The notes under the pieces: model-generated
What the model saw: only the letters and a program-made list of their open reading frames with translations
Told to the model about the DNA's origin: nothing
Databases searched by the model: none
Shown here: piece after piece, positions 1 to 64,000 of the stretch
Layout of the letters: the number at the start of each line of letters is the position of its first letter
How positions within the stretch are numbered: the stretch's first letter is position 1
Source: Paenibacillus sp. NAIST15-1
Lineage (GTDB): Bacteria; Bacillota; Bacilli; Paenibacillales; Paenibacillaceae
Assembly: GCF_001894745.1 (NCBI RefSeq)
Contig: NZ_BBYF01000026.1
Location: forward strand, 1 to 64,000
DNA: 64,000 nucleotides
Reading direction: 5' to 3'
Program-made: the position numbers and the translations under genes

Positions 1-807
<807 letters not shown>

Positions 808-975
808 CTAGTTTTCATAGGGACATTTCTACCAATACCCACAATGTATGTAGATGAATGTGTATCCGCAACACGAATCAGCAATCAATCGTATTACAGT
901 TTAGGGTTGTCTGTGTGGAAGATGGTGCTTCATGAGGAATACTGCTATAATGAAAGGGAAATCGAGGTGATCAGA

Positions 976-1239
976 ATGGGGAAAAAACGCAGAACAGCAG
1001 CGGCTCCGACTCAGGCTGCCACGGAGAAGCCGGCTACCTTGAAGGATTTGTTAAGTCCCGATGTCTTGAACAAGCTGAAGACTCAAGCCAAGGAACTGCA
1101 AGTCCAAGAAGACACTCGCAAGGAACAAGAGCGCCAGAAGGCTGAAGAAGCCCGCCGTGCAGAGCAGAAGAAGCTGGACAACAACTTCGAATATTTATTG
1201 AATAACAGCAGCCTGGATTGGCGCAAATATAAAAAGTAA
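976..1239 (+). CDS. yqkE: YqkE-like small charged protein (DUF3886 family)
   Basis: An 87-residue, highly charged, coiled-coil-rich protein. It starts with a basic MGKKRR segment, has an LKDLLSPDVLNKLK block, a long Glu/Lys/Arg helix and a conserved NNFEYLLNNSSLDWRKYKK-type tail, which matches the Bacillus subtilis YqkE family from memory. Molecular function is unknown. The ATG at 976 is chosen because GAGGTGATC lies just upstream; an in-frame ATG at 775 lacks such a site and would add 67 unrelated residues. It is monocistronic and followed at once by a terminator. It lies divergently from the collagen-like gene. Confidence 0.8.
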   Translation: MGKKRRTAAAPTQAATEKPATLKDLLSPDVLNKLKTQAKELQVQEDTRKEQERQKAEEARRAEQKKLDNNFEYLLNNSSLDWRKYKK

Positions 1240-1280
1240 GGAAAAGCGTGCAGACGAGAGAGTCTCACGCTTTTCCTTCT
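1238..1280 (+). terminator. Rho-independent terminator of yqkE
   Basis: A 13-bp inverted repeat (AAGGAAAAGCGTG / CACGCTTTTCCTT) overlaps the stop codon and ends in a short T-rich run. The stem is almost perfect with a 15-nt loop. Confidence 0.85.
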
Positions 1281-1409
1281 TTATACACCTTAAAATAAAT
1301 GGGGGATCGTCTCCTTCCAATCCTGTACATTTGATCTCAGCGTCAAGAGGAGGTAATCTTGGTTATATAGTATTGTTACATTGTTCACATATCGGATGGA
1401 GGAGACAGC

Positions 1410-2051
1410 ATGAACTTGCCTATCTTAAATAAATTTGAATTGTTCGAGGCGATACAGAAGCATTGGGGTGGCTTTTTTCGTCAATATGAAATGGCTCTGA
1501 ACGAGCTTCAGAGTGATTTTCAAATCATTGATCTCGATTGGAAGACCAAATTCGGATATTCTCCGATCGAACATATGAAGGCACGGGTGAAGAATCCGCT
1601 GTCCTTGCTCAAAAAAATTGAACGCAAAGGGATTCCGTTCTCCATGGATGCGGTTCAGAACAATATTCGTGATATTGCGGGACTGCGGATCGTTACCACA
1701 TTTCTGGATGACGTATACATGATGAAAGAGCACATCGAGCAGCGAGAGGATATCCAAGTGCTTCAAGTGAAGGATTACATTCAGAACCCGAAGCCAAGCG
1801 GCTATAAAAGTTTGCACATGGTGGTGAAGACACAGGTTATTCTCTCGCACGAAGTATTGTGGGTACCCGCTGAAATTCAGCTGCGCACATCTTCCATGGA
1901 TTTCTGGGCAGCGACAGAACATAAGCTGAACTATAAATATGAAGGCGGAGAAGTGCCTGAGGATGCGCGCAACCAGCTCTATGAACTATCCAAATCCGCG
2001 TTCCAAATGGACGAGCAGATGTCCATGCTGCGTAATCAGCTGCTAAAATAA
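1410..2051 (+). CDS. Small alarmone synthetase, RelP/YwaC-like GTP pyrophosphokinase
   Basis: A 213-residue single RelA/SpoT synthetase domain without hydrolase, TGS or ACT domains. Expected reaction: transfer of pyrophosphate from ATP to GDP/GTP to give (p)ppGpp in the cytoplasm. Visible motifs in order are PIEHMKARVK (about 50-60), DIAGLRIV (about 90), VKDYIQNPKPSGYKSLH (about 127-143) and EIQLRTSSMDFWAATEHKL (about 156-174), the catalytic and nucleotide-binding blocks. The KDYIQNPKPSGY block and length fit the YwaC/RelP branch better than YjbM/RelQ, from memory. The start has a GGAGGAGA site just upstream. It stands alone and ends in a terminator. Confidence 0.9.
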   Translation: MNLPILNKFELFEAIQKHWGGFFRQYEMALNELQSDFQIIDLDWKTKFGYSPIEHMKARVKNPLSLLKKIERKGIPFSMDAVQNNIRDIAGLRIVTTFLDDVYMMKEHIEQREDIQVLQVKDYIQNPKPSGYKSLHMVVKTQVILSHEVLWVPAEIQLRTSSMDFWAATEHKLNYKYEGGEVPEDARNQLYELSKSAFQMDEQMSMLRNQLLK

Positions 2052-2063
2052 ACGGAAACACCA

Positions 2064-2096
2064 CAAGGCTCCCCTTGATAAGGAGAGCCTCTTTGT
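2064..2096 (+). terminator. Terminator after the alarmone synthetase
   Basis: Stem AGGCTC-CCC / GGA-GAGCCT with loop TTGATAA, followed by CTTTG. It lies between two convergent genes, and the T run favours the + direction. Confidence 0.65.
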
Positions 2097-2106
2097 AATG
2101 TCCGAA

Positions 2107-3408
2107 TTACTTGATGCCATGCCATTTGGCGAGGTGCTCCGCATGAGAGCGCAAATAAGCATGTGGGCCAAAAAATTGATCATAATAATCCAAATCCAAA
2201 TGGTGGGTCTGCAAATACATAAGTGAAAAGACGGATGGAACCGTGGCAGGAAATTTGCCGAAGGCGTCATAAATGTATTGCGCCATATGGCTGACTGCTT
2301 CTCGGAACGGCTCATCGTGGATTTGTGCGCTGCCTCGTACTTGGCGGCTATCTTTCCATGGGCCTGGCGTATCGGGATGGAAGGGGCCGTTTTTGCCAAA
2401 CTTGCGATCACAGAACGCATCCACAGCGGCGCGCATATCTGCAAAATGCGGCGGTGTAAACGAAGTGAACACTCCTTCAAGGCCGGTTGGATTAGGGAGC
2501 GACCACCGCTTGTCAGTATCATAGCGGAATCCAAGTCCAGGTACATTCGGATCCCCGCTAGCTCCGAGCACAGTAAGTCGGTCAATGCCGTCGAACATCC
2601 AGCCGCCTAATCCGAGTGCCTGCTGCATGAGCATGCCAGCATAGGTCGCGGTCGACAACTCAGCCGATAGCTCTGCCAACGAATATTGATCAAGGAATGT
2701 AAGCGGAAGTGGATTGTCAACATCGACAATGTCACGGAACTGCTCAATGCCCGGAATAGGTCGGTCGTTCACATCATCGTAAATGCACAGCCCATTTTGG
2801 ACATAGAAGCATAGGTTTGCAATCGTATGCTGAGCCAAGTCTCCAACTGGAAAGACGAGCAGCGTACCTGGCTTGTTCGCAACCCATGAATTATGCCCCT
2901 CCATATAAGGCTCATAATTCGGAATATGTAGACGTTGATTGGAAATGCGGCGAATATTGCCAGAATAAGCTTGAATGAGGTCAATGAGACGATGGTTGCC
3001 ATCTGAATCCCGTTCCGTGTACGGAGGTGTGTCTCGCGTGTCGAACAGATACGTTCCTGTGTCGTCGGTAAAGAAAATCTGAGAGGTATGGAAGCCAGCC
3101 GCTGATGGAAACGTTCGACCTGAGGCTGAGCCTGAATAATTGGATAGATGCGGCTTATATCGTTCATGACGGGTTACGGAATGATGCCAGCCGGTGACAC
3201 CGCCAACTGCCAGGAGGATAAGAATTTTCTCTATTTCATCCAAGGGAAGCGACTCATGCTTGGACGTATAGGCCAGAGCTCCGTCTGGAATTTCAGCACC
3301 CCTAAAGAAGCGGCGTGAGCGCCGTCCGAATAAGGCGTCAAGCAGAGGGAATTGAAGCAAATCTTGAAGGGTTTGTTCATCGATATGATGATGGGTTTGA
3401 ACAGACAA
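2107..3408 (-). CDS. Nitroreductase-superfamily-like protein of unknown substrate
   Basis: A 433-residue protein if translation starts at the TTG at 3408, which has a perfect AAGGAGG eight bases upstream. A longer reading frame from a GTG at 3450 has no ribosome site and would begin inside a terminator hairpin. The N-terminal part contains FGRRSRRFF, the LPLDEIEKILILLAVGG segment and a Ser/Arg-containing GSASGRTFPSAAG block, which resemble the R-S-R and helix features of FMN-dependent nitroreductase/SagB-like folds. The family assignment is moderate and no substrate can be named. No signal peptide is seen. Transcription probably begins at the promoter at 3530-3559 and must pass the leader terminator at 3436-3480. 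Confidence 0.6.
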   Translation of the reverse strand: MSVQTHHHIDEQTLQDLLQFPLLDALFGRRSRRFFRGAEIPDGALAYTSKHESLPLDEIEKILILLAVGGVTGWHHSVTRHERYKPHLSNYSGSASGRTFPSAAGFHTSQIFFTDDTGTYLFDTRDTPPYTERDSDGNHRLIDLIQAYSGNIRRISNQRLHIPNYEPYMEGHNSWVANKPGTLLVFPVGDLAQHTIANLCFYVQNGLCIYDDVNDRPIPGIEQFRDIVDVDNPLPLTFLDQYSLAELSAELSTATYAGMLMQQALGLGGWMFDGIDRLTVLGASGDPNVPGLGFRYDTDKRWSLPNPTGLEGVFTSFTPPHFADMRAAVDAFCDRKFGKNGPFHPDTPGPWKDSRQVRGSAQIHDEPFREAVSHMAQYIYDAFGKFPATVPSVFSLMYLQTHHLDLDYYDQFFGPHAYLRSHAEHLAKWHGIK

Positions 3409-3435
3409 GTAGAAGGCCTCCTTTTTAATCGTAAA

Positions 3436-3480
3436 ATAAAAAGGAGACACACCAATCCGTTAGAAGGATCGGGTGTCTCC
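3436..3480 (-). terminator. Intrinsic terminator inside the 5' leader (candidate attenuator)
   Basis: Read on the minus strand, a stem GGAGACACCCGATCC / GGATTGGTGTGTCTCC with loop TTCTAAC is followed directly by TTTTTATTTT. It lies between a good promoter (3559-3530) and the ribosome site of the nitroreductase-like gene, so it would stop transcription before the gene unless it is prevented from folding. Confidence 0.75.
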
Positions 3481-3529
3481 AGTTGACTGGTCGAACCGCC
3501 GATGCGTATTCGCCTGTATGTTACGATGT

Positions 3530-3559
3530 ATCATATTCCACTATATACGTAAATGTCAA
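3530..3559 (-). promoter_or_regulatory. Sigma-A-type promoter for the nitroreductase-like gene
   Basis: TTGACA (3559-3554), an 18-bp spacer and TATGAT (3535-3530) on the minus strand, giving a start near 3522 and a leader of roughly 110 nt. Confidence 0.75.
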
Positions 3560-3616
3560 TAGGAATTATCAACATTAAATCCGTTCACATGTAAAAGAGC
3601 GTGCGCAAAACAATCG

Positions 3617-3645
3617 TTGACAGGTACATACGGCGGTGATAAGAT
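3617..3645 (+). promoter_or_regulatory. Candidate promoter of the ECF operon
   Basis: Perfect TTGACA (3617-3622), a 17-bp spacer and TAAGAT (3640-3645). The -10 matches four of six positions. A start near 3652 would give a leader of about 138 nt that includes the terminator at 3704-3742. Confidence 0.55.
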
Positions 3646-3703
3646 TCTGTTCAAATCATTATAATCACATCGGAATTATAGGTTGATGTTGACCGGACGA
3701 CCG

Positions 3704-3742
3704 GAGACGTTATTCCCTTCATGGGGAATGACGTCTTTTTTC
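3704..3742 (+). terminator. Intrinsic terminator in the ECF operon leader (candidate attenuator)
   Basis: A 12-bp stem GACGTTATTCCC / GGGAATGACGTC with a six-base loop and a following TTTTTT, pointing toward the ECF genes. It sits after the candidate promoter and before the ecfA1 ribosome site, an arrangement typical of riboswitch or attenuation control. Confidence 0.75.
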
Positions 3743-3789
3743 GTTCCTGAGACACAGTTGTTAAATACTTCGAGAAGGAGGGAATTTAT

Positions 3790-4656
3790 GTGGGTCCGAT
3801 CATTCGGGTAGAACGAGTTTCTTTTCATTATGGAGAAAGTGAAGAGCGAATTCCAGTTCTCTATGATGTTGATTTCGAACTGGCACAGGGGGAAGCGGTG
3901 GCCATCGTCGGACATAACGGTTCCGGCAAATCCACCTTTGCCAAGCTGCTGAACGGGCTGCTTCTGCCCTCAAGCGGAGAGGTATGGGTTTCCGGTACGA
4001 ATACGAAAAATGCGCAAGCTAGGGAGCGTCTCCGCTCGGCAGTAGGCATTGTGTTTCAACATCCAGACAATCAGTTGGTCGAGACGATCGTTGAAGATGA
4101 CATTGCATTTGGGCCGGAAAATATCGGTGTGCCTCAAGATGAAATTCGTTGCCGTGTAGATGAGGCATTGGAAGTGGTGGGAATGTCGGCATTTCGAGAC
4201 CGACCGCCACATCGCTTGTCAGGGGGCCAGAAGCAGCGTATTGCGATTGCAGGGGTACTGGCGATGCAGCCTTCTTGTATTGTGTTCGACGAGTCAACGA
4301 GTATGCTCGACACCTATGGTCGGCGGGAAGTGATGGAGGTGATCCAGCAGCTGCGCAATCAGGGGGTGGCCATCGTATCGGTTACTCATCATATGGAAGA
4401 GGTCGTTCAATTCGATCGTGTCATTGTGTTTCAAGAAGGCCGTATTGTACGTGAATGCACTCCGAGGCAGCTGTTCACGAATCACGAACAGCTGGCTGCC
4501 TATCATTTGGAGCCGCCAGAAATGAATCGAATAGCAGCGGGCGTTCATCGGCATGAAGAACTGTTCCGATCAGATCGGTTAACGGTAGCTGAAGTGGTGG
4601 ATGAGTTCGAGCAAGTGGTGAGGTGGCAGCAGCGGAAGGAGGCGTTATCATCATGA
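3790..4656 (+). CDS. ecfA1: ECF transporter ATPase A1
   Basis: A 288-residue ABC ATPase of the energy-coupling-factor type. It should pair with EcfA2 and EcfT to power vitamin-like substrate uptake through interchangeable S components. Visible: Walker A GHNGSGKST (about 41-49), Q-loop VFQHPDNQ, signature LSGGQKQR, Walker B IVFDEST with the unusual DEST ending common in EcfA1 from memory, and switch His in VTHH. The start is a GTG at 3790 with AAGGAGG eight bases upstream. An overlapping ATG at 3788 is in another frame and stops quickly. The stop overlaps the next ATG (ATGA), indicating translational coupling. Confidence 0.93.
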   Translation: MGPIIRVERVSFHYGESEERIPVLYDVDFELAQGEAVAIVGHNGSGKSTFAKLLNGLLLPSSGEVWVSGTNTKNAQARERLRSAVGIVFQHPDNQLVETIVEDDIAFGPENIGVPQDEIRCRVDEALEVVGMSAFRDRPPHRLSGGQKQRIAIAGVLAMQPSCIVFDESTSMLDTYGRREVMEVIQQLRNQGVAIVSVTHHMEEVVQFDRVIVFQEGRIVRECTPRQLFTNHEQLAAYHLEPPEMNRIAAGVHRHEELFRSDRLTVAEVVDEFEQVVRWQQRKEALSS

Positions 4657-5528
4657 GTTTGCCACAATATGCAGTACAGGTTGAGCAGTTGTCCCACACG
4701 TATATGAAGGGAACGCCATTCCAGCATGATGCACTTTACGATGTGTATTTTCATGCTAAGCCAGGGGAATGCGTGGCAATCATCGGACATACGGGTTCAG
4801 GCAAGTCGACGCTTATCCAGCATCTGAATGGCTTACTGCTTCCCCAAGCCGGGCAAGTCAACGTGCTTGGCCATGAATTGTCCGAATCGAAGCGCTCACT
4901 GTCCGAAATACGAAGGCAAGTTGTGGTTCTGTTCCAGCAGCCAGAGGATCAATTGTTCGAGAAATATGTAGCTGACGATATCGCTTACGGCCCGCTTCAA
5001 TATGGATTGCCGAAGAAGGAGGTCATTCAACGCGTGAAGCACGCGATGGATTTCGTTGGGTTGCCGTTCGAAACAATGAGGAACCGACCTATCTATGCGC
5101 TTAGCGGTGGACAGAAACGCAAGGTCGCACTTGCAGGACTGTTAGCTCTGGATCCCCAAGTCATTGTGCTTGATGAACCGACTGCGGGGCTTGACCCGAT
5201 GTCTCGTCAGGAACTGCTATACAAGATCAAGCGATTGTCGCGAGATGAGGGGAGAACCATCATATTTGTCACCCACAGTATGGAAGAAGTAGCCCTGCTC
5301 GCAGATCGAGTATATGTACTGGCAGATGGGAGCAATGTCGCTGATGGAACGACACGTGAAATCTTTGCTAATCGGGAGCTCATTCATCACTATCGGATTG
5401 GAACGCCGCAAAGTGTGGAGCTTGTTCATACGTTGATTGCGAACGGATATGACTTGAGCAGCAGCACGTTCGGAGTTGAGGAAACGGTAGTGGAAATAAG
5501 GAAATTGCTTCATCAGGAGGTGGGGTAG
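4653..5528 (+). CDS. ecfA2: ECF transporter ATPase A2
   Basis: A 291-residue ATPase that complements EcfA1. Motifs: Walker A GHTGSGKST, Q-loop LFQQPEDQLF, signature LSGGQKRKVA, Walker B VIVLDEPTAGLD and switch His in VTHS. Its ATG overlaps the ecfA1 stop by four bases and has GGAAGGAGGCG upstream. An earlier in-frame GTG at 4623 lies inside ecfA1 and is less likely. The next gene starts four bases after this stop. Confidence 0.93.
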   Translation: MSLPQYAVQVEQLSHTYMKGTPFQHDALYDVYFHAKPGECVAIIGHTGSGKSTLIQHLNGLLLPQAGQVNVLGHELSESKRSLSEIRRQVVVLFQQPEDQLFEKYVADDIAYGPLQYGLPKKEVIQRVKHAMDFVGLPFETMRNRPIYALSGGQKRKVALAGLLALDPQVIVLDEPTAGLDPMSRQELLYKIKRLSRDEGRTIIFVTHSMEEVALLADRVYVLADGSNVADGTTREIFANRELIHHYRIGTPQSVELVHTLIANGYDLSSSTFGVEETVVEIRKLLHQEVG

Positions 5529-5532
5529 AACG

Positions 5533-6360
5533 ATGGCAGAAGCATTTGATTCGGCTCGGCATATTACGATAGGGCAGTACATGCCGGGACGTTCACTCAT
5601 CCATCAGTGGGATTCACGGTATAAGCTGGCGGCGTTCACCTTATATATTGGCGCTGTTGCCTTCTGTCAGTCTTATGCAGGTAATATAGCCGGACTCGCA
5701 ATTAGTCTGTTCATCGTCTTCCTTGCGCGCATTCCAATCGGATATGCCTTGAAGGGATTGAAGCCTGCCCTTCCTTTTCTCCTAATTCTGGCCCTTCTTC
5801 AATTATTGTTCAATGGAAAAGTGTATGCGAATGGTCAGGTGTACTGGCAGTATGGATTCATTTGGCTGACAGAAGGCGGGGTACGGCTTGTCATTGTATC
5901 CACGATGCGGTTCGTAGATATGATGCTCCTCGTGAGTGTACTGACACTGACCACCACAACAACTCAGCTTGCACGGGCCATGCACAGCTTATTGCGCCCG
6001 CTGGAGAAGATGAAGGTTCCTGTGCATGCCTTCTGCATGATGATTACGATTGCCCTTCGCTTCGTTCCAACATTCGCGCTGGAGATGGATAAGATTCGCA
6101 AGGCGCAGGCTGCTCGCGGCGCATCCTTCGGTACGATCCCGTGGTGGCGGATCATCAAGCGAACACAATCGGTATTTCCCTTGATCATTCCGTTATTTCA
6201 ATTAGCTCTTCAGCGTGCGGAGCAATTAATTGCGGCAATGGAGTCGCGAGGATACCGATCGCATGGCAGAACCTCGTTCCGTTCGTTTGAAGCGCGAACT
6301 GCTGATGTGATGCTCCTGTTTGTGGCGGTAGGAGCGGCCTATCTGTTGATTTGGCTGTAA
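5533..6360 (+). CDS. ecfT: ECF transporter transmembrane T component
   Basis: A 275-residue membrane protein with about five to six hydrophobic segments. It carries the two coupling-helix motifs of EcfT proteins as KAQAARGASF (about 195-204) and AMESRGYRS (about 236-244), both Ala/Glu-Arg-Gly types that dock onto the two ATPases. The start ATG follows GGAGGTGGGG. It sits between ecfA2 and an S component gene, so it should form the common energising module with EcfA1/A2. Confidence 0.92.
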   Translation: MAEAFDSARHITIGQYMPGRSLIHQWDSRYKLAAFTLYIGAVAFCQSYAGNIAGLAISLFIVFLARIPIGYALKGLKPALPFLLILALLQLLFNGKVYANGQVYWQYGFIWLTEGGVRLVIVSTMRFVDMMLLVSVLTLTTTTTQLARAMHSLLRPLEKMKVPVHAFCMMITIALRFVPTFALEMDKIRKAQAARGASFGTIPWWRIIKRTQSVFPLIIPLFQLALQRAEQLIAAMESRGYRSHGRTSFRSFEARTADVMLLFVAVGAAYLLIWL

Positions 6361-6421
6361 TGGAATGGACGATGAAGTGCCTTACATCCCTTTAACACAG
6401 ATGAACAAGGAGGAACCCCCT

Positions 6422-6988
6422 ATGAATTCAAATCCAGGTATTCGCAAAATTGTAATTGCCGGTGTTCTCGGCTCTATTGCCATCCTGCTTGGCGTTACTC
6501 AATTAGGCTTTATTCCTGTTCCGACCGCAGCGGGCACGGTAACTATTGTACATATCCCTGTCATTGTTGGAGCCATATTGGAGGGTTGGGGAGTCGGCAC
6601 GGCCATCGGTCTGATTTTTGGCGTTACCTCCTTGCTGGAGTCTACCATTCCTTTATTTAAAGATCCGCTTGTCGCGCTTGTTCCGCGCTTGTTTATTGGC
6701 CTATTTGCTTATTTGATCTATGCTGCGCTAAAGCGAAAAAACGAGTACATTGCCATCGGTGCGGCGGGGTTTATAGGTTCAATCACAAACACGGTACTCG
6801 TACTGACGGCGGCTGTGCTTCGCAACTACTTGTCCTTAGAAGTGGCGGTTAGTGTAGGGCTTACCAACGGAATTCCGGAGGCGATTGTCTCCGTCATTAT
6901 TACAACTGCTGTCGTTGCTGGATGGAAGAAGCTCACGCCGAGTCGGAAGCAGAAGGCGAAGCTGCTGAGCGAGGAGGTGGAGGGATAA
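6422..6988 (+). CDS. ECF transporter S component, substrate unknown
   Basis: A 188-residue integral membrane protein with about six hydrophobic segments. The block IPVPTAAGTVTIVHIPVIVGAILEG (split here: IPVPTAAGT, then VTIVHIPVIVGA) followed by a Gly-rich LIFGVTS is typical of the PF12822-type S subunits used for pantothenate- or heterocycle-like vitamins. The substrate cannot be read from sequence. The ATG at 6422 is preferred because AACAAGGAGGAAC lies upstream; an in-frame ATG at 6365 lacks one. It overlaps the peptidase start by one base, which ties transport to the two hydrolases that follow. Confidence 0.88.
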   Translation: MNSNPGIRKIVIAGVLGSIAILLGVTQLGFIPVPTAAGTVTIVHIPVIVGAILEGWGVGTAIGLIFGVTSLLESTIPLFKDPLVALVPRLFIGLFAYLIYAALKRKNEYIAIGAAGFIGSITNTVLVLTAAVLRNYLSLEVAVSVGLTNGIPEAIVSVIITTAVVAGWKKLTPSRKQKAKLLSEEVEG

Positions 6989-8016
6989 TGAACGGGCAGA
7001 TTACGGATGTACCTGGTACACGGGTTGGCCAAGCGCATGATGAGGAAGGAATGACAGGATGCACAGTGGTGATCTGGGAAGACGGTGCGGTATGCAGCGT
7101 TGATGTACGAGGCTCTGCACCAGGAACCCGAGAGACCGATCTGCTCCAGCCAACCAATCTCGTGGAGCGCATACATGGCATCGTATTGAGTGGTGGAGGG
7201 AGTTTCGGTCTCGATGCGGCATCTGGCGTGTCAGACTATTTGGTGGAGAGAAATATCGGATTTGATGTAGGCTACGGGATTGTTCCGATTGTGCCAGCGG
7301 CTGTTCTATTTGATTTGTCTGTAGGCAGTCCGAATGCTCGGCCAGATCGTGATATGGGATACGCAGCAGCATCTGATGCGTCATCGGGAGATGTTGCTGA
7401 AGGCAATGTAGGTGCGGGATGCGGAGCCTCTGTAGGCAAGATCGGCGGGTTCGAGCGTGCGATGAAGGGTGGTATTGGAACGGCTTCGATCAAGCTGTCA
7501 AATGGGCTGGTTGTAGGAGCGATCGTAGCGGTGAATGCGCTTGGGGAAATTCGAGATCCAGATACTAGAGAACTGCTTGCTGGGCCGCTCAGTGATGAAG
7601 GCGAACTTCAAGATGGTGCAAGCCTACACTGGCTGAAGGAGAAGCCATTTTCATTTAAAGGGACAAATACGACGTTAGCCATTGTAGCCACCAATGCGAG
7701 ACTGACGAAGACGGAGTTGAAGAAGGTAGCTGAAATGACACATGATGGGTTTGCGCGAGCAATCTATCCGGTTCATACGATGTACGATGGTGATATTGCC
7801 TTTGCTGCCTCCACAGGCTCAATCGAGGCCACAGTGGATCTCGTCGGAACACTTGCCGCAGATGTGGTTGCGGAAGCCATTGCAAGGGGAGTTCGCACGG
7901 CTGTTCGTGCTGGAGGGTTATTGGCTTACAAAGATTTGGCTTGCGGAGATGTGAATCCGGCTGTCCATAAGAATAAGCAGAAGGAACCTTATTATGGAGA
8001 GGCGACGTTGCAATGA
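6988..8016 (+). CDS. P1/S58-family peptidase (DmpA/NylC-type N-terminal nucleophile hydrolase)
   Basis: A 342-residue protein of the DmpA-like aminopeptidase family, whose members self-cleave and cut beta-aminoacyl peptides, D-amino-acid amides or cyclic amide oligomers. The SGGGSFGLDAA block (about 68-78) and the self-cleavage region KGTNTTLAIVATN are visible, with Asn227-Thr228 as the likely scission site and Thr228 (or its neighbour) as nucleophile. It starts one base inside the S component stop after GAGGAGGTGGAGGG. No signal peptide is seen, so it should act in the cytoplasm on imported material. Cotranscription with ECF genes suggests it processes an imported amide, an inference only. 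Confidence 0.88.
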   Translation: MNGQITDVPGTRVGQAHDEEGMTGCTVVIWEDGAVCSVDVRGSAPGTRETDLLQPTNLVERIHGIVLSGGGSFGLDAASGVSDYLVERNIGFDVGYGIVPIVPAAVLFDLSVGSPNARPDRDMGYAAASDASSGDVAEGNVGAGCGASVGKIGGFERAMKGGIGTASIKLSNGLVVGAIVAVNALGEIRDPDTRELLAGPLSDEGELQDGASLHWLKEKPFSFKGTNTTLAIVATNARLTKTELKKVAEMTHDGFARAIYPVHTMYDGDIAFAASTGSIEATVDLVGTLAADVVAEAIARGVRTAVRAGGLLAYKDLACGDVNPAVHKNKQKEPYYGEATLQ

Positions 8017-9767
8017 GCACAGCCCATACAACCACAGCCCAAACAACCCCCACAAGACTCGCTGTCATCGTCGAAAGAGATGTACCGATTCCAATGCGAG
8101 ACGGGGTGATTTTGTACGCCGATATTTATCGTCCCGAAACAGGGATTCACCCGGTGCTTCTATTGCGCACCCCGTACAATAAGGAAGATGCACAGACGAT
8201 GAATTATGCGCATCCATCTTGGTATGCACAGCATGGGTATGTGGTGATTGTCCAAGATGTACGAGGAAGATGGAAGTCGGAAGGTGAGTTTGAGCCTTAC
8301 CGCAACGAAGCTTGGGATGGCTATGACACGATCGAATGGGCAGCAGCCTTGCCTGATGTGATCCCGAAGGTGGGCACGTACGGCTTTTCTTATGCGGGAG
8401 CGGCTCAGTGGCATGCGGCAACTGCAAGACCTCCGCACTTGGCTTGTTTAACGCCCGCAATGACTGGATCGGACGCCTATCAGGGCGGTGTGTACCGCAA
8501 TGGGGCATTTGCCCTCGCTTGCAATCAGTCGTGGATCATGTTCCTTACACAGAACACGGCTAGACGACATGGACGTCCCGAATGGGAGCGGGAGCTGGCG
8601 CGCGGGGGTTCTGTCATACATGGCTTGTACAGCACGCTGCCGCTTCGGGATATGCCGCTCATGAATGGTGAGTTTGCACCGTTCTATCAGGATTGGCTGC
8701 AGCATCCGACACGAGATGAATACTGGAGAGCACTGTCCATCGAAGAGCGATATGACCGCATTGACGTACCCGTCCTGCATATCGGTGGTTGGTATGATCC
8801 GTTTGTAGATGGAACCATTCGCAATTACGAAGGGGTTCAGCAGCAGGGGGCGAGTGAAGAAGCGAGGGAGAATCAATACTTGCGAATCACGCCGTGGTAT
8901 CACATGCCATGGTCGCGATATGTCAGTGAGCTTGACTTCGGCATTGAGGCTTCGAATCGAGTGAATGAGTGGCAATTGGCATGGTTTGATCGGTGGCTGA
9001 AAGAGGATGAGCATGCACTGCAATCGTGGAGCATGATTAGCTACTTTGAGATGGGATCGAATCAGTGGAAGTATACTCAGACTTGGCCGCCCCCTCAGGT
9101 GGAGCTAACGAAATATTATTTGCATGGAGATCGGGCCAACTCCATAAATGGAGACGGTCGATTGTCGCAGGATTTACCGTTTGATGACCCGCTGCTTGCA
9201 GATACATACATCTATGATCCGCTCATTCCGGTTCCTGCGCTTGGAGGGCGATCGGGCGCAGTGCCCGACCTGACTCCGATGGGGCCGAAGCTGCAGCTAG
9301 CGAATGAAGTGCGCAATGATGTCCTTGTTTACACGACAGGGCCTCTTGATAGACCAGTGACAATTGCTGGGGAAGTTGTCGCTAGGTTGTATGCGTCGAC
9401 GACAGCAGTCAATACCGACTTCGTTGCTAAATTGATGGATGTCTATCCAGATGGAAGGGCGTACAACATTGCCGAAGGCATTGTACGTACAGCCTATCGT
9501 CGCTCGTTGGAGCATCCAGAGCCAGTAGTTCCGGGAGAGGTGGTTGCTTATGACATTTCTCTCGGGCCAACCTCTATCGTTTTTCAACAAGGGCATGCGA
9601 TTCGGTTAGAAATTACGAGCTCCTTGTTCCCGACATACGATCGGAATCCAAATAGTATGATCCCACCTGGGGATGTGACGATATCGGATTTGAAGCTTGC
9701 CACACAGACAATATTTCGAAATACGGATTATCCCTCGCATTTTATTTTGCCGATCGTAAAAGGTTGA
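8013..9767 (+). CDS. CocE/NonD-family serine hydrolase
   Basis: A 584-residue X-Pro-dipeptidyl-peptidase-like hydrolase. The N-terminal alpha/beta-hydrolase domain carries GTYGFSYAG with Ser126 as nucleophile and GGWYDPFVDG with the likely catalytic Asp. The C-terminal jelly-roll domain is recognisable from PLDRPVTIAGEVVA and related strands. Known members cleave cocaine-like esters, acyl-amides or X-Pro peptides. The ATG overlaps the peptidase stop (ATGA), with only a weak GGAGAGG site, so translational coupling is likely. It is the last gene of the six-gene ECF operon and is followed by a clear terminator. Confidence 0.9.
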   Translation: MSTAHTTTAQTTPTRLAVIVERDVPIPMRDGVILYADIYRPETGIHPVLLLRTPYNKEDAQTMNYAHPSWYAQHGYVVIVQDVRGRWKSEGEFEPYRNEAWDGYDTIEWAAALPDVIPKVGTYGFSYAGAAQWHAATARPPHLACLTPAMTGSDAYQGGVYRNGAFALACNQSWIMFLTQNTARRHGRPEWERELARGGSVIHGLYSTLPLRDMPLMNGEFAPFYQDWLQHPTRDEYWRALSIEERYDRIDVPVLHIGGWYDPFVDGTIRNYEGVQQQGASEEARENQYLRITPWYHMPWSRYVSELDFGIEASNRVNEWQLAWFDRWLKEDEHALQSWSMISYFEMGSNQWKYTQTWPPPQVELTKYYLHGDRANSINGDGRLSQDLPFDDPLLADTYIYDPLIPVPALGGRSGAVPDLTPMGPKLQLANEVRNDVLVYTTGPLDRPVTIAGEVVARLYASTTAVNTDFVAKLMDVYPDGRAYNIAEGIVRTAYRRSLEHPEPVVPGEVVAYDISLGPTSIVFQQGHAIRLEITSSLFPTYDRNPNSMIPPGDVTISDLKLATQTIFRNTDYPSHFILPIVKG

Positions 9768-9773
9768 GAGAAG

Positions 9774-9808
9774 GCCGCGTTCACGGTTGTTGAACGTGGC
9801 TTTGTTTA
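9774..9808 (+). terminator. Terminator of the ECF/hydrolase operon
   Basis: Ten-base-pair stem GCCGCGTTCA / TGAACGTGGC with a short loop and TTTGTTTAT tail, six bases after the CocE stop. Confidence 0.85.
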
Positions 9809-9994
9809 TCCTCGGTTTGTGCTTATTTTATGAAGCTTCATATCTATAATGCGATCACAGGGTGGGATCACAAGGGTTACACTTCAAGTATCGGCAAATA
9901 GGCTTATTACCTTCTGTTGCTCATACATTGGAAATGGGGTTCTTTTGTAGGTAAGGAATCGATGTTTGATCAACGAGGGGAGAGGGGAACGGCT

Positions 9995-10837
9995 ATGAAT
10001 CAGGGAATGAACGGGGGATTTGTGGCAGGGAGTCAGTCATCTTATGCCAATATACAGACACAGTATGCATACGATGGTGCAAGAGATATGAATTGGTGTA
10101 GTCAATCCATAACATTTGTGCTCGTTCACGGCTCGTGGGGGGACTCGAGTTATTGGTGGAAGACGGCTGAAGTTCTTCATGGCATGGGGCATACCGTCTA
10201 TACGCCGAATTTGCCAGGGCATGGAATGGATCGGAACAAGAATGTAACCCACGCCATGTATGTGGACACAGTCATTCAGTGTATTATTCATCATCAGCTT
10301 ACGAATATTGTTCTTGTTGGTCACAGCTTCGGTGGAACGGTGATTAGCAAGGTAGTGGAGCTTGTGCCTGACCGTGTTCGGCGCCTTGTATATATGGATG
10401 CATTCGTGGTACGCAATGGATACAGCACGGCGGATGAGATTCCTCCCCAAGCCAAGCAGGAGTGGATTCAGTTGGCGCAGCAGTCATCTGATAATACGAT
10501 CATGCTGCCCTTCGCCGTATGGAGAGAGACCTTTATGAACAATGCAAGTATTGAATTAGCGTTTCAAATTTATTGTACCGTTACACCAGAGCCTGCTGGG
10601 CCATTATTCGAGAAGCTGGATCTGACGGAATTTTATCGTTTATCTATGCCCAAAAGCTACTTGTATTTAACGGATGATACCGCACTTCCGCAAGGAGAAC
10701 AGTATGGCTGGCACCCTCATATGTCAAGCCGACTGGGGATGTTCCGGCTTATTACAGCGCATGGTGATCATATGACTCCATTCCATATTCAGCCGCATCT
10801 CGTAGCGGAGAAACTTGTAGAGGCAGGGCGGGATTAA
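9995..10837 (+). CDS. Alpha/beta hydrolase (methylesterase/hydroxynitrile-lyase-like)
   Basis: A 280-residue cytoplasmic alpha/beta hydrolase. The oxyanion-region motif LVHGSWGDSSYWW, the TPNLPGHG turn and the nucleophile elbow VGHSFGG (Ser111) are visible, and a late HGDHMTPFH segment supplies the catalytic His. This pattern resembles the plant methylesterase/EstC branch, which cleaves small esters. The start at 9995 is preceded by GGGGAGAGGGG. In-frame starts at 9917 and 9962 are possible but less supported. It is monocistronic. About 30 N-terminal residues before the first strand look non-conserved. Confidence 0.8.
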   Translation: MNQGMNGGFVAGSQSSYANIQTQYAYDGARDMNWCSQSITFVLVHGSWGDSSYWWKTAEVLHGMGHTVYTPNLPGHGMDRNKNVTHAMYVDTVIQCIIHHQLTNIVLVGHSFGGTVISKVVELVPDRVRRLVYMDAFVVRNGYSTADEIPPQAKQEWIQLAQQSSDNTIMLPFAVWRETFMNNASIELAFQIYCTVTPEPAGPLFEKLDLTEFYRLSMPKSYLYLTDDTALPQGEQYGWHPHMSSRLGMFRLITAHGDHMTPFHIQPHLVAEKLVEAGRD

Positions 10838-10883
10838 ATGGCTTGGGGAAGCGGCACAGATATGCCGGCTTCATGCATAACAA

Positions 10884-10918
10884 AGGCTGGCTATAGGAGT
10901 ATTCTCCTCAGCCAGCCT
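10884..10918 (-). terminator. Terminator of the SDR operon
   Basis: Inverted repeat AGGCTGGCT / AGCCAGCCT enclosing a second AGGAG/CTCCT stem. On the minus strand it is followed by TTTGTTATG, so it most likely ends the SDR transcript and may also separate it from the convergent hydrolase gene. Confidence 0.7.
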
Positions 10919-10955
10919 GAAAGTGCTGCAATGAATAGAAAATGGATAATTCGAA

Positions 10956-11684
10956 TTACTGTGGATTTGTTGTCCAAATGCCAGCAGTCTTCACGAATAC
11001 TCGTTGTGGAAGCTTAAGAGCCGCAAGGGCCAGTTCCGCTACGTCTTCTGGCTGCATCATGCGATCTTCGTCGCCAATGTTAAGACCTGCATTTACTGCG
11101 AGCTCTGTATTCACTGTGCTTGGCGTCAATGCAGTCACGCGGATATTGTGCTTGCGCACCTCCTGCATGAGCGCTTCGGTTAAGCCCATCACTGCGAACT
11201 TAGAAGCATTGTAAGCAGACCCTGTAGCGAAGCCGCGCTCGCCAGCTGTCGAAGAGATGTTAATAATGCTGCCTTCATTCTGCTCGATCATCGCAGGCAG
11301 CACAGCACGAGTTACATAGTAAGTTCCCATCAGATTAACCTGAATGATGCGTTCCCACTCTTGTGGATCCATGTCGACAAGCTTGCCGAATTTCGCAATG
11401 CCTGCATTATTGACAACGATGTGAATAGCACCCAACTGCTCCGTAAGGGAGGCAACAGCGCGGTTTACATCATCTTGTACCGCAACGTCAGCTGTAGCGA
11501 TTGCGACGCGAATATCATATTTTGCAGTCAGCTCAGCTTGAAGTGCTTCAAGGTCAGCGCTCGTTCGAGCGATGAGTCCAAGGTGCACACCTTCTTGTGC
11601 CAGCGACTCAGCCAACGCTTTGCCAATTCCTTTGCCTGCTCCCGTAATCAGTGCGGTTTTGTTCGTAAGATCGTGTAATTTCAT
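10956..11684 (-). CDS. Short-chain dehydrogenase/reductase (3-oxoacyl-ACP-reductase-like)
   Basis: A 242-residue classical SDR. The Rossmann motif TGAGKGIG (about 14-21), the NNAG strand, a catalytic Ser in [13 protein letters not shown], and YNASK (Tyr and Lys) are all present, so an active NAD(P)H-dependent reductase is expected. The substrate is unknown; FabG-like annotation is usual for such proteins. The ATG at 11684 is chosen because AAGGAGATT lies nine bases upstream, better placed than a TTG two codons earlier. It follows the monooxygenase-like gene by 23 bases and should share its transcript. Confidence 0.88.
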
Positions 11685-11707
11685 ATTCAATAATCTCCTT
11701 CTGATGG

Positions 11708-12022
11708 TTATGCTTGTCCGTTATGACTAACAACAAGCTCATATTTGTTCAAAGAAGCGCCGAGCATGTATTGCTTGCTGTCGCTCGCACCCCGGTGAGA
11801 TTCGCGGAAGGCCTCGCTAGATGTCCAGTTGCGGAACGACTCTTCGTTCTCCCACACTGTACATACCTTCAATTCCTCTTCGCCTTCTTGACCTGCTCCA
11901 AGCCATACCTCCATGCGAATGAATCCGCTCATTTGCTGAACGCCCTTGGCTTGCGCGAATCGCTCTGCCACTTGCTTGCCGAATCCCTCTTGAATTCGGA
12001 TTGTGTTCGTAACGACTAACAT
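11708..12022 (-). CDS. Antibiotic-biosynthesis-monooxygenase-fold protein (heme-degrading HmoA/IsdG-like)
   Basis: A 104-residue dimeric alpha+beta barrel-type protein. It starts [22 protein letters not shown], written here in parts as MLVVTNTI and [11 protein letters not shown], and contains the [17 protein letters not shown] block with FRESH. This matches small ABM-domain heme oxygenases of Bacillales that open heme to release iron. Heme ligation by the His in FRESH is plausible. AGGAGGCGATAGC precedes the ATG at 12022. It is the first gene of a two-gene unit with the SDR. Confidence 0.8.
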
Positions 12023-12249
12023 GCTATCGCCTCCTATGTGCATGATGGTGTTGATGTTCATTTGTACAGATCATATGTCTGCCTCTCTATTATACTCGAA
12101 CGCATGGACAAGATCACACCTTCGCATTCCATATGCACATTGGAAGGTTGTGGGTATGAGGTGCATTAGTTAACCGTGGCATAGATCCGAGATACATGCC
12201 CCAGGGCCACACAGGCAGGCTCTCTGGGCATGTGCGATATGGGTAGCAT

Positions 12250-12687
12250 TCACTCGTGAGTATCTCCCATCACATTCCATGTGGTTCCCCAGTCCTTCAT
12301 CGCATCGAAAATAGGACGGAGTGTTAGCCCCATCTCGGTTAGCGAGTATTCAACATGCGGTGGGATCTCGGAGAATACAGTCCGCTGGATAATATGCCGC
12401 TGTTCCAGTTCCTTCAATCGGAGTGACAGTGTGCGCGGACTAATTCCATGGAGCGAGCGCTCTAACTCTCCGAACCGCTTTGTACCGTAGAACAATTCAC
12501 GCAGTATAAGAAAAGTCCACTTGCCTCCGATGATATTCATCGTATGCTCGATGGGGCAAGCAATGGTTGGAGTTGTCCCCGTAGTAGATTCGTGTTCTAG
12601 GTGCTCAAGTATAGTGGCTGGGGAGGCAGTAGATTGTGATGTTCCCTCTGGGCACGGTAAGGTTGTCGTTTGTTCTGAAGTTGACAT
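12250..12687 (-). CDS. HxlR-family transcriptional regulator
   Basis: A 145-residue winged-helix protein. After a low-complexity Ser/Thr-rich N-terminus of about 40 residues the HxlR core begins at CPIEHTMNIIGGKWTFLILRELF (Cys then GGKW), continues with FGELERSLHGISPRTLSLRLKELE and ends with the wing and SLTEMGLTL. The single Cys before the GGKW helix is conserved in redox- or electrophile-sensing members such as HypR. The ATG at 12687 follows AAGGGGGG. It is divergent from the quinone-reductase-like gene and is the obvious candidate to control it. Confidence 0.9.
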   Translation of the reverse strand: MSTSEQTTTLPCPEGTSQSTASPATILEHLEHESTTGTTPTIACPIEHTMNIIGGKWTFLILRELFYGTKRFGELERSLHGISPRTLSLRLKELEQRHIIQRTVFSEIPPHVEYSLTEMGLTLRPIFDAMKDWGTTWNVMGDTHE

Positions 12688-12977
12688 GTGTATCCCCCCT
12701 TGGTGTCTATACTTCATTTAGTATAGTGCAATTCGTATGATATCGCTAATGTGCCATTCGTTAGGAAGACATCCATATTGAAATGCTGTGAGAGGGGGGA
12801 TTCGCTTACAATAGAGGAGCATGGGCAGTCGATATCTTTACGATATCAAACGAACTGAAGAACATGGATGATTGCAGTTTGTTGGCACTTGCTGATTATG
12901 TAATGAATGACTTATGTATGATAAAATAGATGTGATATAAGTGTGATACTTGTTAGAGACAGAAGGAGAGGAATGTC
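12688..12977. promoter_or_regulatory. Divergent intergenic region between hxlR-like and flavodoxin-fold genes
   Basis: Contains no gene. GATATC occurs near 12737-12743 and twice at 12836-12850 as GATATC-TTTAC-GATATC, a symmetric arrangement that could be an operator for the HxlR protein. A TATGATAAAAT sequence near 12915 may be the -10 region of the oxidoreductase gene. Confidence 0.35.
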
Positions 12978-13496
12978 ATGAAGGTACTTGTCATTGTTGC
13001 ACATCCCAACTTGGATGCATCCAACGTGAACCGTGCTTGGGCCGAAGAGCTTCGCAAGCATGATAACATCACCGTACACGAGCTGTATAAATCGTATCCA
13101 AATGGACAAATCGACGTCGAGAAGGAGCAGGCATTGTGTGAAAGCCATGATCGTATCGTATGGCAGTTCCCATTCTATTGGTACAGCTCGCCGCCATTGA
13201 TGAAGCAATGGCTGGACAGTGTGCTTACATATGGCTGGGCATATGGCTCTGGTGGCGATCGCTTGCATGGCAAGGAGCTGATGCTGGCTGTATCGACGGG
13301 AAGTCCGCAAGAGAAGTATCAAGCTGGTGGTCTCAATCACTACTCCATGAGCGAGTTGCTGAAGCCGTTCCAAGCAACGAGCAATTTAATAGGCACGACT
13401 TACTTGCCGGCATTTGTGTTCCATGGTGCAATGGGCGCAGATGAAGCTTCGATTCAGAATAGTGTCAAGGAATACGTATCCTATCTGTTGAAATAG
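12978..13496 (+). CDS. Flavodoxin-fold NAD(P)H:quinone oxidoreductase (YwrO/KefF-like)
   Basis: A 172-residue flavodoxin-like enzyme. The N-terminus MKVLVIVAHPNLDASNVN forms the FMN/FAD phosphate loop. The WQFPFYWYSSPPLMKQWLD block and the AYGSGG turn are diagnostic of the KefF/MdaB/YwrO group, which reduces quinones and electrophiles with two electrons. AGAAGGAGAGG precedes the ATG. It is divergent from the HxlR gene, in keeping with a redox- or electrophile-induced pair. The last 45 codons are duplicated in the remnant just downstream. Confidence 0.9.
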   Translation: MKVLVIVAHPNLDASNVNRAWAEELRKHDNITVHELYKSYPNGQIDVEKEQALCESHDRIVWQFPFYWYSSPPLMKQWLDSVLTYGWAYGSGGDRLHGKELMLAVSTGSPQEKYQAGGLNHYSMSELLKPFQATSNLIGTTYLPAFVFHGAMGADEASIQNSVKEYVSYLLK

Positions 13497-13563
13497 GGTG
13501 GAATGCAGGTTAGCTTCATATTGGGAATAGGAGTGTCCCATTTGAGGAGATTTTCCGAATAGA

Positions 13564-13702
13564 CTGTTGAAGCCGTTCCAGGCAACGAGCAATCTTATTG
13601 ATTCTAAGATCTTGCCTGCCTTTGTATTCCATGGCGCATTGGGCGCGGAGGAAGCTGCGATTCAGGAAAGTGCGAAGCAGTATATTTTATATATTGAAAT
13701 AG
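13564..13702 (+). pseudogene. Truncated second copy of the oxidoreductase 3' end
   Basis: Starting at CTGTTGAAGCCGTTCCAGGC, the sequence reads LLKPFQATSNLI, then LPAFVFHGALGAEEAAIQ, closely matching the C-terminus of the intact gene but with several substitutions. No 5' part exists. A one-base insertion just before the original stop (ATATTGAAATAG where TATTTGAAATAG would fit) shifts the end. This is the fossil of a tandem duplication. Confidence 0.85.
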
Positions 13703-13734
13703 GAAGCAGTGTTTATCTTCTATATAGAAAAGAC

Positions 13735-13762
13735 AGCCCCGCTTGCAGTCGCAGGCGGGGCT
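13735..13762 (-). terminator. Terminator of the HAD/LysE unit
   Basis: AGCCCCGC / GCGGGGCT stem with a 12-nt loop. On the minus strand a GTCTTTTCT tail follows, just after the HAD stop. Confidence 0.7.
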
Positions 13763-13770
13763 ATTGTCGA

Positions 13771-14577
13771 TTACGAAGACAGAATGGTATCGGAAGAAGC
13801 GTCTGAACGGTCAGCAAATATTTCCCCGAACGCCAGCTCTTCAAGCTTAGCAATAATGCGATCTTCGGTATCGTCGCCAACTGGAATGCTGCACGATGCG
13901 TGTGGAAGCAGCTTATCGAAGCTGCCAATGGCAACAGCGTATCCAGCTTGCTCGAACATCGGAATATCGTTCATGTCGTTGCCGAAGCAGACGAATTGAC
14001 CAGGGTTAATCCCGAATGAGCGCAGGGCAGCCATTTTGTTAACTCCAACGTTAGTCATGTCCAGGATGCCTTCCGCAGAGTGATAGTGAAGCGTTGTATT
14101 CAATGACTTGAGCTTTTCAGTGAGTTCCTCTAAGCGATTGCTGCCTAGAACAAGAATTTTAATGGTGCTGTGAATTTCGTTCATCGGTACATGAGCTGCC
14201 AATCGTAGGGGATCGACATTGAATAGGAAGGGATGTGAATCCTCCAAGTTATGTGCATAGTTCCACTCATCGTCTACGAGATATGAAGCCTCATATTGCT
14301 CCAGCAAGCTTATGATTGTATCTGAAGTTATCTGCGGAAGCGGGCTGCTTGCAAGACGTTCTCCCTTGAAATAGGTCATGGCGCCATTGGCGCCGATGAG
14401 CAGGTTTTGGTGAAAGCGTTCATCGAGCACGGGCAGCATATCCCGACACGGGCGGGCAGACGCGAAGCCGACGACATGTCCAGCTTCTTGAATGCGTGCC
14501 AAGCAGTCCATAATTGGTGCAGATACCGGCTGTCCTTTGAATGAAATTGTACCATCGATATCGAAAATGAAGTGCAT
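13771..14577 (-). CDS. Cof-type HAD-superfamily phosphatase
   Basis: A 268-residue haloacid-dehalogenase hydrolase of the Cof subclass. Motif I FDIDGT lies at residues 5-10, motif II in GFASARP, and motif III/IV in VNKMAALRSFGI and CFGNDMNDIPMF. These are sugar- or nucleotide-phosphate phosphatases with a mobile cap, and the substrate is not predictable. The start at 14577 has AAAGGAGACA upstream. A longer frame to 14640 would run through the ribosome site. It lies 63 bases after the LysE gene on the same strand. Confidence 0.87.
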   Translation of the reverse strand: MHFIFDIDGTISFKGQPVSAPIMDCLARIQEAGHVVGFASARPCRDMLPVLDERFHQNLLIGANGAMTYFKGERLASSPLPQITSDTIISLLEQYEASYLVDDEWNYAHNLEDSHPFLFNVDPLRLAAHVPMNEIHSTIKILVLGSNRLEELTEKLKSLNTTLHYHSAEGILDMTNVGVNKMAALRSFGINPGQFVCFGNDMNDIPMFEQAGYAVAIGSFDKLLPHASCSIPVGDDTEDRIIAKLEELAFGEIFADRSDASSDTILSS

Positions 14578-14640
14578 GTGTGATTGTCTCCTTTGTATGT
14601 ATAAGATAATCGCTAGTCGATCCAGCGGAAGTGACAGCAT

Positions 14641-15282
14641 TTAAAAGAATGAGAGGGCTTGTTGGACGGCGGAATAGCCGAAATAGATGCCGAAGCCAAT
14701 AAACACAATCCCTGCGGCAATCGATACGTATTGCATAAGTCGCGGCGTGACGGCTTTGCGGCTGACATGAGTCACGATTGCGACGAACAGATCCCATATG
14801 AGAATACCGACAATGATCGCACTGCTGTACAGCAAGGTATCCTGCTTGCCTATTACATCTATGGTCGATGCCATTACCGAGCCGTATATGCCAATCCAGA
14901 ATACGATGTTAAGCGGGTTGGATAACGCCAGCAAGAAGCCCGATAAAAAAGAAGAACCGACATGTTCCTTCTTGGCATCTGAATCTGAGATCTGCACTGT
15001 AGATCTAGCCTCGCGAATACTCTCATATCCAAGATACAGCAGCAATATGAACCCTGCAATCCATAGGATCAGCTTGGCGAGCGGCGTTGTTAGGAACGAG
15101 GTGGCTCCATAATAGATAAGCAGCATGAATATGACATCGGTGCTCATTGCGCCAAGCCCTAAGAACCAAGCATTCCAGAATCCGTTTTTTAACCCGGCCT
15201 TAATCTGTGCGATGCTGATTGGACCGACGGGGGCTGAGAGAGACAGCCCGAGTAATATATAGCTGAACCATACGCTAGCCAT
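14641..15282 (-). CDS. LysE-family amino acid exporter
   Basis: A 213-residue membrane protein with about six transmembrane segments. The N-terminal SAPVGPISIAQIKAG segment includes the conserved PVGP of LysE/RhtB exporters, and a second half with GFLLALSNPLN carries the conserved NP. It should export an amino acid or related metabolite across the cytoplasmic membrane. GGAAGGAAGA precedes the ATG. The divergent MocR-type gene 110 bp away is a plausible regulator, and the HAD gene follows in the same direction. Confidence 0.9.
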   Translation of the reverse strand: MASVWFSYILLGLSLSAPVGPISIAQIKAGLKNGFWNAWFLGLGAMSTDVIFMLLIYYGATSFLTTPLAKLILWIAGFILLLYLGYESIREARSTVQISDSDAKKEHVGSSFLSGFLLALSNPLNIVFWIGIYGSVMASTIDVIGKQDTLLYSSAIIVGILIWDLFVAIVTHVSRKAVTPRLMQYVSIAAGIVFIGFGIYFGYSAVQQALSFF

Positions 15283-15392
15283 CTGATCTTCCTTCCTGTC
15301 ATTACGAAATAATGGTATTATTGTACTGACTATCTGTCCTGTTGATAAGTGGCAGATTTATAGATTTGGATGGGGACAGAGGTGAAATGAAT

Positions 15393-16880
15393 ATGCTTGA
15401 ACTGACACCGCATATCGATGATCATGCAACAGAGCCGAAGTATGCACAGCTGTACAGTTATATTGCGAAGCAGATAGTGAACGGAACTTTAGTAGCGGGT
15501 ACGCGTCTGCCTTCGATCCGAACACTGGCTGTTCATTTGCAGGTGAGCCGCAATACGGTTGAGGCAGCCTATCAGCAGTTGATAGCAGAAGGGTATGTGG
15601 AGAATCGCTCCCGAATTGGCTTGTTTGTTATGCCGATTGAAGGGGATGTGAAGCATGCAGAGAGTAGAGATAGAGGATCTGACCGAGAGCTAGCAGGAGG
15701 GTTCACAGAAGAAGTTGAACGAGAGCCGACGCAGCCATTACCAACTTCCGTATCGCTGGAGGACAGGGATGGATCTGATAAGGATGCAGAAATTGAGATT
15801 GATTTTCGCCATGGCAATGTAGATAGGGAGAAGTTCCCGTTAATCGTATGGCGGAAGTTAGCGAATGATTTGTTTCGATATAGGCAGGATGAGGCGCTGC
15901 AGTACGGACACCGTCAGGGCGAAGCGGGATTGCGCAGGGCCATTGCTCAATATTTGTACCAATCAAGGGGAGTGCGCTGCACGCCGGAGCAGATTGTGAT
16001 GGGGGCTGGCATCCAGCAGCTGCTCATGCTTATCTGTCAGCTGATTCGCCAAGATACGCGTTCGATTGCGATGGAGGAGCCGGGATATGACGGGGCGCGG
16101 GCCATATTCTATCATCATGGCTTCGAGATAGAGCCGATTGCGCTGGAGGCTGAAGGCATATCTGTACAGCAGCTAAGAGAACGGAATGCTGGTGCGGTAT
16201 ATGTAACGCCGTCGCATCAATTTCCACAAGGCATGGTGATGTCTATTGCGAAGCGGATGCAGCTGCTGCAATGGGCGAACGAGAGAGGAAGCATTATTAT
16301 CGAAGATGATTATGATGGAGAGTTCAAGTACGGTGCGAAGCCTGTCCCTTCACTGCAAGGGCTGGATGGGCATGGTCGGGTCATCTACGTTGGAACGTTC
16401 TCCAAGTCTCTGCTTCCTTCCATACGCCTAAGCTATATGGTGCTTCCTCCATGGCTGCTAACGCGGTATAAGCTTGAATTCTCTGCTTATGAGCAGACGG
16501 CTTCGAAGCTGCATCAGATGACAATGGAGCGATTCATGACAGAAGGGCATTGGGACAAGCATCTGCGGAAAATGCGCAAGCTGTATCAAGAGAAGCACAG
16601 CACATTACTGACAGCTCTAAAAAAAGAAATGGGCGATCGAGTCCGCGTAATTGGTCAGCAATCTGGACTTCACATCGTGCTTCAAGTGAAGCACGAACAT
16701 CATGAGCAGCAATTAATTGATGCGGCAAGAACCGTTGGAGTCAAGGTGTATCCGACCTCGACTTATCGAATTCAGCAAGAAGCAGACGAGATGCCCTCCT
16801 TACTCATTGGCTTCGGTGGACTCAGTCTGCATCAGATAAGAGAAGGTGTTGAGCGGCTGAGTAAGGTTTGGTTCGGGTAA
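15393..16880 (+). CDS. MocR/GntR-type regulator with aminotransferase domain
   Basis: A 495-residue PLP-dependent regulator. The N-terminal GntR winged helix includes YAQLYSYIAKQI, RLPSIRTLAVHLQVSRNTVEAAYQQL and a wing near residue 70. A 60-residue charged linker leads to a fold-type-I aminotransferase-like domain with EEPGYDGA, DDYDGEF and the PLP-lysine motif VGTFSKSL. Such proteins sense PLP or an amino acid adduct. The ATG at 15393 has GAGGTGA seven bases upstream; an ATG at 15387 is too close. It is divergent from the LysE exporter gene, which it probably controls. Confidence 0.92.
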   Translation: MLELTPHIDDHATEPKYAQLYSYIAKQIVNGTLVAGTRLPSIRTLAVHLQVSRNTVEAAYQQLIAEGYVENRSRIGLFVMPIEGDVKHAESRDRGSDRELAGGFTEEVEREPTQPLPTSVSLEDRDGSDKDAEIEIDFRHGNVDREKFPLIVWRKLANDLFRYRQDEALQYGHRQGEAGLRRAIAQYLYQSRGVRCTPEQIVMGAGIQQLLMLICQLIRQDTRSIAMEEPGYDGARAIFYHHGFEIEPIALEAEGISVQQLRERNAGAVYVTPSHQFPQGMVMSIAKRMQLLQWANERGSIIIEDDYDGEFKYGAKPVPSLQGLDGHGRVIYVGTFSKSLLPSIRLSYMVLPPWLLTRYKLEFSAYEQTASKLHQMTMERFMTEGHWDKHLRKMRKLYQEKHSTLLTALKKEMGDRVRVIGQQSGLHIVLQVKHEHHEQQLIDAARTVGVKVYPTSTYRIQQEADEMPSLLIGFGGLSLHQIREGVERLSKVWFG

Positions 16881-16964
16881 TGGTTTGGCAGCTGCCTACT
16901 TATCATAGGAATCTTTATCTTTATATTCTATATTCGTAATTACTTTGTGCAAGGCTGATGAGGG

Positions 16965-17115
16965 CTGTAAAGCAGCTAGCATACTAGCACAGTAGAGTAA
17001 ACTTAGTGTGCTTTGTGTTAGCATACTAGCAGCAGAATAACTTAATGTTAATATACTAGCAGTTGAGTATCTTGGTGTTAGCGTTCTAGCAGTAGAGTGA
17101 ACGAAGTGTTGGCAT
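16965..17115 (+). repeat. Four degenerate ~30-bp direct repeats with internal dyads
   Basis: Units of the form GTTAGCATACTAGCAGYAGA followed by about ten variable bases recur at about 16977, 17018, 17048 and 17078. Each carries a CTAGCATACTAG-like dyad. They fill the gap between the MocR and HAD genes and reach the HAD ribosome site region. Confidence 0.7.
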
Positions 17116-17168
17116 GTGGGGCTTGTTATGCTTGTTGGGCAAGGGATAGGGAAGGAAGGAGCGAGCGG

Positions 17169-18017
17169 ATGAGCAGCTGGGTTACATTTGATTTAGATGG
17201 GACATTGATGCAGAATTCATTTGCTGCATGGATCTTTCCGGAGATTACAAGTGTTGTGCGGGAGCAATTGCAATTGCGTACAGATATCGAAGTGTACGAT
17301 GACACGAGTTTCGATATGGGGAAGCTTCTTCATGCGGAACATCGGAAGCGAATGGAAGCTGGTGAGACAGTTGCAGCCTACGATTGGGACGATATGGTGG
17401 GAGTAGTCCTTGCTGAACTCGGTGTGGCTCCAAGTATAGATATTCAAGTAGAACAACTCGTGCGCAAGCATGCAGAGCCGCCGACGAAGATCTATTTGCT
17501 CGAAGAAGGGGTGAAGACCGTTCTGGAGCAGTTGAAGCAGGATGGCTATCGATTGGCGGTTGCGACGAACGGATACTATAAATATCAATATCCTGTTCTC
17601 GAGGCGCTTGGCATTGCGGCATATTTCGAGCTTATCGTGACACCGGAGATTGCAGGCGGCGGCAAACCTGATGCGCATATGCTTCGTGCTATCCGTCAGC
17701 ACGGTACAATCGCCGCACATGTTGGGGATCGGCTGGATCATGATGTGTACATGGCGAATCAATCTGGAGCAGCTTCTATCCTGGTGAACCGTAAGCTTCC
17801 ACAGGAACTGCATCAGCTCGCTCCTGAACAGCGCGTGCATGAACAGATCTTCTTGCCGCTATGCAGCCAGCAGCTTCAGCGGGAATGTCAGAGCTTGCAC
17901 AGGGAGCTGTTCGGGGATGACGAGTGCACAGTACTGCCGAAGCAGATTAGACCTGATTTCGTCATCCACAGCATCATGGAGCTTCCAGCCTGCTTAGCTG
18001 CATTGGCGGTCAGGTGA
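17169..18017 (+). CDS. HAD-superfamily hydrolase
   Basis: A 282-residue HAD-like protein with motif I TFDLDGTLMQ (7-16), an alpha-helical cap with many acidic residues, motif II in AVATNGYYKYQ, motif III Lys in GGGKPDAHML and motif IV GDRLDHDVYMANQ. Phosphatase activity is likely but no substrate is suggested. The last 60 residues (CSQQLQREC onward) exceed the usual HAD fold. AAGGAGCGAGC precedes the ATG at 17169. An earlier frame to 17097 lacks a site. It ends eight bases from the convergent LysR gene. Confidence 0.85.
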   Translation: MSSWVTFDLDGTLMQNSFAAWIFPEITSVVREQLQLRTDIEVYDDTSFDMGKLLHAEHRKRMEAGETVAAYDWDDMVGVVLAELGVAPSIDIQVEQLVRKHAEPPTKIYLLEEGVKTVLEQLKQDGYRLAVATNGYYKYQYPVLEALGIAAYFELIVTPEIAGGGKPDAHMLRAIRQHGTIAAHVGDRLDHDVYMANQSGAASILVNRKLPQELHQLAPEQRVHEQIFLPLCSQQLQRECQSLHRELFGDDECTVLPKQIRPDFVIHSIMELPACLAALAVR

Positions 18018-18024
18018 GATCGCA

Positions 18025-18915
18025 TTACCGCATTTGGAAATGCCTTACCTGGTCGATGAACATCGTCATGGCCATCGTGGCAGAAGCGTTGTTGTCCTGA
18101 AGAATGTGGAACGCTCTCTTGACGCTCTTGCCCTTTACATGAACCAAGCGAAGATCACCATGCTCTTGCTCTTTGCGAATGACCCAATAAGAGAGCATTG
18201 CAATCCCGAGTCCGGCCATAACAGCTTCCTTGACACTTTGACTGCTGTTGAATACATAGGAACGCTTGATGTGCAGTTTCAGATCGCTCATGAATTGATC
18301 ACTGTACGCCCTTGTACCCGAGCCTTGCTCACGCAGCACCCATACCTCGTCATGCAGCATGCGGGGCTCGATGGTAGGCATGGAAGCAAACGAATGGTTT
18401 GGCGGTACAACGAGCACCATCTCATCCTCCATGAACGGAGTGCCGAGCTGAAGATCTGTATATTCGATTTTGCCTTCTACGAGTCCGATGTCCAGTTCAT
18501 TCGCGCGTACGGACAGTGCGATTTGCTCCGTATTGGCTACGGTTACTTGAACATCTACGCTCGGGTATTGGCGTGCGAATGAAGCCACGATGCGTGGCAA
18601 TATATATTCTCCGATTGTGAAGCTGGCTCCGATGCGCAGCGATCCGGTCACCTCATCCCGCAGCAGCCCGATATCTTCGCGTGCTGCCTCATAGCGGGCG
18701 ATCATCTCCTTCGCATGCTTATATAATATCTCTCCAGCTTCGGTCAACTTCACATGCTTAGGCGAGCGATGGATGAGCTGCACACCGAATTCCTGCTCCA
18801 AGTTGCGGATATGCTGGCTGACGCCAGGCTGTGAGAGATGGAGCAGTTCTGCGGCCCGCGAGAAATTACGCTGCTCCACGACCGTTACATATACCTTCAT
18901 TGTATCTACGATCAT
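18025..18915 (-). CDS. LysR-family regulator (CysL/YwfK-like)
   Basis: A 296-residue LysR protein. The N-terminal helix-turn-helix has FSRAAELLHLSQPGVSQHIRNLE (helices split at SRAAELLHLSQPGVSQ), followed by the linker helix and an effector domain opening GSLRIGASFTIGEYILP. The TIGEYILP pattern is that of the CysL/CbbR-like branch. Such regulators often sit beside YeiH-type exporters, and one is present at 20077 with two small genes between. No AGGAGG is obvious before the ATG, though GGAGG lies 15 bases upstream on the same strand (18924-18930). Confidence 0.85.
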   Translation of the reverse strand: MIVDTMKVYVTVVEQRNFSRAAELLHLSQPGVSQHIRNLEQEFGVQLIHRSPKHVKLTEAGEILYKHAKEMIARYEAAREDIGLLRDEVTGSLRIGASFTIGEYILPRIVASFARQYPSVDVQVTVANTEQIALSVRANELDIGLVEGKIEYTDLQLGTPFMEDEMVLVVPPNHSFASMPTIEPRMLHDEVWVLREQGSGTRAYSDQFMSDLKLHIKRSYVFNSSQSVKEAVMAGLGIAMLSYWVIRKEQEHGDLRLVHVKGKSVKRAFHILQDNNASATMAMTMFIDQVRHFQMR

Positions 18916-18941
18916 TTGGCTAACGATCCTCCGTTAATTCT

Positions 18942-19295
18942 TTACTTATATAGTCGGTTAAAATGAGTATCTTTAAATGTTGTCGTGTACTTTAACCCAA
19001 ATCCAAACATGCGATCCATTCCAATATGGGCTGTCCATATGATCCCCACTGCTAAGAGAGTCTGATTGGATAAGAGGATTCCACACATCATGGTTCCGAG
19101 CGTCACACAGTAGGTATGAAATACATTATAAATAATTGCCCCTGCTTTATTACTTAGTATATATCCGATCATGGATACATCAGGAACAAATAGCAGAACA
19201 AAAAACAACAGCCAGCTAAATTGATAATAGTCGTAAAAATAGATGCATCCTAATAATACGGACAACCCTTCTAAATGTAAGATTGCTTTGCTCAT
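18942..19295 (-). CDS. DUF4260-family membrane protein
   Basis: A 117-residue hydrophobic protein with three to four transmembrane segments, the FVPDVSMIGYILSNKAGAIIYN core and an AHIGMDRMFGFGLKY segment that typify DUF4260. Function is unknown. Homologues begin near MSKAILHLEGL, supporting the ATG at 19295. A GTG at 19316 is in frame but has no ribosome site. It is cotranscribed at most with the LysR gene (27 bp gap). Confidence 0.75.
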   Translation of the reverse strand: MSKAILHLEGLSVLLGCIYFYDYYQFSWLLFFVLLFVPDVSMIGYILSNKAGAIIYNVFHTYCVTLGTMMCGILLSNQTLLAVGIIWTAHIGMDRMFGFGLKYTTTFKDTHFNRLYK

Positions 19296-19410
19296 TTCCA
19301 GTTCATGATCCTCCACTCTTGATGTCGAAGTTATACGTTTACCTGATCATAGCCTGACAGCATAAGGTTGGGCAGAAGCAGTTCTTAAATGATAGGTGTT
19401 ATATTTCAAG

Positions 19411-19438
19411 TTGCTAAGCTGCAGCAATCAGGTATAAT
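19411..19438 (+). promoter_or_regulatory. Candidate promoter of an antisense (antitoxin) RNA
   Basis: TTGCTA (19411-19416), a 16-bp spacer and a perfect TATAAT (19433-19438) on the + strand, with no downstream + strand gene for 600 bp. Confidence 0.55.
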
Positions 19439-19445
19439 ATGTAAT

Positions 19446-19580
19446 AACAGCGATACAATGAATAAAGGGATCGTGCTACCAACACGATCCCTGCACAACG
19501 GCCGCATGTAAGAACGGTCGGCTGCAAAGACGGACATGAAATAGACCGATACCTTGCTATGGGGCGGTCTATTTCCGTTT
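19446..19580 (+). ncRNA. Putative antisense antitoxin RNA of a type I toxin-antitoxin pair
   Basis: Predicted from the promoter at 19411-19438 and a hairpin AAATAGACC / GGTCTATTT (about 19540-19576) followed by CCGTTT that could terminate it. The RNA would be complementary to the entire 3' untranslated region and the last codons of the holin-like toxin mRNA, the usual geometry in TxpA/RatA- and BsrG/SR4-type systems. Its existence is inferred. Confidence 0.45.
19461..19491 (-). terminator. Terminator of the toxin mRNA
   Basis: Nine-bp perfect stem GGGATCGTG / CACGATCCC, followed on the minus strand by TTTATTC. It lies about 80 bases after the toxin stop codon. Confidence 0.75.
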
Positions 19581-19652
19581 ATTAAACGATAACAGCATCA
19601 CGATAAGCGTACCAAAGCTAATCATTAGCGTTAGTGCTTCGAATACTGTCAT
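19569..19652 (-). CDS. Putative holin-like toxin (type I toxin peptide)
   Basis: A 27-residue peptide: acidic start MTVFEALTLM, one membrane-spanning segment (ISFGTLIVMLLSF) and a basic NKRK tail. This is the pattern of the 'putative holin-like toxin' family (Hol_Tox) common in Firmicutes, which depolarises the membrane when overexpressed. A strong GGGAGGTGA lies 5' of the ATG. The leader segment TCTCCC-TGAC-GGGAGG (about 19661-19676) can fold over this site, as in other type I toxin mRNAs. A -10 TATGAT sits at 19723-19718. Paired with the antisense RNA above. Confidence 0.85.
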   Translation of the reverse strand: MTVFEALTLMISFGTLIVMLLSFNKRK

Positions 19653-19675
19653 GGGCATCACCTCCCGTCAGGGAG

Positions 19676-20076
19676 ACTAGCCGACCGCCCTTCATGCCGA
19701 ATCAGTTGTACTCATGTATCATACCATAATTTTCTACAGTCAGAATATATATTTGAACCTTCATTCGAACACAGTAGTCTAGACTACCCTTAATATGAGG
19801 CCATTCAAGCACCTCTAAGGACAAGTTCTTATATCGGATGATATAAAGAATGCCTTGGGGGTATTTTTGTATGTAACTTCAGTATGCCTGGCGAATGGTC
19901 AATGTCGGACGGCACATAGAGGCACCAAATTGCTCCTCATGTTATAGATAAATATACCGACAATAAGTTTTCCTTATGCTAGGGATTGCATATCCGTATT
20001 TCCCCTCACGAGCGAAGCCATATATAGTATTCATCGTAAGCATCAGGTTACACCTGCTTAGAGACGGGGGATGGAT
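19676..20076. promoter_or_regulatory. Intergenic region between toxin and yeiH-like gene
   Basis: No gene is seen. It contains the toxin promoter (-10 at 19718-19723), a palindromic GTAGTCTAGACTAC at about 19773-19786, and AT-rich sequence with CCTTATGC and TTGCAT near 19975-19995 that could belong to the LysR-controlled promoter of the exporter gene. Confidence 0.4.
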
Positions 20077-21129
20077 ATGAATAACGGGGAAGTTCTTCTG
20101 GCCACCAAGCCGAAGCGAAATAAACAATATAGAGGATTTGCGCTCGGCATCGCGCTAACGCTCATTATTGCGGTTGCAGCGAAGCTGCTTGCGGGATTGC
20201 CTTTCCTTAGTATTATGGGACAGCTTGTGATCGCCATTCTGATCGGTATCGCGTGGCGTGCTACCATCGGGGTGCCGCAGGAGATTGTTGCAGGAACGAA
20301 TTTTTCGAGTAAAAAGCTGCTCCGCCTCGGCATTATCTTGCTCGGGATGCGCTTAGACCTTATGGATATAGTACGTGCAGGCCCCAAAGTATTCATGATG
20401 GCGGTTATCGTCATTGTATTTACCTTGTCGGTCGTATATGGACTTACGAGATTGTTCAAGGTTGAGAAAAGGCTCGGTATATTGACGGCGTGCGGAACCG
20501 CGATTTGTGGTGCGGCGGCCGTGGTAGCGATAGCGCCGCAAATTAAAGCCAAGGACGAAGAAACGGCAATCGGTGCTGCGATGGTTGCGATATTGGGCAC
20601 TATTTTTACATTAGCATATACGTTCTTGTTCCCGGTACTTGGCTTGTCGGATAACGGATATGGGATATTTGCCGGTGCGACACTGCATGAAATTGCCCAT
20701 GTCATTGCAGCAGCAGATCCAGGGGGCAGCGCAGCGGTCGATATGGCGGTCATTGTTAAGCTTACGCGTGTAGCCTTGCTAGTTCCGGTCGCTATTCTGA
20801 TCGGCATCTGGTCATCACGTGAGAGCCGCAAGGAAGCAGGAGCAGGTGCTCAGACGGAGAAAGCCAAAGTACCGATTCCATGGTTCATCCTTGGATTCCT
20901 GCTCGTCAGCGGGTTTAATTCACTAGGGATCGTTCCAGAACAGATTGCAGGATATATCGTCATTGCGGCCTACATGCTGATTGCCATGGCGATGGCGGGG
21001 CTCGGCTTGAATGTCGATCTTGTCTCATTCCGCAGACTTGGGATGAAGTCGTTCGCGGCGGGATTCATTGGCTCGGTTTTGTTGTCATTGCTCGGGTTCG
21101 GTCTCGTTCACTGGTTCGGTCTTGCTTAA
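20077..21129 (+). CDS. YeiH-family putative sulfate exporter (UPF0324)
   Basis: A 350-residue integral membrane protein with about ten hydrophobic segments. The family hallmarks are visible: LLRLGIILLGMRL (about 86-98), CGTAICGAAAVVA (about 140-152), and ATLHEIAHVIAAA (about 206-218) with conserved His-Glu. The family is proposed to export sulfate or sulfonate-related anions; direct evidence is limited. The ATG at 20077 is preferred because GGGGG ends seven bases upstream, whereas the ATG at 20071 abuts it. A CysL-like LysR gene lies nearby and may control it. Confidence 0.85.
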   Translation: MNNGEVLLATKPKRNKQYRGFALGIALTLIIAVAAKLLAGLPFLSIMGQLVIAILIGIAWRATIGVPQEIVAGTNFSSKKLLRLGIILLGMRLDLMDIVRAGPKVFMMAVIVIVFTLSVVYGLTRLFKVEKRLGILTACGTAICGAAAVVAIAPQIKAKDEETAIGAAMVAILGTIFTLAYTFLFPVLGLSDNGYGIFAGATLHEIAHVIAAADPGGSAAVDMAVIVKLTRVALLVPVAILIGIWSSRESRKEAGAGAQTEKAKVPIPWFILGFLLVSGFNSLGIVPEQIAGYIVIAAYMLIAMAMAGLGLNVDLVSFRRLGMKSFAAGFIGSVLLSLLGFGLVHWFGLA

Positions 21130-21147
21130 TATGGCATGTGACATCAT

Positions 21148-21188
21148 AAAAGGTCGGCTTTCCGTGAGATCGGGGAGTCGACCTTTTT
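21148..21188 (+). terminator. Terminator of the yeiH-like gene
   Basis: AAAAGGTCG ... CGACCTTTTTG: eight-bp stem with a larger internal loop and a T run. Confidence 0.75.
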
Positions 21189-21209
21189 GTACTGTATCAT
21201 TGAGGGTGT

Positions 21210-21623
21210 CTATTTTTGAGCCATATGAAAAAAATCTGCCTTCATTAATGTGAAAATGCCGCCTAATCCTCCAATAATAAGCACTTCAATAACGCCCATC
21301 GCATGTATTGTTTTATTTCCATCAACAACGGAGAACAACGCAATGAGATGATTCAAGCCTAATACGAAACACAACACGGTAGAGAAGAATGCAAGGATTG
21401 AGGCATAGGCATCATTCTTTTTCAAAAAGGCGACCAGAATGGAGGACATAATTCCGACATTCCACAGCGCAATTTCTCTCTGCCAGCCATTGCTTTGGCT
21501 CCATATCGAATAGTTTGCGGCCAAGTTCGGCATGAAGAATTGCCATATAAACGCACCGGAAGTTGCAATTAACATCAATCCTAAATAACCATAAACATAT
21601 TTGCTGTTTGCTTTTGTGAGCAC
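21210..21623 (-). CDS. Unrecognised four-helix membrane protein, TetR-divergent
   Basis: A 137-residue protein with four predicted membrane segments (LMLIATSGAFIWQFF, IALWNVGIMSSILVAF, ILAFFSTVLCFVLGL, MGVIEVLIIGGLGG). I do not recognise the family. The GTG at 21623 follows AAAAGGAGTAG by eight bases and is preferred over a longer frame with AT-rich, atypical residues. The gene is divergent from a TetR regulator, with two palindromes between, so it is probably the TetR target. A role in efflux or membrane response is only a guess. Confidence 0.65.
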   Translation of the reverse strand: MLTKANSKYVYGYLGLMLIATSGAFIWQFFMPNLAANYSIWSQSNGWQREIALWNVGIMSSILVAFLKKNDAYASILAFFSTVLCFVLGLNHLIALFSVVDGNKTIHAMGVIEVLIIGGLGGIFTLMKADFFHMAQK

Positions 21624-21646
21624 GTCATCTACTCCTTTTAAAAACC

Positions 21647-21716
21647 TGAAATATATTTCATATTTAATATACAAGAACTGCTAATTGTTTGTAAACAAAA
21701 TCTGAAGTTTATTTCA
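21647..21716. promoter_or_regulatory. Twin palindromic operators between the TetR gene and its divergent neighbour
   Basis: TGAAATATATTTCA (21647-21660) is a perfect 14-bp palindrome, and TGAAGTTTATTTCA (21703-21716) is the same site with two central changes. The two centres are 56 bp apart. The pair fits autoregulation by the TetR-like protein. Confidence 0.75.
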
Positions 21717-21780
21717 CATTTTATTGGTTGTAAAATAGATTAGAAGTATAATGGAGGCAGTGAGTAAAGGATGGTGGAGG

Positions 21781-22446
21781 ATGACACGCGTGGAGGAGCA
21801 GGAACAATCAGAACGAATGGATCGAAGAGAACCGAAGCAGAAACGTTCAATCGAGAAGAAGAATAAAATCATTCAAGCAGGGTATGAGCTGTTTAGTCAA
21901 AAGGGGTACCACAAGACAAATACCGCTGAGATCGCGAAATTAGCCGGAGTATCTACGGGGATTGTTTACAATTATTTTGTGGACAAAAAGGACATTTTTA
22001 TGGAAGTGCTGAGCTCCTATACCCATGAGCTCGCTGCAGGTTTACAGAATGAACTCACTCGGCTTAAGGATAAGAATGATCTAATGGATATCGTCTATGG
22101 GATTTTAGAGGTATGCGTGAAATCTCACTCGGTTGACTTAGCAACGCATGAAGAGTTCCTTGCCATATCTCATATGGATGAAGAGGTAAGGGACTTCTAT
22201 GAATGCTTCGAGAATGAGATGATTGTATTGATAGATGATTTTTTACGCAGCAGGGGAATAGCCATTGAGCACTCACATGAAAAAATGAAAATTGCATACA
22301 GCCTGATTGAATCCGTTAGTCATGCTATCGTGAGGGAGCAATACGAGAAGCGCGCAAGAATGAATTGTGATGTGATGAAGCGGGAAGCAGTTCGTATGAT
22401 CGTCTATATGCTATCGAATGAAACAGCAATAGACGCTCATCGCTGA
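21781..22446 (+). CDS. TetR-family transcriptional regulator
   Basis: A 221-residue regulator. A charged N-terminus precedes the DNA-binding domain KIIQAGYELFSQKGYH, then TAEIAKLAGVSTGIVYNYF and DKKDIFMEVL, the classical TetR helix-turn-helix at about residues 25-70. The C-terminal ligand domain is all-helical and unlike a named subgroup. The ATG at 21781 has AAGGA nine bases upstream; the ATG at 21751 has none. Two palindromes upstream are likely operators shared with the divergent membrane gene. Confidence 0.88.
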   Translation: MTRVEEQEQSERMDRREPKQKRSIEKKNKIIQAGYELFSQKGYHKTNTAEIAKLAGVSTGIVYNYFVDKKDIFMEVLSSYTHELAAGLQNELTRLKDKNDLMDIVYGILEVCVKSHSVDLATHEEFLAISHMDEEVRDFYECFENEMIVLIDDFLRSRGIAIEHSHEKMKIAYSLIESVSHAIVREQYEKRARMNCDVMKREAVRMIVYMLSNETAIDAHR

Positions 22447-22535
22447 GCGCCTATGTTATGGCGTATTGCTGCACATGCTTCACTTGATTGTATTTGAATT
22501 GTGTATGAGGGTACTCGATAGTATAACATTCATAC

Positions 22536-23666
22536 TTAGATAAGACTTGCATTATGGAGCGCCTCTTCGACAGGCACGTACGGAAGTGCGAGGTCGCGGG
22601 CTACCGCTTCGTATGTGATCGCACCGCCTGCAGTATTGACGCCGCGCATGAGCGGCTGGCTGTTCTGCAATGCTCTGCCAAGTCCGAGGTTCGCAATGCT
22701 TAATGCGTAAGGGACGGTAACATTCGTGAGCGCCATCGTTGATGTGCGCGGAACAGCACCTGGCATATTCGCTACAGCATAATGAACGACACCGTGCTTG
22801 ACGTATATCGGATCGTCGTGAGTGGTAATGCGATCAACCGTTTCGAAAATACCACCCTGATCGATGGCGACATCGATGACAACAGAACCAGGCTGCATGG
22901 AACGAATCATCGCTTCCGTTACGAGCTTCGGCGCTTTAGCGCCCGGTATAAGAACTGCACCGATGACCAAGTCGGATTCGGCTACCGCTTCGGCAATATT
23001 GAGTGGGTTCGACATTAAGGTATTCACACTCGAGCCGAATAGATCATCCAGCTGGCGCAGGCGATCTGCGTTCATATCGATAATAGTAACATCTGCTCCA
23101 AGACCTACTGCGATCTTGGCAGCGTTCGTTCCGACAACACCGCCGCCAATAACCGTAACCTTGCCGCGTCGTACGCCAGGTACTCCGCCAAGAAGGATTC
23201 CGATGCCGCCATGCGGCTTCTCGAGGAATTGTGCCCCAATTTGGGCTGACATGCGGCCTGCCACTTCACTCATTGGTGTGAGCAGAGGCAGCGTGCGATT
23301 GACTTCAACCGTCTCATAGGCGATTGCAGTAACTTTATGCTCGATTAATGCGCGAGCCAGTTCAGGCTCAGCTGCCAGATGCAAATACGTGAATAAGATA
23401 AGCCCCGGGCGGAAGTAACCGTACTCGGATGATAAGGGCTCCTTCACCTTCATAATCATATCGGCCTGTGCCCATACCTCAGCAGCACTAGGAATGATAG
23501 TGGCACCTGCTTGTTCATATGAGGCATTGTCGAAACCGCTTCCAATTCCAGCGTCATGTTCAATGATGACACGGTGGCCGGCTTTATGGAATGCTGCAAC
23601 ACCCGCAGGGGTGAGCGCAACGCGATTTTCATTATTTTTGATCTCCATGGGAACTCCGATAATCAT
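22536..23666 (-). CDS. ald: Alanine dehydrogenase
   Basis: A 376-residue enzyme of normal length that reversibly deaminates L-alanine to pyruvate using NAD. The start [20 protein letters not shown] carries the substrate-binding Arg and the family signature. [11 protein letters not shown] holds the catalytic Lys region, [10 protein letters not shown] the catalytic His, and [13 protein letters not shown] the NAD-binding glycines. [11 protein letters not shown] lies near the C-terminus. GAGGAGGATAAGC precedes the ATG. The PucR-type regulator adjacent upstream matches Bacillus AdeR, the activator of ald. Confidence 0.96.
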
Positions 23667-23751
23667 TGCTTATCCTCCTCAAATATCCTGAACCTGTTTG
23701 GTTATCCAATTAAAGTATAAATCGTAGCTCTCGCCAGCGCTTTGTCGTCAG

Positions 23752-23801
23752 CTCCAAAAAAAATACCCTGTCCTTGTGTAATTCCCACAAAGCCAGGGAC
23801 A
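23752..23801 (-). terminator. Terminator of the adeR-like gene
   Basis: Minus strand stem CCCTGgCtTTGTG / CACAAgGaCAGGG followed by TATTTTTTTT, just before ald. Confidence 0.8.
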
Positions 23802-23851
23802 ATTGCGTATCGGGTAATCGATCGCAGGGAAGGTTGGCAACGGATGGCGTG

Positions 23852-25141
23852 TTACGTAGATTCGTTGTCCTTGTTTATCGTTGCCAATCGATGCAATTTT
23901 AATTCCAAAAATAGTGACATCTTCTCATCCATGCTGTCGACATCGACACCGCCGACTTCTGCAATGCGCTTTAATCGATACATGAGGGTGTTCGTGTGAA
24001 TATGCAAGGCTTCCGCTGTCTTCTTCACATTGCAGTCATAACGAAGAAATTGTTCAATGGTATGTACGAGTCCGCTTGCATGCTCAGCATCATACATGCG
24101 CAGCTTCTCTAAGCCTATATGTTGAAAAGTCTGCTGTGATCCTCGTGCGGCAGAAAGTGCAGTATGGTGTTCGATCAATAAGGGCAAATGACGGTAATAA
24201 CCGAGCTCGCCATAGCTATGTACAGAATCTAATTCATCGGGGAATGCTTTTTTTAGATTGAGCGTTGTCATGGCTTCCTCATAGCACCGTGATACGAGCA
24301 GGAACGAGGAGGATAGAGTGCTTGCTCCGCTACGAACTGGTGAGGCGCCGAATCGCTGCTTCATATGCAGTATAAGCTGTTGACACGGTTCCTTGTACAG
24401 ATTGGCAGAGCTATTTACATGTGATGACAGCACGGGCGCAGACATCATAATAAGCCGATCATGATCAATGACATGAAGCAGCATGCGCATATGCTGGGTT
24501 GTTTTGAGCGTGTAATGAATGTGACGATATAACTTCTCTTGGATAGGTGTGCTGAACTGTATCATCCATATGAAATATTCAGGAGGGAACGAAATGCCGA
24601 GTCGTGCCGCATGCTCCCGAATGGCTTGCTCTGAGGTGTGGTGTCCGGTTAAGAGCTGCCAGAAGAAATCATGCTTATGCTGATCCTGGCGTCTGCTGTG
24701 CAGCTGATGCTGCATTAACTTGGCCTTGGCAGCCTGAGCAGCTTGTGACAATGTCTGGAGAGCTGTTTCTGGCAGCGATTGTTCACTGTCGAGCACCCAT
24801 ATATAGCCGATAATGTCCTGTTGATGACGGATGGCAACCGCCAAGCGATTGCCGAGGCCAACCTCGTCGATATGTTGGATACGTATCGGTTCTAGACTGG
24901 ACATGAGCCGCTGCATCGTGCCGTCTCTCCATAATGCGCTGATGACTTGCTCAGGGACGCGCCGTCCGATAATCGTTGCGATCCGCGCAGGATCCGTGCC
25001 GGGGTGATGCGTGCTGTAGGCAAGCAGCTTATGTCCGGCATCTTCAATTGTGACAGGGCAATGAAGCAGATCACTGACCAAATCCGCAACTGCTTCTAAG
25101 CTGTCAAAATGCTGTTCGAACAGCTGGTTCATTTCATTCAT
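23852..25141 (-). CDS. adeR: PucR/CdaR-type regulator, probable AdeR activator of ald
   Basis: A 429-residue regulator with an N-terminal PucR-like/GAF region (LHCPVTIEDAGHKLLAYST), a central GGDEF-like domain and a C-terminal PucR helix-turn-helix: FLRYDCNVKKTAEALHIHTNTLMYRLKRI (HTH at about residues 385-410). Its position directly upstream of ald on the same strand mirrors the B. subtilis adeR-ald pair, where AdeR activates ald with alanine. The ATG at 25141 is eight bases after GAGGAGC; an ATG two codons earlier is too close to the site. Confidence 0.82.
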   Translation of the reverse strand: MNEMNQLFEQHFDSLEAVADLVSDLLHCPVTIEDAGHKLLAYSTHHPGTDPARIATIIGRRVPEQVISALWRDGTMQRLMSSLEPIRIQHIDEVGLGNRLAVAIRHQQDIIGYIWVLDSEQSLPETALQTLSQAAQAAKAKLMQHQLHSRRQDQHKHDFFWQLLTGHHTSEQAIREHAARLGISFPPEYFIWMIQFSTPIQEKLYRHIHYTLKTTQHMRMLLHVIDHDRLIMMSAPVLSSHVNSSANLYKEPCQQLILHMKQRFGASPVRSGASTLSSSFLLVSRCYEEAMTTLNLKKAFPDELDSVHSYGELGYYRHLPLLIEHHTALSAARGSQQTFQHIGLEKLRMYDAEHASGLVHTIEQFLRYDCNVKKTAEALHIHTNTLMYRLKRIAEVGGVDVDSMDEKMSLFLELKLHRLATINKDNEST

Positions 25142-25266
25142 GCACATGGCTCCTCAACAGTAGGAAGATCATGACTATTTTAGCATGAAATCCATCTGGC
25201 CGACTACATCGGACAAGGTCGAATGACCTACTATTTGCATGGGGGCAGCTGTCCAAGTACGTTTAA

Positions 25267-25763
25267 TTATTCTTTGATTTCTTTGAAAGAGGCATCGTAT
25301 AACCGGAACATTGTCTTGTAGCCGGACTCATCGATCTTAATGCCAACATCCAGTGTACCCGTCAGCTCCAATGCACCGGACGTATATCGAAGCTTGGTGT
25401 CGGAAGGAACGAATACCATCATGATTTATTTTGTTCCAGTACGTTTCGTCGCCATTATCGAAGGGACATTCTGCACCTGGTGCCGGATTCCTTCAGCACA
25501 TCATGCAGAACATGATGAGGGATGTTCTCAGCAGGAGAACCGACTCGATAGTAGGTATTCAGCACAAGCTGCGTAGAGCCTCCTTTGGAACCGAGTGATA
25601 ATTCGAAGGGCCCATAGCCCTTCTCAGCCCCGTGCTCGATTCCCGAACGAACCTGAAGGAGTACGAGCAGAAGCGCGATGGTAATCGCAATCGATACAAT
25701 GGTAAGGAGGGAGAGCGTCTTCCGATGCATCATGTTGCGCCACAGTAGTTGGAACACGCTCAT
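25267..25763 (-). pseudogene. Decayed ABC-transporter permease (FtsX/MacB type) fused to another gene's end
   Basis: The first about 90 codons read as an intact permease N-terminus: MSVFQLLWRNMMHRKTLSLL, a transmembrane segment IVSIAITIALLLVLLQVRSG, then GYGPFELSLGSKGGSTQLVLN. The frame fails near 25460. The remaining 190 bases read in other frames as an unrelated C-terminus (FVPSDTKLRYTSGALELTG to YDASFKEIKE). A large internal deletion has joined two genes of an ABC cassette. The start overlaps the original ATPase stop (ATGA at 25760-25763) and has GGAGGGAG upstream. Confidence 0.8.
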
Positions 25764-25825
25764 GTTGCTGCTCCCTCCATAAGCTGCATGCTGTTCATAC
25801 TGCTGGTGTTAGTCTGAATACGGCC

Positions 25826-26068
25826 ATGAAGAATGCGCACGCTGCTAAAATGATTAAAAAATGTAAGCGGATCAAGGCAGAAGTAAGTCAGCTTCACCCT
25901 ATGGAAAGACTCGTCAAGGAAAACAGATACATGCGTGGATACGTCAAGGACTTTCAGGTACACACCTTTGTTTTTGACCCGCCAATTTCAGAAAAAACAT
26001 ATAGGAAACTACGTTGGAATGCGGTCAGAAGAGTTGCAGTGGCATTAAATATAATAGTCTACAAATGA
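25826..26068 (+). pseudogene. Unrecognised basic ORF fragment within the insertion
   Basis: An open frame of 80 codons, rich in Lys/Arg, ending RKLRWNAVRRVAVALNIIVYK (last block RRVAVALNIIVYK). Its first ATG is the host repeat ATGAAG and there is no ribosome site, so the native start has probably been lost. It is followed by a strong terminator, which supports an originally real gene. Family not recognised. Confidence 0.45.
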
Positions 26069-26078
26069 TTTTTTTTTT

Positions 26079-26110
26079 AAGTCGGTTAATTGCCGACTTT
26101 ATTTTTTTTA
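26079..26110 (+). terminator. Terminator within the insertion
   Basis: AAGTCGG-TTAATTG-CCGACTT flanked by T runs on both sides (T8 before, TATTTTTTT after), so it may act in both directions. Confidence 0.85.
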
Positions 26111-26213
26111 TAGAAGTATTTGTAATTATTTAAATAATAAGTAAACATATGTTTAGACATTCATCTTTTTTCATTGTATTCTCGTAGCAGTTGATATTAA
26201 GGAGAGATATGAA

Positions 26214-26990
26214 GTGAAAAAACATCTAACAGTTTTATTGGTATTGGTCTTGTTAGTAGTATTCCCAATCTCGGCATTTGCGAGCAGTAAAGTCGACACT
26301 ATGGAAGGTTTAATGCCGCCTAAAGGTACGACGGTAGTAGATAGTAATAACCTTGATAATAATACAGCTATGAGTGTGATTGATGGTGATTTAACTACTC
26401 AATGGGGCCCCACATCCGACTTCTTTTCTGGAAGTTTAGAAATCACGTTTCCTCAAACACTACATTTGAGTTCTGTACAAATCGCAGGAAAAGCGAGCCC
26501 AATGGATAATGTAACATATCAAATATTTGCTTATAAAAATGGAACATGGGAAGCAATAAGCAAGAAAGAAGTAAGATTTGTAAGTGACGAAGCCTCTGAA
26601 CCTATCAGCGTAACCCCAGGCAATTATGAGAAAATAAAAATTACTGTTGATGGTGAACGTTCTTGGGTGTGTATTAAAGAAATTACGTTTGGATACGAAC
26701 TAAATGAAGGACCTGATCCAGAAAAACCAACAGATCCAGAGCAGACCAAAGGAAACAGAGCATTATTAGTAGTTACTATGACAACTGGTTTGGAGAAAGA
26801 GTTTGATTTAAGCATGGATGAGGTTAATGCCTTCATCACATGGTACGAAAATAAGCAGGGTGGCTCAGGAACAGCTTCCTATGCAATCAACAAGCACAAC
26901 AATAATAAAGGGCCATTCAGCGCCCGTAAAGACTACGTTATCTTCGATAAGATTTTAACGTTTGAAGTGAATGAGTATACGACCAAATAA
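26214..26990 (+). CDS. Secreted discoidin-like (F5/8 type C) domain protein
   Basis: A 258-residue protein with a signal peptide (HLTVLLVLVLLVVFPISAFA, cleavage near residue 24). A galactose-binding/discoidin-like beta-sandwich covers about 30-160 (NTAMSVIDGDLTTQWGP, then SWVCIKEITFGYE). After a Pro-rich linker, an 80-residue C-terminal module (ALLVVTMTTGLEKEFDLS to KILTFEVNEY) resembles one I associate with Paenibacillus secreted proteins. It probably binds carbohydrate at the cell surface. The start is GTG with AAGGAGAGA upstream. It lies within the 1.4-kb insertion and ends at a terminator. Confidence 0.75.
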   Translation: MKKHLTVLLVLVLLVVFPISAFASSKVDTMEGLMPPKGTTVVDSNNLDNNTAMSVIDGDLTTQWGPTSDFFSGSLEITFPQTLHLSSVQIAGKASPMDNVTYQIFAYKNGTWEAISKKEVRFVSDEASEPISVTPGNYEKIKITVDGERSWVCIKEITFGYELNEGPDPEKPTDPEQTKGNRALLVVTMTTGLEKEFDLSMDEVNAFITWYENKQGGSGTASYAINKHNNNKGPFSARKDYVIFDKILTFEVNEYTTK

Positions 26991-26997
26991 ACTCAAT

Positions 26998-27021
26998 GCC
27001 GCTCCTATGGGGCGGTTTTTT
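26998..27021 (+). terminator. Terminator of the discoidin-domain gene
   Basis: CCGCTCC-TAT-GGGGCGG followed by TTTTTT, seven bases after the stop codon. Confidence 0.85.
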
Positions 27022-27052
27022 CATTTCAGCCAAACTTGGCAACGGCGGAGAA

Positions 27053-27220
27053 ATGAAATTGAAGGATGTTGCCGCTGAACTGGGCCTAACAGAATCCCAG
27101 GTACGTAAGTTGGAAAGCCTAGACCGATGGGATGACGATTTAAAAGGCAACACTCCCTTTGACAATAGTAACGTTAGCTATAAAGGTAAGCCCAAAAAGG
27201 ATGTACAGCAAGTCGATTAA
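27053..27220 (+). pseudogene. Phage-terminase-small-subunit-like HTH fragment
   Basis: A 55-codon frame beginning MKLKDVAAELGLTESQVRKL and DRWDDDLKG, similar to the N-terminal helix-turn-helix of phage terminase small subunits. The rest of that protein is absent and the frame ends at the right edge of the insertion. GGAGAA precedes the ATG closely. It is probably a phage-derived scrap. Confidence 0.5.
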
Positions 27221-27866
27221 TGGCGGAGATATGAAGCTGCATCGGGTACTGTGAAGCCAAGTGCTGGTCATGGGTGACTGTCAGCAAGGTTGAACCTTCT
27301 TCCTGCGCCAGTTGGAGCAGGAGATTCATCGTAAGCTGTGCCGTATCGTAATCAAGACTTCCGGTTGGCTCATCCGCTAGGAGAAGGGAGGGGCGATTAA
27401 TCAGGGCACGAATGATCGCAACCCGCTGCTGTTGACCTCTCGACAGTTGCCCTGGAAGATGATTCATACGATCCTGCAAGCCGACCCGCTCGAACCATTG
27501 CAGAATATGCGAATGCCGTGCCCGTCCATGCAAGCTGCCATCGTAGACCAGCTCAATATTTTGCTTCGCAGAAAGGGAGGAGATGAGATGGAAGTCCTGA
27601 AAAATAATGCCCACATGCTTCGCGCGAAAGTGGTCGCGTTCCAGCTCTGTCATCTGGTGCAGAGGTTCATTGCCGACCTTACAGGTTCCTTCATCTGGAG
27701 CGAGTACGCCGCACAGCAGGTATAACAAAGTGCTCTTGCCGCTGCCGCTAGGGCCAAGCAGCGCAATTCGATCTCCTTGTGCAACATGCCAATGTGGAAT
27801 ATCGAGAATGGGAAGAAGCTGCTGTTGATTTCGATAGGACTTGCGTACCTGATGAAGCTGTATCAT
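27174..27866 (-). CDS. ABC transporter ATPase (MacB/LolD type), C-terminus replaced
   Basis: A 230-residue ATPase with all catalytic motifs: Walker A LLGPSGSGKST, Q-loop IIFQDFH, signature LSRGQQQRV, Walker B LLLADEPTG and switch His in TVTHD. After PMQLHI the frame runs into the insertion and ends 18 codons later, so the original tail HGRIQTNTSS...EGAAT now lies at 25760-25830. GAGGTGATTCT precedes the ATG. The partner permease is a pseudogene, so the system is probably inactive. Confidence 0.85.
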   Translation of the reverse strand: MIQLHQVRKSYRNQQQLLPILDIPHWHVAQGDRIALLGPSGSGKSTLLYLLCGVLAPDEGTCKVGNEPLHQMTELERDHFRAKHVGIIFQDFHLISSLSAKQNIELVYDGSLHGRARHSHILQWFERVGLQDRMNHLPGQLSRGQQQRVAIIRALINRPSLLLADEPTGSLDYDTAQLTMNLLLQLAQEEGSTLLTVTHDQHLASQYPMQLHISAINRLAVHPFWAYLYS

Positions 27867-27940
27867 AGAATCACCTCATTTAGTAAGGAAAGGGCAGGAT
27901 GACACTGTCACCCCACCCGTTCTCATTTGAATCTATTTGT

Positions 27941-29665
27941 TCATTTCAAAATAACGCGCTCAGACAAGGAATCCCACTTCAATGCTTTGCCAGTCAGCTT
28001 GCTGAATGCGTCAAGATCCACGTAGAGGACATTGCGATCCAATTCTGCAGGAATCGAAACCGTTTTGCCGTTCAATGTAACGGAAGATCCGTCTTTAACC
28101 TTCAATGTCGCCTTGTCTTTCGTAAATGTAGTCGTTTTCGATGCGCTATCATTCGTTACTTTAATTTGCAATGCTTGTGCCAGCTTCAGGGCAGGGAAGA
28201 GAACCTTGCCATCACGGCTTACCTTGAATTTCGGATACAAGTGCTTGCTTTGCAGCTCGGCAGTTGCTTTCTTCAGATCCAAGCCTTGCACTTTCGCGAT
28301 GCTTGTCGCAATTGCTGTGTTATCAATTTGACCTTTTACATATTCCGTAATTGGACCATACGCCCATACGCCTACATCTACCGCAGAGTGGCCGTGTCCA
28401 GACCAACCTACCAAGTAGCGCTTCGCCATCACTTGGTTGAATGCGCCTTCTTGCTTATAGGAAGAACCGTCGCCTTGCATGATGTATTGAGCTTCTTCAT
28501 CGGTGATATCTGTGAAGCCTGTATGCTTCTTGATTAACGCCTTCACTTCGTCAGTGGATGCAGCTTTTGCAAGCTGTGGCCCAAGCAGCTCAGAGGAGAT
28601 TTTTTGCTTGTCCCACGTATCTACATTCAGTTCATAGATGTTGTCACGGGACAGGGAGAAGCCGCCTGTCTCATGATCGGCTGTAATTACGATGGAAGTG
28701 TTGCCGTCTTTCTTCGCGAAATCAAGAGCAACTTTCACTGCTGCATCGAAATCAAGCGTCTCTTGAATCATAGCGCTCAGGTCATTTGCGTGGCCTGCAT
28801 GGTCGATACGTCCGCCCTCAATCATCATCGTGAAGCCTTTCGGATTCGTAGAGAGAGACTTGATTGCTGCAGACGTCATGTCTGCAAGGCTTGGAGTCTC
28901 AGGCTTGCGATCAAGCACGTAGTCCACATGGGAATCATGGAAGAGGCCAAGAACCTTGCCGTTTTTCGAAGTTAACGATTGCAGGCCCTTTTTGTCGTAA
29001 ACGACTTTATAGCCTTTTTTCTCGAAATCAGGAATGATTGTCTTGTCTTCGCGCTTGCCTTTCTCCTGCTTGCTCACGAATTGACGCTTGCCGCCTCCGA
29101 GCAGAACATCAACTGCGCCTGACTCTAAATATTGGGATGCGATAGCATTTTCATTGTCGCGATTGCGAACATGGGATGCATATACCGCAGGCGTTGCATG
29201 TGTAATACGAGCTGTCGTTACAAGACCAGTTGACTTGCCAACAGCCTTGGAAGCTTCGATTACGGAAGCGAATGGCTTCGAGATATCTTCATTCGATACG
29301 CTGATTGCAGCGTTGTACGTTTTGTTGCCTGTTGCAAATGCAGTTCCCGCAGATGCAGAATCTGTTACTTCACCGGATACGATCGTATCTCCGTCTTCGC
29401 CCTTGTCAGCGAAGGTTGTTGCTTGGCCCACATACAGGCTGTCCATATATAAGGATGGACGCTTCAGCTTGTTCTTGGAGTAGATTCGTGCGGCAGATAC
29501 TTGAGCAGGACCCATGCCGTCACCGATAAGGACGATGAGATTTTTCGAAGTGGGCTGTAGTTTCGCTGCGCTCTTAGCGAGTACTGCATCGGATTGCATA
29601 GCTCCGAATGGCAGCATGAGAAGTGCCAGCGTCGTCACCAGCGACTTGCGTAACATTTTATTCAA
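27941..29665 (-). CDS. Secreted alkaline phosphatase with C-terminal stalk domain
   Basis: A 574-residue PhoA-superfamily phosphatase. After a signal peptide (LVTTLALLMLPFGAMQSDAVLA) come the metal-binding IVLIGDGMG, the catalytic serine in EVTDSASAGTAFATG, IEGGRIDHAGHAND and ITADHETGG with metal His/Asp residues. The last about 100 residues (FPALKLAQALQIKV to SKLTGKALKWDSL) form a copper-amine-oxidase-N-like stalk domain, unusual as an appendage and probably a cell-wall attachment or spacer. A TTG at 29665 is chosen because GGAGGG lies seven bases upstream; an ATG at 29680 overlaps that site. It should release phosphate outside the cell. Confidence 0.9.
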   Translation of the reverse strand: MNKMLRKSLVTTLALLMLPFGAMQSDAVLAKSAAKLQPTSKNLIVLIGDGMGPAQVSAARIYSKNKLKRPSLYMDSLYVGQATTFADKGEDGDTIVSGEVTDSASAGTAFATGNKTYNAAISVSNEDISKPFASVIEASKAVGKSTGLVTTARITHATPAVYASHVRNRDNENAIASQYLESGAVDVLLGGGKRQFVSKQEKGKREDKTIIPDFEKKGYKVVYDKKGLQSLTSKNGKVLGLFHDSHVDYVLDRKPETPSLADMTSAAIKSLSTNPKGFTMMIEGGRIDHAGHANDLSAMIQETLDFDAAVKVALDFAKKDGNTSIVITADHETGGFSLSRDNIYELNVDTWDKQKISSELLGPQLAKAASTDEVKALIKKHTGFTDITDEEAQYIMQGDGSSYKQEGAFNQVMAKRYLVGWSGHGHSAVDVGVWAYGPITEYVKGQIDNTAIATSIAKVQGLDLKKATAELQSKHLYPKFKVSRDGKVLFPALKLAQALQIKVTNDSASKTTTFTKDKATLKVKDGSSVTLNGKTVSIPAELDRNVLYVDLDAFSKLTGKALKWDSLSERVILK

Positions 29666-30027
29666 CCGAAATCCCTCCAACCAAGTATGTAATTTACATG
29701 TTTATTGTAGTCAAGGATTGTTAGCGATTGTGTAAATAAATGTAATTGGAAAATTAAATAGTCTTGTATATTTTGTAAATCACCCTCATTGCGATCTTTG
29801 ATACCCCTATGTCCGGCCTGAATAGCAGTAGGTTATAAGATTCGGTTTTATGAGTAGATTTAGCAAATGAAATGTCGCATGTGTCGGTATGGGCAGCTAG
29901 TTGTGAGTAATCGAATAGAAATGGGACGTAAGACCTGTAATGATAATCAGGTAGTCCATTGATTGTTCATCGTATAATACCTATACTTGGTAATGATTTG
30001 GTAAAAAAGCGGAAGGAGAACGACATC
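29666..30027. promoter_or_regulatory. Divergent intergenic region between the phosphatase and zinc-ribbon genes
   Basis: No gene is seen. On the minus strand TTTACA (29736-29731) and CTAACA (29724-29719) are spaced twelve bases start to start, faintly like PhoP boxes. A TACAAT lies further downstream. On the + strand a TATAAT at 29973-29978 may serve the zinc-ribbon gene. Confidence 0.3.
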
Positions 30028-30636
30028 ATGGAGCGCTTTATAGATCCCCTTGGCCTTCCTTTTGGATTTTATGCGATATTGCGTCGGAATGAGCAGGTTG
30101 CCGTGAAGTGCCCGAAATGCGCTGGTTTGGCCTACATCTCTCAAGGGGAGCAGGGAGTCGTAGTGAACTGCACGGCATGCTTCCATCAAGAGAAGGAACC
30201 GGAAGCTTATCGGTACACAGCTAGTGGAATGTGCACGGTGTGCGAGAGATGGTTCAATGAAGAGGTTACCGATCACAAGCAGCAGTCCCATAAGGCAGTG
30301 CATATCGCATGCCCGCATTGCTCAGCTGTGAATCAAGTGCCTATACGTAAGATTGCGGCCTATTCAGGCTGCTGCTTGGATTTTCGAAATGAACGGGACC
30401 CGATCTTTCAATTGGAGCTGTACTATTTGGATTATTTCCGTGGGAAGCCTGTATGGGCAGCCAATAGAGAGCATTTGAATTATTTGATCAGCTACATATC
30501 GGCAGAACTGCGTGAGAAGCCAGCTGCTGTCATCAAGCGCACGGCTTCACACTCGCTGCCCAAATATATGAAAGAAGCGAAGAACCGAGAAGCTATCGTG
30601 AAGCTGCTTCATAAGCTGCAGCGTATAGATATGTAA
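30028..30636 (+). CDS. Multi-zinc-ribbon protein of unknown function
   Basis: A 202-residue protein with four Cys-X2-Cys knuckles (CPKC, CTAC, CTVC, CPHC) in the first 100 residues, suggesting two zinc ribbons, then a helical, Arg/Tyr-rich C-terminal half (FQLELYYLDYFRGKPVWAANREH) seen in proteins that accompany TPM/SPFH membrane-stress modules. Function unknown. The ATG at 30028 has GAAGGAG nine bases upstream. It heads a likely four-gene unit reaching 32190. Confidence 0.7.
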   Translation: MERFIDPLGLPFGFYAILRRNEQVAVKCPKCAGLAYISQGEQGVVVNCTACFHQEKEPEAYRYTASGMCTVCERWFNEEVTDHKQQSHKAVHIACPHCSAVNQVPIRKIAAYSGCCLDFRNERDPIFQLELYYLDYFRGKPVWAANREHLNYLISYISAELREKPAAVIKRTASHSLPKYMKEAKNREAIVKLLHKLQRIDM

Positions 30637-30653
30637 TTGGATAAGGAGGCATC

Positions 30654-31310
30654 ATGAGCAAACTCAAGCTTAAATTGGTCATTGCGCTAGTCATTATTGT
30701 TATTCTGAGCATTCCTGCTTACTTTATTGGCCGTACATTTGGTGTGTTCCAAGGCGAGGTCGTCTTAAGCAAGTATGCGTTAGCGATTGAGAAGGACGGC
30801 AAAAGGTATAATGCATGGCCTCTTCTTAACTATAATTCCGCAATGGATAAGAAGGGAGAAGAGCGGCAGTTCTATTATCGGGTAGATACGGGAGACTTGG
30901 ATGAATTGTTTATGCTGGCGTATGACCAATATGAGGTGAAGTCCTCTGAGGAGAATCCCTTTTTAGACGGCAAAATTCAGTATGATAACGAGCGTGTACA
31001 TGGATATATCAAAACAGTTCCGAAGTTTGAAAATGCTAATGACTACACGAATATGTATGAATTTTTCGATGACAAAGGAAATCATGTATATACCTATGAT
31101 CCGTCCGCTCCCATGGATACGGATTATGTGAAGGATATTATTCATGCTGGCATGTCGCGGACATCGGCAGGTGGGGGAACTACGGAGGCCGTCGATCGTT
31201 ACATGAACGTGACGAAGCTGTTCAAGGATAAATTAGATATTACGTTAAAGCTGAAAGTTGACGATGATAATCGTATTGTAACGATCGTGATGACACGAGA
31301 CAGGACGTGA
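30654..31310 (+). CDS. Membrane-anchored protein of unknown function
   Basis: A 218-residue protein with one N-terminal transmembrane segment (LVIALVIIVILSIPAYFIG) and a hydrophilic, Asp/Tyr-rich outer domain (FYYRVDTGDLDELFMLAYDQ). I do not recognise the family. It starts 17 bases after the zinc-ribbon gene with ATAAGGAGGCATC upstream and overlaps the next start by four bases, so all belong to one operon. Confidence 0.7.
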   Translation: MSKLKLKLVIALVIIVILSIPAYFIGRTFGVFQGEVVLSKYALAIEKDGKRYNAWPLLNYNSAMDKKGEERQFYYRVDTGDLDELFMLAYDQYEVKSSEENPFLDGKIQYDNERVHGYIKTVPKFENANDYTNMYEFFDDKGNHVYTYDPSAPMDTDYVKDIIHAGMSRTSAGGGTTEAVDRYMNVTKLFKDKLDITLKLKVDDDNRIVTIVMTRDRT

Positions 31311-31876
31311 GGATATTGGCGAATCAGAGTGAATGCAGACAAGGACCTGCTTATTTGGACGGGATTGCAATACCAGAGAAGCCTGCGGTATGGCACGAGG
31401 TAGAATGGACAGGAAGGCTGGCTATTGATGGTGGAGCGAAGAAGTTCCATATTTTCTATTATGGGGAGCTTATCGATGATCTGATCGCGTCGACGGACTT
31501 TGCACCACCGCTCATTCTTGCTGAAGATCCAGCAACAGGGAAGCGCTATGTGGTGTTCGATGGATGCAAGCATGGATATGATGCGATGCTGTGCGATACG
31601 TACACTGCGGAGCAGCATAATGAACGGAAGCCGCTGCTTCCTTATGTAGATGGGGACGGAGAGGATGTATTCGAAGTATTCGTAACCGTCTATTACAATG
31701 TCGATTGGGACGAGGAATTCGAAGAAGAAGTGGATGAGGACGGGAAGCTGGAGCTGATTAACGGGGAGAAATGCGACTTCGACGAGGCGAAGCGCAATGG
31801 ATACGACGCGATCAGTATCACAATCGTGAACTCGCGCGGACGCAAGACGGAAATTGCTCAAGAAGAGCTGGCCTAG
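31307..31876 (+). CDS. Acidic protein of unknown function
   Basis: A 189-residue acidic protein starting at a GTG that overlaps the previous stop (GTGA). Acidic runs occur near 120-150 (DGDGEDVFEVF, DWDEEFEEEVDEDG). No membrane segment and no known motif. Conserved-looking aromatic segments (KPAVWHEVEWTG, RYVVFDGCKHGYDAML) suggest a globular fold. It should be translated by coupling with the upstream gene. Confidence 0.6.
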   Translation: MRILANQSECRQGPAYLDGIAIPEKPAVWHEVEWTGRLAIDGGAKKFHIFYYGELIDDLIASTDFAPPLILAEDPATGKRYVVFDGCKHGYDAMLCDTYTAEQHNERKPLLPYVDGDGEDVFEVFVTVYYNVDWDEEFEEEVDEDGKLELINGEKCDFDEAKRNGYDAISITIVNSRGRKTEIAQEELA

Positions 31877-31902
31877 CCAGGATAAGTAGAGAGTAGCGGC
31901 CT

Positions 31903-32190
31903 ATGAAAAAATCAACGGTTTGTGTACTGCTGGCGTTCCTTTTCGCAGTGGGAGTACTGTTCGGTGGGGGAAGTTATTATTTGCTGCTGCAGCCCTCCGT
32001 TCAGGATATGTTTTTGACTCGACCGTTTATGATCGTGTTGTTTATCGGTAGCGTTATCGGAATCGTGGCCTTGGTCGGGAGCATGGTGAAAAGGCTTTTA
32101 GGTTCGGAGTTGTTTATGTTGTTTTTAATCGGGATTGTGCTCGGATTCGCAGGGATCTGGATTTGGGTGATGACGGGCATGTTGACGTAA
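31903..32190 (+). CDS. Small three-helix membrane protein
   Basis: A 95-residue protein with three hydrophobic segments (VCVLLAFLFAVGVLFGGG, PFMIVLFIGSVIGIVALVG, LFMLFLIGIVLGFAGIWIW). No family recognised. It closes the four-gene unit that begins at 30028. The ribosome site is weak (GAGAGTAG). Confidence 0.6.
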   Translation: MKKSTVCVLLAFLFAVGVLFGGGSYYLLLQPSVQDMFLTRPFMIVLFIGSVIGIVALVGSMVKRLLGSELFMLFLIGIVLGFAGIWIWVMTGMLT

Positions 32191-32379
32191 TTCGCTAGGA
32201 TGAACCATGGTCTAGTACATGTATATATGTGGGTACGAACAAATGGGTTAGTAAAAAATGGAGATAACCTTCTGTGCAACCTTTCGATCGAGTGTCCCGT
32301 CTGAGTGTGTGAATCAGCTGAGATATCATTGCGCAATGCGTCACCACACAACGAACCATTCGAGAGGAAGTAGACACCT

Positions 32380-33747
32380 ATGAAGAAGACAACCATTGCA
32401 ACTACCGTAGCATTAGCTCTTGGATTGATGGGTGCACAAGCGTATGCAGCCCCGGCGACACAACCAGTCGACACGAAGGCTGTTGCAACGAGCATGGAAG
32501 TGAAAGACTTGGGCACGAATTTCTACGACAAATATGTGAAGCAGTTCGTATATAACGAGAAGGGCGACATCGTAGGTACAACACGTGGTGCTTCTCTGGA
32601 TAAAAAATGGGTACATAACGTCAGCGCTCAAACATCGGTAACCATTAACGGTAAAAAGGTATCCAGCCAAGTGAAGGTGGACGGCAACCATATTCTCGTA
32701 CCAATCCGTACGGTAACAGAAGGACTGGGCTACAAGCTGGATTGGAATAACAAAGACAAATCGATCACTGCAGTTAAGGGAGACAAGAAGGTTACGGCCG
32801 TGTTGAGCAAGGATGAGTATGGGCAAGCGAAGGATGTTCTTCAACTTGGAAAAGCAGCATTGCTCAAGGAAAAGCAAATCTATGTTCCACTGCAATTTGT
32901 AACGGATGTGCTGCATGCAGGTGTGACGATGGACGCCAATGGGCATATTGATATCCTTCAAATTGACCAAACTCCGCAGGATTCCTTCGGCGGCATGCAT
33001 TGGGTGCTCGTCGTAAATGGCGAAGGACTTGGCGTAGATAAGAAGGATATATACACGACCGAACACAACGTCATGGTACCTGTTGAAGAAATCGGCAAAG
33101 CACTCGGTTACAAAGTCGAGAAGAACGAGAAGACTGGCGCTTTCGAGTTCACACGCGCTGCTAAGTGGATTGCGCTGAAGGAAGGCGACACGAAGGCATC
33201 TGTAGGCAAAATGCTCGTCGAATTGAAGGAAGCTGCAGCAGTGAAAAACGGCAAGCTGTACATGCCAGTTGACTCCCTTGGCGACGTCTTCGGTGTGAAG
33301 TTCGGCATCGACCCGACTGGCGTAATCGGTATTGGTGAAGGAGCAGAAGGAAAAGAAGATCCAAACCAAATTCCACAGGATTCCTTCGGCGGCATGCACT
33401 GGGTGCTTGTCGTAAACGGTGAAGGCCTCGGCGAGATATCGAAAGAAGTATTCACGACTGAACACAATGTCATGGTGCCAATCGAACAGATCGGCAAGGC
33501 GTTGGGCTACAAAGTAGAGAAGAACGAGAAGACTGGCGCATACGAGTTCATGCGCGGGGCGAGATGGATTACGCTGAAGGAAGGCGACAAGAAAGCCTCT
33601 GTTGCTAAAATGTTCGTCGAGCTGAAGGAAGCACCAGTGGTGAAGAACGGCAAGCTCTTCATGCCGCTCGACTCCATGCAAGATGTCTTCGGCGCCGAGT
33701 TCGGCGTAGACCCAACAGGCGTTGTTGGAATTAGCGATAAAGAGTAA
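32380..33747 (+). CDS. Secreted stalk-domain protein with three copper-amine-oxidase-N-like modules
   Basis: A 455-residue secreted protein: signal peptide (IATTVALALGLMGAQAYA), a first stalk module at about 85-190 (VTINGKKV, ILVPIRTVTEGLGYKLDW, IYVPLQFVTDVL) and two near-identical 125-residue modules at about 198-325 and 330-455, each opening PQDSFGGMHWVLVVNGEGLG. Such modules pair in cell-surface proteins of Paenibacillus and Clostridia and probably act in wall binding. The last two modules are close copies at DNA level too (32974-33350 and 33369-33747), indicating recent tandem duplication. GAGAGGAAG precedes the ATG. Confidence 0.85.
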   Translation: MKKTTIATTVALALGLMGAQAYAAPATQPVDTKAVATSMEVKDLGTNFYDKYVKQFVYNEKGDIVGTTRGASLDKKWVHNVSAQTSVTINGKKVSSQVKVDGNHILVPIRTVTEGLGYKLDWNNKDKSITAVKGDKKVTAVLSKDEYGQAKDVLQLGKAALLKEKQIYVPLQFVTDVLHAGVTMDANGHIDILQIDQTPQDSFGGMHWVLVVNGEGLGVDKKDIYTTEHNVMVPVEEIGKALGYKVEKNEKTGAFEFTRAAKWIALKEGDTKASVGKMLVELKEAAAVKNGKLYMPVDSLGDVFGVKFGIDPTGVIGIGEGAEGKEDPNQIPQDSFGGMHWVLVVNGEGLGEISKEVFTTEHNVMVPIEQIGKALGYKVEKNEKTGAYEFMRGARWITLKEGDKKASVAKMFVELKEAPVVKNGKLFMPLDSMQDVFGAEFGVDPTGVVGISDKE

Positions 33748-33867
33748 GAAGTGGGTTGAACTGAGGCTATCGCTTCAGTTTAGATATAAATAGATTTACA
33801 GATACAGATATAGAGAAGATAAATAGAAGATAAGATAAAAGGTTAGAATTATAGTTGAGTCGGAAGG

Positions 33868-33915
33868 CACGCTAGCAGTTAGGGGAATGTCCCTAACTGC
33901 TAACGTGTCTTTTTG
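33868..33915 (+). terminator. Terminator of the stalk-domain gene
   Basis: Long stem CACGCTAGCAGTTAGGG / CCCTAACTGCTAACGTG with a GAATGT loop and TCTTTTTG tail. Confidence 0.9.
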
Positions 33916-34097
33916 TATTGGAATAGGTCATTGGAACTTATTTCAGGTGAGGGAATACTGATTTCAGTATGTATGTTGAATAAATGGTATAAATTACATG
34001 GAAATATCGACCTGTGCATGGATAATTAGTAGTGGGTATTTGCGAAGTTTGCGAATATACAGTTATAGGAAATATCCGAAAAAATGAGGGGAAGAAC
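33916..34097 (+). other. Transition into AT-rich accessory DNA; first cassette boundary
   Basis: From here GC content falls visibly. Near 34040-34068 the sequence TTTGCGAAGTTTGCGAATATACAGTTATAGG (outer part GAATATACAGTTATAGG) resembles the 3' ends of the palindromic elements downstream (ATACA..GTTA). It may be the left boundary of the first cassette. Confidence 0.4.
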
Positions 34098-34853
34098 ATG
34101 AATACACTTAAGGAGAGTTTTGCTCAATTTATAGAGGAACCTACTCGAGAAGGCTTACGTGAAGTATTAAGGACAAATCTTGGAGAAACAAATAATTTAG
34201 ATTTTAAAGAGGAATGGCCGGCTTATCCAAAAGTAGCAAAACTCATCTTAGCTTTAGCTAATAGCGGTGGGGGCTGTATTATTTTCGGTGTTAAAGAGAG
34301 TGAATCTTCCGATCTGATACCTGTCGGAATAAATGAGATTGTTGATAAAGCAGAGATTCAAAGTAAGCTATGCCTGTTCCTTCCTGATGAACTAACGTGG
34401 GAAGTATTAGATTTTCGTTACAATGATTCAGAATATTCATCAATTGTTGGTAAGAAATATCAAGTGATTTTTGTAAAGGACGATCCAGAACATATACCAT
34501 TTATTACTCAGAAGAATGGTGAAAATATAAAAAATGCTGCAATTTATGTTAGGCGTGGTACAAGTTCGGAAGAAGTAAATTATGTTGAATTACAGAAGAT
34601 AGTTAATAGAAGAATAGAAACAGGTTATTCAACTACTTCTGAAATTAAATTAGAAGAGCATTTATCACAATTACAGATATTGTTTTCAAACGTTGAGAAA
34701 TATAAGTTTACTTCTTTGTTAGAGCCATTACGCGGCATGCTTTTGGGAACTAAAGAACTAAATCCGAAGTATCCTGAAGAAGATTATGAAAGCTTTATTC
34801 TAAGAATGATAAGTAGAAAAAAACTGAAAATTGAAAGACTTATTGATAATTGA
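34098..34853 (+). CDS. AlbA_2 (Schlafen-type) putative DNA-binding/ATPase-like protein
   Basis: A 251-residue protein with an AlbA_2/divergent AAA-4 domain at about 25-175. The diagnostic run ETNNLDFKEEWPAYPKVAK then LILALANSGGGCIIFGVKE is clear, and IYVRRGTSSEEV marks the second half. Such domains occur in regulators and in some antiphage proteins; the role here is unknown. GAGGGGAAGAAC precedes the ATG at 34098. Codon use is much more AT-rich than the upstream genes. It is the first of several single-gene units each followed by an imperfect palindrome. Confidence 0.78.
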   Translation: MNTLKESFAQFIEEPTREGLREVLRTNLGETNNLDFKEEWPAYPKVAKLILALANSGGGCIIFGVKESESSDLIPVGINEIVDKAEIQSKLCLFLPDELTWEVLDFRYNDSEYSSIVGKKYQVIFVKDDPEHIPFITQKNGENIKNAAIYVRRGTSSEEVNYVELQKIVNRRIETGYSTTSEIKLEEHLSQLQILFSNVEKYKFTSLLEPLRGMLLGTKELNPKYPEEDYESFILRMISRKKLKIERLIDN

Positions 34854-34884
34854 TTTAAGCTATTTCAATGATGTCGGATACTAC

Positions 34885-35025
34885 GTATCTGAGCTGCAGA
34901 CCTCGGTCTGCAAGAGAGCATTACAAAGAGGTGACTCAGCAGACAATCCTGAGAGGCTAAGTTCGTCGGATTCAGTCGCTAGCGTTGCCTTAAGCCTCTC
35001 GGGCTCGTAGATACAAACAACGTTA
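34885..35025 (+). repeat. Cassette-type palindromic element A
   Basis: Outer arms GTATCTGAGC (34885-34894) and GCTCGTAGATAC (35003-35014) pair with two extra bases in one arm. A second stem GAGAGGCT (34951) / AGCCTCTC (34993-35000) and a third TGCAGACC / GGTCTGCA lie inside. The element ends AACAACGTTA (35016-35025), just before the next gene. Core sequence is shared with elements C and D. Confidence 0.75.
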
Positions 35026-35061
35026 TTCAAAATCGATCAAACAAAAAAGGAGATAAGTATA

Positions 35062-35736
35062 TTGATTCATCAGATCATTCATTTCTACATTAAAGAATTA
35101 GGGAATTATAATTTAGTATTCAAGAAGATGAAGGTATATTGGTTTGGTTATATAGGCTTTTTGTTGTTTGTTGGAACTATTATTCTATTCTCACCTGAAG
35201 ATTATAAGCAGTGGGCTTCTATTATCTTCTTCACTTTAACGCTTATTGGAATATACCTTGTGAACTGGAAGGCAAAGAAAGTGGTGTTTAATACTTACGG
35301 ACTTGATCAAGATGAAGTAATGTGGGGCGGGTCTAGTTTTGCTTCCTATAAAGAAGAAAGATTAAAAGAATATTTAGAAACTAAATTAAATTTAAACTTA
35401 ACAAAAAAATCCACAAAAATTATTGATGCATTAAACAAAGAAATAGAAACAACAAGACTTTCGATTTTTTTTGTTCCAGGTATATTTATAGGACTATTTA
35501 TTCCAATTTGGAACCAGTACGCTGTTTCTCTATTTAGGAGTATAAGTATCAGAAGTGAAATAGTAGAACTCTTAGTAACTCATGTTGTTGGAATTGCTAT
35601 TATTACATATTTGGCTTCTGTAGTTAAATTTGTTTTATCAGATGTAATTGCATTTAGAAGGACGAGATTAAAAGAGCTTGTAGGTTTAGTTGAAGGTATC
35701 TCATTGAAGCTAGATGAAGGTAACTCTGAAAAGTGA
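35062..35736 (+). CDS. Unrecognised four-helix membrane protein (cassette gene)
   Basis: A 224-residue protein with membrane segments near 33-50 and 57-73, then two more after a charged middle (FFVPGIFIGLFIPIW and VGIAIITYLASVVKFVLS). No known family. The start is a TTG with AAAAAGGAGAT seven bases upstream. It begins 37 bases after element A and ends at element B with no other gene in the unit. Confidence 0.65.
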   Translation: MIHQIIHFYIKELGNYNLVFKKMKVYWFGYIGFLLFVGTIILFSPEDYKQWASIIFFTLTLIGIYLVNWKAKKVVFNTYGLDQDEVMWGGSSFASYKEERLKEYLETKLNLNLTKKSTKIIDALNKEIETTRLSIFFVPGIFIGLFIPIWNQYAVSLFRSISIRSEIVELLVTHVVGIAIITYLASVVKFVLSDVIAFRRTRLKELVGLVEGISLKLDEGNSEK

Positions 35737-35890
35737 TGAACTTTGGGTTCACGCACTGGGCATTCGTCCTCAGGTCAGCAGAAGTAATTGGTAGGGAATC
35801 CAAGGTAGCCGGACACCAACGACTAAGTGCATCGCACCCGGCGAATTCGTCGCATTAATTCGGTGGGAATTCGTGAATACAAGAACGTTA
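35737..35890 (+). repeat. Cassette-type palindromic element B
   Basis: Starts at the stop codon of the membrane-protein gene. Outer arms TTCACG (35748-35753) and CGTGAA (35872-35877). The central block CGACTAAGTGCATCGCACCC resembles the CTAAGT-CGTCG core of A and C. It ends GAATACAAGAACGTTA (35875-35890), the same terminal motif as A and C although most of the rest differs. Confidence 0.65.
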
Positions 35891-35941
35891 TGTGCAATTA
35901 CTACATTAATTGAAATAACAAAAAAGAGAGGAAAAACCTCC

Positions 35942-36670
35942 ATGAAACTTGATCCAAAACAATTATATGAGTATTTTGAATCAATTGGTATTAAATACTT
36001 ATATCATGCGAATACAGTGCCAACAGCATGCACATTTATTCGTGCCGGTGGCATTCTCTCAAGAGGTGCAGTAGAAGAACAAGGATTATATCAAACTCCT
36101 CAAAGCTCAGACGAAGTGGATCAAGAATTTAATGTATGGAATGATATTTTTCTTGATTGTAATGATTTACATAAGAGATTTGGTAGAGAAAATAGGTATG
36201 GGCCAGTATTATTCAAATATAGTATTGAATTATTACTTGATCATAATTTACCAGAGGTATGGATTACCAAGGATAATCCAATACGGTGGAATTCAGAGCA
36301 AAAAGTTGAAGAAAGGTATTTTATAAACATTGATGAACTTAAGGACAGTTATAGTGACAAATCATATATTGAAATGATTACATTAAGGTTTACTAAATCA
36401 CCGTTATCTTTTAAATACTTAAAGGAAATCATTTTAGACAATCCAAAGGTTCGTATTGGTGAATTGATTTTATATAAAGATGCAGCAAAAATATTAAAAG
36501 AATCATTGGATTCAAGTGATTTTGATTACACTGGCTTAAAGAGAACCACTAGAAACTGTATAGCATGTTATTGCCATTCAAACTATCTGCGACAATACAC
36601 ACCAGCAAAATTAAAAATAATATTTAGGGGAAATGATGGATACCCTGAAGATGGCAGTAACAGAGCATAA
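35942..36670 (+). CDS. DarT-like (DUF4433-type) protein, possible ADP-ribosyltransferase
   Basis: A 242-residue protein. The N-terminal LYHANTVPTACTFIRAGGILSRG pattern (YHANTVPTA then FIRAGGILSRG) followed by QTPQSSDEVDQEFNVWNDIFLD resembles the His-x-Thr/NAD-binding start of DarT-like ADP-ribosyltransferases, but no DarG-like macrodomain partner is nearby. The assignment is inferred from pattern only. GAGAGGAAAAACCTCC precedes the ATG at 35942. It is a single-gene unit lying between elements B and C. Confidence 0.5.
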   Translation: MKLDPKQLYEYFESIGIKYLYHANTVPTACTFIRAGGILSRGAVEEQGLYQTPQSSDEVDQEFNVWNDIFLDCNDLHKRFGRENRYGPVLFKYSIELLLDHNLPEVWITKDNPIRWNSEQKVEERYFINIDELKDSYSDKSYIEMITLRFTKSPLSFKYLKEIILDNPKVRIGELILYKDAAKILKESLDSSDFDYTGLKRTTRNCIACYCHSNYLRQYTPAKLKIIFRGNDGYPEDGSNRA

Positions 36671-36821
36671 CAACATATCTATGCCCAAGGGCCTTCCGCC
36701 CGTAGGTTCGTCAAAAGTAATCAAAGAGGTAGCTCCAACGAACAACCCTAAGAGGCTAAGTCCGTCGAACCCGGACGCATTCACTCCCAAAGCCTCTCGG
36801 TTTCGTAGATACACAACGTTA
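36666..36821 (+). repeat. Cassette-type palindromic element C
   Basis: Overlaps the stop codon of the DarT-like gene. Left arm CATAACAACATATCTATG pairs imperfectly with CGTAGATACACAACGTTA (36804-36821). An inner stem AGAGGCTAAG (36751) / AGCCTCTCGG (36791-36800) encloses a GTCCGTCGAACCCGGACG core nearly identical to element A. Confidence 0.75.
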
Positions 36822-36903
36822 ATATCCCAATCTTTATTATCACAATAAATTTTCCTTGTAAAAATGTAAAGATTATGAGTTTGATAATGGGGGAGAAAAA
36901 AAT

Positions 36904-37210
36904 ATGTCAGACAACATTAGGCTGCTACAGCTGGAATTACCAGAATCTGAACAAAAATTGTTTGAACAGAAAAAGTTGAATTCAAGAAGCTATCTGAGAT
37001 TGAATATTGAAAATAATAAATTTTATTATTTTCAATTATTCGGAAGATGTTTTCTATTTAGAAGTTTAGACGCCAGCTTGATGAGAGATGAAGGATTACT
37101 CCATTCTTTAATCCATTAGAACAAGCGAAAAAAAGTTTGATTTAAATAAACGATCAACAATTCCTAATTTATTGGATGAAAAATATAAAGTGAGACAAAT
37201 GCTTATTTAG
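36904..37210 (+). pseudogene. Frameshifted unknown cassette gene
   Basis: A start with GGGGGAG upstream opens MSDNIRLLQLELPESEQKLF and continues to about codon 65. Coding potential then continues in frame +1 (ITPFFNPLEQA) and again in another frame (FDLNKRSTIPNLLDEKYKV) to a TAG at 37208-37210. Two frameshifts, or sequencing errors in A-rich runs, would restore a roughly 100-residue protein of unknown family. Confidence 0.55.
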
Positions 37211-37271
37211 AGATTATTGATTTCCAGTGATTCGTGAGTGATTCAGGAAGTCGGGAACTTCGTTTATCACT

Positions 37272-37400
37272 GCATTCAGGCATACGGCAGGTATTGGTCG
37301 TCTCTCGGTCTCCAGAAGGATTTCGAGGAAGTGAACCCAAGAACACATCCGACACCCCTAAGATAAGAGCTATCTATCGAGTTGGGGGTGTCATGAATGC
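37272..37400 (+). repeat. Cassette-type palindromic element G
   Basis: Outer arms GCATTC (37272-37277) / GAATGC (37395-37400), inner stem GACACCCC (37351-37358) / GGGGTGTC (37385-37392). It lies between the decayed gene and the NTPase gene. Sequence is unrelated to A/C/D apart from the nested-stem layout. Confidence 0.4.
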
Positions 37401-37499
37401 GGAAACGATAAATGAAATTCCTAATATTAATACGGATTGATCTTAGATACTAGAGACCAATAATTATTACTTTCTAATCATTGAAGCATAAGGTGGAAT

Positions 37500-39560
37500 A
37501 TGAAAATGGAGCATTTAGTTGAAACGATTCTTGACTATGTAAAAAAAGATGACACTAATTATGCACTTATGATTAATGGGAAATGGGGGAGTGGTAAGAC
37601 TTTTTTTTGGCAAAATAAAGTGAAAGGTAAAATTGAAGAGATAGCAATAGGTGAAGATACCCTTAAAACTATTTACATATCTTTGTATGGAATAACTAAC
37701 GTTGATGAGATAAGTAAAAAAATTTGTTATGAAGTTTATTCCACTTCCTTAAAGAAAAATAAAAAATTAAAAGGACTTATGGAAAGCAAAATGGGAAATG
37801 CATTGCCTGAACTAGGCAAAATGATATTAAGTGTTGGAAAATCACTTGGTATAGATCCAATCGGGGAAACTAATGTTGATTGGAGTAAATTGTTCTCCTT
37901 CAAAAATAAAGTTTTATGTTTTGATGACTTAGAAAGAGCAAATATCAGTATTACTGAAATCCTAGGTTATATCAATAATTTTGTAGAACATGATGGCGTC
38001 AAAACAATTATTATATGTCATGAGGAAGAGATTATTTCTAAGGTAGTAACCGAGAATAATGAGTTAAAAAAAATGGTTGCTACTTACATATTAAATATAG
38101 AAGGGAAATTAGTTGGAACAAATCAAAATGCTTCAACAGTGAAAGATGAACAACCACAAAAATCCATACTTGAAAAAATAAATGGAATGGTAACGGATTT
38201 ATTCGAAAAAAGCAATGATTATAAAAGTATTAAAGAAAAATTAATCGGAAAGACACTCTATTATCACCCTGATCATTTACAAATAATAGAGAACATTATT
38301 AGTAATAATAATGGATATTCCTCTAAAAGTTTTGCTTTAATGAACAAAGCCCATATAATTGATATTTTTAATAGAAGCAATACTAGAAATATAAGAATTT
38401 TAATTCAAGCCCTTAGCGATTTTGAACGTATATATAAAAAGCTTGAAAAACACTACTCGAAGTTGGACAATCAGATCAAACTTTCCATCTTAATTCATAC
38501 TCTGATTCATTCTTTTGAGTTGAAATCAGGAAATATTTCAAGTAATGATTTCTTAGAAATAAATTCTAATGCCGATCTTCAACAAAGAATTATTATGGAC
38601 AGAATGTACAAAAAAGAATCAAATTTATCTGAAGTATTAATGAAATATAATAATGTGTATTCAAAAGGAGAATTCATCTTTTATTCCTTTGTTAAAGAAC
38701 TAGTTTGTAAAGGAATTTTTCAAATTGAGGTGTTTGAGCGTGAAATTGAAGCTCAACTAGCAAATTTATCTATTAAACAATCACCAGGATATATCAAAAT
38801 AATTCGGGAAGGATACTGGGAACTTACGGATGATGAGTTCGCAACAGCTCTTTCCGAAACTTATGATGTTATAAAGAATGGTGAGGTTAGCCTGAAATAT
38901 TATTATTCTGGGTTTTTAGTGTTTTTAAAGTTCAAAGAGTTAGGATTGGTAACCGAAGAGATTCAAGAAATAAAAAAAATGTTCATGGATGGTCTTGATA
39001 AAGCATCAAAGAATGCAAAATATTTTTCCGACTTAAATAGTTATTTTATTCGTTACGAGAATTATAGTAATGACCCAGATGTTTTGGAAATAAGGCAAAG
39101 AATTACTGATATTAATAATGATCTTAACCTCGAAAAAGAAAAAAACAATGTATGTGAATTAATGAAGCTGTTGGAACACGATCTCTTGGAATTTTATAAA
39201 AAGGTTGATGAAGAGCATTGGTATAAGCCACTATTTGCATATACTGAATCGAAATTGATAATGGATATTGTTTTAGCTATGCCCAATAAAGATATTTTTA
39301 AATTCAATCACTTTATGTTTAAGAGATACCAGGAGATAGAAGAGAATTTGTTGATTGATATTTCAGTTCTGAATGAATTGAGGGCATTGGTCGAGGAATA
39401 TATAGATGATTTCTTAAAAAGAAATGAATTGAAGTTAAGGATTTCAAATTTGCAAATATTAAACAATACACTTCAAACTATCTCAAATAATTATCAAAAT
39501 AAGTTTTGTGTCGAGGTTGAATCTGTCGATTCAGATGCTTCACAAGAGATGAATGTTTAA
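37500..39560 (+). CDS. KAP-type P-loop NTPase (cassette gene)
   Basis: A 686-residue protein. The first about 200 residues hold a KAP-like NTPase: Walker A MINGKWGSGKTFF (about 24-36), YISLYGI sensor-like strand, and Walker B KVLCFDDLERANI (about 137-149), where the DDLER ending is characteristic. The C-terminal 450 residues are all-helical with a Lys/Glu bias and no known domain. KAP proteins are often tied to membranes or to antiphage defence. AAGGTGGAAT precedes the ATG. It is the largest gene of the cassette-like stretch. Confidence 0.78.
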   Translation: MKMEHLVETILDYVKKDDTNYALMINGKWGSGKTFFWQNKVKGKIEEIAIGEDTLKTIYISLYGITNVDEISKKICYEVYSTSLKKNKKLKGLMESKMGNALPELGKMILSVGKSLGIDPIGETNVDWSKLFSFKNKVLCFDDLERANISITEILGYINNFVEHDGVKTIIICHEEEIISKVVTENNELKKMVATYILNIEGKLVGTNQNASTVKDEQPQKSILEKINGMVTDLFEKSNDYKSIKEKLIGKTLYYHPDHLQIIENIISNNNGYSSKSFALMNKAHIIDIFNRSNTRNIRILIQALSDFERIYKKLEKHYSKLDNQIKLSILIHTLIHSFELKSGNISSNDFLEINSNADLQQRIIMDRMYKKESNLSEVLMKYNNVYSKGEFIFYSFVKELVCKGIFQIEVFEREIEAQLANLSIKQSPGYIKIIREGYWELTDDEFATALSETYDVIKNGEVSLKYYYSGFLVFLKFKELGLVTEEIQEIKKMFMDGLDKASKNAKYFSDLNSYFIRYENYSNDPDVLEIRQRITDINNDLNLEKEKNNVCELMKLLEHDLLEFYKKVDEEHWYKPLFAYTESKLIMDIVLAMPNKDIFKFNHFMFKRYQEIEENLLIDISVLNELRALVEEYIDDFLKRNELKLRISNLQILNNTLQTISNNYQNKFCVEVESVDSDASQEMNV

Positions 39561-39587
39561 TTAGGTGGTCAGTAACTCCACAAAAAC

Positions 39588-39720
39588 CGTCTCGTATCTA
39601 CATGGTGGGCGCTGCCTTTGGTTAGCAAAGATGAAGTAAGCAAGTTGATAACCCTACGAGGTTAAATCCGTTGGATCCGGCGCTATGCGAATGAAGCTTC
39701 TCGGTACGAAAATACAATTG
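39588..39720 (+). repeat. Cassette-type palindromic element D
   Basis: Lies 28 bases after the NTPase stop. It contains CCTACGAGGTTAAATCCGTT and GAAGCTTCTCGGTACGAAAA, diverged forms of the A/C core (GAGGCTAAGTCCGTCG ... AAGCCTCTCGGTTCGTAGA). Its arms, CGTATCTAC and GTACGAAAATAC, pair poorly, and the terminal AACGTTR is replaced by ATTGG. A second ATACAACTAACGTTGATAA end occurs at 39871-39889. Confidence 0.6.
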
Positions 39721-39900
39721 GAATGACCCAAGATATAAGGATGGATAGGAATTTTTAATAATTTAAACAAATCAGCGAATTTCGGAAAAGATCTAGTAGG
39801 GAGGGTTCTAGAAGATATTGTTTACATACTGTTTGGATAAAGTATATAAGTTGAGTTTAAATAGTCGAAAATACAACTAACGTTGATAAGGAAAATTTCA

Positions 39901-40257
39901 ATGGATGTAACAAATGAAATGAAAAAATTACTATTCGTATGCAGCAGAAATAAATGGAGAAGCTTAACTGCGGAGAAAATCTTTAATCTTTTGAGTGAAT
40001 ATGATGTAAGGTCAGCGGGTACTGAAGAGGGTGCTCGGATTAAAGTTACAGGTGGTCATATTGGCTGGGCAGATATCATTTTTGTGATGGAGAAGAAGCA
40101 TATAAGAAGATTAAGAGATAAGTATAGTTTTGAGTTGAATGGTAAGAAACTAATATGCTTGGATATTCCAGATGATTTTACATATATGGATGAAGAACTA
40201 ATCGAGTTGTTGAAAGCAAGAGTATCCGAATATATAGAAATCCCAGATGAATTTTGA
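39901..40257 (+). CDS. Low-molecular-weight protein-tyrosine-phosphatase-like protein (cassette gene)
   Basis: A 118-residue protein whose P-loop LFVCSRNKWRSLTAE (Cys-X5-Arg-Ser, Cys at about residue 13) is that of LMW protein tyrosine phosphatases. The GHIGWADIIFVMEKKHI segment fits the middle of the fold. The family's catalytic DP motif near the C-terminus is not obvious (IPDDF instead), and the protein is about 30 residues short of classical enzymes. It begins 12 bases after an AACGTTG end, the same position relative to the repeat as its neighbours. Confidence 0.75.
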   Translation: MDVTNEMKKLLFVCSRNKWRSLTAEKIFNLLSEYDVRSAGTEEGARIKVTGGHIGWADIIFVMEKKHIRRLRDKYSFELNGKKLICLDIPDDFTYMDEELIELLKARVSEYIEIPDEF

Positions 40258-40310
40258 AAGAAATAGAAGAAGCCTCAACTGCGAACAAAAAGTGATTCAT
40301 TGGAGACATT

Positions 40311-40364
40311 ATGGGCATCAAACTTGTTCTTGTTACCGTTGAAGAGAAGGAATTATTAGACTGA
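40311..40364 (+). pseudogene. N-terminal scrap of a GNAT-type gene
   Basis: Reads MGIKLVLVTVEEKELLD and stop, 17 codons. It matches the start of the truncated acetyltransferase at 48352 (IKLVPVTFEEKESF), DNA match about 40 of 45 bases. Two independent fragments of the same gene family lie 8 kb apart. Confidence 0.65.
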
Positions 40365-40523
40365 ATGTTGATTAACCGCTAGGGACATTTTCAGAAATTT
40401 AACATCCTACATTCTTGCATTCTCAATATGAATTTGTCCATAATCGAGTAAAGTGGTTTCAATTGATTGATTACACTTTCCGGTATCTTGTCCAATAATA
40501 TTTCTCTTAATGGAGGTATCCGT

Positions 40524-41516
40524 ATGTCGCAAGTTCAAGTTTTGGGTCTTCTGAAAAGCCAGTTGAAAATGTTCAAATCTGTTGTTCTCGCCATTCTTAT
40601 TTTTGGAATGTCTGTTTTGCCCGCTTTTGCGGCTACTCCTGGGAAAACGGTAAGCGCATCGGCCACGCTCGCTTACAATCTAAAAGGCTTGAATCACAAT
40701 GTGGCTGTGCAGAAAGCTTACATCGCAGATAAGTATCTTTACGTAACTCAGCGGTCGGGGGGAACATGTTATCTTTCACGGTTGCTCATAAACGGAAATA
40801 ACGCTACATACATGGATGAAATGACCGTTACCAACACTGGACATTGTCAAACCCTCGATATGTATACATACAACAATATCAATTATTTCTATTTCAGTTC
40901 AAAAGCCGATCCTTCAACATCGTATAACTGGTCCCTACAGGTGGCACGACTTACATACGCTGCCGGCACGACAGTTGATTATACGAATATTCATCGGTTC
41001 ACCTACATGAATTATGCGAATAAAACGGGTGCAAGACTAGGGGAGACCTATCGTGTTGATGGAGGAGGCAATAGTAAATATACGGTTTTCAGGGTACAAA
41101 CGAAAGAAGGTACCGTAACTTGGTCGATATATGACACAGTGGCATTGAATAAACTTCTTGATAGCAACGAACAAGTTCGTCTGGATAGTGCGGCGGCGAT
41201 AAACGCATGTGTGACCAGTTTTACTCAGTCAGGTGATGGTATAGTCAGACCTAATGGATCTTTCCAGGGGGCTGATATGCTCGATAGCACAGAAATTTAT
41301 ACGTCAGGCGGAGCAGAAGGTGAAACCCCGCAGATTGCGATGTTGACAAACACTGGAGCGTACAAAGCCCTCGTAAAAATTACGAATGTGGGAACTCATG
41401 AAATCGAGGGAGTACAGACCAAAAACGGTAACGTATATTTTACAATCGTTACGGATCCCGTAAATAAGAAAGATACACAGAAAGTTTATTACGTTCCTGA
41501 TAGCGTATTTAAATAA
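40524..41516 (+). CDS. Helveticin-J-family class III bacteriocin-like protein
   Basis: A 330-residue secreted protein. A signal peptide (VVLAILIFGMSVLPAFAA) is followed by about 290 residues with the helveticin J pattern: VAVQKAYIADKYLYVTQRSGG, written as VAVQKAYI and YLYVTQRSGGT, then GHCQTLDMYTYNNINYFYFSS and SFTQSGDGIVRPNGSFQGADML. Helveticin J is a large heat-labile bacteriocin. No immunity gene is obvious. The ATG at 40524 follows GGAGGTATCCG; an earlier in-frame ATG lacks this. GC content is higher than in the preceding cassettes. Confidence 0.78.
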   Translation: MSQVQVLGLLKSQLKMFKSVVLAILIFGMSVLPAFAATPGKTVSASATLAYNLKGLNHNVAVQKAYIADKYLYVTQRSGGTCYLSRLLINGNNATYMDEMTVTNTGHCQTLDMYTYNNINYFYFSSKADPSTSYNWSLQVARLTYAAGTTVDYTNIHRFTYMNYANKTGARLGETYRVDGGGNSKYTVFRVQTKEGTVTWSIYDTVALNKLLDSNEQVRLDSAAAINACVTSFTQSGDGIVRPNGSFQGADMLDSTEIYTSGGAEGETPQIAMLTNTGAYKALVKITNVGTHEIEGVQTKNGNVYFTIVTDPVNKKDTQKVYYVPDSVFK

Positions 41517-41576
41517 CGGTCAAACGGGTCAATCCTAGTGCGTAACGTTTCCAAACAGAAACCAAGTGCAGACATG

Positions 41577-41603
41577 ATAAGCCGCCATTTTGGTGGCTTA
41601 TTT
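41577..41603 (+). terminator. Terminator of the bacteriocin-like gene
   Basis: TAAGCCGCCA-TTT-TGGTGGCTTA with TTTGTCG tail; a related hairpin (AAACCGCCAAATTGGCGGCTT) recurs at 43544-43565. Confidence 0.75.
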
Positions 41604-41715
41604 GTCGTCTTGAAGAAGTATTGGAGCTCACAACAGATGAATGCTTATAATGTCGACCATCATCGGGCACATGGGAATATCGCTCTTACAACTGCAGCTC
41701 TAATTAGATTATATT
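41577..41715 (+). repeat. Repeat unit also found at 43540-43700
   Basis: Two segments start with a CCGCCA/TGGCGG hairpin and end with a shared tail: GTCGACCAT, TCGGGYRCATGG and CTTACAACTRCAGCTCTAATTRGAT (41656-41712 and 43637-43697). The tail is also dimly visible after the nucleotidyltransferase gene at 59420-59445 (CACAACTATAAGC, GACTCTAATTAAA). Confidence 0.6.
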
Positions 41716-41831
41716 TTGAAATATAGACTGGAAAATATGGAAATTACAAGCGATGAGGGAGATAATAAATATAGGAAAGATGCCTTGTTCAATGGGATAA
41801 ATATCGCGAAAGCATATGAAAGGAGTTCACT

Positions 41832-42605
41832 ATGGAACATGAAGCGTTAGTTGCTCGGTTTATTCATTTTCTGTCGGTTGAAAAGCAGCCTATTAGCTTG
41901 GCGTTTCTCAATGAACTTGTTCAGAGGCATCAAGAGAGAGTAAGATGGGAAACGCTGACGAAAATACTCGATTGGGAAAAAGGAAATCAAACAGGCAACT
42001 ACTTTCCTCCCATTGATACGTACATCGAGCGCATCGTGAACAAAGGGATGGGAGGAACATGCTGGACAAATGCAATAGGGTTTCATTGGCTGCTATCCCG
42101 GCTTGGATTTTCCGTTTCTTATATGTACATGGATCCTGGCCACTTGTGTTTGCGCGTGGACCTCGATCAACCTTACTATGTAGATGTCGGGTATTGTGCT
42201 CCGCTATTTCAGGCATACCCGCTGTATCATTCTTTTCAAGTGAAAAATGTAAGGGAAGTCTTTACCTATCAGGTATTTCAGAATGAAATTCAGATTATTC
42301 GAAACCCCGGACCTACTAAAACCCTTGATCCCAATCCGATAGTATTAGAAAAAATGACTCCGCTGATTAGGAACGCGAACAATTGGGATACATCGCCTAT
42401 GCTGCAAAACATTCAAATTTTCGGCTACATCAATGGAATTCCGACTTCGTTGAACGATAATGTGCTAAAGCAATATTTTCAGCATGAGAAGGTGGAAAGA
42501 CATCTAAACCCTGACGAGCTGAGAGAATGGGTTACGGAAAAGTTTCAAATCGATCAGCAAATGTACGAAAGTGCCTTAAGCATATTCAGTGAGAATAGAA
42601 CATAA
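41832..42605 (+). CDS. Arylamine N-acetyltransferase
   Basis: A 257-residue NAT-family enzyme that transfers acetyl groups from acetyl-CoA to arylamines and hydrazines. The Cys-His-Asp triad is visible: GGTCWTNAIGFHWLL (Cys at about 77), DPGHLCLRVDL and PYYVDVGYC. The RVRWETLTKILDW segment matches the R-PFEN-like motif before the active site. AAAGGAGTTCACT precedes the ATG. A homologous 28-codon 3' end recurs at 51058-51143, with matching downstream DNA, so this region has been duplicated or split. Confidence 0.9.
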   Translation: MEHEALVARFIHFLSVEKQPISLAFLNELVQRHQERVRWETLTKILDWEKGNQTGNYFPPIDTYIERIVNKGMGGTCWTNAIGFHWLLSRLGFSVSYMYMDPGHLCLRVDLDQPYYVDVGYCAPLFQAYPLYHSFQVKNVREVFTYQVFQNEIQIIRNPGPTKTLDPNPIVLEKMTPLIRNANNWDTSPMLQNIQIFGYINGIPTSLNDNVLKQYFQHEKVERHLNPDELREWVTEKFQIDQQMYESALSIFSENRT

Positions 42606-42671
42606 TGTATGGAGCCTATCGAGAAATACATGTTATTAGATAGGAAGCAGATCCTATATGCTAGCGTGTAC
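42584..42671 (+). repeat. Direct repeat, copy 1 (NAT 3' end and flank)
   Basis: Nearly the same sequence as 51122-51209, including GTTATTAGATAGGAAGCAGA and TCCTATATGCTRGCGTGTA with an ATAGGA/TCCTAT hairpin. Divergence increases upstream within the coding part. Confidence 0.75.
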
Positions 42672-42846
42672 GAGCAAAAGATAAACTTAAATATTATCTT
42701 GGCTTTTAAATGTTGTGCTTAACTTTACGGGTATAGCGGAGGATGGATTCACATATGCGTTTGAATAGATTGCCTAAATGGTTGGCGGAAATTGCAGCTA
42801 GAACTATTGTCTTCTTTCTGTAAGACAAATAAAGGAGGAACTAAAC

Positions 42847-43035
42847 GTGTATATACTGGCACTGATTATATTTATTATTACAGGTTTAGTATCCGTACTT
42901 GATATTTTGATTGGTATAAGTAATTTAGGTGGTGAGGGGTTCAATCTGGTGTTTAGAATTTCACGGTTGTTGTTCGTTTCCTCAGCACTATTTTTGTTGG
43001 TTCGAAAGAATAGAAGCAGTAAAAAGAAGGACTAG
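42847..43035 (+). CDS. Small two-helix membrane protein
   Basis: A 62-residue protein: ILALIIFIITGLVSVLDILIG, a short Gly-rich loop, then RISRLLFVSSALFLLV and a basic tail RKNRSSKKKD. GTG start with AAAGGAGGAAC. Family unknown; size and charge resemble membrane-active peptides or their immunity proteins. Confidence 0.6.
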   Translation: MYILALIIFIITGLVSVLDILIGISNLGGEGFNLVFRISRLLFVSSALFLLVRKNRSSKKKD

Positions 43036-43165
43036 TTCCCACGAATCGAAGGAGCACTTGCAGTAACAGGGAACGAGACGGTTGCTTGGTGGGTCACTAA
43101 AGCATTGATGTTATTGCTGTAAGTAAAAGTCCTGAGTACAACTTTTATCTAGAGGTGGTGAGAGG

Positions 43166-43345
43166 TTGGAAGACAAAAAGTTTAATAAGCTAACCACTGC
43201 AACAGCTGTCATTCTCCCAATATTATTTATTGTCACATTCTTTGTTTTGCTCAAAATGAACTACTTGGTTACAGATATTATTGCATATGTTTTAGCTGTT
43301 GTTTGGATTGTGGTTACAGTAAGAGGTATGAAACGGCGGAAGTGA
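43166..43345 (+). CDS. Small two-helix membrane protein
   Basis: A 59-codon frame from TTG with GAGGTGGTG upstream. Basic N-terminus LEDKKFNKL, membrane segments ATAVILPILFIVTFFVLL and ITDIIAYVLAVVWIVV-like (DIIAYVLAVVWIVVTV), basic tail RGMKRRK. Ended by a clear terminator. Unknown family. Confidence 0.6.
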   Translation: MEDKKFNKLTTATAVILPILFIVTFFVLLKMNYLVTDIIAYVLAVVWIVVTVRGMKRRK

Positions 43346-43364
43346 TGGGAACAATGCTAAAACA

Positions 43365-43386
43365 GGGACACCTTCGGGTGTCCTTA
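43365..43386 (+). terminator. Terminator of the 59-codon membrane gene
   Basis: GGGACACC-TTC-GGGTGTCC followed by TTATT. Confidence 0.8.
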
Positions 43387-43539
43387 TTAAATAAGAGATT
43401 GATTCATTAATGGGGGGCAACTTAGTGTCGATTAACACATGATGGGAGGTTTAATATCAAAGATAATCAAAGTCAAAGACAATCATCAGTTCAGCCTGTA
43501 GATGAGTTTCAAGCACACAGCAGTCTCCTATGTTAAAAC

Positions 43540-43700
43540 AAATAAACCGCCAAATTGGCGGCTTACTATGTTTGCATTGGAATTCTGTTTGGAAACTTTG
43601 CGTAAGGAGCCTGCCAGCTTTCATTTGGTGAGAAACTTGTCAAGTCGACCATTTATTCGGGTGCATGGCATCTTACAACTACAGCTCTAATTGGATAATT
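43540..43700 (+). repeat. Repeat unit, copy 2 of 41577-41715
   Basis: Same layout as copy 1: CCGCCA/TGGCGG hairpin at 43546-43562 and the GTCGACCAT ... CAGCTCTAATTGGATAA tail at 43637-43700. No gene is apparent inside. Confidence 0.55.
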
Positions 43701-43758
43701 GGGGGTTACTTTGGCTGTTTTAAGAAATTAAGGATGCCTCGAAAACGCATCCCTTTTA

Positions 43759-44028
43759 TTATTCTGTATCAGGTTTGAAAACTAAATACAGCACATAAAC
43801 AATAAGTGTAGCGATACCCAATTCAAATAATAGCCTCAAATAATCCAATTGATAAGCAACAAAGAATTCACCAACTTTTTGTTCGCCTTGCAACTCCCAC
43901 AGAGGAACGTACTCCTTGGATTCATACTTCATTTCTCTGCCCCAAACTACTGTCACTGGAACTTTTAATACACCTAAAATTGTGATTACGATCAAATAAA
44001 TACTTAGAAAAATTCTCTTAATAAGCAA
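43759..44028 (-). CDS. Small membrane protein, unknown
   Basis: About 89 residues if started at the TTG at 44028, which has GGGAGG eight bases upstream. An in-frame ATG at 44070 gives 103 residues but has no site. Two membrane segments (RIFLSIYLIVITILGVLKV; LRLLFELGIATLIVYVLYLVF) flank a charged loop with WELQGEQKVGEFF. An upstream hairpin GGATGC/GCATCC (43731-43758) may terminate it. No family recognised. Confidence 0.55.
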   Translation of the reverse strand: MLIKRIFLSIYLIVITILGVLKVPVTVVWGREMKYESKEYVPLWELQGEQKVGEFFVAYQLDYLRLLFELGIATLIVYVLYLVFKPDTE

Positions 44029-44208
44029 ATACAGGACCTCCCATAATAGTTGATTCACAGTATTCGACATTTCGAGAACAAAACGCCTAAAATTATTTTT
44101 TATTGTATCAATATTCGACAGACAGGCATTTGACTACATGTTAAATTAAGATCAACATTTAGGATTTATCTAAATGTACCATATTATAGGAGAAATAAGA
44201 AGATATAA

Positions 44209-44328
44209 AAAGTATCTATTGCATCTTTGACCTTACTTCTTAGTTGCAGTTTGCTCATGCCTGCTGTATCTACCAGTCCAGATATTACACAGAACAGTGA
44301 AAATCTCCCTGGTTATGAGAAGAGATGA
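44209..44328 (+). pseudogene. Signal-peptide-like small ORF without a start codon
   Basis: In frame after a TAA: KVSIASLTLLLSCSLLMPAVS then TSPDITQNSENLPGYEKR and stop. AGGAGA lies upstream, but the ATG seems lost by a small change in the AT-rich stretch. It could be a secreted peptide precursor remnant. Confidence 0.35.
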
Positions 44329-44332
44329 TTAG

Positions 44333-44497
44333 ATGTTAACATATTTGATTATTTTCATAGCCAACTTTGTAGTAGCTTACTTCTACATCGACTATGGAGA
44401 CTATGTTAAAGCTTTTTGGCTGTCAGTTTACTTGGTGACAATGGTTTTTGTTGTTGATTTAATTAAGCACTATATAAAAAAAGGAAACAATAAATAG
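44333..44497 (+). CDS. 54-residue membrane peptide
   Basis: ATG start with a weak AAGAGATGA site. Two hydrophobic segments (LTYLIIFIANFVVAYFYI; FWLSVYLVTMVFVVDLI) separated by DYGDYVK, and a lysine-rich tail KHYIKKGNNK. It begins four bases after the preceding small ORF. Unknown family. Confidence 0.5.
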   Translation: MLTYLIIFIANFVVAYFYIDYGDYVKAFWLSVYLVTMVFVVDLIKHYIKKGNNK

Positions 44498-44531
44498 GGT
44501 CAGGCTAAACAAGGTTCTCTCTTTCTTAGCA

Positions 44532-44732
44532 GATTGCAAGCTAACCACCGTCCTTGATGGAGTTCGTTATGAAGTTCGTTGTATTGTCGGTTTAAACTCT
44601 TTAGACCTTAGAATTTCCTACTGGAGATACCAAGGCCTTTGTGTAAATTGCACTCTGATTCAAAATGATCACATCTACATATCTTGGGGCGTAGGATTAA
44701 CGGCAGAAGATATTATGTTGTCCTTTATTTAA
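44532..44732 (+). pseudogene. C-terminal fragment of an unknown gene
   Basis: Open to a TAA at 44730 with coding-like sequence (TTVLDGVRYEVRCIVGLN, SYWRYQGLCVNCTLIQ, HIYISWGVGLTAEDIM) but no start codon upstream. Probably the tail of a deleted gene. Confidence 0.45.
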
Positions 44733-44758
44733 TACCTTAAAGGTAGGAGGCGGTATTT

Positions 44759-44878
44759 ATGGATCAGGAAACTAGAAAAATTTTGAAATTTATTCTTAGA
44801 ACTATTGCAGTTATTTTAGTTCTTGTCATCATCTTAATTGTTTTTGGCGTAGTTCAATTCATTCTCCTGACCTCATGA
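44759..44878 (+). CDS. 39-residue single-span membrane peptide
   Basis: A very short gene with an excellent GTAGGAGGCGG site. MDQETRKILKF, then one long hydrophobic span (RTIAVILVLVIILIVFGVVQ, then FILLTS). Followed by a terminator at 44931. Resembles a type I toxin or small membrane regulator, but no homologue is recalled. Confidence 0.55.
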   Translation: MDQETRKILKFILRTIAVILVLVIILIVFGVVQFILLTS

Positions 44879-44930
44879 CATGATTTTAGTATAGTTGATA
44901 GACATAATGATGGATAATCCAAATTTATTT

Positions 44931-44957
44931 CCCTTATTCAGAATAAGGGTTTTTTAT
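44931..44957 (+). terminator. Terminator after the 39-residue peptide gene
   Basis: CCCTTATT-CAG-AATAAGGG followed by TTTTTTATT. Confidence 0.9.
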
Positions 44958-45005
44958 TAATAGGGGTAACTTTGTGTCAATTGACATCAGAGAGTTGTTA
45001 AAACA

Positions 45006-45128
45006 CCTAATTTGTAGTAAAGCTCAATCCGGTCTTGCTGGGGGAAGAAATCAGCGTGAGTGGTCTATGATGAGGTTATATAATGACAATTATTTGATGG
45101 AGTCGATGTTTTGTTACAGCTTTTCACG
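45006..45128 (-). pseudogene. Internally deleted remnant of an XRE-TPR regulator
   Basis: The first 50 bases match 47257-47306 inside the intact XRE-TPR gene (ACACCTAATTTGTAGTA.AG) and the rest matches 47429-47509 (ATGATGAGATTATA, GGAGTCGATG, AAGCTTTTC). The 120 bp between are missing, so this is a collapsed paralogue on the same strand. Confidence 0.7.
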
Positions 45129-45159
45129 TTCTGTCTAAATGAGCGCTTACATACTTGTA

Positions 45160-45318
45160 TTAAATGCGTTTCCATAACCTCAAAGTTTGTTGCTTTACAA
45201 TGAGTTCATCTAATTGCTGGCTTATCCGTACAACCTCTTCGTCAGTGAAGTTTTGTTTCTCTCTTACGACTTCGATTAATTTGTTCCTTAGATTATTTAT
45301 TTGTTCATTAATTATCAA
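45160..45318 (-). CDS. Spo0E-family aspartyl-phosphate phosphatase
   Basis: A 52-residue protein from a TTG at 45318 with AGGTGA seven bases upstream. Sequence features are NEQINNLRNKLIEVV, the family signature VRISQQLDELIVKQQ (SxxLD core) and a basic end. Spo0E-type proteins dephosphorylate phospho-Spo0A and delay sporulation. The usual Tyr after LDxLI is replaced by Lys-Gln-Gln. It sits just downstream of the collapsed regulator in a fragment-rich region. Confidence 0.8.
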   Translation of the reverse strand: MIINEQINNLRNKLIEVVREKQNFTDEEVVRISQQLDELIVKQQTLRLWKRI

Positions 45319-45429
45319 TATGGTTTCACCTCACGCACACTCTACAATGATTGTTTCCACTGGTAAGTATAATGTACGTTTCAATATATTCCATATAATA
45401 GGATGAAAGAAACGAAATTACAAAATTGA

Positions 45430-45455
45430 AAGAGCACCCGGAGGTGCCCCTTTGA
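45430..45455 (-). terminator. Terminator of the 91-residue membrane gene
   Basis: Minus strand GGGGCACC-TCC-GGGTGCTC followed by TTTCAATTTTG. Confidence 0.65.
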
Positions 45456-45461
45456 TTGCTT

Positions 45462-45737
45462 TTATTTGTTCATTTTCTTCTTGTAGATTAATTGCTGCCT
45501 AACAAGCCCAATAAACACAACTGTAGAGAGTACAGATTGAATCCAATTGTCAGCATTTTTGAAAATCGTGTTGTAATATGAGACGAGAACCACGAGAGCT
45601 ACAAGCACTAAGAAAATGTAATTCCTTACTAAAATGTTTTTGCGAAAGATGAAATGGATAGCTAAAACGAATATTAAAATATATAGAGTGAGAAAAGAAA
45701 CAGTGGTTAAAAGCGCTTCAAATTGACTGAGTTCCAT
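45462..45737 (-). CDS. Small three-helix membrane protein next to a secreted protein
   Basis: A 91-residue protein with hydrophobic segments LTTVSFLTLYILIFVLAIHF, NYIFLVLVALVVLVSYY and SVLSTVVFIGLVRQQLIYKK. Starts ATG with GGGAGGGAGT upstream, 23 bases after the secreted-protein gene. By position it may be an immunity or accessory protein; no family is recognised. Confidence 0.6.
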   Translation of the reverse strand: MELSQFEALLTTVSFLTLYILIFVLAIHFIFRKNILVRNYIFLVLVALVVLVSYYNTIFKNADNWIQSVLSTVVFIGLVRQQLIYKKKMNK

Positions 45738-45760
45738 AACTCCCTCCCTACGTTCTGTAC

Positions 45761-46408
45761 TTACGAGTTAGTCGTTACCTCGTAATAAACAATCGGCAGC
45801 CAATGAATGTTGAGGGTCACGCCTCTACCGTGATTGTAATAATCAAAGTCATTGGCTATAACATTACCAGCGTATCCCCAAAAAAGACCTGTCACAGTTG
45901 CAAGCCAACCTCCTGGAATAAAGGCAGCTATGCCTGCAAGAAACGCAGTTGTATTACCTGATTGACGCATTGCAAGAGCGTGTGTTTTTGTCTCCGAGTC
46001 ACTAAAAGTAATTGCTACTCCCCACCAGTAAGCGTTGCTGAATGCATTAGTTGAATATCTTTCTGGTACGCTCACTTGTCCGTTTTGGATCACAATTGTC
46101 CCTTGACGAACTTCTGCATTAAGGCTATCAATGCCTTTTTTGTAATGCTCATAGATGTCTGCACCTACGACATTCTTCGCGGCAGGATCAATCACGAATT
46201 GGTCTTTACTGACCGTGATGTAGCTATCCATGACTGATACGGCATTAAGAACCTTTTTGCTGAACTCATCCTTACCGATTTGAAGGTTGTGACCTTGTTT
46301 CTGTGACTCTACCTGCTGTTTTGGCACAGATGCCGCCAATGCCATTGGTGCGAACATCGAGAATGCCATGCTTACACTTAATAGGGATACGATCCATTTC
46401 TTCTTCAA
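45761..46408 (-). CDS. Secreted protein with Gly-rich hydrophobic C-terminus, unknown
   Basis: A 215-residue protein with a signal peptide (WIVSLLSVSMAFSMFAPMALA). A hydrophilic middle is followed by a bacteriocin-like hydrophobic stretch near 150-185 (FLAGIAAFIPGGWLATVTGL, then FWGYAGNVI) and an aromatic end (NIHWLPIVYYEV). The TTG start has AGGAGGCGAG at ideal spacing. No family is recognised. The following small membrane gene hints at an antibacterial protein with its immunity partner, an inference only. Confidence 0.6.
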   Translation of the reverse strand: MKKKWIVSLLSVSMAFSMFAPMALAASVPKQQVESQKQGHNLQIGKDEFSKKVLNAVSVMDSYITVSKDQFVIDPAAKNVVGADIYEHYKKGIDSLNAEVRQGTIVIQNGQVSVPERYSTNAFSNAYWWGVAITFSDSETKTHALAMRQSGNTTAFLAGIAAFIPGGWLATVTGLFWGYAGNVIANDFDYYNHGRGVTLNIHWLPIVYYEVTTNS

Positions 46409-46643
46409 GCAACTCGCCTCCTGGAATTTTTTTTGGCGAAGTTACTCTTATACATGGGCGGACTCAGCATCACGATAAATTGTATGCGCATCACTTATGT
46501 AATGATACATCATCTATTTCTAAGGTGATTTAAAGAGTAACCTCACATGGCGAATATATAATACGTTTCAGTTATTCCAGAAAATAGATGAAAAAGAAAC
46601 GGAAAATAAAAGAAAAAGCACCTTTAAGGTGTTTCTAGCGCGA

Positions 46644-47861
46644 TTATAATATATCACCATGGGTGAATGCCGTCTTGATTATCCGACAAAGCTTTTCTTT
46701 AACTCTAGCGTTCACTTTTGAGTAGTAAGAAGCTCCTTCCACCATATGATTAATACATGCTTCATAATCGCCGACAGCTAAATAATATTCGCCTTTGATT
46801 TGAAGGTAATCAGCATACCTAGAAAGGATTAAAGGGTTAGTCGTGTTTAAAATGGATGGGTTTATTGTGCTACCTTCTAATATATTTTTAGCACCTTCGA
46901 GGTTATTTTGCTGTAAGTACAAACGGAGTAGCTGGTTGGTAGCAGAAATTACAGAATCATTACTGCACGACTTCAAGAATAAAAGGAGTTGATTTATCGA
47001 TAGTTCAATATTGCCCTTTTTGGAGTTGATATACGCCTCCATGAGAAGAACATTTTCTTGGGTATTCGGATAGTCGAATTGTTTATATTGCAAAGAGTAC
47101 ACTTCTGATTCTTCATACTTATGAAGAGCAAAGTACGAATCTCTAAGCAAGCCAAGTGCATGTACTTTGTAGGAACTTGTGCCGCTATCTATTGCAAGGA
47201 TCATGTTACAGTGATCAATGCACTCACTATAGAGTCTCAAGTTATAAGCATGAACACCTAATTTGTAGTACAGCTCGACCCGTTCTTGTTGGGGTAAGAA
47301 ATCAGCATAATGAAGAATATACTTCCCACTATAGTAGGTTTCCTTCAATTTGCTGAAATCGTTTCGCTCAATCAGGTATCGTTGATACATTCCTTTGGCG
47401 ATGTAAGGCATCATTCCATGTGAACGTGAGTGCTCAATGATGAGATTATACAATAATAACTTAATGGAGGTATCTTCTATGGAGTTGATGCTCTGATAAA
47501 GCTTTTCGGTTAAATCGTAGCTATCTTCATTACAGGCTTCTAGGAACTTGGTGGCGACCTTTTGAATCAGTTCGTTGTTGCTCTTATGTTGGATCGTCGT
47601 GTGCAGAATATGCAGCAATGAATCTGATCTTCTCTCGATTTCCACGTAATAATCAATCAGTGTTTCTAAGGGGATATTTAATGCCTTTGCCAACGGGTGT
47701 ACGGTCGAGAATTGCGGTCGTTTTACATCGCCGTTTTCAATTCGTGATATTGTCCCCTTTGGAATGCCGGATAGCTCTGATAATTGTGTTAATGTTATGT
47801 TTGATGCACGTCTGGTGTCTTGGATAAGTTCCCCGATTGTTTTGATGACCGCAACTTCCAA
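46644..47861 (-). CDS. XRE-type HTH regulator with TPR domain (Rap/NprR/PlcR-like)
   Basis: A 405-residue protein. The N-terminal helix-turn-helix is LTQLSELSGIPKGTISRIENG at about 20-40 (split: LTQLSELSGIPKG, TISRIENG). From about 75 to the end, helical repeats of about 40 residues with Tyr/Leu patterns indicate tetratricopeptide repeats, as in quorum-peptide-binding RRNPP regulators. No peptide pheromone gene is obvious next to it. The TTG at 47861 is chosen for AAAAGGAGGAGGG upstream. A collapsed paralogue lies at 45006-45128. Confidence 0.82.
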   Translation of the reverse strand: MEVAVIKTIGELIQDTRRASNITLTQLSELSGIPKGTISRIENGDVKRPQFSTVHPLAKALNIPLETLIDYYVEIERRSDSLLHILHTTIQHKSNNELIQKVATKFLEACNEDSYDLTEKLYQSINSIEDTSIKLLLYNLIIEHSRSHGMMPYIAKGMYQRYLIERNDFSKLKETYYSGKYILHYADFLPQQERVELYYKLGVHAYNLRLYSECIDHCNMILAIDSGTSSYKVHALGLLRDSYFALHKYEESEVYSLQYKQFDYPNTQENVLLMEAYINSKKGNIELSINQLLLFLKSCSNDSVISATNQLLRLYLQQNNLEGAKNILEGSTINPSILNTTNPLILSRYADYLQIKGEYYLAVGDYEACINHMVEGASYYSKVNARVKEKLCRIIKTAFTHGDIL

Positions 47862-48037
47862 TATAAGCCCTCCTCCTTTTGAATATATCACCTATATTTT
47901 ACTATGTTATGAAGGTCGTGTAAATTGTGGGAGGACATTAGTAGCAAAGATAAGAAACGGAGGGAGATAATCTCACCCTTTTGTTTTGGATGGTAAAAAG
48001 GCTTGAGCTTCAATTCTCCGATTGATATGCAAAAATA

Positions 48038-48226
48038 TCATACGAGAAGTTAATCGAGGAACTTCATCCAGAAATAAAATTATGGACGTTGGATACGATA
48101 CAAAAAAGTCTAAGAAATCATTATTTTTACGAACAAAATGGGTACAAGTTGGTTGCTGAAGATAAATTTAAAAGACTTATTAATGGATCAAAGCAGCCTA
48201 TCAAATCTTACTATTCAAAATTGTAA
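48038..48226 (+). pseudogene. C-terminal fragment of a GNAT acetyltransferase
   Basis: Reads SYEKLIEELHPEIKLWTLD, then SLRNHYFYEQNGYKLVAED, typical of the last helix-strand block of GNAT enzymes (FYEKxGF). No 5' part. It overlaps the next fragment in another frame, so a recombination junction lies near 48207. Confidence 0.65.
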
Positions 48227-48290
48227 TGTAAAGGGTATGACAATTAACGGAATCTTAGTCACTGAATTGCTAAAATCGTTCAATAAATAG
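48207..48290 (+). pseudogene. C-terminal fragment of a pentapeptide-repeat-like gene
   Basis: Twenty-seven codons (LTIQNCNVKGMTINGILVTE, LLKSFNK) to a TAG. The alternating N/G/I pattern fits the end of small pentapeptide-repeat-type proteins. Confidence 0.45.
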
Positions 48291-48351
48291 ATTTAGGCGG
48301 TTCAATTAAGGCTATGACATCATCCTATAATAGCTGGGATAGGAGACAAAC

Positions 48352-48648
48352 ATCAAACTTGTCCCTGTTACCTTTGAAGAGAAGGAATCATTCGTTAATC
48401 TATATCAATTTTATCTATATGACTTCAGTCTGTATGCAGATCAAGACGTAAGTAAAGATGGAAGATTCGAAGAGAACATCGATTACTTTTGGGAAGGCGA
48501 CAAGCTGTGGAATCCTTATTTCATCGAGTTATCTGGAACAATCGTTGGGTTTTTGGTCGTGCTTTTTGAGAATTTAGATAACGATCCGGAACCGACACAT
48601 GTCATCTATGATTTTAAGAATTATAGAAGAAATGGAATTGTGCTGTGA
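48352..48648 (+). pseudogene. Truncated GNAT acetyltransferase
   Basis: Ninety-eight codons with GNAT features (IKLVPVTFEEKESF, IELSGTIVGFLVVLFEN, YDFKNYRRNGI) ending in a stop just where the acetyl-CoA pyrophosphate loop (RRNGIG) should continue. The start codon is also missing. The same gene family left the scrap at 40311. Confidence 0.75.
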
Positions 48649-48688
48649 AGAAATAGAGATAACCAATCAGAAAAGGGGAACATACATA

Positions 48689-48894
48689 ATGAATCAACAA
48701 GTTGTTTTAGACCATATCACAAATCTCCTGAAATGTGATTTATCGCAATCGCTAGTGGGAATCTATTCACACGGTTCAATGGCGATGGGATCTTTCCCCC
48801 TCAACAAAGTGATATTGATATATTAGCCATTGTAAAGGAAAAGCTACCCAATGATATGTACAAGATTATTGCTCGGGAAATAATTCGCCTATAA
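48689..48894 (+). pseudogene. Frameshifted aminoglycoside-type nucleotidyltransferase fragment
   Basis: AAAAGGGGAAC precedes an ATG opening MNQQVVLDHITNLLKCDLSQ with LVGIYSHGSMAMGSF, the GSxxxG of the nucleotidyltransferase fold. A frameshift in the run TTTCCCCC then moves the catalytic SDIDILAIVKEKLP block to another frame, which stops at 48894. It resembles the first third of AadA/Ant(9)-like enzymes. Confidence 0.7.
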
Positions 48895-48904
48895 AAGGAT
48901 GAAT

Positions 48905-48986
48905 GCTAGAGCACGGCATTCGATATTGGAGTGAATATGGAGTAAGGTAGAAAAGTATTTTTTAGTTCCGAACTCCGTGCTCTAGC
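48905..48986. repeat. Perfect 12-bp inverted repeats 82 bp apart
   Basis: GCTAGAGCACGG (48905-48916) and CCGTGCTCTAGC (48975-48986). The spacer is AT-rich and non-coding. A related GGACTCTAGCTAA occurs at 52140-52150. It could be a bidirectional hairpin or the ends of a tiny mobile element. Confidence 0.55.
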
Positions 48987-49028
48987 TAAGCCTTTACTTA
49001 TAACGAAGATAATATGAATTACGGCTGA

Positions 49029-50864
49029 TTACAAATCTAGCTCCGGCTGTTCCACTTCTTGCGGAACGGATGCCCGAAGCACCTGAACGTTGGACGTTGC
49101 TTGGAGTCCCCTATAGGCAGCATGGATTTTCGTGAATCCCGCCTTACGGCCAATCAGGTTCCCTTCATCATCGCACTCGAGAATCTCCAGATTGGCGCTT
49201 CGGAAAGTTGCTTCCTTGGTCACGTCTATTTCTTTATGTACAGAATAGTCGTAAAGTATGACCCTTACATCGATCATGGAGCCGGCACTTAGCGAGTAGT
49301 CGTTCGAATCCAGCCGGAGGTCTCCGCGGGCCGGTTCAGGCTCAACCCAATCCTCAGGCAGCACGGTTACTTTCAAGCTGGTATTGAGCCCTCCATAAAT
49401 GGCCCCAATATAAGTGACTCCAGGTTCATGACCCGTGACTCTACCCGATGCGTCGATGTTGGCAATGCGAGAATCACCCGAGCTATACACGGCTACGCCA
49501 GATATATTGCTGACCATTCCATTACCGTACACGGCTTGCAGTACAGTCGGCATGCTGGTACCTGATTTTACTTGCATCTCTTTCTCCATGAATGAAATGC
49601 TTGCCAATGTCTGTTCGGTAGGAGGCATGTTCTCGAAAGGTGTCAGCTTCATGAGCTGAAGCTTCCATACCTCTCCTCGTTTCACGGTTCCAGTGAAAAT
49701 AAACCCGCCGTCGCGAGCTATTGCTGCCTTGCCAACGTCGCTCAGCGGCGGGCCTGGGAGAACTTCGCGGCTTGTCAACACGCCGTTTACGTCGAACGTG
49801 ACTATCGCATATTCCCATTTCCTGTCCGAGCTCTCGCTTAACGTGCCTGTACCGAGCAGGGCATACCCGTCTTTCGTCCGCACCAAGCTTCTGAACGATT
49901 CCGGGCTTGGGGCTGTATATGTTTTTTCCCACTCCGGCTGACCGTGTACGTCCGTCTTGGTGAGAATGGTGACATCACCCTGCTTCGTTTTTTTACGATT
50001 GCCTACCAGATAACCTCCATCATCGGAAGAGATGATAGAAAAGGCACGCCGTTTCGTATTTGGCTCGTGGAACGGCCGTGACCATACGATGTCGCCCTGC
50101 TCATTAAGCTTCATCATAAGCATGGCGTCCTCATCGCCAGACTCATAATCTGGATAGCCTATGCCGCCAATTACAATATAACCTCCATCACTGGCGGGTA
50201 TCATATCGGCAAAGAATTCGCTGCCGATAAAGCGATAGTCTCTATACCATAACTTTTCTCCGTTGCTATCCACCTTCAGGATGTAGCCCTTTTCATAGGC
50301 GCTGGCAGAGAACATCCCTCTCCCGGCAATCATAAAGCTGCCATCATTCGTTTCAACAATAGCTACCGGAGTGTGGTGGAATTGACCATCCTCAACAGCC
50401 TTGTGCCACAGTACTTGTCCAGACGCATCCAGCCGAATGAGATATAGCTTGTCCATCGGTTTGCCGTCGTAGGACTTGTAGGTGCCGGCTACTAAATATC
50501 CTCCGTCCCTAGTCTCTATCGCCCGGTACGCGGCATTCCCGGACGAATAATGATCTAGCTTTTGCTCCCATAGCGGCTGTCCTTCTTCATCCGTTTTAAT
50601 GAGATAAGCCTTAACGACATATTGCCAACTATCTTGCCCAATCATATCCTTCTCCGTAATGCTCCCTACCGTCAAATAACCGCCATCGGAGGTAGGGATG
50701 ACCGCTTCCCCTCTGGAACTATTTCCATAATCCCTAAACCATTCCACGGCAGCCCGCGGTTGCGATGGCTCGGCAGCTGCTGGACTCATCATGCCCTGTA
50801 ACCCGAGTGTTAGCATGATTCCGGCAACGCACACGGCTATCAAGCGTGTACATGTGTTGAACAA
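49029..50864 (-). CDS. Secreted repeat-propeller protein with Big_2-like domain
   Basis: A 611-residue secreted protein. Signal peptide (RLIAVCVAGIMLTLGLQGMM), then about seven 50-residue repeats built around a DGGYLVAG/DGGYIVIGG motif with LWEQKLD/LWHKAVED-like strands, a propeller-type fold (about 40-430). A bacterial Ig-like module follows (VSNISGVAVYSSGDSRIANID, split here at SGVAVYSSGDSRIANI), then a second Ig-like part. The start is a TTG at 50864 with GAGAGAGGTG six bases upstream; a longer frame to 51095 would add 77 residues of non-secretory sequence. Ligand unknown. Confidence 0.75.
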   Translation of the reverse strand: MFNTCTRLIAVCVAGIMLTLGLQGMMSPAAAEPSQPRAAVEWFRDYGNSSRGEAVIPTSDGGYLTVGSITEKDMIGQDSWQYVVKAYLIKTDEEGQPLWEQKLDHYSSGNAAYRAIETRDGGYLVAGTYKSYDGKPMDKLYLIRLDASGQVLWHKAVEDGQFHHTPVAIVETNDGSFMIAGRGMFSASAYEKGYILKVDSNGEKLWYRDYRFIGSEFFADMIPASDGGYIVIGGIGYPDYESGDEDAMLMMKLNEQGDIVWSRPFHEPNTKRRAFSIISSDDGGYLVGNRKKTKQGDVTILTKTDVHGQPEWEKTYTAPSPESFRSLVRTKDGYALLGTGTLSESSDRKWEYAIVTFDVNGVLTSREVLPGPPLSDVGKAAIARDGGFIFTGTVKRGEVWKLQLMKLTPFENMPPTEQTLASISFMEKEMQVKSGTSMPTVLQAVYGNGMVSNISGVAVYSSGDSRIANIDASGRVTGHEPGVTYIGAIYGGLNTSLKVTVLPEDWVEPEPARGDLRLDSNDYSLSAGSMIDVRVILYDYSVHKEIDVTKEATFRSANLEILECDDEGNLIGRKAGFTKIHAAYRGLQATSNVQVLRASVPQEVEQPELDL

Positions 50865-51057
50865 ATGACGCACCTCTCTCCATGAATAATTGCTTGATGC
50901 TTGATGATTGTTGTCGAAGCAAGCGTTGTGGATAGCCTCTATTATGATTATCCATTGGATCATTATTCCTGTGTATCCCACGAATTGCATAATTCTGTAT
51001 GACGCTCGAACGGTTTTTAATCCTGCACGATAGGGACGGCCTACCCATAAGCTCCGG

Positions 51058-51143
51058 TGAAAGAATGGGTTACTGAAAAGTTTGGTATTGAACAACAGTT
51101 ATACGAAAATGCTTTGAGCATATTCAATGAGAAGAGAACATAA
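51058..51143 (+). pseudogene. 3' end of a second arylamine N-acetyltransferase gene
   Basis: Reads VKEWVTEKFGIEQQLYENAL then SIFNEKRT and stop, matching the last 28 codons of the gene at 41832 with about 70% identity. Preceded by unrelated sequence. Confidence 0.8.
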
Positions 51144-51209
51144 TCTACGGAGCCTCATTGAGAAATGCACGTTATTAGATAGGAAGCAGATCCTATATGC
51201 TGGCGTGTA
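51122..51209 (+). repeat. Direct repeat, copy 2 (NAT 3' end and flank)
   Basis: Copy of 42584-42671, including 38 almost identical bases downstream of the stop codon (GTTATTAGATAGGAAGCAGA onward). Confidence 0.75.
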
Positions 51210-51419
51210 TTTTTTGTTTGTTATTTTCGATTCGTTTGTAGGGAAATGATAGATTAAAAACTAAAATATTTCCCAAAAAATACATGGCAATCTTTAATTA
51301 TGCAAGAGATAATAGTATACATGTCGCTGTATTTCCGTGCGTTCAGTACCGTGCCAAGTGAAAAAAACGAATTTGAAATTGTTTTATGAAAAAACTTATC
51401 AATAATTGGGGTGTGTCAG

Positions 51420-52115
51420 ATGAAAAAGAGTGTTATCATATCGGCTTTTGTGGGTGTATTCATTATAGGGACAGCAAGTGGATTTGCAGCTTCGAACTAC
51501 AAAGAAGTAAAAGCTCTATTGTATCCCTCTGTGAAGGTAGATCTAAATGGACAAGAAGTCAGTAATGTAAAGGCACTGATGCATGAGGGAACTTTATATT
51601 TACCAGTGAAGTCGATGACGGATTATTTCGGGCTTACTTCCAAATTAGAATTTAATAAGAAGGATAATAAGATTACAATTGGTGGGCCGAAATATCTTAA
51701 TCTGTTCAATAGAGAATCCAATAATTTTTATCAGGTTATGGTGAACGGAAACTGGGGTGCAACATATCAAACCAACGAACGAAAAATGGTAAGCAATTAT
51801 TACATGGGTGTTGATATTTTTCTGCAGACAATAGATAATTCGAACTTAGAACAATATACGAAGGCATTTCAACAAAAACTTAGTAGTATAGGTTATACCG
51901 TCTCTAATGAAACAAATCGAAAGATTGCTGGTGAGAATGCAAAAGTATTGGATTATAAAACGGATGGATCGATAGGGAAAATAGCGATCCTTCAAAAGGA
52001 TGATGATTTCGTAACGATCATGTTCTTCGTTGATATAACTCGTTATAAAAAAGAGGATATGAAAGAGTTCGATAACATTGTAAAGAGCTTTACTATCCAA
52101 CAAGCAAATCGGTAG
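51420..52115 (+). CDS. Secreted stalk-domain protein with PsbP-like C-terminal part
   Basis: A 231-residue protein: signal peptide (SVIISAFVGVFIIGTASGFA), one copper-amine-oxidase-N-like module at about 40-95 (VKVDLNGQEVSNVKALMH, TLYLPVKSMTDYFGL) and a C-terminal alpha/beta domain of about 125 residues (KYLNLFNRESNNFYQVMVN, NIVKSFTIQQAN) that looks like the PsbP/DUF1795-type fold. Probably surface-located. GGGGTGTGTC precedes the ATG at 51420. Ended by a strong terminator. Confidence 0.75.
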   Translation: MKKSVIISAFVGVFIIGTASGFAASNYKEVKALLYPSVKVDLNGQEVSNVKALMHEGTLYLPVKSMTDYFGLTSKLEFNKKDNKITIGGPKYLNLFNRESNNFYQVMVNGNWGATYQTNERKMVSNYYMGVDIFLQTIDNSNLEQYTKAFQQKLSSIGYTVSNETNRKIAGENAKVLDYKTDGSIGKIAILQKDDDFVTIMFFVDITRYKKEDMKEFDNIVKSFTIQQANR

Positions 52116-52182
52116 GTAAAAGGATATATGGGACTCGGGACTCTAGCTAAATAGTAACCAGCGAAGAATACATAAAAGATAT

Positions 52183-52219
52183 AAAGACCAAGTTTAGCTT
52201 ATAAACTTGGTCTTTTTTT
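52183..52219 (+). terminator. Terminator after the stalk/PsbP-like gene
   Basis: Fourteen-bp perfect stem AAAGACCAAGTTTA / TAAACTTGGTCTTT with T tail. Confidence 0.92.
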
Positions 52220-52470
52220 GTGAACTTATCAGTCGTATTTCCGCTCGAAATCGAACACGATATTGCCGGAAAAAATCGTACAACATTACGCTTCCAGGGC
52301 GTTCATGGATTTTGCTATACCATCGCTGAAGTTAAAAATGGTTAGGGTATGCCGCCTTACACACATGTCGCAAGGAATCGATCCGTAGTTCAAAATGTCG
52401 AATTTCCCCATCCTTTTTACCTATATTTGCTGTATGATTAACGTATAGATTGGAGATGAAAATTCTTCTA
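52220..52470 (+). other. Intergenic region with a possible coding scrap
   Basis: About 52245-52344 reads LEIEHDIAGKNRTTLRFQ, then GVHGFCYTIAEVKNG and stop, without a start; it may be the tail of a lost gene. Nothing else is seen before the pspA ribosome site (GGAGATGA, 52452). Confidence 0.3.
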
Positions 52471-53106
52471 ATGGAGGGAAGCATTATCGAAATCTTATCG
52501 AGAGTCAAGGAACTCATGTCCATCAACATCAATAGTCTATTTCAGAAGGCTGAAGATCCTGAGAAAACCATTGATGATTACATGCGGAAGTTGAACGATG
52601 ATCTCGGCAAGGTGAAGGCTGAGACGGCTTCCGTTGTTGCAGCAGAGCAGCGAGCCAAACGAGCATTGGACGAATGCACAGCAGAAATCGCAAAACTGCA
52701 GCGATATGCAGAGAAATCAGCGGCAGATGGGAATGAAGCAGGAGCACGTGCTTTTTTAGAGAAAAAGGCAGTTCATTCGGAAAAGTTGCAGCAGTTGCAA
52801 ACGGCTTATGATATGGCAGCTTCAACTGCTTCTCAAATGAAGCAGCTGCAGGACAAGCTGGTCTCTGATATCGGCGAGCTGGAGGCGCGGCGTGCAGCAC
52901 TTAAGGGGAAGCTTGCAGCGGCCCAGGCGCAGGAACGATTACATGCAAGCAACTCTATACATGGAGATAAGGCTTCGGCATTCGATGCGATGGAAGACAA
53001 GGTGAACCGTGCTTACGACGAAGCGATGGCGCTTGCTGAACTTCGAGGTGAGAAGAAAGACGATTTGGACGAACTGATCGAGCAGTTGAAGAAGAAAAAG
53101 AATTGA
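52471..53106 (+). CDS. pspA: PspA/IM30 phage-shock protein homologue (YdjF)
   Basis: A 211-residue coiled-coil protein of the PspA/Vipp1 (ESCRT-III-like) family that binds and protects the inner membrane. EILSRVKELMSININSLFQK, KAEDPEKTIDDYMRKL and the long alanine/glutamate helices are characteristic. It heads the same four-gene order as B. subtilis pspA(ydjF)-ydjG-ydjH-ydjI. The start is uncertain: ATG 52471 gives MEGSIIEIL, but homologues start at MSIIxxL, so an ATT at 52483 next to GGAGGGAAGC could be the native start after codon change. No separate regulator is nearby. Confidence 0.92.
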   Translation: MEGSIIEILSRVKELMSININSLFQKAEDPEKTIDDYMRKLNDDLGKVKAETASVVAAEQRAKRALDECTAEIAKLQRYAEKSAADGNEAGARAFLEKKAVHSEKLQQLQTAYDMAASTASQMKQLQDKLVSDIGELEARRAALKGKLAAAQAQERLHASNSIHGDKASAFDAMEDKVNRAYDEAMALAELRGEKKDDLDELIEQLKKKKN

Positions 53107-53166
53107 ATCTCGATTCATAGGCACTACATATAAATAGATACTTTCTATGCTCTAGGGGTGAATAGG

Positions 53167-54201
53167 TTGCCGGTTATTGAATATAAATGCCCGAACTGCG
53201 GTAGCGGGATGGAGTATGACACATACACGGAGATGTTAACCTGTCATAGCTGTGGAAGAGAAGACAATGTTCAGGACATGCAGGATCCGATGACCAAATA
53301 CGTGTTCACAGAGGAAGATGCTGCGGAGGAATATCACTGCCATAGCTGTGGCGCTGTCATTATCACAGAAGCAGAGACGAGCGCAACGAGCTGCAGCTTT
53401 TGTGGATCTGCCGTTGTGTTAGGAGATCGATTGACGGGAAATTTGGCGCCGGTGAAGATTATTCCTTTTGCCATTAGCAAGGAAGAAGCAGTGATGAAGT
53501 TCAAAAAATGGTGTGGAAAGGGACTCATTACTCCGAAAAGGTTCATGTCAGCGAATCGAATTAAGGGAATGACGGGGATGTATGTCCCATTCTGGCTCTA
53601 TGATTTGCAGAATGAAATTGAGGTTCATGGCAGCGCCACGAAGGTCAGCAAATACCGCTCAGGCGATTACGATTATACGGAAACAGCACACTATGATTTC
53701 TATCGCGAGATTTGCCTGGACTATATAAAAGTTCCGGTGGATGCTTCGGCAAAGATGACAGATGAACTTATGGATAAGCTTGAACCTTTTCCCTATGAAA
53801 AGCTTGAGAACTTTAAGACGCCATACTTAGCAGGTTATGTTGCTGAAACGTATAGTTATAACGAGGAAGAGCTGCTGCCGCGGGTAAAGGAAAAAATAAA
53901 AGAGTATATTTTTGAATTCATAGATTCAACCGTAACGGAATATACGTCAGCGAAGTATGATAATGTTCATATTCACACGGAGACGCAGCGAGCTGACTAT
54001 GTTCTGCTTCCGGTCTGGGTACTGCATTATGACTATAATAAACTGGAATATACGTTTGCGATGAATGGACAGACGGGCAAGGTGGTCGGCAAGCCTCCGA
54101 TCAGCAAGTCGAAGGTGTTCGCATGGTTTGCGGGATTATCGGCGATATTCTTCCTCGTATTTCAGCTTGTGTCCTATTTGTATATAGGAGGGAAATTCTG
54201 A
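53167..54201 (+). CDS. ydjG: Zinc-ribbon membrane protein YdjG
   Basis: A 344-residue protein opening with TFIIB-type zinc ribbons: CPNCGSGM and CHSCG, then CHSCGAVI and CSFCGSA (four pairs in the first 90 residues). A soluble beta-rich middle with VPFWLYDLQNEIEVHGSA and DYVLLPVWVLHYDY precedes one C-terminal membrane span (VFAWFAGLSAIFFLVFQLVSY). In B. subtilis YdjG and YdjH help recruit PspA and YdjI to the membrane. The TTG at 53167 follows GGGGTGA and is preferred over a GTG at 53158. Its stop overlaps the ydjH ATG by one base. Confidence 0.88.
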   Translation: MPVIEYKCPNCGSGMEYDTYTEMLTCHSCGREDNVQDMQDPMTKYVFTEEDAAEEYHCHSCGAVIITEAETSATSCSFCGSAVVLGDRLTGNLAPVKIIPFAISKEEAVMKFKKWCGKGLITPKRFMSANRIKGMTGMYVPFWLYDLQNEIEVHGSATKVSKYRSGDYDYTETAHYDFYREICLDYIKVPVDASAKMTDELMDKLEPFPYEKLENFKTPYLAGYVAETYSYNEEELLPRVKEKIKEYIFEFIDSTVTEYTSAKYDNVHIHTETQRADYVLLPVWVLHYDYNKLEYTFAMNGQTGKVVGKPPISKSKVFAWFAGLSAIFFLVFQLVSYLYIGGKF

Positions 54202-55676
54202 TGAGAAGGCATCGCGTTATCGCTGTCGTCCTGCTGTTCGCAGCATTGCTGCTCGTCATCCCCATGGAGATGATCACGGGAAGTGTCAGTGCGGCTGCCA
54301 AGAATAACAAGCAGTTAATTGATGATTCCGTGGGTGTACTCAGTAAGAAGGAAGTAAAAGAATTGAACGAGTTGGCTAATCGGTATGGATCGGAAATAGG
54401 GATCAATATCATCGGGATTGTAACAGATAAAGATCAAGGGACTTGGGAAGTGCTGCAGGATTTATATGCGAAGAATAACTCCAATGAAGATTTTTCTGTC
54501 AGTAATGCAGCTGTGCTGATTCTGAATACGAATCACGAGAAAATCTACATAAATGTATTTCAAAAGGCGGCAGATCATTTGGACGATGAACGGCTAAGCA
54601 GCATAACCGATTTTGTCGCTGATGAATACGGGGAAGGCCGTTATAAGGCTGCTTTTCAAAGGTATATTGAGTCCGTCTATCAGTATGTAACAGCGGGATC
54701 GCAAGCAGTTGACTCGGGTAAGAACAGTACCGTTAGCAGTATGATCAGCAGCACGAACGATGGGACTACGTTTACGAGTACGACAACCACGACAAGCAGT
54801 AGTACATCAGGCACAACCAGCAGCACTTTTACGAGCACCACCACCAGCACTACGAACGGGACTAGCTACACCAGCTCAAGCAGCGGTGAGAGTTCAAATG
54901 GTGCAATAAATAGCTCTAATCCAAGTATGTTCAAAAAATGGAGCAACGAGAGCAATAAAAAAGGAAATCAGCTGATTTTCGATGAGGCAAAGCTGCTGAC
55001 TGGGCGAGAATACGAAGAGCTTCTAGAACTGGCAAAGCAGTACAGTGAAGAGCGAAAAACGGACATGATTATTTATACGACCAATGATCCATTGGCTTAT
55101 GACGTAAAGAGAATGACTCAAGACTTCTATGATGAATATGGCCCTGGTTATAAAATGCGTCATGGCAACGCTATCATTTTAATGGTAGACATGACACATA
55201 GAGAGATGTATCTTTCTGGATTCTATAAGGCGAAAGTATATTTCGACGATGATAGATTGGATCAAATCAGAGATAAGATTGCCCCGTATTTAGCGGATAA
55301 GGAATACAAGGATGGATTTTTAACCTATCTGAAGACGGTTCATAAATACATGGGCTACCGCCCAGGAGTGAATCCTGACAATCTCTTATTGAATATATGG
55401 GTTCAACTAGGTGCGGCTTTAGTCATGGGAGGCGGAATCGTTACGCTGCTCGTATATCGTTCCGGCGGACGGGTTACCGTAGATGCTCAGACGTATGAAG
55501 ATCCGAACTCAGCAGGTTTGGTTGATTATTCGGATCAATATATCCGTACCTGTACAACAAGAACGAGAAGATATAGCAGCAGCTCCAGCTCCAGTTCAAG
55601 CGGTGGTGGAGGCAGTGGAGGCGGAGGAACGACTTCGGGTGGTCATTCGCATAGCGGCAGCAGAGGATCATTTTAG
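54201..55676 (+). CDS. ydjH: TPM-domain membrane protein YdjH, with duplicated domain
   Basis: A 491-residue protein: N-terminal membrane/signal segment (VIAVVLLFAALLLVIPM), a first TPM domain at about 35-165 (DDSVGVLSKKEVKELNELA, AAVLILNTNHEKIYI), a Ser/Thr linker of about 80 residues, and a second TPM domain at about 265-400 (FDEAKLLTGREYEELLELA, NAIILMVDMTHREMYL). A membrane span (LGAALVMGGGIVTLLVY) and a Ser/Gly/His-rich tail close it. Bacillus YdjH has a single TPM domain from memory, so the duplication joined by a low-complexity linker is unusual. Start overlaps ydjG (TGATG). Confidence 0.85.
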   Translation: MRRHRVIAVVLLFAALLLVIPMEMITGSVSAAAKNNKQLIDDSVGVLSKKEVKELNELANRYGSEIGINIIGIVTDKDQGTWEVLQDLYAKNNSNEDFSVSNAAVLILNTNHEKIYINVFQKAADHLDDERLSSITDFVADEYGEGRYKAAFQRYIESVYQYVTAGSQAVDSGKNSTVSSMISSTNDGTTFTSTTTTTSSSTSGTTSSTFTSTTTSTTNGTSYTSSSSGESSNGAINSSNPSMFKKWSNESNKKGNQLIFDEAKLLTGREYEELLELAKQYSEERKTDMIIYTTNDPLAYDVKRMTQDFYDEYGPGYKMRHGNAIILMVDMTHREMYLSGFYKAKVYFDDDRLDQIRDKIAPYLADKEYKDGFLTYLKTVHKYMGYRPGVNPDNLLLNIWVQLGAALVMGGGIVTLLVYRSGGRVTVDAQTYEDPNSAGLVDYSDQYIRTCTTRTRRYSSSSSSSSSGGGGSGGGGTTSGGHSHSGSRGSF

Positions 55677-55697
55677 GGGAGAGACGGGGGTTAGCAT

Positions 55698-56702
55698 ATG
55701 TTTTTTAAGAATCAATTTGCAAATGTGGTGGAATGGGAAGAGTTCCGCGATGATATGATCTTTTGGAAATGGAGCAATCGAGAGATCAAAAAAGGAAGCA
55801 AGCTGATTATCCGCGCGGGTCAAGATGCGATCTTCATCAATAATGGCAAAATCGAAGGGATCTTTCAGGACGATGGCGAGTACAGCATTGATTCCGAAAT
55901 CATTCCGTTCCTTTCTACACTCAAAGGATTTAAGTTCGGCTTCAACAGCGGAATGCGGGTAGAGGTGCTATTCGTCAATACGAAGGAGTTCATGGTCAGA
56001 TGGGGAACGCGAAATCCAATCCTGATTCCTCACCCGAAACTCCCAGGCGGCATGCCAATTCGTGCGAACGGCACGTTCAACTTTAAGGTGAATGATTATG
56101 TTACCCTGATTGATAAGATTGCTGGCGTGAAAGAAAGCTATCTCGTGGAGGATGTGAAGCTGCGGATTACGTCCATTTTGGATCAACTGTTAATGAAATG
56201 GATTTCTAGAGAAGGCAAGGACTTGTTTGATTTGCAGGCAAATGCCTTTGATATCTCAAGAGGCATGAAGGAAGATCTCGATATGGAAGTCATGAATCAG
56301 GGGATGACCATCACTGGCTTCCAGGTCATGAGCTTCAATTACCCAGAAGAAATCCAAGACATGATCACGAAGACGGCATCCTATGAGATGATTGGCGATA
56401 TGCAGAAGTATCAGCAAGTTGCGATGACGGACGGGATCGCTTCCGGTGATGTAAGCGGCGGGGGAATGGCCTCTGACATGGCAGGCATGATGATGGGAAT
56501 GAACATGGCGAATGAGATGGTGAAAAATATGAATCAAGTCCAGAAGCCGGCAACAGGCGAATCGGCAGCATCATCCGATGCTAGTGCTTCCATTACTTCT
56601 GCTTCTACGGAAGGCAATCAGAAGCCGAACTTCTGTCCGAACTGTGGAGCGAAGAATGAAGGCTCTAATTTCTGTCCGAATTGCGGCCACAAGCTGGGGT
56701 AA
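55698..56702 (+). CDS. ydjI: SPFH/virion-core-like protein YdjI with zinc-ribbon tail
   Basis: A 334-residue protein. The first 230 residues form the SPFH-like domain typical of YdjI (FANVVEWEEFRDDMIFWKWS, split at EEFRDDMIFWKWS; GTFNFKVNDYVTLIDKI). A Met/Gly-rich region (GMMMGMNMANEM) follows and a C-terminal zinc ribbon FCPNCGAKNEGSNFCPNCG (CPNC twice) ends it. YdjI anchors PspA to membranes in Bacillus. GACGGGGG precedes the ATG. Last gene of the pspA operon. Confidence 0.9.
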   Translation: MFFKNQFANVVEWEEFRDDMIFWKWSNREIKKGSKLIIRAGQDAIFINNGKIEGIFQDDGEYSIDSEIIPFLSTLKGFKFGFNSGMRVEVLFVNTKEFMVRWGTRNPILIPHPKLPGGMPIRANGTFNFKVNDYVTLIDKIAGVKESYLVEDVKLRITSILDQLLMKWISREGKDLFDLQANAFDISRGMKEDLDMEVMNQGMTITGFQVMSFNYPEEIQDMITKTASYEMIGDMQKYQQVAMTDGIASGDVSGGGMASDMAGMMMGMNMANEMVKNMNQVQKPATGESAASSDASASITSASTEGNQKPNFCPNCGAKNEGSNFCPNCGHKLG

Positions 56703-56807
56703 CGTCAACCATAATAGATTGTAGAAGTGATAGATAGGTTGTTACTAAATAGGGACATGACATTGAAACGATAGATAATATACAAAAGTTAAAAGGAGAT
56801 GAATGGA

Positions 56808-57197
56808 ATGACAACAACATCTGCATCATTTGCTTGCTGCCTTCAAATGTTTCCGACACCAGATTTGCATCGTACAGCTGAGTACTATGAGAATCTAGGA
56901 TACCGTTCGGTCTATTATTTAGAATCTGCTGAACCGCATGTATGCTTGTACCGAGATGCAATGGAAATTGTGTTGACGAAGGGTAATCCAGAGAACTTCA
57001 AACCGAATCGATTGCTCCATGGATATGGGTACGACGGATACTTTATTACGACAGATCAGCAGGGAATGCTGGAGGAATTGACCGCGAGAGGCGTCAAGAT
57101 TGTGCGTCCACTCACGACAACTGACTATAACAATCGAGAATTCGTATTCGAGGATGTAGACGGAAGATGGATCGCGGTCGGAATGAAGCAATCATAG
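56808..57197 (+). CDS. VOC-family protein (glyoxalase/bleomycin-resistance fold)
   Basis: A 129-residue vicinal-oxygen-chelate protein with TPDLHRTAEYYENLGYRSVYY at the first beta-alpha-beta unit and FVFEDVDGRWIAVG as the second metal-side strand. Substrate unknown; such proteins bind or modify small electrophiles or antibiotics. The ATG at 56808 is ten bases after AAAGGAG; two earlier ATGs are too close. A transcript break after ydjI is possible but no terminator is seen. Confidence 0.85.
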   Translation: MTTTSASFACCLQMFPTPDLHRTAEYYENLGYRSVYYLESAEPHVCLYRDAMEIVLTKGNPENFKPNRLLHGYGYDGYFITTDQQGMLEELTARGVKIVRPLTTTDYNNREFVFEDVDGRWIAVGMKQS

Positions 57198-57226
57198 TTT
57201 CCAATGGAAATGAGGGTTAACAAAAA

Positions 57227-57772
57227 ATGCTAGAGCAACAGCTGAAACAATATTTGCGTGAGCATGAAGCGTTCATGCGTGATTTGCGTATCGTTCAGGA
57301 GCTACAACTGCCGCAATGCTATATTGCGGCGGGATACATCCGCAACTATGTATGGGACAAGCTCCATGGGTTCGATAATCGCAGCAGACATAGTGATATT
57401 GATGTTGTGTATTTTGATCGCGATGATGTATCCGAGGAACGGGATCTTCGCTTGGAGCGGGCGCTGATTCAGCAGACGGGAAATGAGAAATGGTCGGTCA
57501 AAAATCAAGCAAGAATGCACACTCATAATGGAGTAGAACCCTATACATCAACATGGGACGCACTGTATCACTGGCCAGAAACGGCGACGGCTGTCGGTGC
57601 TCGTCTGGACGAACACGATCAATTGGATATTTGTGCACCGTATGGACTGGAAGATTTATTTCAGCTCGTCGTGAGAAGATGTCCGCAGTTTCCGAATCAC
57701 AGCTATTATGTTGAGCGTGTTAAGCGTAAGAATTGGAAGGATCAGTGGACGCTTCTTACGATCATAGAATAA
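57227..57772 (+). CDS. NTP-transferase-like protein (DUF925/PF06042 type)
   Basis: A 181-residue protein with a minimal nucleotidyltransferase-like pattern: AAGYIRNYVWDKLHG then SRHSDIDVVYFDRDD (DID metal pair) at about 55-70, typical of the NTP_transf_6 family. Function unknown. GAGGGTTAAC precedes the ATG, 30 bases after the VOC gene, so the two may be cotranscribed. Confidence 0.82.
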   Translation: MLEQQLKQYLREHEAFMRDLRIVQELQLPQCYIAAGYIRNYVWDKLHGFDNRSRHSDIDVVYFDRDDVSEERDLRLERALIQQTGNEKWSVKNQARMHTHNGVEPYTSTWDALYHWPETATAVGARLDEHDQLDICAPYGLEDLFQLVVRRCPQFPNHSYYVERVKRKNWKDQWTLLTIIE

Positions 57773-57831
57773 ATGATTGAATATGGAATTTGTGGTTGAA
57801 CACGACCGTGTTAATTGTAGTATCGTATATA

Positions 57832-57876
57832 GAGGATAGTTAGTTCATTATATGAGCTACTTTCCTCTATTTTTTG
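57832..57876 (+). terminator. Terminator after the NTP-transferase-like gene
   Basis: AGAGGATAG-rich stem with CTACTTTCCTCT and a TATTTTTTG tail; the stem is about 16 bp with one mismatch. Confidence 0.75.
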
Positions 57877-57987
57877 TTCAATAGAAATCTTAACAATAGC
57901 ATTAACACTTTGTATAAATTATTTAATATATTGAGGAGAAAGGCTTTCGTTAGGGGGGTGTTGTGAGAGTACAAGAAGTAATTCTTA

Positions 57988-58377
57988 ATGATAATAAAAA
58001 GAGATATAACGAAAATATCAGTAGTATCAAATAGAGATGGGAGCTTAAAGATGGCGAATAGAATTGTTGGAGACTTGGAAAATAAACTAATCATCTACGG
58101 GTACAGGAAGCCTCTGCGTTCGCATACTTATTTACCTTTTCTTCCTGAGGCAATAGTTGATGAATTTATAGATGCTACAGTGGTACGAGAGCACGCCAGT
58201 AAAGAACAAGAGATTTATCAAATTTATTACTGGTTTGAAGGGGATGGAGAATTCATTTTTCGAATAATTGTCTCGTATCTCGAGGATTCAATCACCATCC
58301 TTGCAGATGATGCTAATATCGCGGTGCGTGCTTATAAGGCTCTTTGCGAAAGTTTGGCACGATGGAAGTTACATTGA
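57988..58377 (+). CDS. Unknown 129-residue protein
   Basis: An AT-biased gene with no recognised domain. It contains KMANRIVGDLENKLIIYGYR, a His/Pro segment (RSHTYLPFLPEAIVDEF) and a beta-rich middle (IYQIYYWFEGDGEFIFRIIV). An upstream AAGAAG site is weak and the true start is uncertain (57988 or the ATG at 58051). It is followed after 90 bases by cassette-like element F. Confidence 0.5.
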   Translation: MIIKRDITKISVVSNRDGSLKMANRIVGDLENKLIIYGYRKPLRSHTYLPFLPEAIVDEFIDATVVREHASKEQEIYQIYYWFEGDGEFIFRIIVSYLEDSITILADDANIAVRAYKALCESLARWKLH

Positions 58378-58432
58378 AGCTAATGGGTAATGATAGTAAA
58401 GTTGAGCAAACAACCGCAGCGGTCAGCTTTGT

Positions 58433-58458
58433 CGTTGAAGTAACTGGCAGGATAGTTG
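58433..58458 (+). repeat. CTAAC-type hairpin motif, copy 1
   Basis: GTTGAAGTAACTGGCAGGATAGTTGA-like: TTGAAGTAACT-GGCAGG-ATAGTTG. Related copies at 59461-59483 (ATTGAGCTAACGGGCAGGTTAGT) and 63052-63076 (ATTGAACTAACCGTGCCTGTTAGTT). Confidence 0.5.
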
Positions 58459-58463
58459 AATGA

Positions 58464-58521
58464 TTTTGCGAATAACTTAAGTCATGACGAATTTACGAAG
58501 TTCGCAAAAAAGACGTTAGCC
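58464..58521 (+). repeat. Cassette-type palindromic element F
   Basis: A 58-bp unit with arms TTTTGCGAA (58464-58472) and TTCGCAAAA (58501-58509), then AAGACGTTAGCC (58510-58521). The 3' end GACGTTAGCC resembles the AACGTTR ends of A-C and integron attC core sites. Lies 31 bases before the nucleotidyltransferase gene. Confidence 0.6.
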
Positions 58522-58552
58522 GAAAGAAGTTCTTAGTTTAGGAGGAGTCTAT

Positions 58553-59323
58553 ATGATATTAGAAAAAGTTATAAATAGAATTGTAATACAAAGTGAATAT
58601 AAGGATTTTGTTGATAAGTATATAGATAATATACTTACCGAATTTAAAGGTAAGATTCATAGCATTTATATGTGTGGCTCGATTCCAAAAGGAACTGCTA
58701 AACCTTTCAAGTCAGATGCAGACTTTACTATTGTATGTGTAAATCCCAAAGATATTGATTACGAAAGATTGTCAAATATTAAAGACAGGCTTTTGGAAGA
58801 ATATCCAGTAGTAACTAAGATTGATACGATAATTTGCTCGATTGAAGATGTATTAAGTAAACCAAATGAGTGGGGTTTTTGGGTAAAGATAATTTGTGTT
58901 TGCATATATGGTCATGACGTTGGTGAAAAAGTACCACCGATAATTATTTCTCCAGAATTCATTTTAGACTTAAATACAGAGACCAAGGAGGAAGTAGATC
59001 GTATACATAGTTTACTTTCTAATGCTAGTGATAACACAATGAAAATTAGATATATTAAAGGTTACTCTAAGAGATTAATTCGTGCATTATACTCTTTGGT
59101 TTTAGAAGATACAGGTTTATGGCAAGATGACATTATTAAGATGAAGAATGCCATATTAAACTATTGTGAGATTGACTCCGCTTTAGTTGATTATCTGTAT
59201 GCTTGTTACTTGGATAGTAATAATGTACTTGTTGAAGAGTTTCTGGGAATTGCAGATGAAGTATATAGCTATTTTGAGAACGCGTTAAATGCAATGGCTG
59301 CTTCCAGAACTTCCTTCGACTAA
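58553..59323 (+). CDS. Nucleotidyltransferase-domain protein (cassette gene)
   Basis: A 256-residue protein with the nucleotidyltransferase signature CGSIPKGTAKPFKSDADFTI (GS then D-x-D) near residues 42-60, as in aminoglycoside nucleotidyltransferase relatives, followed by an all-helical C-terminal half. Whether it modifies antibiotics or another acceptor is unknown. TTTAGGAGGAG precedes the ATG. It is a single-gene unit between palindromes F and E, with AT-rich codon use. Confidence 0.8.
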   Translation: MILEKVINRIVIQSEYKDFVDKYIDNILTEFKGKIHSIYMCGSIPKGTAKPFKSDADFTIVCVNPKDIDYERLSNIKDRLLEEYPVVTKIDTIICSIEDVLSKPNEWGFWVKIICVCIYGHDVGEKVPPIIISPEFILDLNTETKEEVDRIHSLLSNASDNTMKIRYIKGYSKRLIRALYSLVLEDTGLWQDDIIKMKNAILNYCEIDSALVDYLYACYLDSNNVLVEEFLGIADEVYSYFENALNAMAASRTSFD

Positions 59324-59411
59324 CACCATATTGACGTTTCGGGTCACTCTGAGAAGCGAGTGACCACATCCAGCCCCCTAAGCCCGTCGGGACGTCACTG
59401 CATTAGGTGTT
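59320..59411 (+). repeat. Cassette-type palindromic element E
   Basis: Begins at the stop codon (CTAACACC) and ends GCATTAGGTGTT: AACACC (59322-59327) pairs with GGTGTT (59406-59411), with TGACGT / ACGTCA-type pairing next and an inner hairpin GGTCACTC / GAGTGACC. The CTAAGCCCGTCGGGACG core resembles the CTAAGTCCGTCG core of C. Confidence 0.7.
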
Positions 59412-59460
59412 CGGCAAGCCTCACAACTATAAGCAGCGACTCTAATTAAAACATAAGACT

Positions 59461-59483
59461 ATTGAGCTAACGGGCAGGTTAGT
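59461..59483 (+). repeat. CTAAC-type hairpin motif, copy 2
   Basis: ATTGAGCTAACGGGCAGGTTAGT: CTAAC-GGGCAG-GTTAG, downstream of element E. Confidence 0.5.
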
Positions 59484-59564
59484 ACAGATATGGTTTTCCT
59501 TTTAATTCAAATAATTGACTTTAAATAGTTATTACCGTAGAATGAGGAAAATTACATATTAATG

Positions 59565-59810
59565 CTTTAATGGAGAAAGTATATCAATTCCTTCTTACAG
59601 GGAGGAAACGCCCGAGATTGAGAGCGCTTCTAGGGAAAAGGGTTAAATGAAGTTCGCTCCGGAGCAGTCCTTTGAAACCTTTCTAGCTAAGCAGAGGTGT
59701 ACCGGTTTAACCGTTATTCATTATAGTGTGAACTTTTAAATAATTTTAAAGGTTCTAATATAGGGTGGTACCGCGGCTCCTCGTCCCTTTGGAAGAGGGG
59801 CTTTTTGTAT
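59565..59810 (+). promoter_or_regulatory. T-box leader (tRNA-sensing antiterminator) without its usual gene
   Basis: Contains the T-box proper AGGGTGGTACCGCGG (59762-59776), preceded by a stem I-like region (GAGAAAGTA, GGAGGAAACGCC, GAGATTGAGAGCG) and followed by a terminator GCTCCTC ... GAGGGGCTTTTTG. This is a class I T-box riboswitch. The specifier codon cannot be assigned with certainty. The next gene, 140 bp downstream, encodes a stalk-domain surface protein, not an aminoacyl-tRNA synthetase or amino acid gene. Confidence 0.9.
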
Positions 59811-59947
59811 TCAATGAAGTTATATTCTGCAACATTATCCATTAGATTGCGTTTATCTAACTGAAGGGGAGCGTATCGCAAAGAATTTTCGAAGACAAGA
59901 ATTGAGCGAGGGTCAAGAATATGATAGAAACGTGGAAGGAAACATCT

Positions 59948-60754
59948 ATGAAAAAAACAATAATCGCACTAACACTTTCTTTTGTGTGTACCTTACTAAT
60001 CGGTAATCCAACGATAAGCTTCGCCAATAATTTTTCGAATACGGTTGACAATGGAAAAGTTGAAAATGGACGAGTACTGATTCCATTACGTGCTGTTTCA
60101 GAAAGATTCAATTCAGAAGTGATCTGGAATCAGGCAAAAAAAAGCATTACGATTATTCGTGGCAATCGAGAGCTATTGCTGTATGTTAATTCTCACACTG
60201 CTTTATTAAATAACGCTGCTTTCAAGCTTGATGTGCCAGCAAAAATTGATAATGGAACAACTTATGTACCAGCACGTGTTTTTGCTGAAGCCTTTGGCGG
60301 AACAGCGCTGTGGTCCGAACAAGAACGAAAAGCAACCATTACGATCGGACAGCAACAGGTCTTTATCCGTACAGAGCCACTCAAGTCTTGGAGAATGAGT
60401 CAGGAGAGAATAGACGTGCTTAATACAAAGATAAATGAAGCCACCGATCTCTCAAGCTATTCGCAAATTCGAACCTATTTCAGACCTTATTTCACGGACG
60501 CATTTATAAACAAGATTATTTACAGTAATGGCATTAAAAATAACGCTATACTAACAAAAAAGGCCGATATTACCTACGACAGCACCACAGCGGCGAGAAT
60601 GCACCAATCTGCTTACCTTGAAAGTGGTCCTATCAATCTCGAGCTCGTTGATCGTTATGTATTCTATAAATTTGTTGATAACCAATGGAAGGTAGACGAT
60701 GTGAATGTGGGCAGACAAATAATTGAGCCATTATACGGATTAGCAGTCCATTAA
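59948..60754 (+). CDS. Secreted stalk-domain protein (copper-amine-oxidase-N-like)
   Basis: A 268-residue secreted protein. Signal peptide (IIALTLSFVCTLLIGNPTISFA), a stalk module at about 35-135 (RVLIPLRAVSERFNSEVIW, TTYVPARVFAEAFGGTALW) and a C-terminal 130-residue domain (RTYFRPYFTDAFINKIIYS, DRYVFYKFVDNQWKVDD). The start has GGAAGGAAAC upstream. It lies behind the T-box leader and may be read from it; a promoter of its own is not obvious. Ended by a terminator. Confidence 0.78.
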   Translation: MKKTIIALTLSFVCTLLIGNPTISFANNFSNTVDNGKVENGRVLIPLRAVSERFNSEVIWNQAKKSITIIRGNRELLLYVNSHTALLNNAAFKLDVPAKIDNGTTYVPARVFAEAFGGTALWSEQERKATITIGQQQVFIRTEPLKSWRMSQERIDVLNTKINEATDLSSYSQIRTYFRPYFTDAFINKIIYSNGIKNNAILTKKADITYDSTTAARMHQSAYLESGPINLELVDRYVFYKFVDNQWKVDDVNVGRQIIEPLYGLAVH

Positions 60755-60797
60755 GAGGCTATTTCGAGTCAGAGGACAAAAATATACTAACATTTTG

Positions 60798-60828
60798 AAG
60801 CCGCTAATTATGCGGCTTTTTATTTTTA
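60798..60828 (+). terminator. Terminator after the T-box-linked stalk gene
   Basis: AAGCCGC-TAATTAT-GCGGCTT with TTTATTTTT tail. Confidence 0.9.
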
Positions 60829-60951
60829 TTCCCGACTGATTACAAGAACTTTGTTACATTCCCGATATTATGATTTTAAGTGAGTTATGGCGACTGTACG
60901 AAGCTGATAAACGTATCAAGGGCTTTTGTTCAAGTACATTGAAAGCCTAGC

Positions 60952-61113
60952 AGTTTTACCGGGGATCAGGCGCGTACTTATCGTGAGGGAGGCACGGGTC
61001 TCGGTCTGTTCATCGCGAAAAATATCGTGACTCAGCATCAAGGTACGATTACGGCCCAAAGCAGTTCGATTCGCACGCTTTTTGAAATCCGGTTTTCGAA
61101 GCTGGACCTTTAA
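60952..61113 (+). pseudogene. C-terminal fragment of a sensor histidine kinase
   Basis: Fifty-three codons: SFTGDQARTYREGGTGLGLF (G1 box), then IAKNIVTQHQGTITAQ and LFEIRF, the end of an HATPase domain. No upstream kinase sequence remains. Confidence 0.8.
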
Positions 61114-61190
61114 GGAAAATTTAAACTTAACCCTACTTCTTATTTTATATTTCTGCCCTATTCTTAATGAATGAATGGGAGGAGGAACCA

Positions 61191-61425
61191 ATGAATGAAG
61201 AAGTGGGTTTTTGGTACGGCTTCATTATGACGAGAACGATAAAAAAATGGATCCAAAAGGATGCTTTAGCGGCATTGATGTTTCTCGCCTAAAATCCGAA
61301 ACAAGTCCAGTGAAGCGAATGGCAAGGAAACAATGATTCAATCGGATAATCTCTATGAGGAAGACCTGATTATTCTAGAAAGCAGTGAGCCTTTACAAGA
61401 CGGAAACCGTGTTCATTTGCAATAG
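61191..61425 (+). pseudogene. Scraps of an efflux-adaptor-like gene
   Basis: GGGAGGAGGAAC precedes ATGAATGAAG..., an aborted start (MKKWVFGTAS then stop). From 61320 a second frame reads ETMIQSDNLYEEDLIILESS then EPLQDGNRVHLQ and stop, like the C-terminus of membrane-fusion (HlyD-type) proteins. Together with the kinase fragment it suggests a lost two-component/efflux cluster. Confidence 0.4.
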
Positions 61426-61466
61426 TTATACATATATGTGATGAAAATTCAGGAGGAATTCATTCA

Positions 61467-62768
61467 ATGAAAAAGTGTTTTTGTATCCTATTTATTGGTA
61501 TTTTAACATTGTCAATGACCGCATGCGGTTCTGGAGGCAGCAATGAATCGGCAAGTACGGAGAAACCGGAAATAAAAGAAGGGAAAACAATCGTTACTTT
61601 GGCGTTGCAGCTATGGCCTACACAATCGAGCACATTTTATAAGACGATAGAAAAAAAGGTTGAAGAAAAGTATCCGGACATCGATCTGCAACTTCAGATT
61701 TCAGATGATTTTGAAAAATACCAAAAAACGACGAATGCAGCGCTACTATCGGGCAAAGGTCCGGATATTTTCGAAATCAGCAATTTGCCTATCGAAGATT
61801 ATGTGAACAAAAAGCTTGTCCTGAACATGGATGAGCTCATCGAGCAAGACAAAACGGTGAATAAAAGCGATTTGCAAATGAACATTTTGGATGCGGTAAA
61901 GCTGAACGGCGGTTCTTATGCCATGCCCTTAGGGTTCACCCTGCGGACGTTCGTAGGGGATGGGGACATTCTTAAGAACGCGAATGTTGACGATAAGAAT
62001 TGGACATGGAAGGAGTTCGAAGAGATTTCGAAAAAACTGGGAGATAGCGGCTCGGAACGCCGCTACGCTTTAGCGAATGACCCCCCGGAGCTAATCCTTC
62101 AAGAGCTGATTGTCGATAAATACACGGAATTCGTTGATCCTACAGCGAAAAAAGCCAAATTCGACTCGCCCTTATTTCTGGAAACGATGCAACAAATCAA
62201 AAAAATGTTTGATGATAAAGTAATGACTTCGGAACCAGCGGATATAGGCAAGCAAATGTTTTATTCTACTGTTTTGCAATCGCCGGCAGAATTAATCAAT
62301 GGCCCTCATCTTCTCTTCTCCGATCCGAAGTTGCTGCAAAAACCTGAACAAAAAGGCGGAACGAGGATCGTTGTAGCATCCCGGTTCGCAATAAATGCCA
62401 AATCTCCGGTTAAAGAGGAGGCTTGGAAGGTTATTGCTTACTTGTTATCCGAAGAAGGGCAATCGCTACAAGAGAGAGAAGGGTTTTCACTGCTTAAATC
62501 CGTGAATGAGAAGCAGTTGAACGACATTCAAGAACAAGTTAAAAGTGGGACGTACAAGCTTCCAGACGGGAAAGCGCCTAAGGTGTCGGACGAAGAGTTC
62601 ACTCAGTTCAAACAATTCATTAATACAGCGGATAACTATTCGGATGCGGACGGTCGTGTGATTTCCATTATCGGAGATGAGGTCAGATCATTCTTTAGCG
62701 GACAAAAGTCTGCGGAAGAAGTAGCCAAGCTGATCCAGAACAAGGTGACAACTTTATTAAACGAATAA
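61467..62768 (+). CDS. Extracellular solute-binding lipoprotein (family 1)
   Basis: A 433-residue lipoprotein. Lipobox LSMTACG after LFIGILTL, then a family 1 sugar-binding fold: IVTLALQLWPTQSST, LLSGKGPDIFEISNLPIEDY, and the EEAWKVIAYLLSEEGQSLQ block near the C-terminus. Such proteins deliver oligosaccharides or related solutes to an ABC importer. No permease genes follow, so it is an orphan or serves a distant importer. AGGAGGAATTC precedes the ATG. Confidence 0.92.
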   Translation: MKKCFCILFIGILTLSMTACGSGGSNESASTEKPEIKEGKTIVTLALQLWPTQSSTFYKTIEKKVEEKYPDIDLQLQISDDFEKYQKTTNAALLSGKGPDIFEISNLPIEDYVNKKLVLNMDELIEQDKTVNKSDLQMNILDAVKLNGGSYAMPLGFTLRTFVGDGDILKNANVDDKNWTWKEFEEISKKLGDSGSERRYALANDPPELILQELIVDKYTEFVDPTAKKAKFDSPLFLETMQQIKKMFDDKVMTSEPADIGKQMFYSTVLQSPAELINGPHLLFSDPKLLQKPEQKGGTRIVVASRFAINAKSPVKEEAWKVIAYLLSEEGQSLQEREGFSLLKSVNEKQLNDIQEQVKSGTYKLPDGKAPKVSDEEFTQFKQFINTADNYSDADGRVISIIGDEVRSFFSGQKSAEEVAKLIQNKVTTLLNE

Positions 62769-62831
62769 CATAAGTTCAGTTCTGAACAATTTTGTTAATT
62801 AACCGAAGAAGAGAATCCCCTTGAACAGGAA

Positions 62832-62908
62832 ACTGAACTGTGACCCTTAACGTCAATGTCATTACTCTATTAACTTAATGACATTGACTTGACGGGGTAC
62901 AGTTCAGT
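62832..62908. repeat. Long imperfect hairpin (78 bp)
   Basis: Arms ACTGAACTGT..ACGTCAATGTCATTA and TAATGACATTGACTTGACG..ACAGTTCAGT pair over about 30 bp with a ten-base loop. No T tail follows, so it is more like a miniature repeat element than a terminator. Confidence 0.6.
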
Positions 62909-63147
62909 CCTAGTCCGCCGATGCTTCTTATTACGGGGTCAGTCTAAAACTTATTTTACAGAGGCTGCCGATTTTGCAATTCAAAAGCCGCATAGGATCA
63001 ACAACCTCGGTACAATAGTATATTTTCCCGTGACAATTACGGTGCTGGTTTATTGAACTAACCGTGCCTGTTAGTTTCATGAATACAGTTATAGAAGATC
63101 ATGAACAGAGTAAAAATACTCTCATCATGAGTGATTTGTCTACTTCA
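62909..63147 (+). other. Intergenic region, mostly decayed
   Basis: A short frame near 62958-63018 (EAADFAIQKPHRIN) resembles the end of a short-chain dehydrogenase but is too short to name. A CTAAC-type hairpin motif (third copy) lies at 63052-63076. No gene is supported. Confidence 0.3.
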
Positions 63148-63714
63148 TTACAACTCGGTAATCGGGATGAACGGTTCGGGCTTGTTTGTGTGATCGCCTA
63201 TCATTTTCTCCATCCAGATCATATCGTACCACTGATCAAATTTGTAAGCGCATTTGGTGAAATGAGCTACCTTCTTATAGCCTAGATGGCTGTGGAATTT
63301 CTCGCTGCCGTTGTCCAAAAATTCATTCGGCTCACATGGATAAGAGATACATGCGTTCACGTTAATAACATTCTGCCGCGTCAAGGCGTCCTCCAAAGCA
63401 TAATACAGCTTCTTGCCTAGTCCAGCTCCGCGACAATCCTGCCGTAGATACACGCTTGTTTCAACTGACCAGTCATACGCAGCACGGCCTTTAAAGACAG
63501 ATGCATATGCATATCCGCAGATTCTCTCGTTTTGAATGATTACTAGATAGGGGTATCTTTGCAGCGTTTGCCGAATTCGATTTGCAAATTCTTGGACAGT
63601 TGGTACGGTATACTCGAACGTGATAGCCGTATCGGTGACATAGGGAGCGTAGATGTGTAACAGCTCCTGCGCATCAGCTTCTTCTGCCATGCGAATGTAA
63701 ATATCTTGGTTCAT
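63148..63714 (-). CDS. GNAT acetyltransferase (phosphinothricin-acetyltransferase-like)
   Basis: A 188-residue GNAT enzyme. IRMAEEADAQELLHIYAPYV at the N-terminus, WSVETSVYLRQDCRGAGLGKKLYY with the acetyl-CoA loop (CRGAGLG), and the NACISYPCEPNEF / FHSHLGYKKVAHF end are typical of the phosphinothricin/methionine-sulfoximine acetyltransferase branch. Exact acceptor unknown. AGAAAGGCGAGCG precedes the ATG. Confidence 0.85.
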   Translation of the reverse strand: MNQDIYIRMAEEADAQELLHIYAPYVTDTAITFEYTVPTVQEFANRIRQTLQRYPYLVIIQNERICGYAYASVFKGRAAYDWSVETSVYLRQDCRGAGLGKKLYYALEDALTRQNVINVNACISYPCEPNEFLDNGSEKFHSHLGYKKVAHFTKCAYKFDQWYDMIWMEKMIGDHTNKPEPFIPITEL

Positions 63715-64000
63715 AAACGCTCGCCTTTCTATTAATGTTGTCGTAGTCTATGTGTTCATGATTTTAGCATATTTATCAGCATCGTACATCATTTTCACTG
63801 CTCTTGATTGGTTTACAATGCTAGGAGACTGCACAGAGTGAAGACATGTGGGAGCTAGGAGCAGCTTGTGCAGATGCAGCAGTAGGAGGTTGCAAGGACG
63901 TTGCCATCGAGCCACTGATGTATGCTCTGTCCGGCACACTGAAATACTGGAGAATTATTAGATACGATGATTTTCGCCGATTCTCTATTAGGGAGTCGGT
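63715..64000. other. No supported gene at the right edge
   Basis: A 63-codon minus strand frame (63748-63939) lacks a ribosome site and looks non-coding. A hairpin GCCGATTCTC / GGGAGTCGG at 63976-63998 may be the start of a terminator of a gene beyond the window. Confidence 0.4.

Follow-up and report, generated by a model that had tools for sequence, protein, structure and literature searches.

A probable decayed integron cassette array in Paenibacillus sp. NAIST15-1 and arrays beside tyrosine recombinases in Paenibacillaceae

Positions 34042 to 40257 of the window (the whole 64,000-nucleotide stretch of Paenibacillus sp. NAIST15-1 DNA that was analyzed) very probably represent a decayed integron cassette array, made up of an attI-like site and mostly one-gene cassettes with their attC sites, in a genome without an integrase. 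The array, the attI-like site, the adjacency of an integrase to such arrays in relatives, the cassette boundaries at G/TTA (the slash marks the crossover), and the presence of the same cassettes at different places and in different genera can be read directly from the sequence; from them we infer integron activity. The first-pass annotation of this DNA had interpreted the region in a similar way, and its interpretation is supported by the analysis.

Cassettes and attC sites in the window

The array consists of the following parts.

34042..34073, + strand: attI-like site; crossover G at 34062, then TTATAGGAAAT
34063..35022, + strand: cassette 1; Schlafen AlbA_2 ORF 34098-34853 and attC A, boundaries at G/TTA
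34876..35029, + strand: attC A; 104 bits with the covariance model, model seed, 5' core mutated
35023..35887, + strand: cassette 2; ORF 35062-35736, without Pfam match, and attC B
35735..35894, + strand: attC B; 106.3 bits, model seed
35888..36818, + strand: cassette 3; ORF 35942-36670, without Pfam match, and attC C
36665..36825, + strand: attC C; 131.4 bits, model seed, R'' GCATAAC, R' GTTAATA
36819..37407, + strand: cassette 4; 71-amino-acid ORF 36904-37119 and attC E
37257..37414, + strand: attC E; 45.5 bits, E 1.5e-9, not a seed and absent from the first-pass annotation
37408..39727, + strand: cassette 5; KAP NTPase ORF 37500-39560 and decayed attC D
39591..39727, + strand: attC D, decayed; 17.2 bits over 39610-39708, E 0.025
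39879..40257, + strand: orphan R' (AACGTTG) and last unit, with the low-molecular-weight phosphatase-like ORF 39901-40257

The cassettes had been described as unrelated in function, and this is borne out by what they encode: a Schlafen AlbA_2 protein (PF04326, E 5.1e-12), two products without Pfam match, the 71-amino-acid ORF, a KAP NTPase (PF07693, E 1.3e-8), and a phosphatase-like protein (PF01451, E 3.3e-6). The cassette 3 protein has a 41% identical relative on a Salinivibrio record, and the KAP NTPase also resembles a PADLOC candidate phage-defense family (PDC-S49, E 2.8e-84). The array begins almost where the annotation had placed its start, the motif AACGTTR precedes the next unit at 35019, 35884, 36815, and 39879 as had been reported, and the core said to be common to A, C, and D was recovered as direct repeats joining the three elements. 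Of the claim that six genes are each followed by an element, the part concerning A, B, and C stands; D is a weak match, the AACGTTG at 39879 has no 5' arm that could be recognized, and behind the phosphatase gene the search found no site. A search of the region against Rfam identified no RNA family, the best matches (E 0.27 and 0.62, both to snoRNA models) being at chance level. Elsewhere in the window, a member of the BsrG RNA family (RF01412, 69.1 bits) lies at 19468-19710 on the minus strand, and the ORF at 32380-33747 contains a 297-base direct repeat (33042-33737) with a spacing of 399 bases and copies that are 77% alike.

A covariance model (R1) was built from ten elements of the same genome. 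A, B, and C, which had been proposed as attC-type sites, score 104, 106, and 131 bits with it; since all three are among the ten seeds, independent support for them comes from the genomes of the genus, the genus arrays, the family loci, and the phylum draw. The attC consensus (CaTC..aTAACA..gtATTcAcGC ... TcgtgaAtacaagAACGTTAt..GAAAt) contains R''/R' and L''/L' arms and a GTTRRRY-like core, a layout that is clearest in the window in element C, with GCATAACAACATATCTATGC as its 5' end and CGTAGATACACAACGTTA as its 3' end. The L and R stems are 96.1% paired, with 94 double-change cells versus 15.5 in shuffled data, in an alignment that was fitted to the model. Two extra bases in one arm of A had been taken for the extrahelical bases of attC sites, but as a rule this fails, because L'' and L' are mostly fully paired across the family.

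Folding, the check that the annotation had suggested, was unconvincing as far as energy alone is concerned. As bottom-strand DNA, A to D gave folding z scores of -1.17, 0.06, -1.69, and 1.25, and as top-strand RNA, -2.70, 0.23, -3.25, and 1.54, so that B and D did no better than their shuffles. Among the 40 scorable elements of 150, the L stem formed in 33 on the top strand and in 37 on the bottom strand. The case for attC is one of conservation, covariation, and breakpoints.

The proposed search of related genomes with a covariance model uncovered arrays across the family. We take this family to be Paenibacillaceae on the strength of the integrase tree, in which Paenibacillus sp. NFR01 (L188) falls within it. 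At E<=0.05, R1 matched 18 of the 19 genus genomes, that of the window at 23 places; at E<=1e-6, it matched 286 of 394 family genomes, which represent 16 of 19 genera (the family-wide site search scored 7 candidates per genome). In a draw of 299 genomes from the phylum there were four matches, namely, the genome of the window, one other member of the family, and two single borderline matches; the latter are the only ones among about 294 genomes outside the family, a figure that takes the five family genomes listed as all of them, the unlisted rows appearing to be ordered by kinship. Three of those five family genomes had no R1 match. Across 80 loci of integrase relatives, R1 sites were strong beside the Paenibacillus gene of L188, with one further match at E 0.001 (L218) and two weak ones in L217, so that beside non-Paenibacillus relatives there was almost nothing. 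The remark that cassette arrays are hardly known in Paenibacillaceae agrees with PMC9024848, but the arrays themselves are common there.

Integrases and attI sites beside the arrays

The annotation had seen no integrase in view, and none of the array type was found anywhere in the genome. A search for integrase remnants that covered the window and seven loci of this genome had its best match at E 0.001, about 17 kb away. Within the genus, pieces of a tyrosine recombinase lie just before the first site in four arrays, and array-type integrases occur at six places in 5 of 19 genomes, all of them decayed. With its integrase lost, this genome is left with window pieces that are CALINs with relic attI sites. 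In the 19 genus genomes, no protein scored above the cut-off of the IntI profile TIGR02249; the best match, in genome G013, is presumably XerD-like, judging from its sequence and its neighbor.

A tyrosine recombinase, the enzyme that the annotation had advised looking for, was found at the array ends of relatives. Integrase matches were obtained in 165 of 394 family genomes (8 candidates scored per genome), and from the best matches in these we chose 20 loci. In all 20, the sites lie downstream of the recombinase and on its strand (182 sites at E<=0.1), a placement that was confirmed for 150 of 150 when the best 150 of the 182 were rechecked. Among these 150, the site nearest to the integrase frame is 302 to 1816 bp away in 19 loci and 4853 bp away in L184. 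The frame is full length in 18 of the 20, L183 having one stop and L174 an internal deletion. Across the 394 genomes, 162 have both integrase and sites, 3 have the integrase only, 124 have sites only (that is, without a strong integrase match), and 105 have neither (Fisher p 1.2e-26).

Complete platforms in relatives consist of the integrase gene, attI just after its stop codon, and then codirectional cassettes; in one example the stop codon is followed by TATTTACGAAGTACATAAATTAGATG, the crossover point, and TTA. In six loci that belong to one genus, the 20 bases before the break show an identity of 0.94 and TTA one of 1.0; beyond TTA, the values drop to 0.42, 0.52, 0.37, and 0.25. In one of these loci the G is replaced by A. 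A weight matrix was derived from 14 such stretches chosen by eye, one of which reached a score of just 10.0 with it. In the window, two places stand far above the rest, 34042 at 22.8 and a further site at 58495, and the best unrelated place reaches 14.0. The second site opens another integron piece (58495-59450), 24 kb away from the array.

58495..58526, + strand: second attI-like site; crossover G at 58515, score 34.9, the best in the window
58516..59450, + strand: nucleotidyltransferase-like cassette; ORF 58553-59323, attC 59317-59450 with its 3' end lost

Sites resembling attI were also observed in several genus genomes, away from any array-type integrase found (L299, L300, L301, L306, L314, L302, and L308). 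Some of these have different cassettes directly behind them (GNAT-like, kinase-like, and PfpI-like by eye), and some share a left flank of about 75 bp. The genome of the window contains a further copy of the nucleotidyltransferase cassette that is 98% identical (L292, G000:C3:49650-50607).

This cassette is 97-98% identical at attI-like sites in three genus genomes (G013, G015, and G001) that yielded no array-type integrase, and the genome of the window encodes a protein that appears to be XerD-like. Both observations would fit a genus in which cassette movement continues, driven in trans by another recombinase such as a host Xer protein or an integrase on transient mobile DNA. We consider this unlikely, given that the decayed integrases in five genus genomes offer a simpler history and that the left flank of about 75 bp common to copies behind attI-like sites makes block transfer or descent as likely a cause of the identity. 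No link to the arrays was seen for the Xer-like genes of this genome.

Cassette boundaries, shared cassettes, and contents

A cassette that enters as a circle, with crossover after the G of GTTA, should have a start that matches its own R'' and not the next cassette's start. Boundaries were examined for 294 sites (all 129 of the genus arrays, the best 150 of 182 from the family loci, and 15 of 17 from the search that scored the elements of the window), of which 189 units survived filtering. All three positions of the cassette start are complementary to the own R'' in 123 of the 189 units and to the own R' in 25. Behind full-length integrases the agreement is with the own R'' in 78 of 100 units versus 9 of 100 for the next cassette's start, and shuffles gave a mean of 7.6 and a maximum of 18 (one member of a near-duplicate pair being omitted). 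The corresponding counts are 30 versus 10 of 69 units in the loci of the window's genus and 3 versus 0 of 7 in the genome of the window. Complementarity between start and own R'' is the signature left when circles integrate with crossover at G/TTA.

The annotation had also called for a comparison of breakpoints, and between species one and the same cassette does follow unrelated sequences, the junction falling at G/TTA within AACGTTR. The nucleotidyltransferase cassette of the window is 91-98% identical to array cassettes of other species and genera. It stands behind five different attC ends in four genera (L279 and L280 in genus g1, L183 in g3, L173 in g9, and L176 in g5) and behind an attI-like site in the window and in L276, L277, L278, and L282. 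The copies agree to the right of the crossover G, and among those with attC-type hosts there is no agreement to the left. In L092 and L098, one unit is 86% identical and the flanks differ on both sides. The ends of shared cassettes were read in 8 of 27 pairs.

Because strong stem-loops after genes could also be ordinary terminators or REP-like intergenic repeats, and A and C fold as RNA better than their shuffles, we weighed the reading that the palindromes are such elements and the arrays vertical relics. It is extremely improbable: the asymmetrical ends are conserved, cassette starts complement their own R'', one recombinase stands beside all 20 arrays chosen, and identical cassettes with different neighbors contradict it, as do the G/TTA breakpoints.

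The cassettes are short, mostly of one gene and in one orientation, and unrelated in function. In 127 units with a median length of 768 bp, the longest ORF is in line with the array in 98, on the opposite strand in 22, and absent in 7. The Pfam and defense searches took 97 of the 117 cassette ORFs, the in-line ones, and these match 85 Pfam families in all. Among the matches listed, cassette ORFs of the 20 family loci (L168-L187) resemble candidate phage-defense families, including PDC-S07, mad2, and NucC.

Several observations count against the preferred reading of the window as a decayed cassette array. In its own genome, D and the unit boundary at 39879 are broken, and the start complements the own R'' in no more than 3 of 7 units; more widely, the IntI-specific insert is absent from the integrase, 124 genomes have sites only, and 22 of 127 cassettes have their ORF on the opposite strand. 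If the reading is right, the integrase of relatives would act on free cassette circles, cutting their attC in its folded single-stranded form and joining the circles at attI. Its N-terminal domain may help to grip the folded DNA and so take the place of the IntI insert that the enzyme lacks. The cassettes of the window's genus would be stranded as CALIN, unless an enzyme acts from elsewhere.

The integrase and its place among known systems

The family integrase carries PF13495 and PF00589. Its closest solved relative is VchIntIA (PDB 2a3v; sequence E 1e-38), which is also the closest fold of the predicted model (pLDDT 86, pTM 0.65) at E 1.2e-15; with a TM score of 0.57 on the query and an rmsd of 7.7, the superposition is loose overall. 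At the place of the IntI insert the integrase has 25 residues versus 67 in VchIntIA, so that the IntI-specific insert of about 42 residues is absent. The spacing between two conserved motifs is 107 residues in six long-form relatives, 63-72 in the insert-less relatives in which it could be measured, and 65 in the family alignment. The first 80 or so residues form a separate domain (pLDDT 91) with five predicted strands and two main helices, which is possibly HARP-like; the HARP domain is a five-stranded sheet with two helices, according to PMC4666394. The HARP profile PF07443 matched 4 of 17 N-terminal segments (best E 5.7e-7), the Paenibacillus segment not being among them; of six family integrases it matched one, at E 0.0059, which falls short of the cut-off. 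A Foldseek search with the domain returned nothing at E<=0.001; the N terminus of an archaeal XPB ranked third (E 0.29).

The shared site layout and the VchIntIA-like fold raise the question of whether this is a canonical IntI integron acquired horizontally from Gram-negative bacteria, and a tree that unites the family and six canonical IntI in one clade is not rejected (p-AU 0.143). We regard such an origin as very improbable. TIGR02249 scores the family integrases at 202.9-213.6 bits in five of five proteins, under its cut-off of 265, the insert is missing, and the sites occur in 16 of 19 genera. In a tree that excludes one long-branch row and two rows read in the wrong frame, the 27 family integrases form a clade of their own (95/91), apart from the six canonical IntI (100/100). 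In the absence of the IntI-specific domain, we do not class the system as a canonical IntI integron.

Insert-less relatives of the integrase occur in Bacteroidota, archaea, and others. In Flavobacterium enshiense (L201, 11000-20239) and Rufibacter (L200, 11000-21074), attC-like repeats follow an insert-less integrase in line. In the former, start and R'' match over at least 6 bases in 7 of 8 units versus 1 of 8 (shuffle mean 2.2, maximum 7); in the latter, 4 of 6 units agree, a count no higher than that of its shuffles (maximum 4), and the own R' does so in 3 of 6, with single matches of up to ten bases. The repeats of a third locus (L203) were rejected as attC on their appearance. There is about an even chance that these integrases, with their possibly HARP-like N-terminal domain for branched or folded DNA, represent a second integron lineage, native to Paenibacillaceae and occurring in Bacteroidota as well (F. 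enshiense and perhaps Rufibacter). Were this true, the recognition of folded attC would have arisen, or been kept, without the IntI domain that is taken to define integron integrases.

According to PMC9024848, Firmicutes contain integrons extremely rarely, the examples being one complete system, in Limnochorda pilosa, and a few CALIN. A literature search that included few subscription papers and had preprints outside its scope found no description of Paenibacillaceae integrons. A common detection tool requires the IntI-specific domain (PMC9668308), so the family integrases should be passed over by it. One Bacillota family carries integrons widely in a group where they were thought almost absent. 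The IntI insert is described as needed for integron recombination, again in PMC9668308, and an insert-less integrase beside arrays with marks of recombination allows a direct test of that need. In addition, the arrays form a large reservoir of small, unstudied genes, some of them phage-defense-like.

IntI integrases have PF13495 and PF00589 domains. The system described here resembles IntI integrons such as that of VchIntIA in its R''/L''/L'/R' attC sites, GTTR cores, attI, one-gene cassettes mostly in one orientation, and PF13495-PF00589 recombinase; it differs in an integrase without the IntI insert, with an extra N-terminal domain, and reading toward attI, and in its occurrence in Bacillota. 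Of the other solved folds and profiles, those of Xer recombinases (XerC, XerD, and XerA) rank among the nearest, but the family integrase falls in a separate clade. Like CALIN, the window and its genome hold attC clusters without an integrase; unlike them, the window pieces keep attI-like sites, and relatives have the integrase. Transcription of the integrase toward attI, in line with the cassettes, is shared with the "reverse" integrons of Treponema (PMC3607928), and attI just downstream of intI is shared with archaeal integrons, whose IntI is nevertheless described with the IntI-specific domain (both from PMC9668308); Treponema and the archaea belong to different phyla. By its layout and the traces of its working, as far as sequence can tell, the system is an integron with a different integrase.
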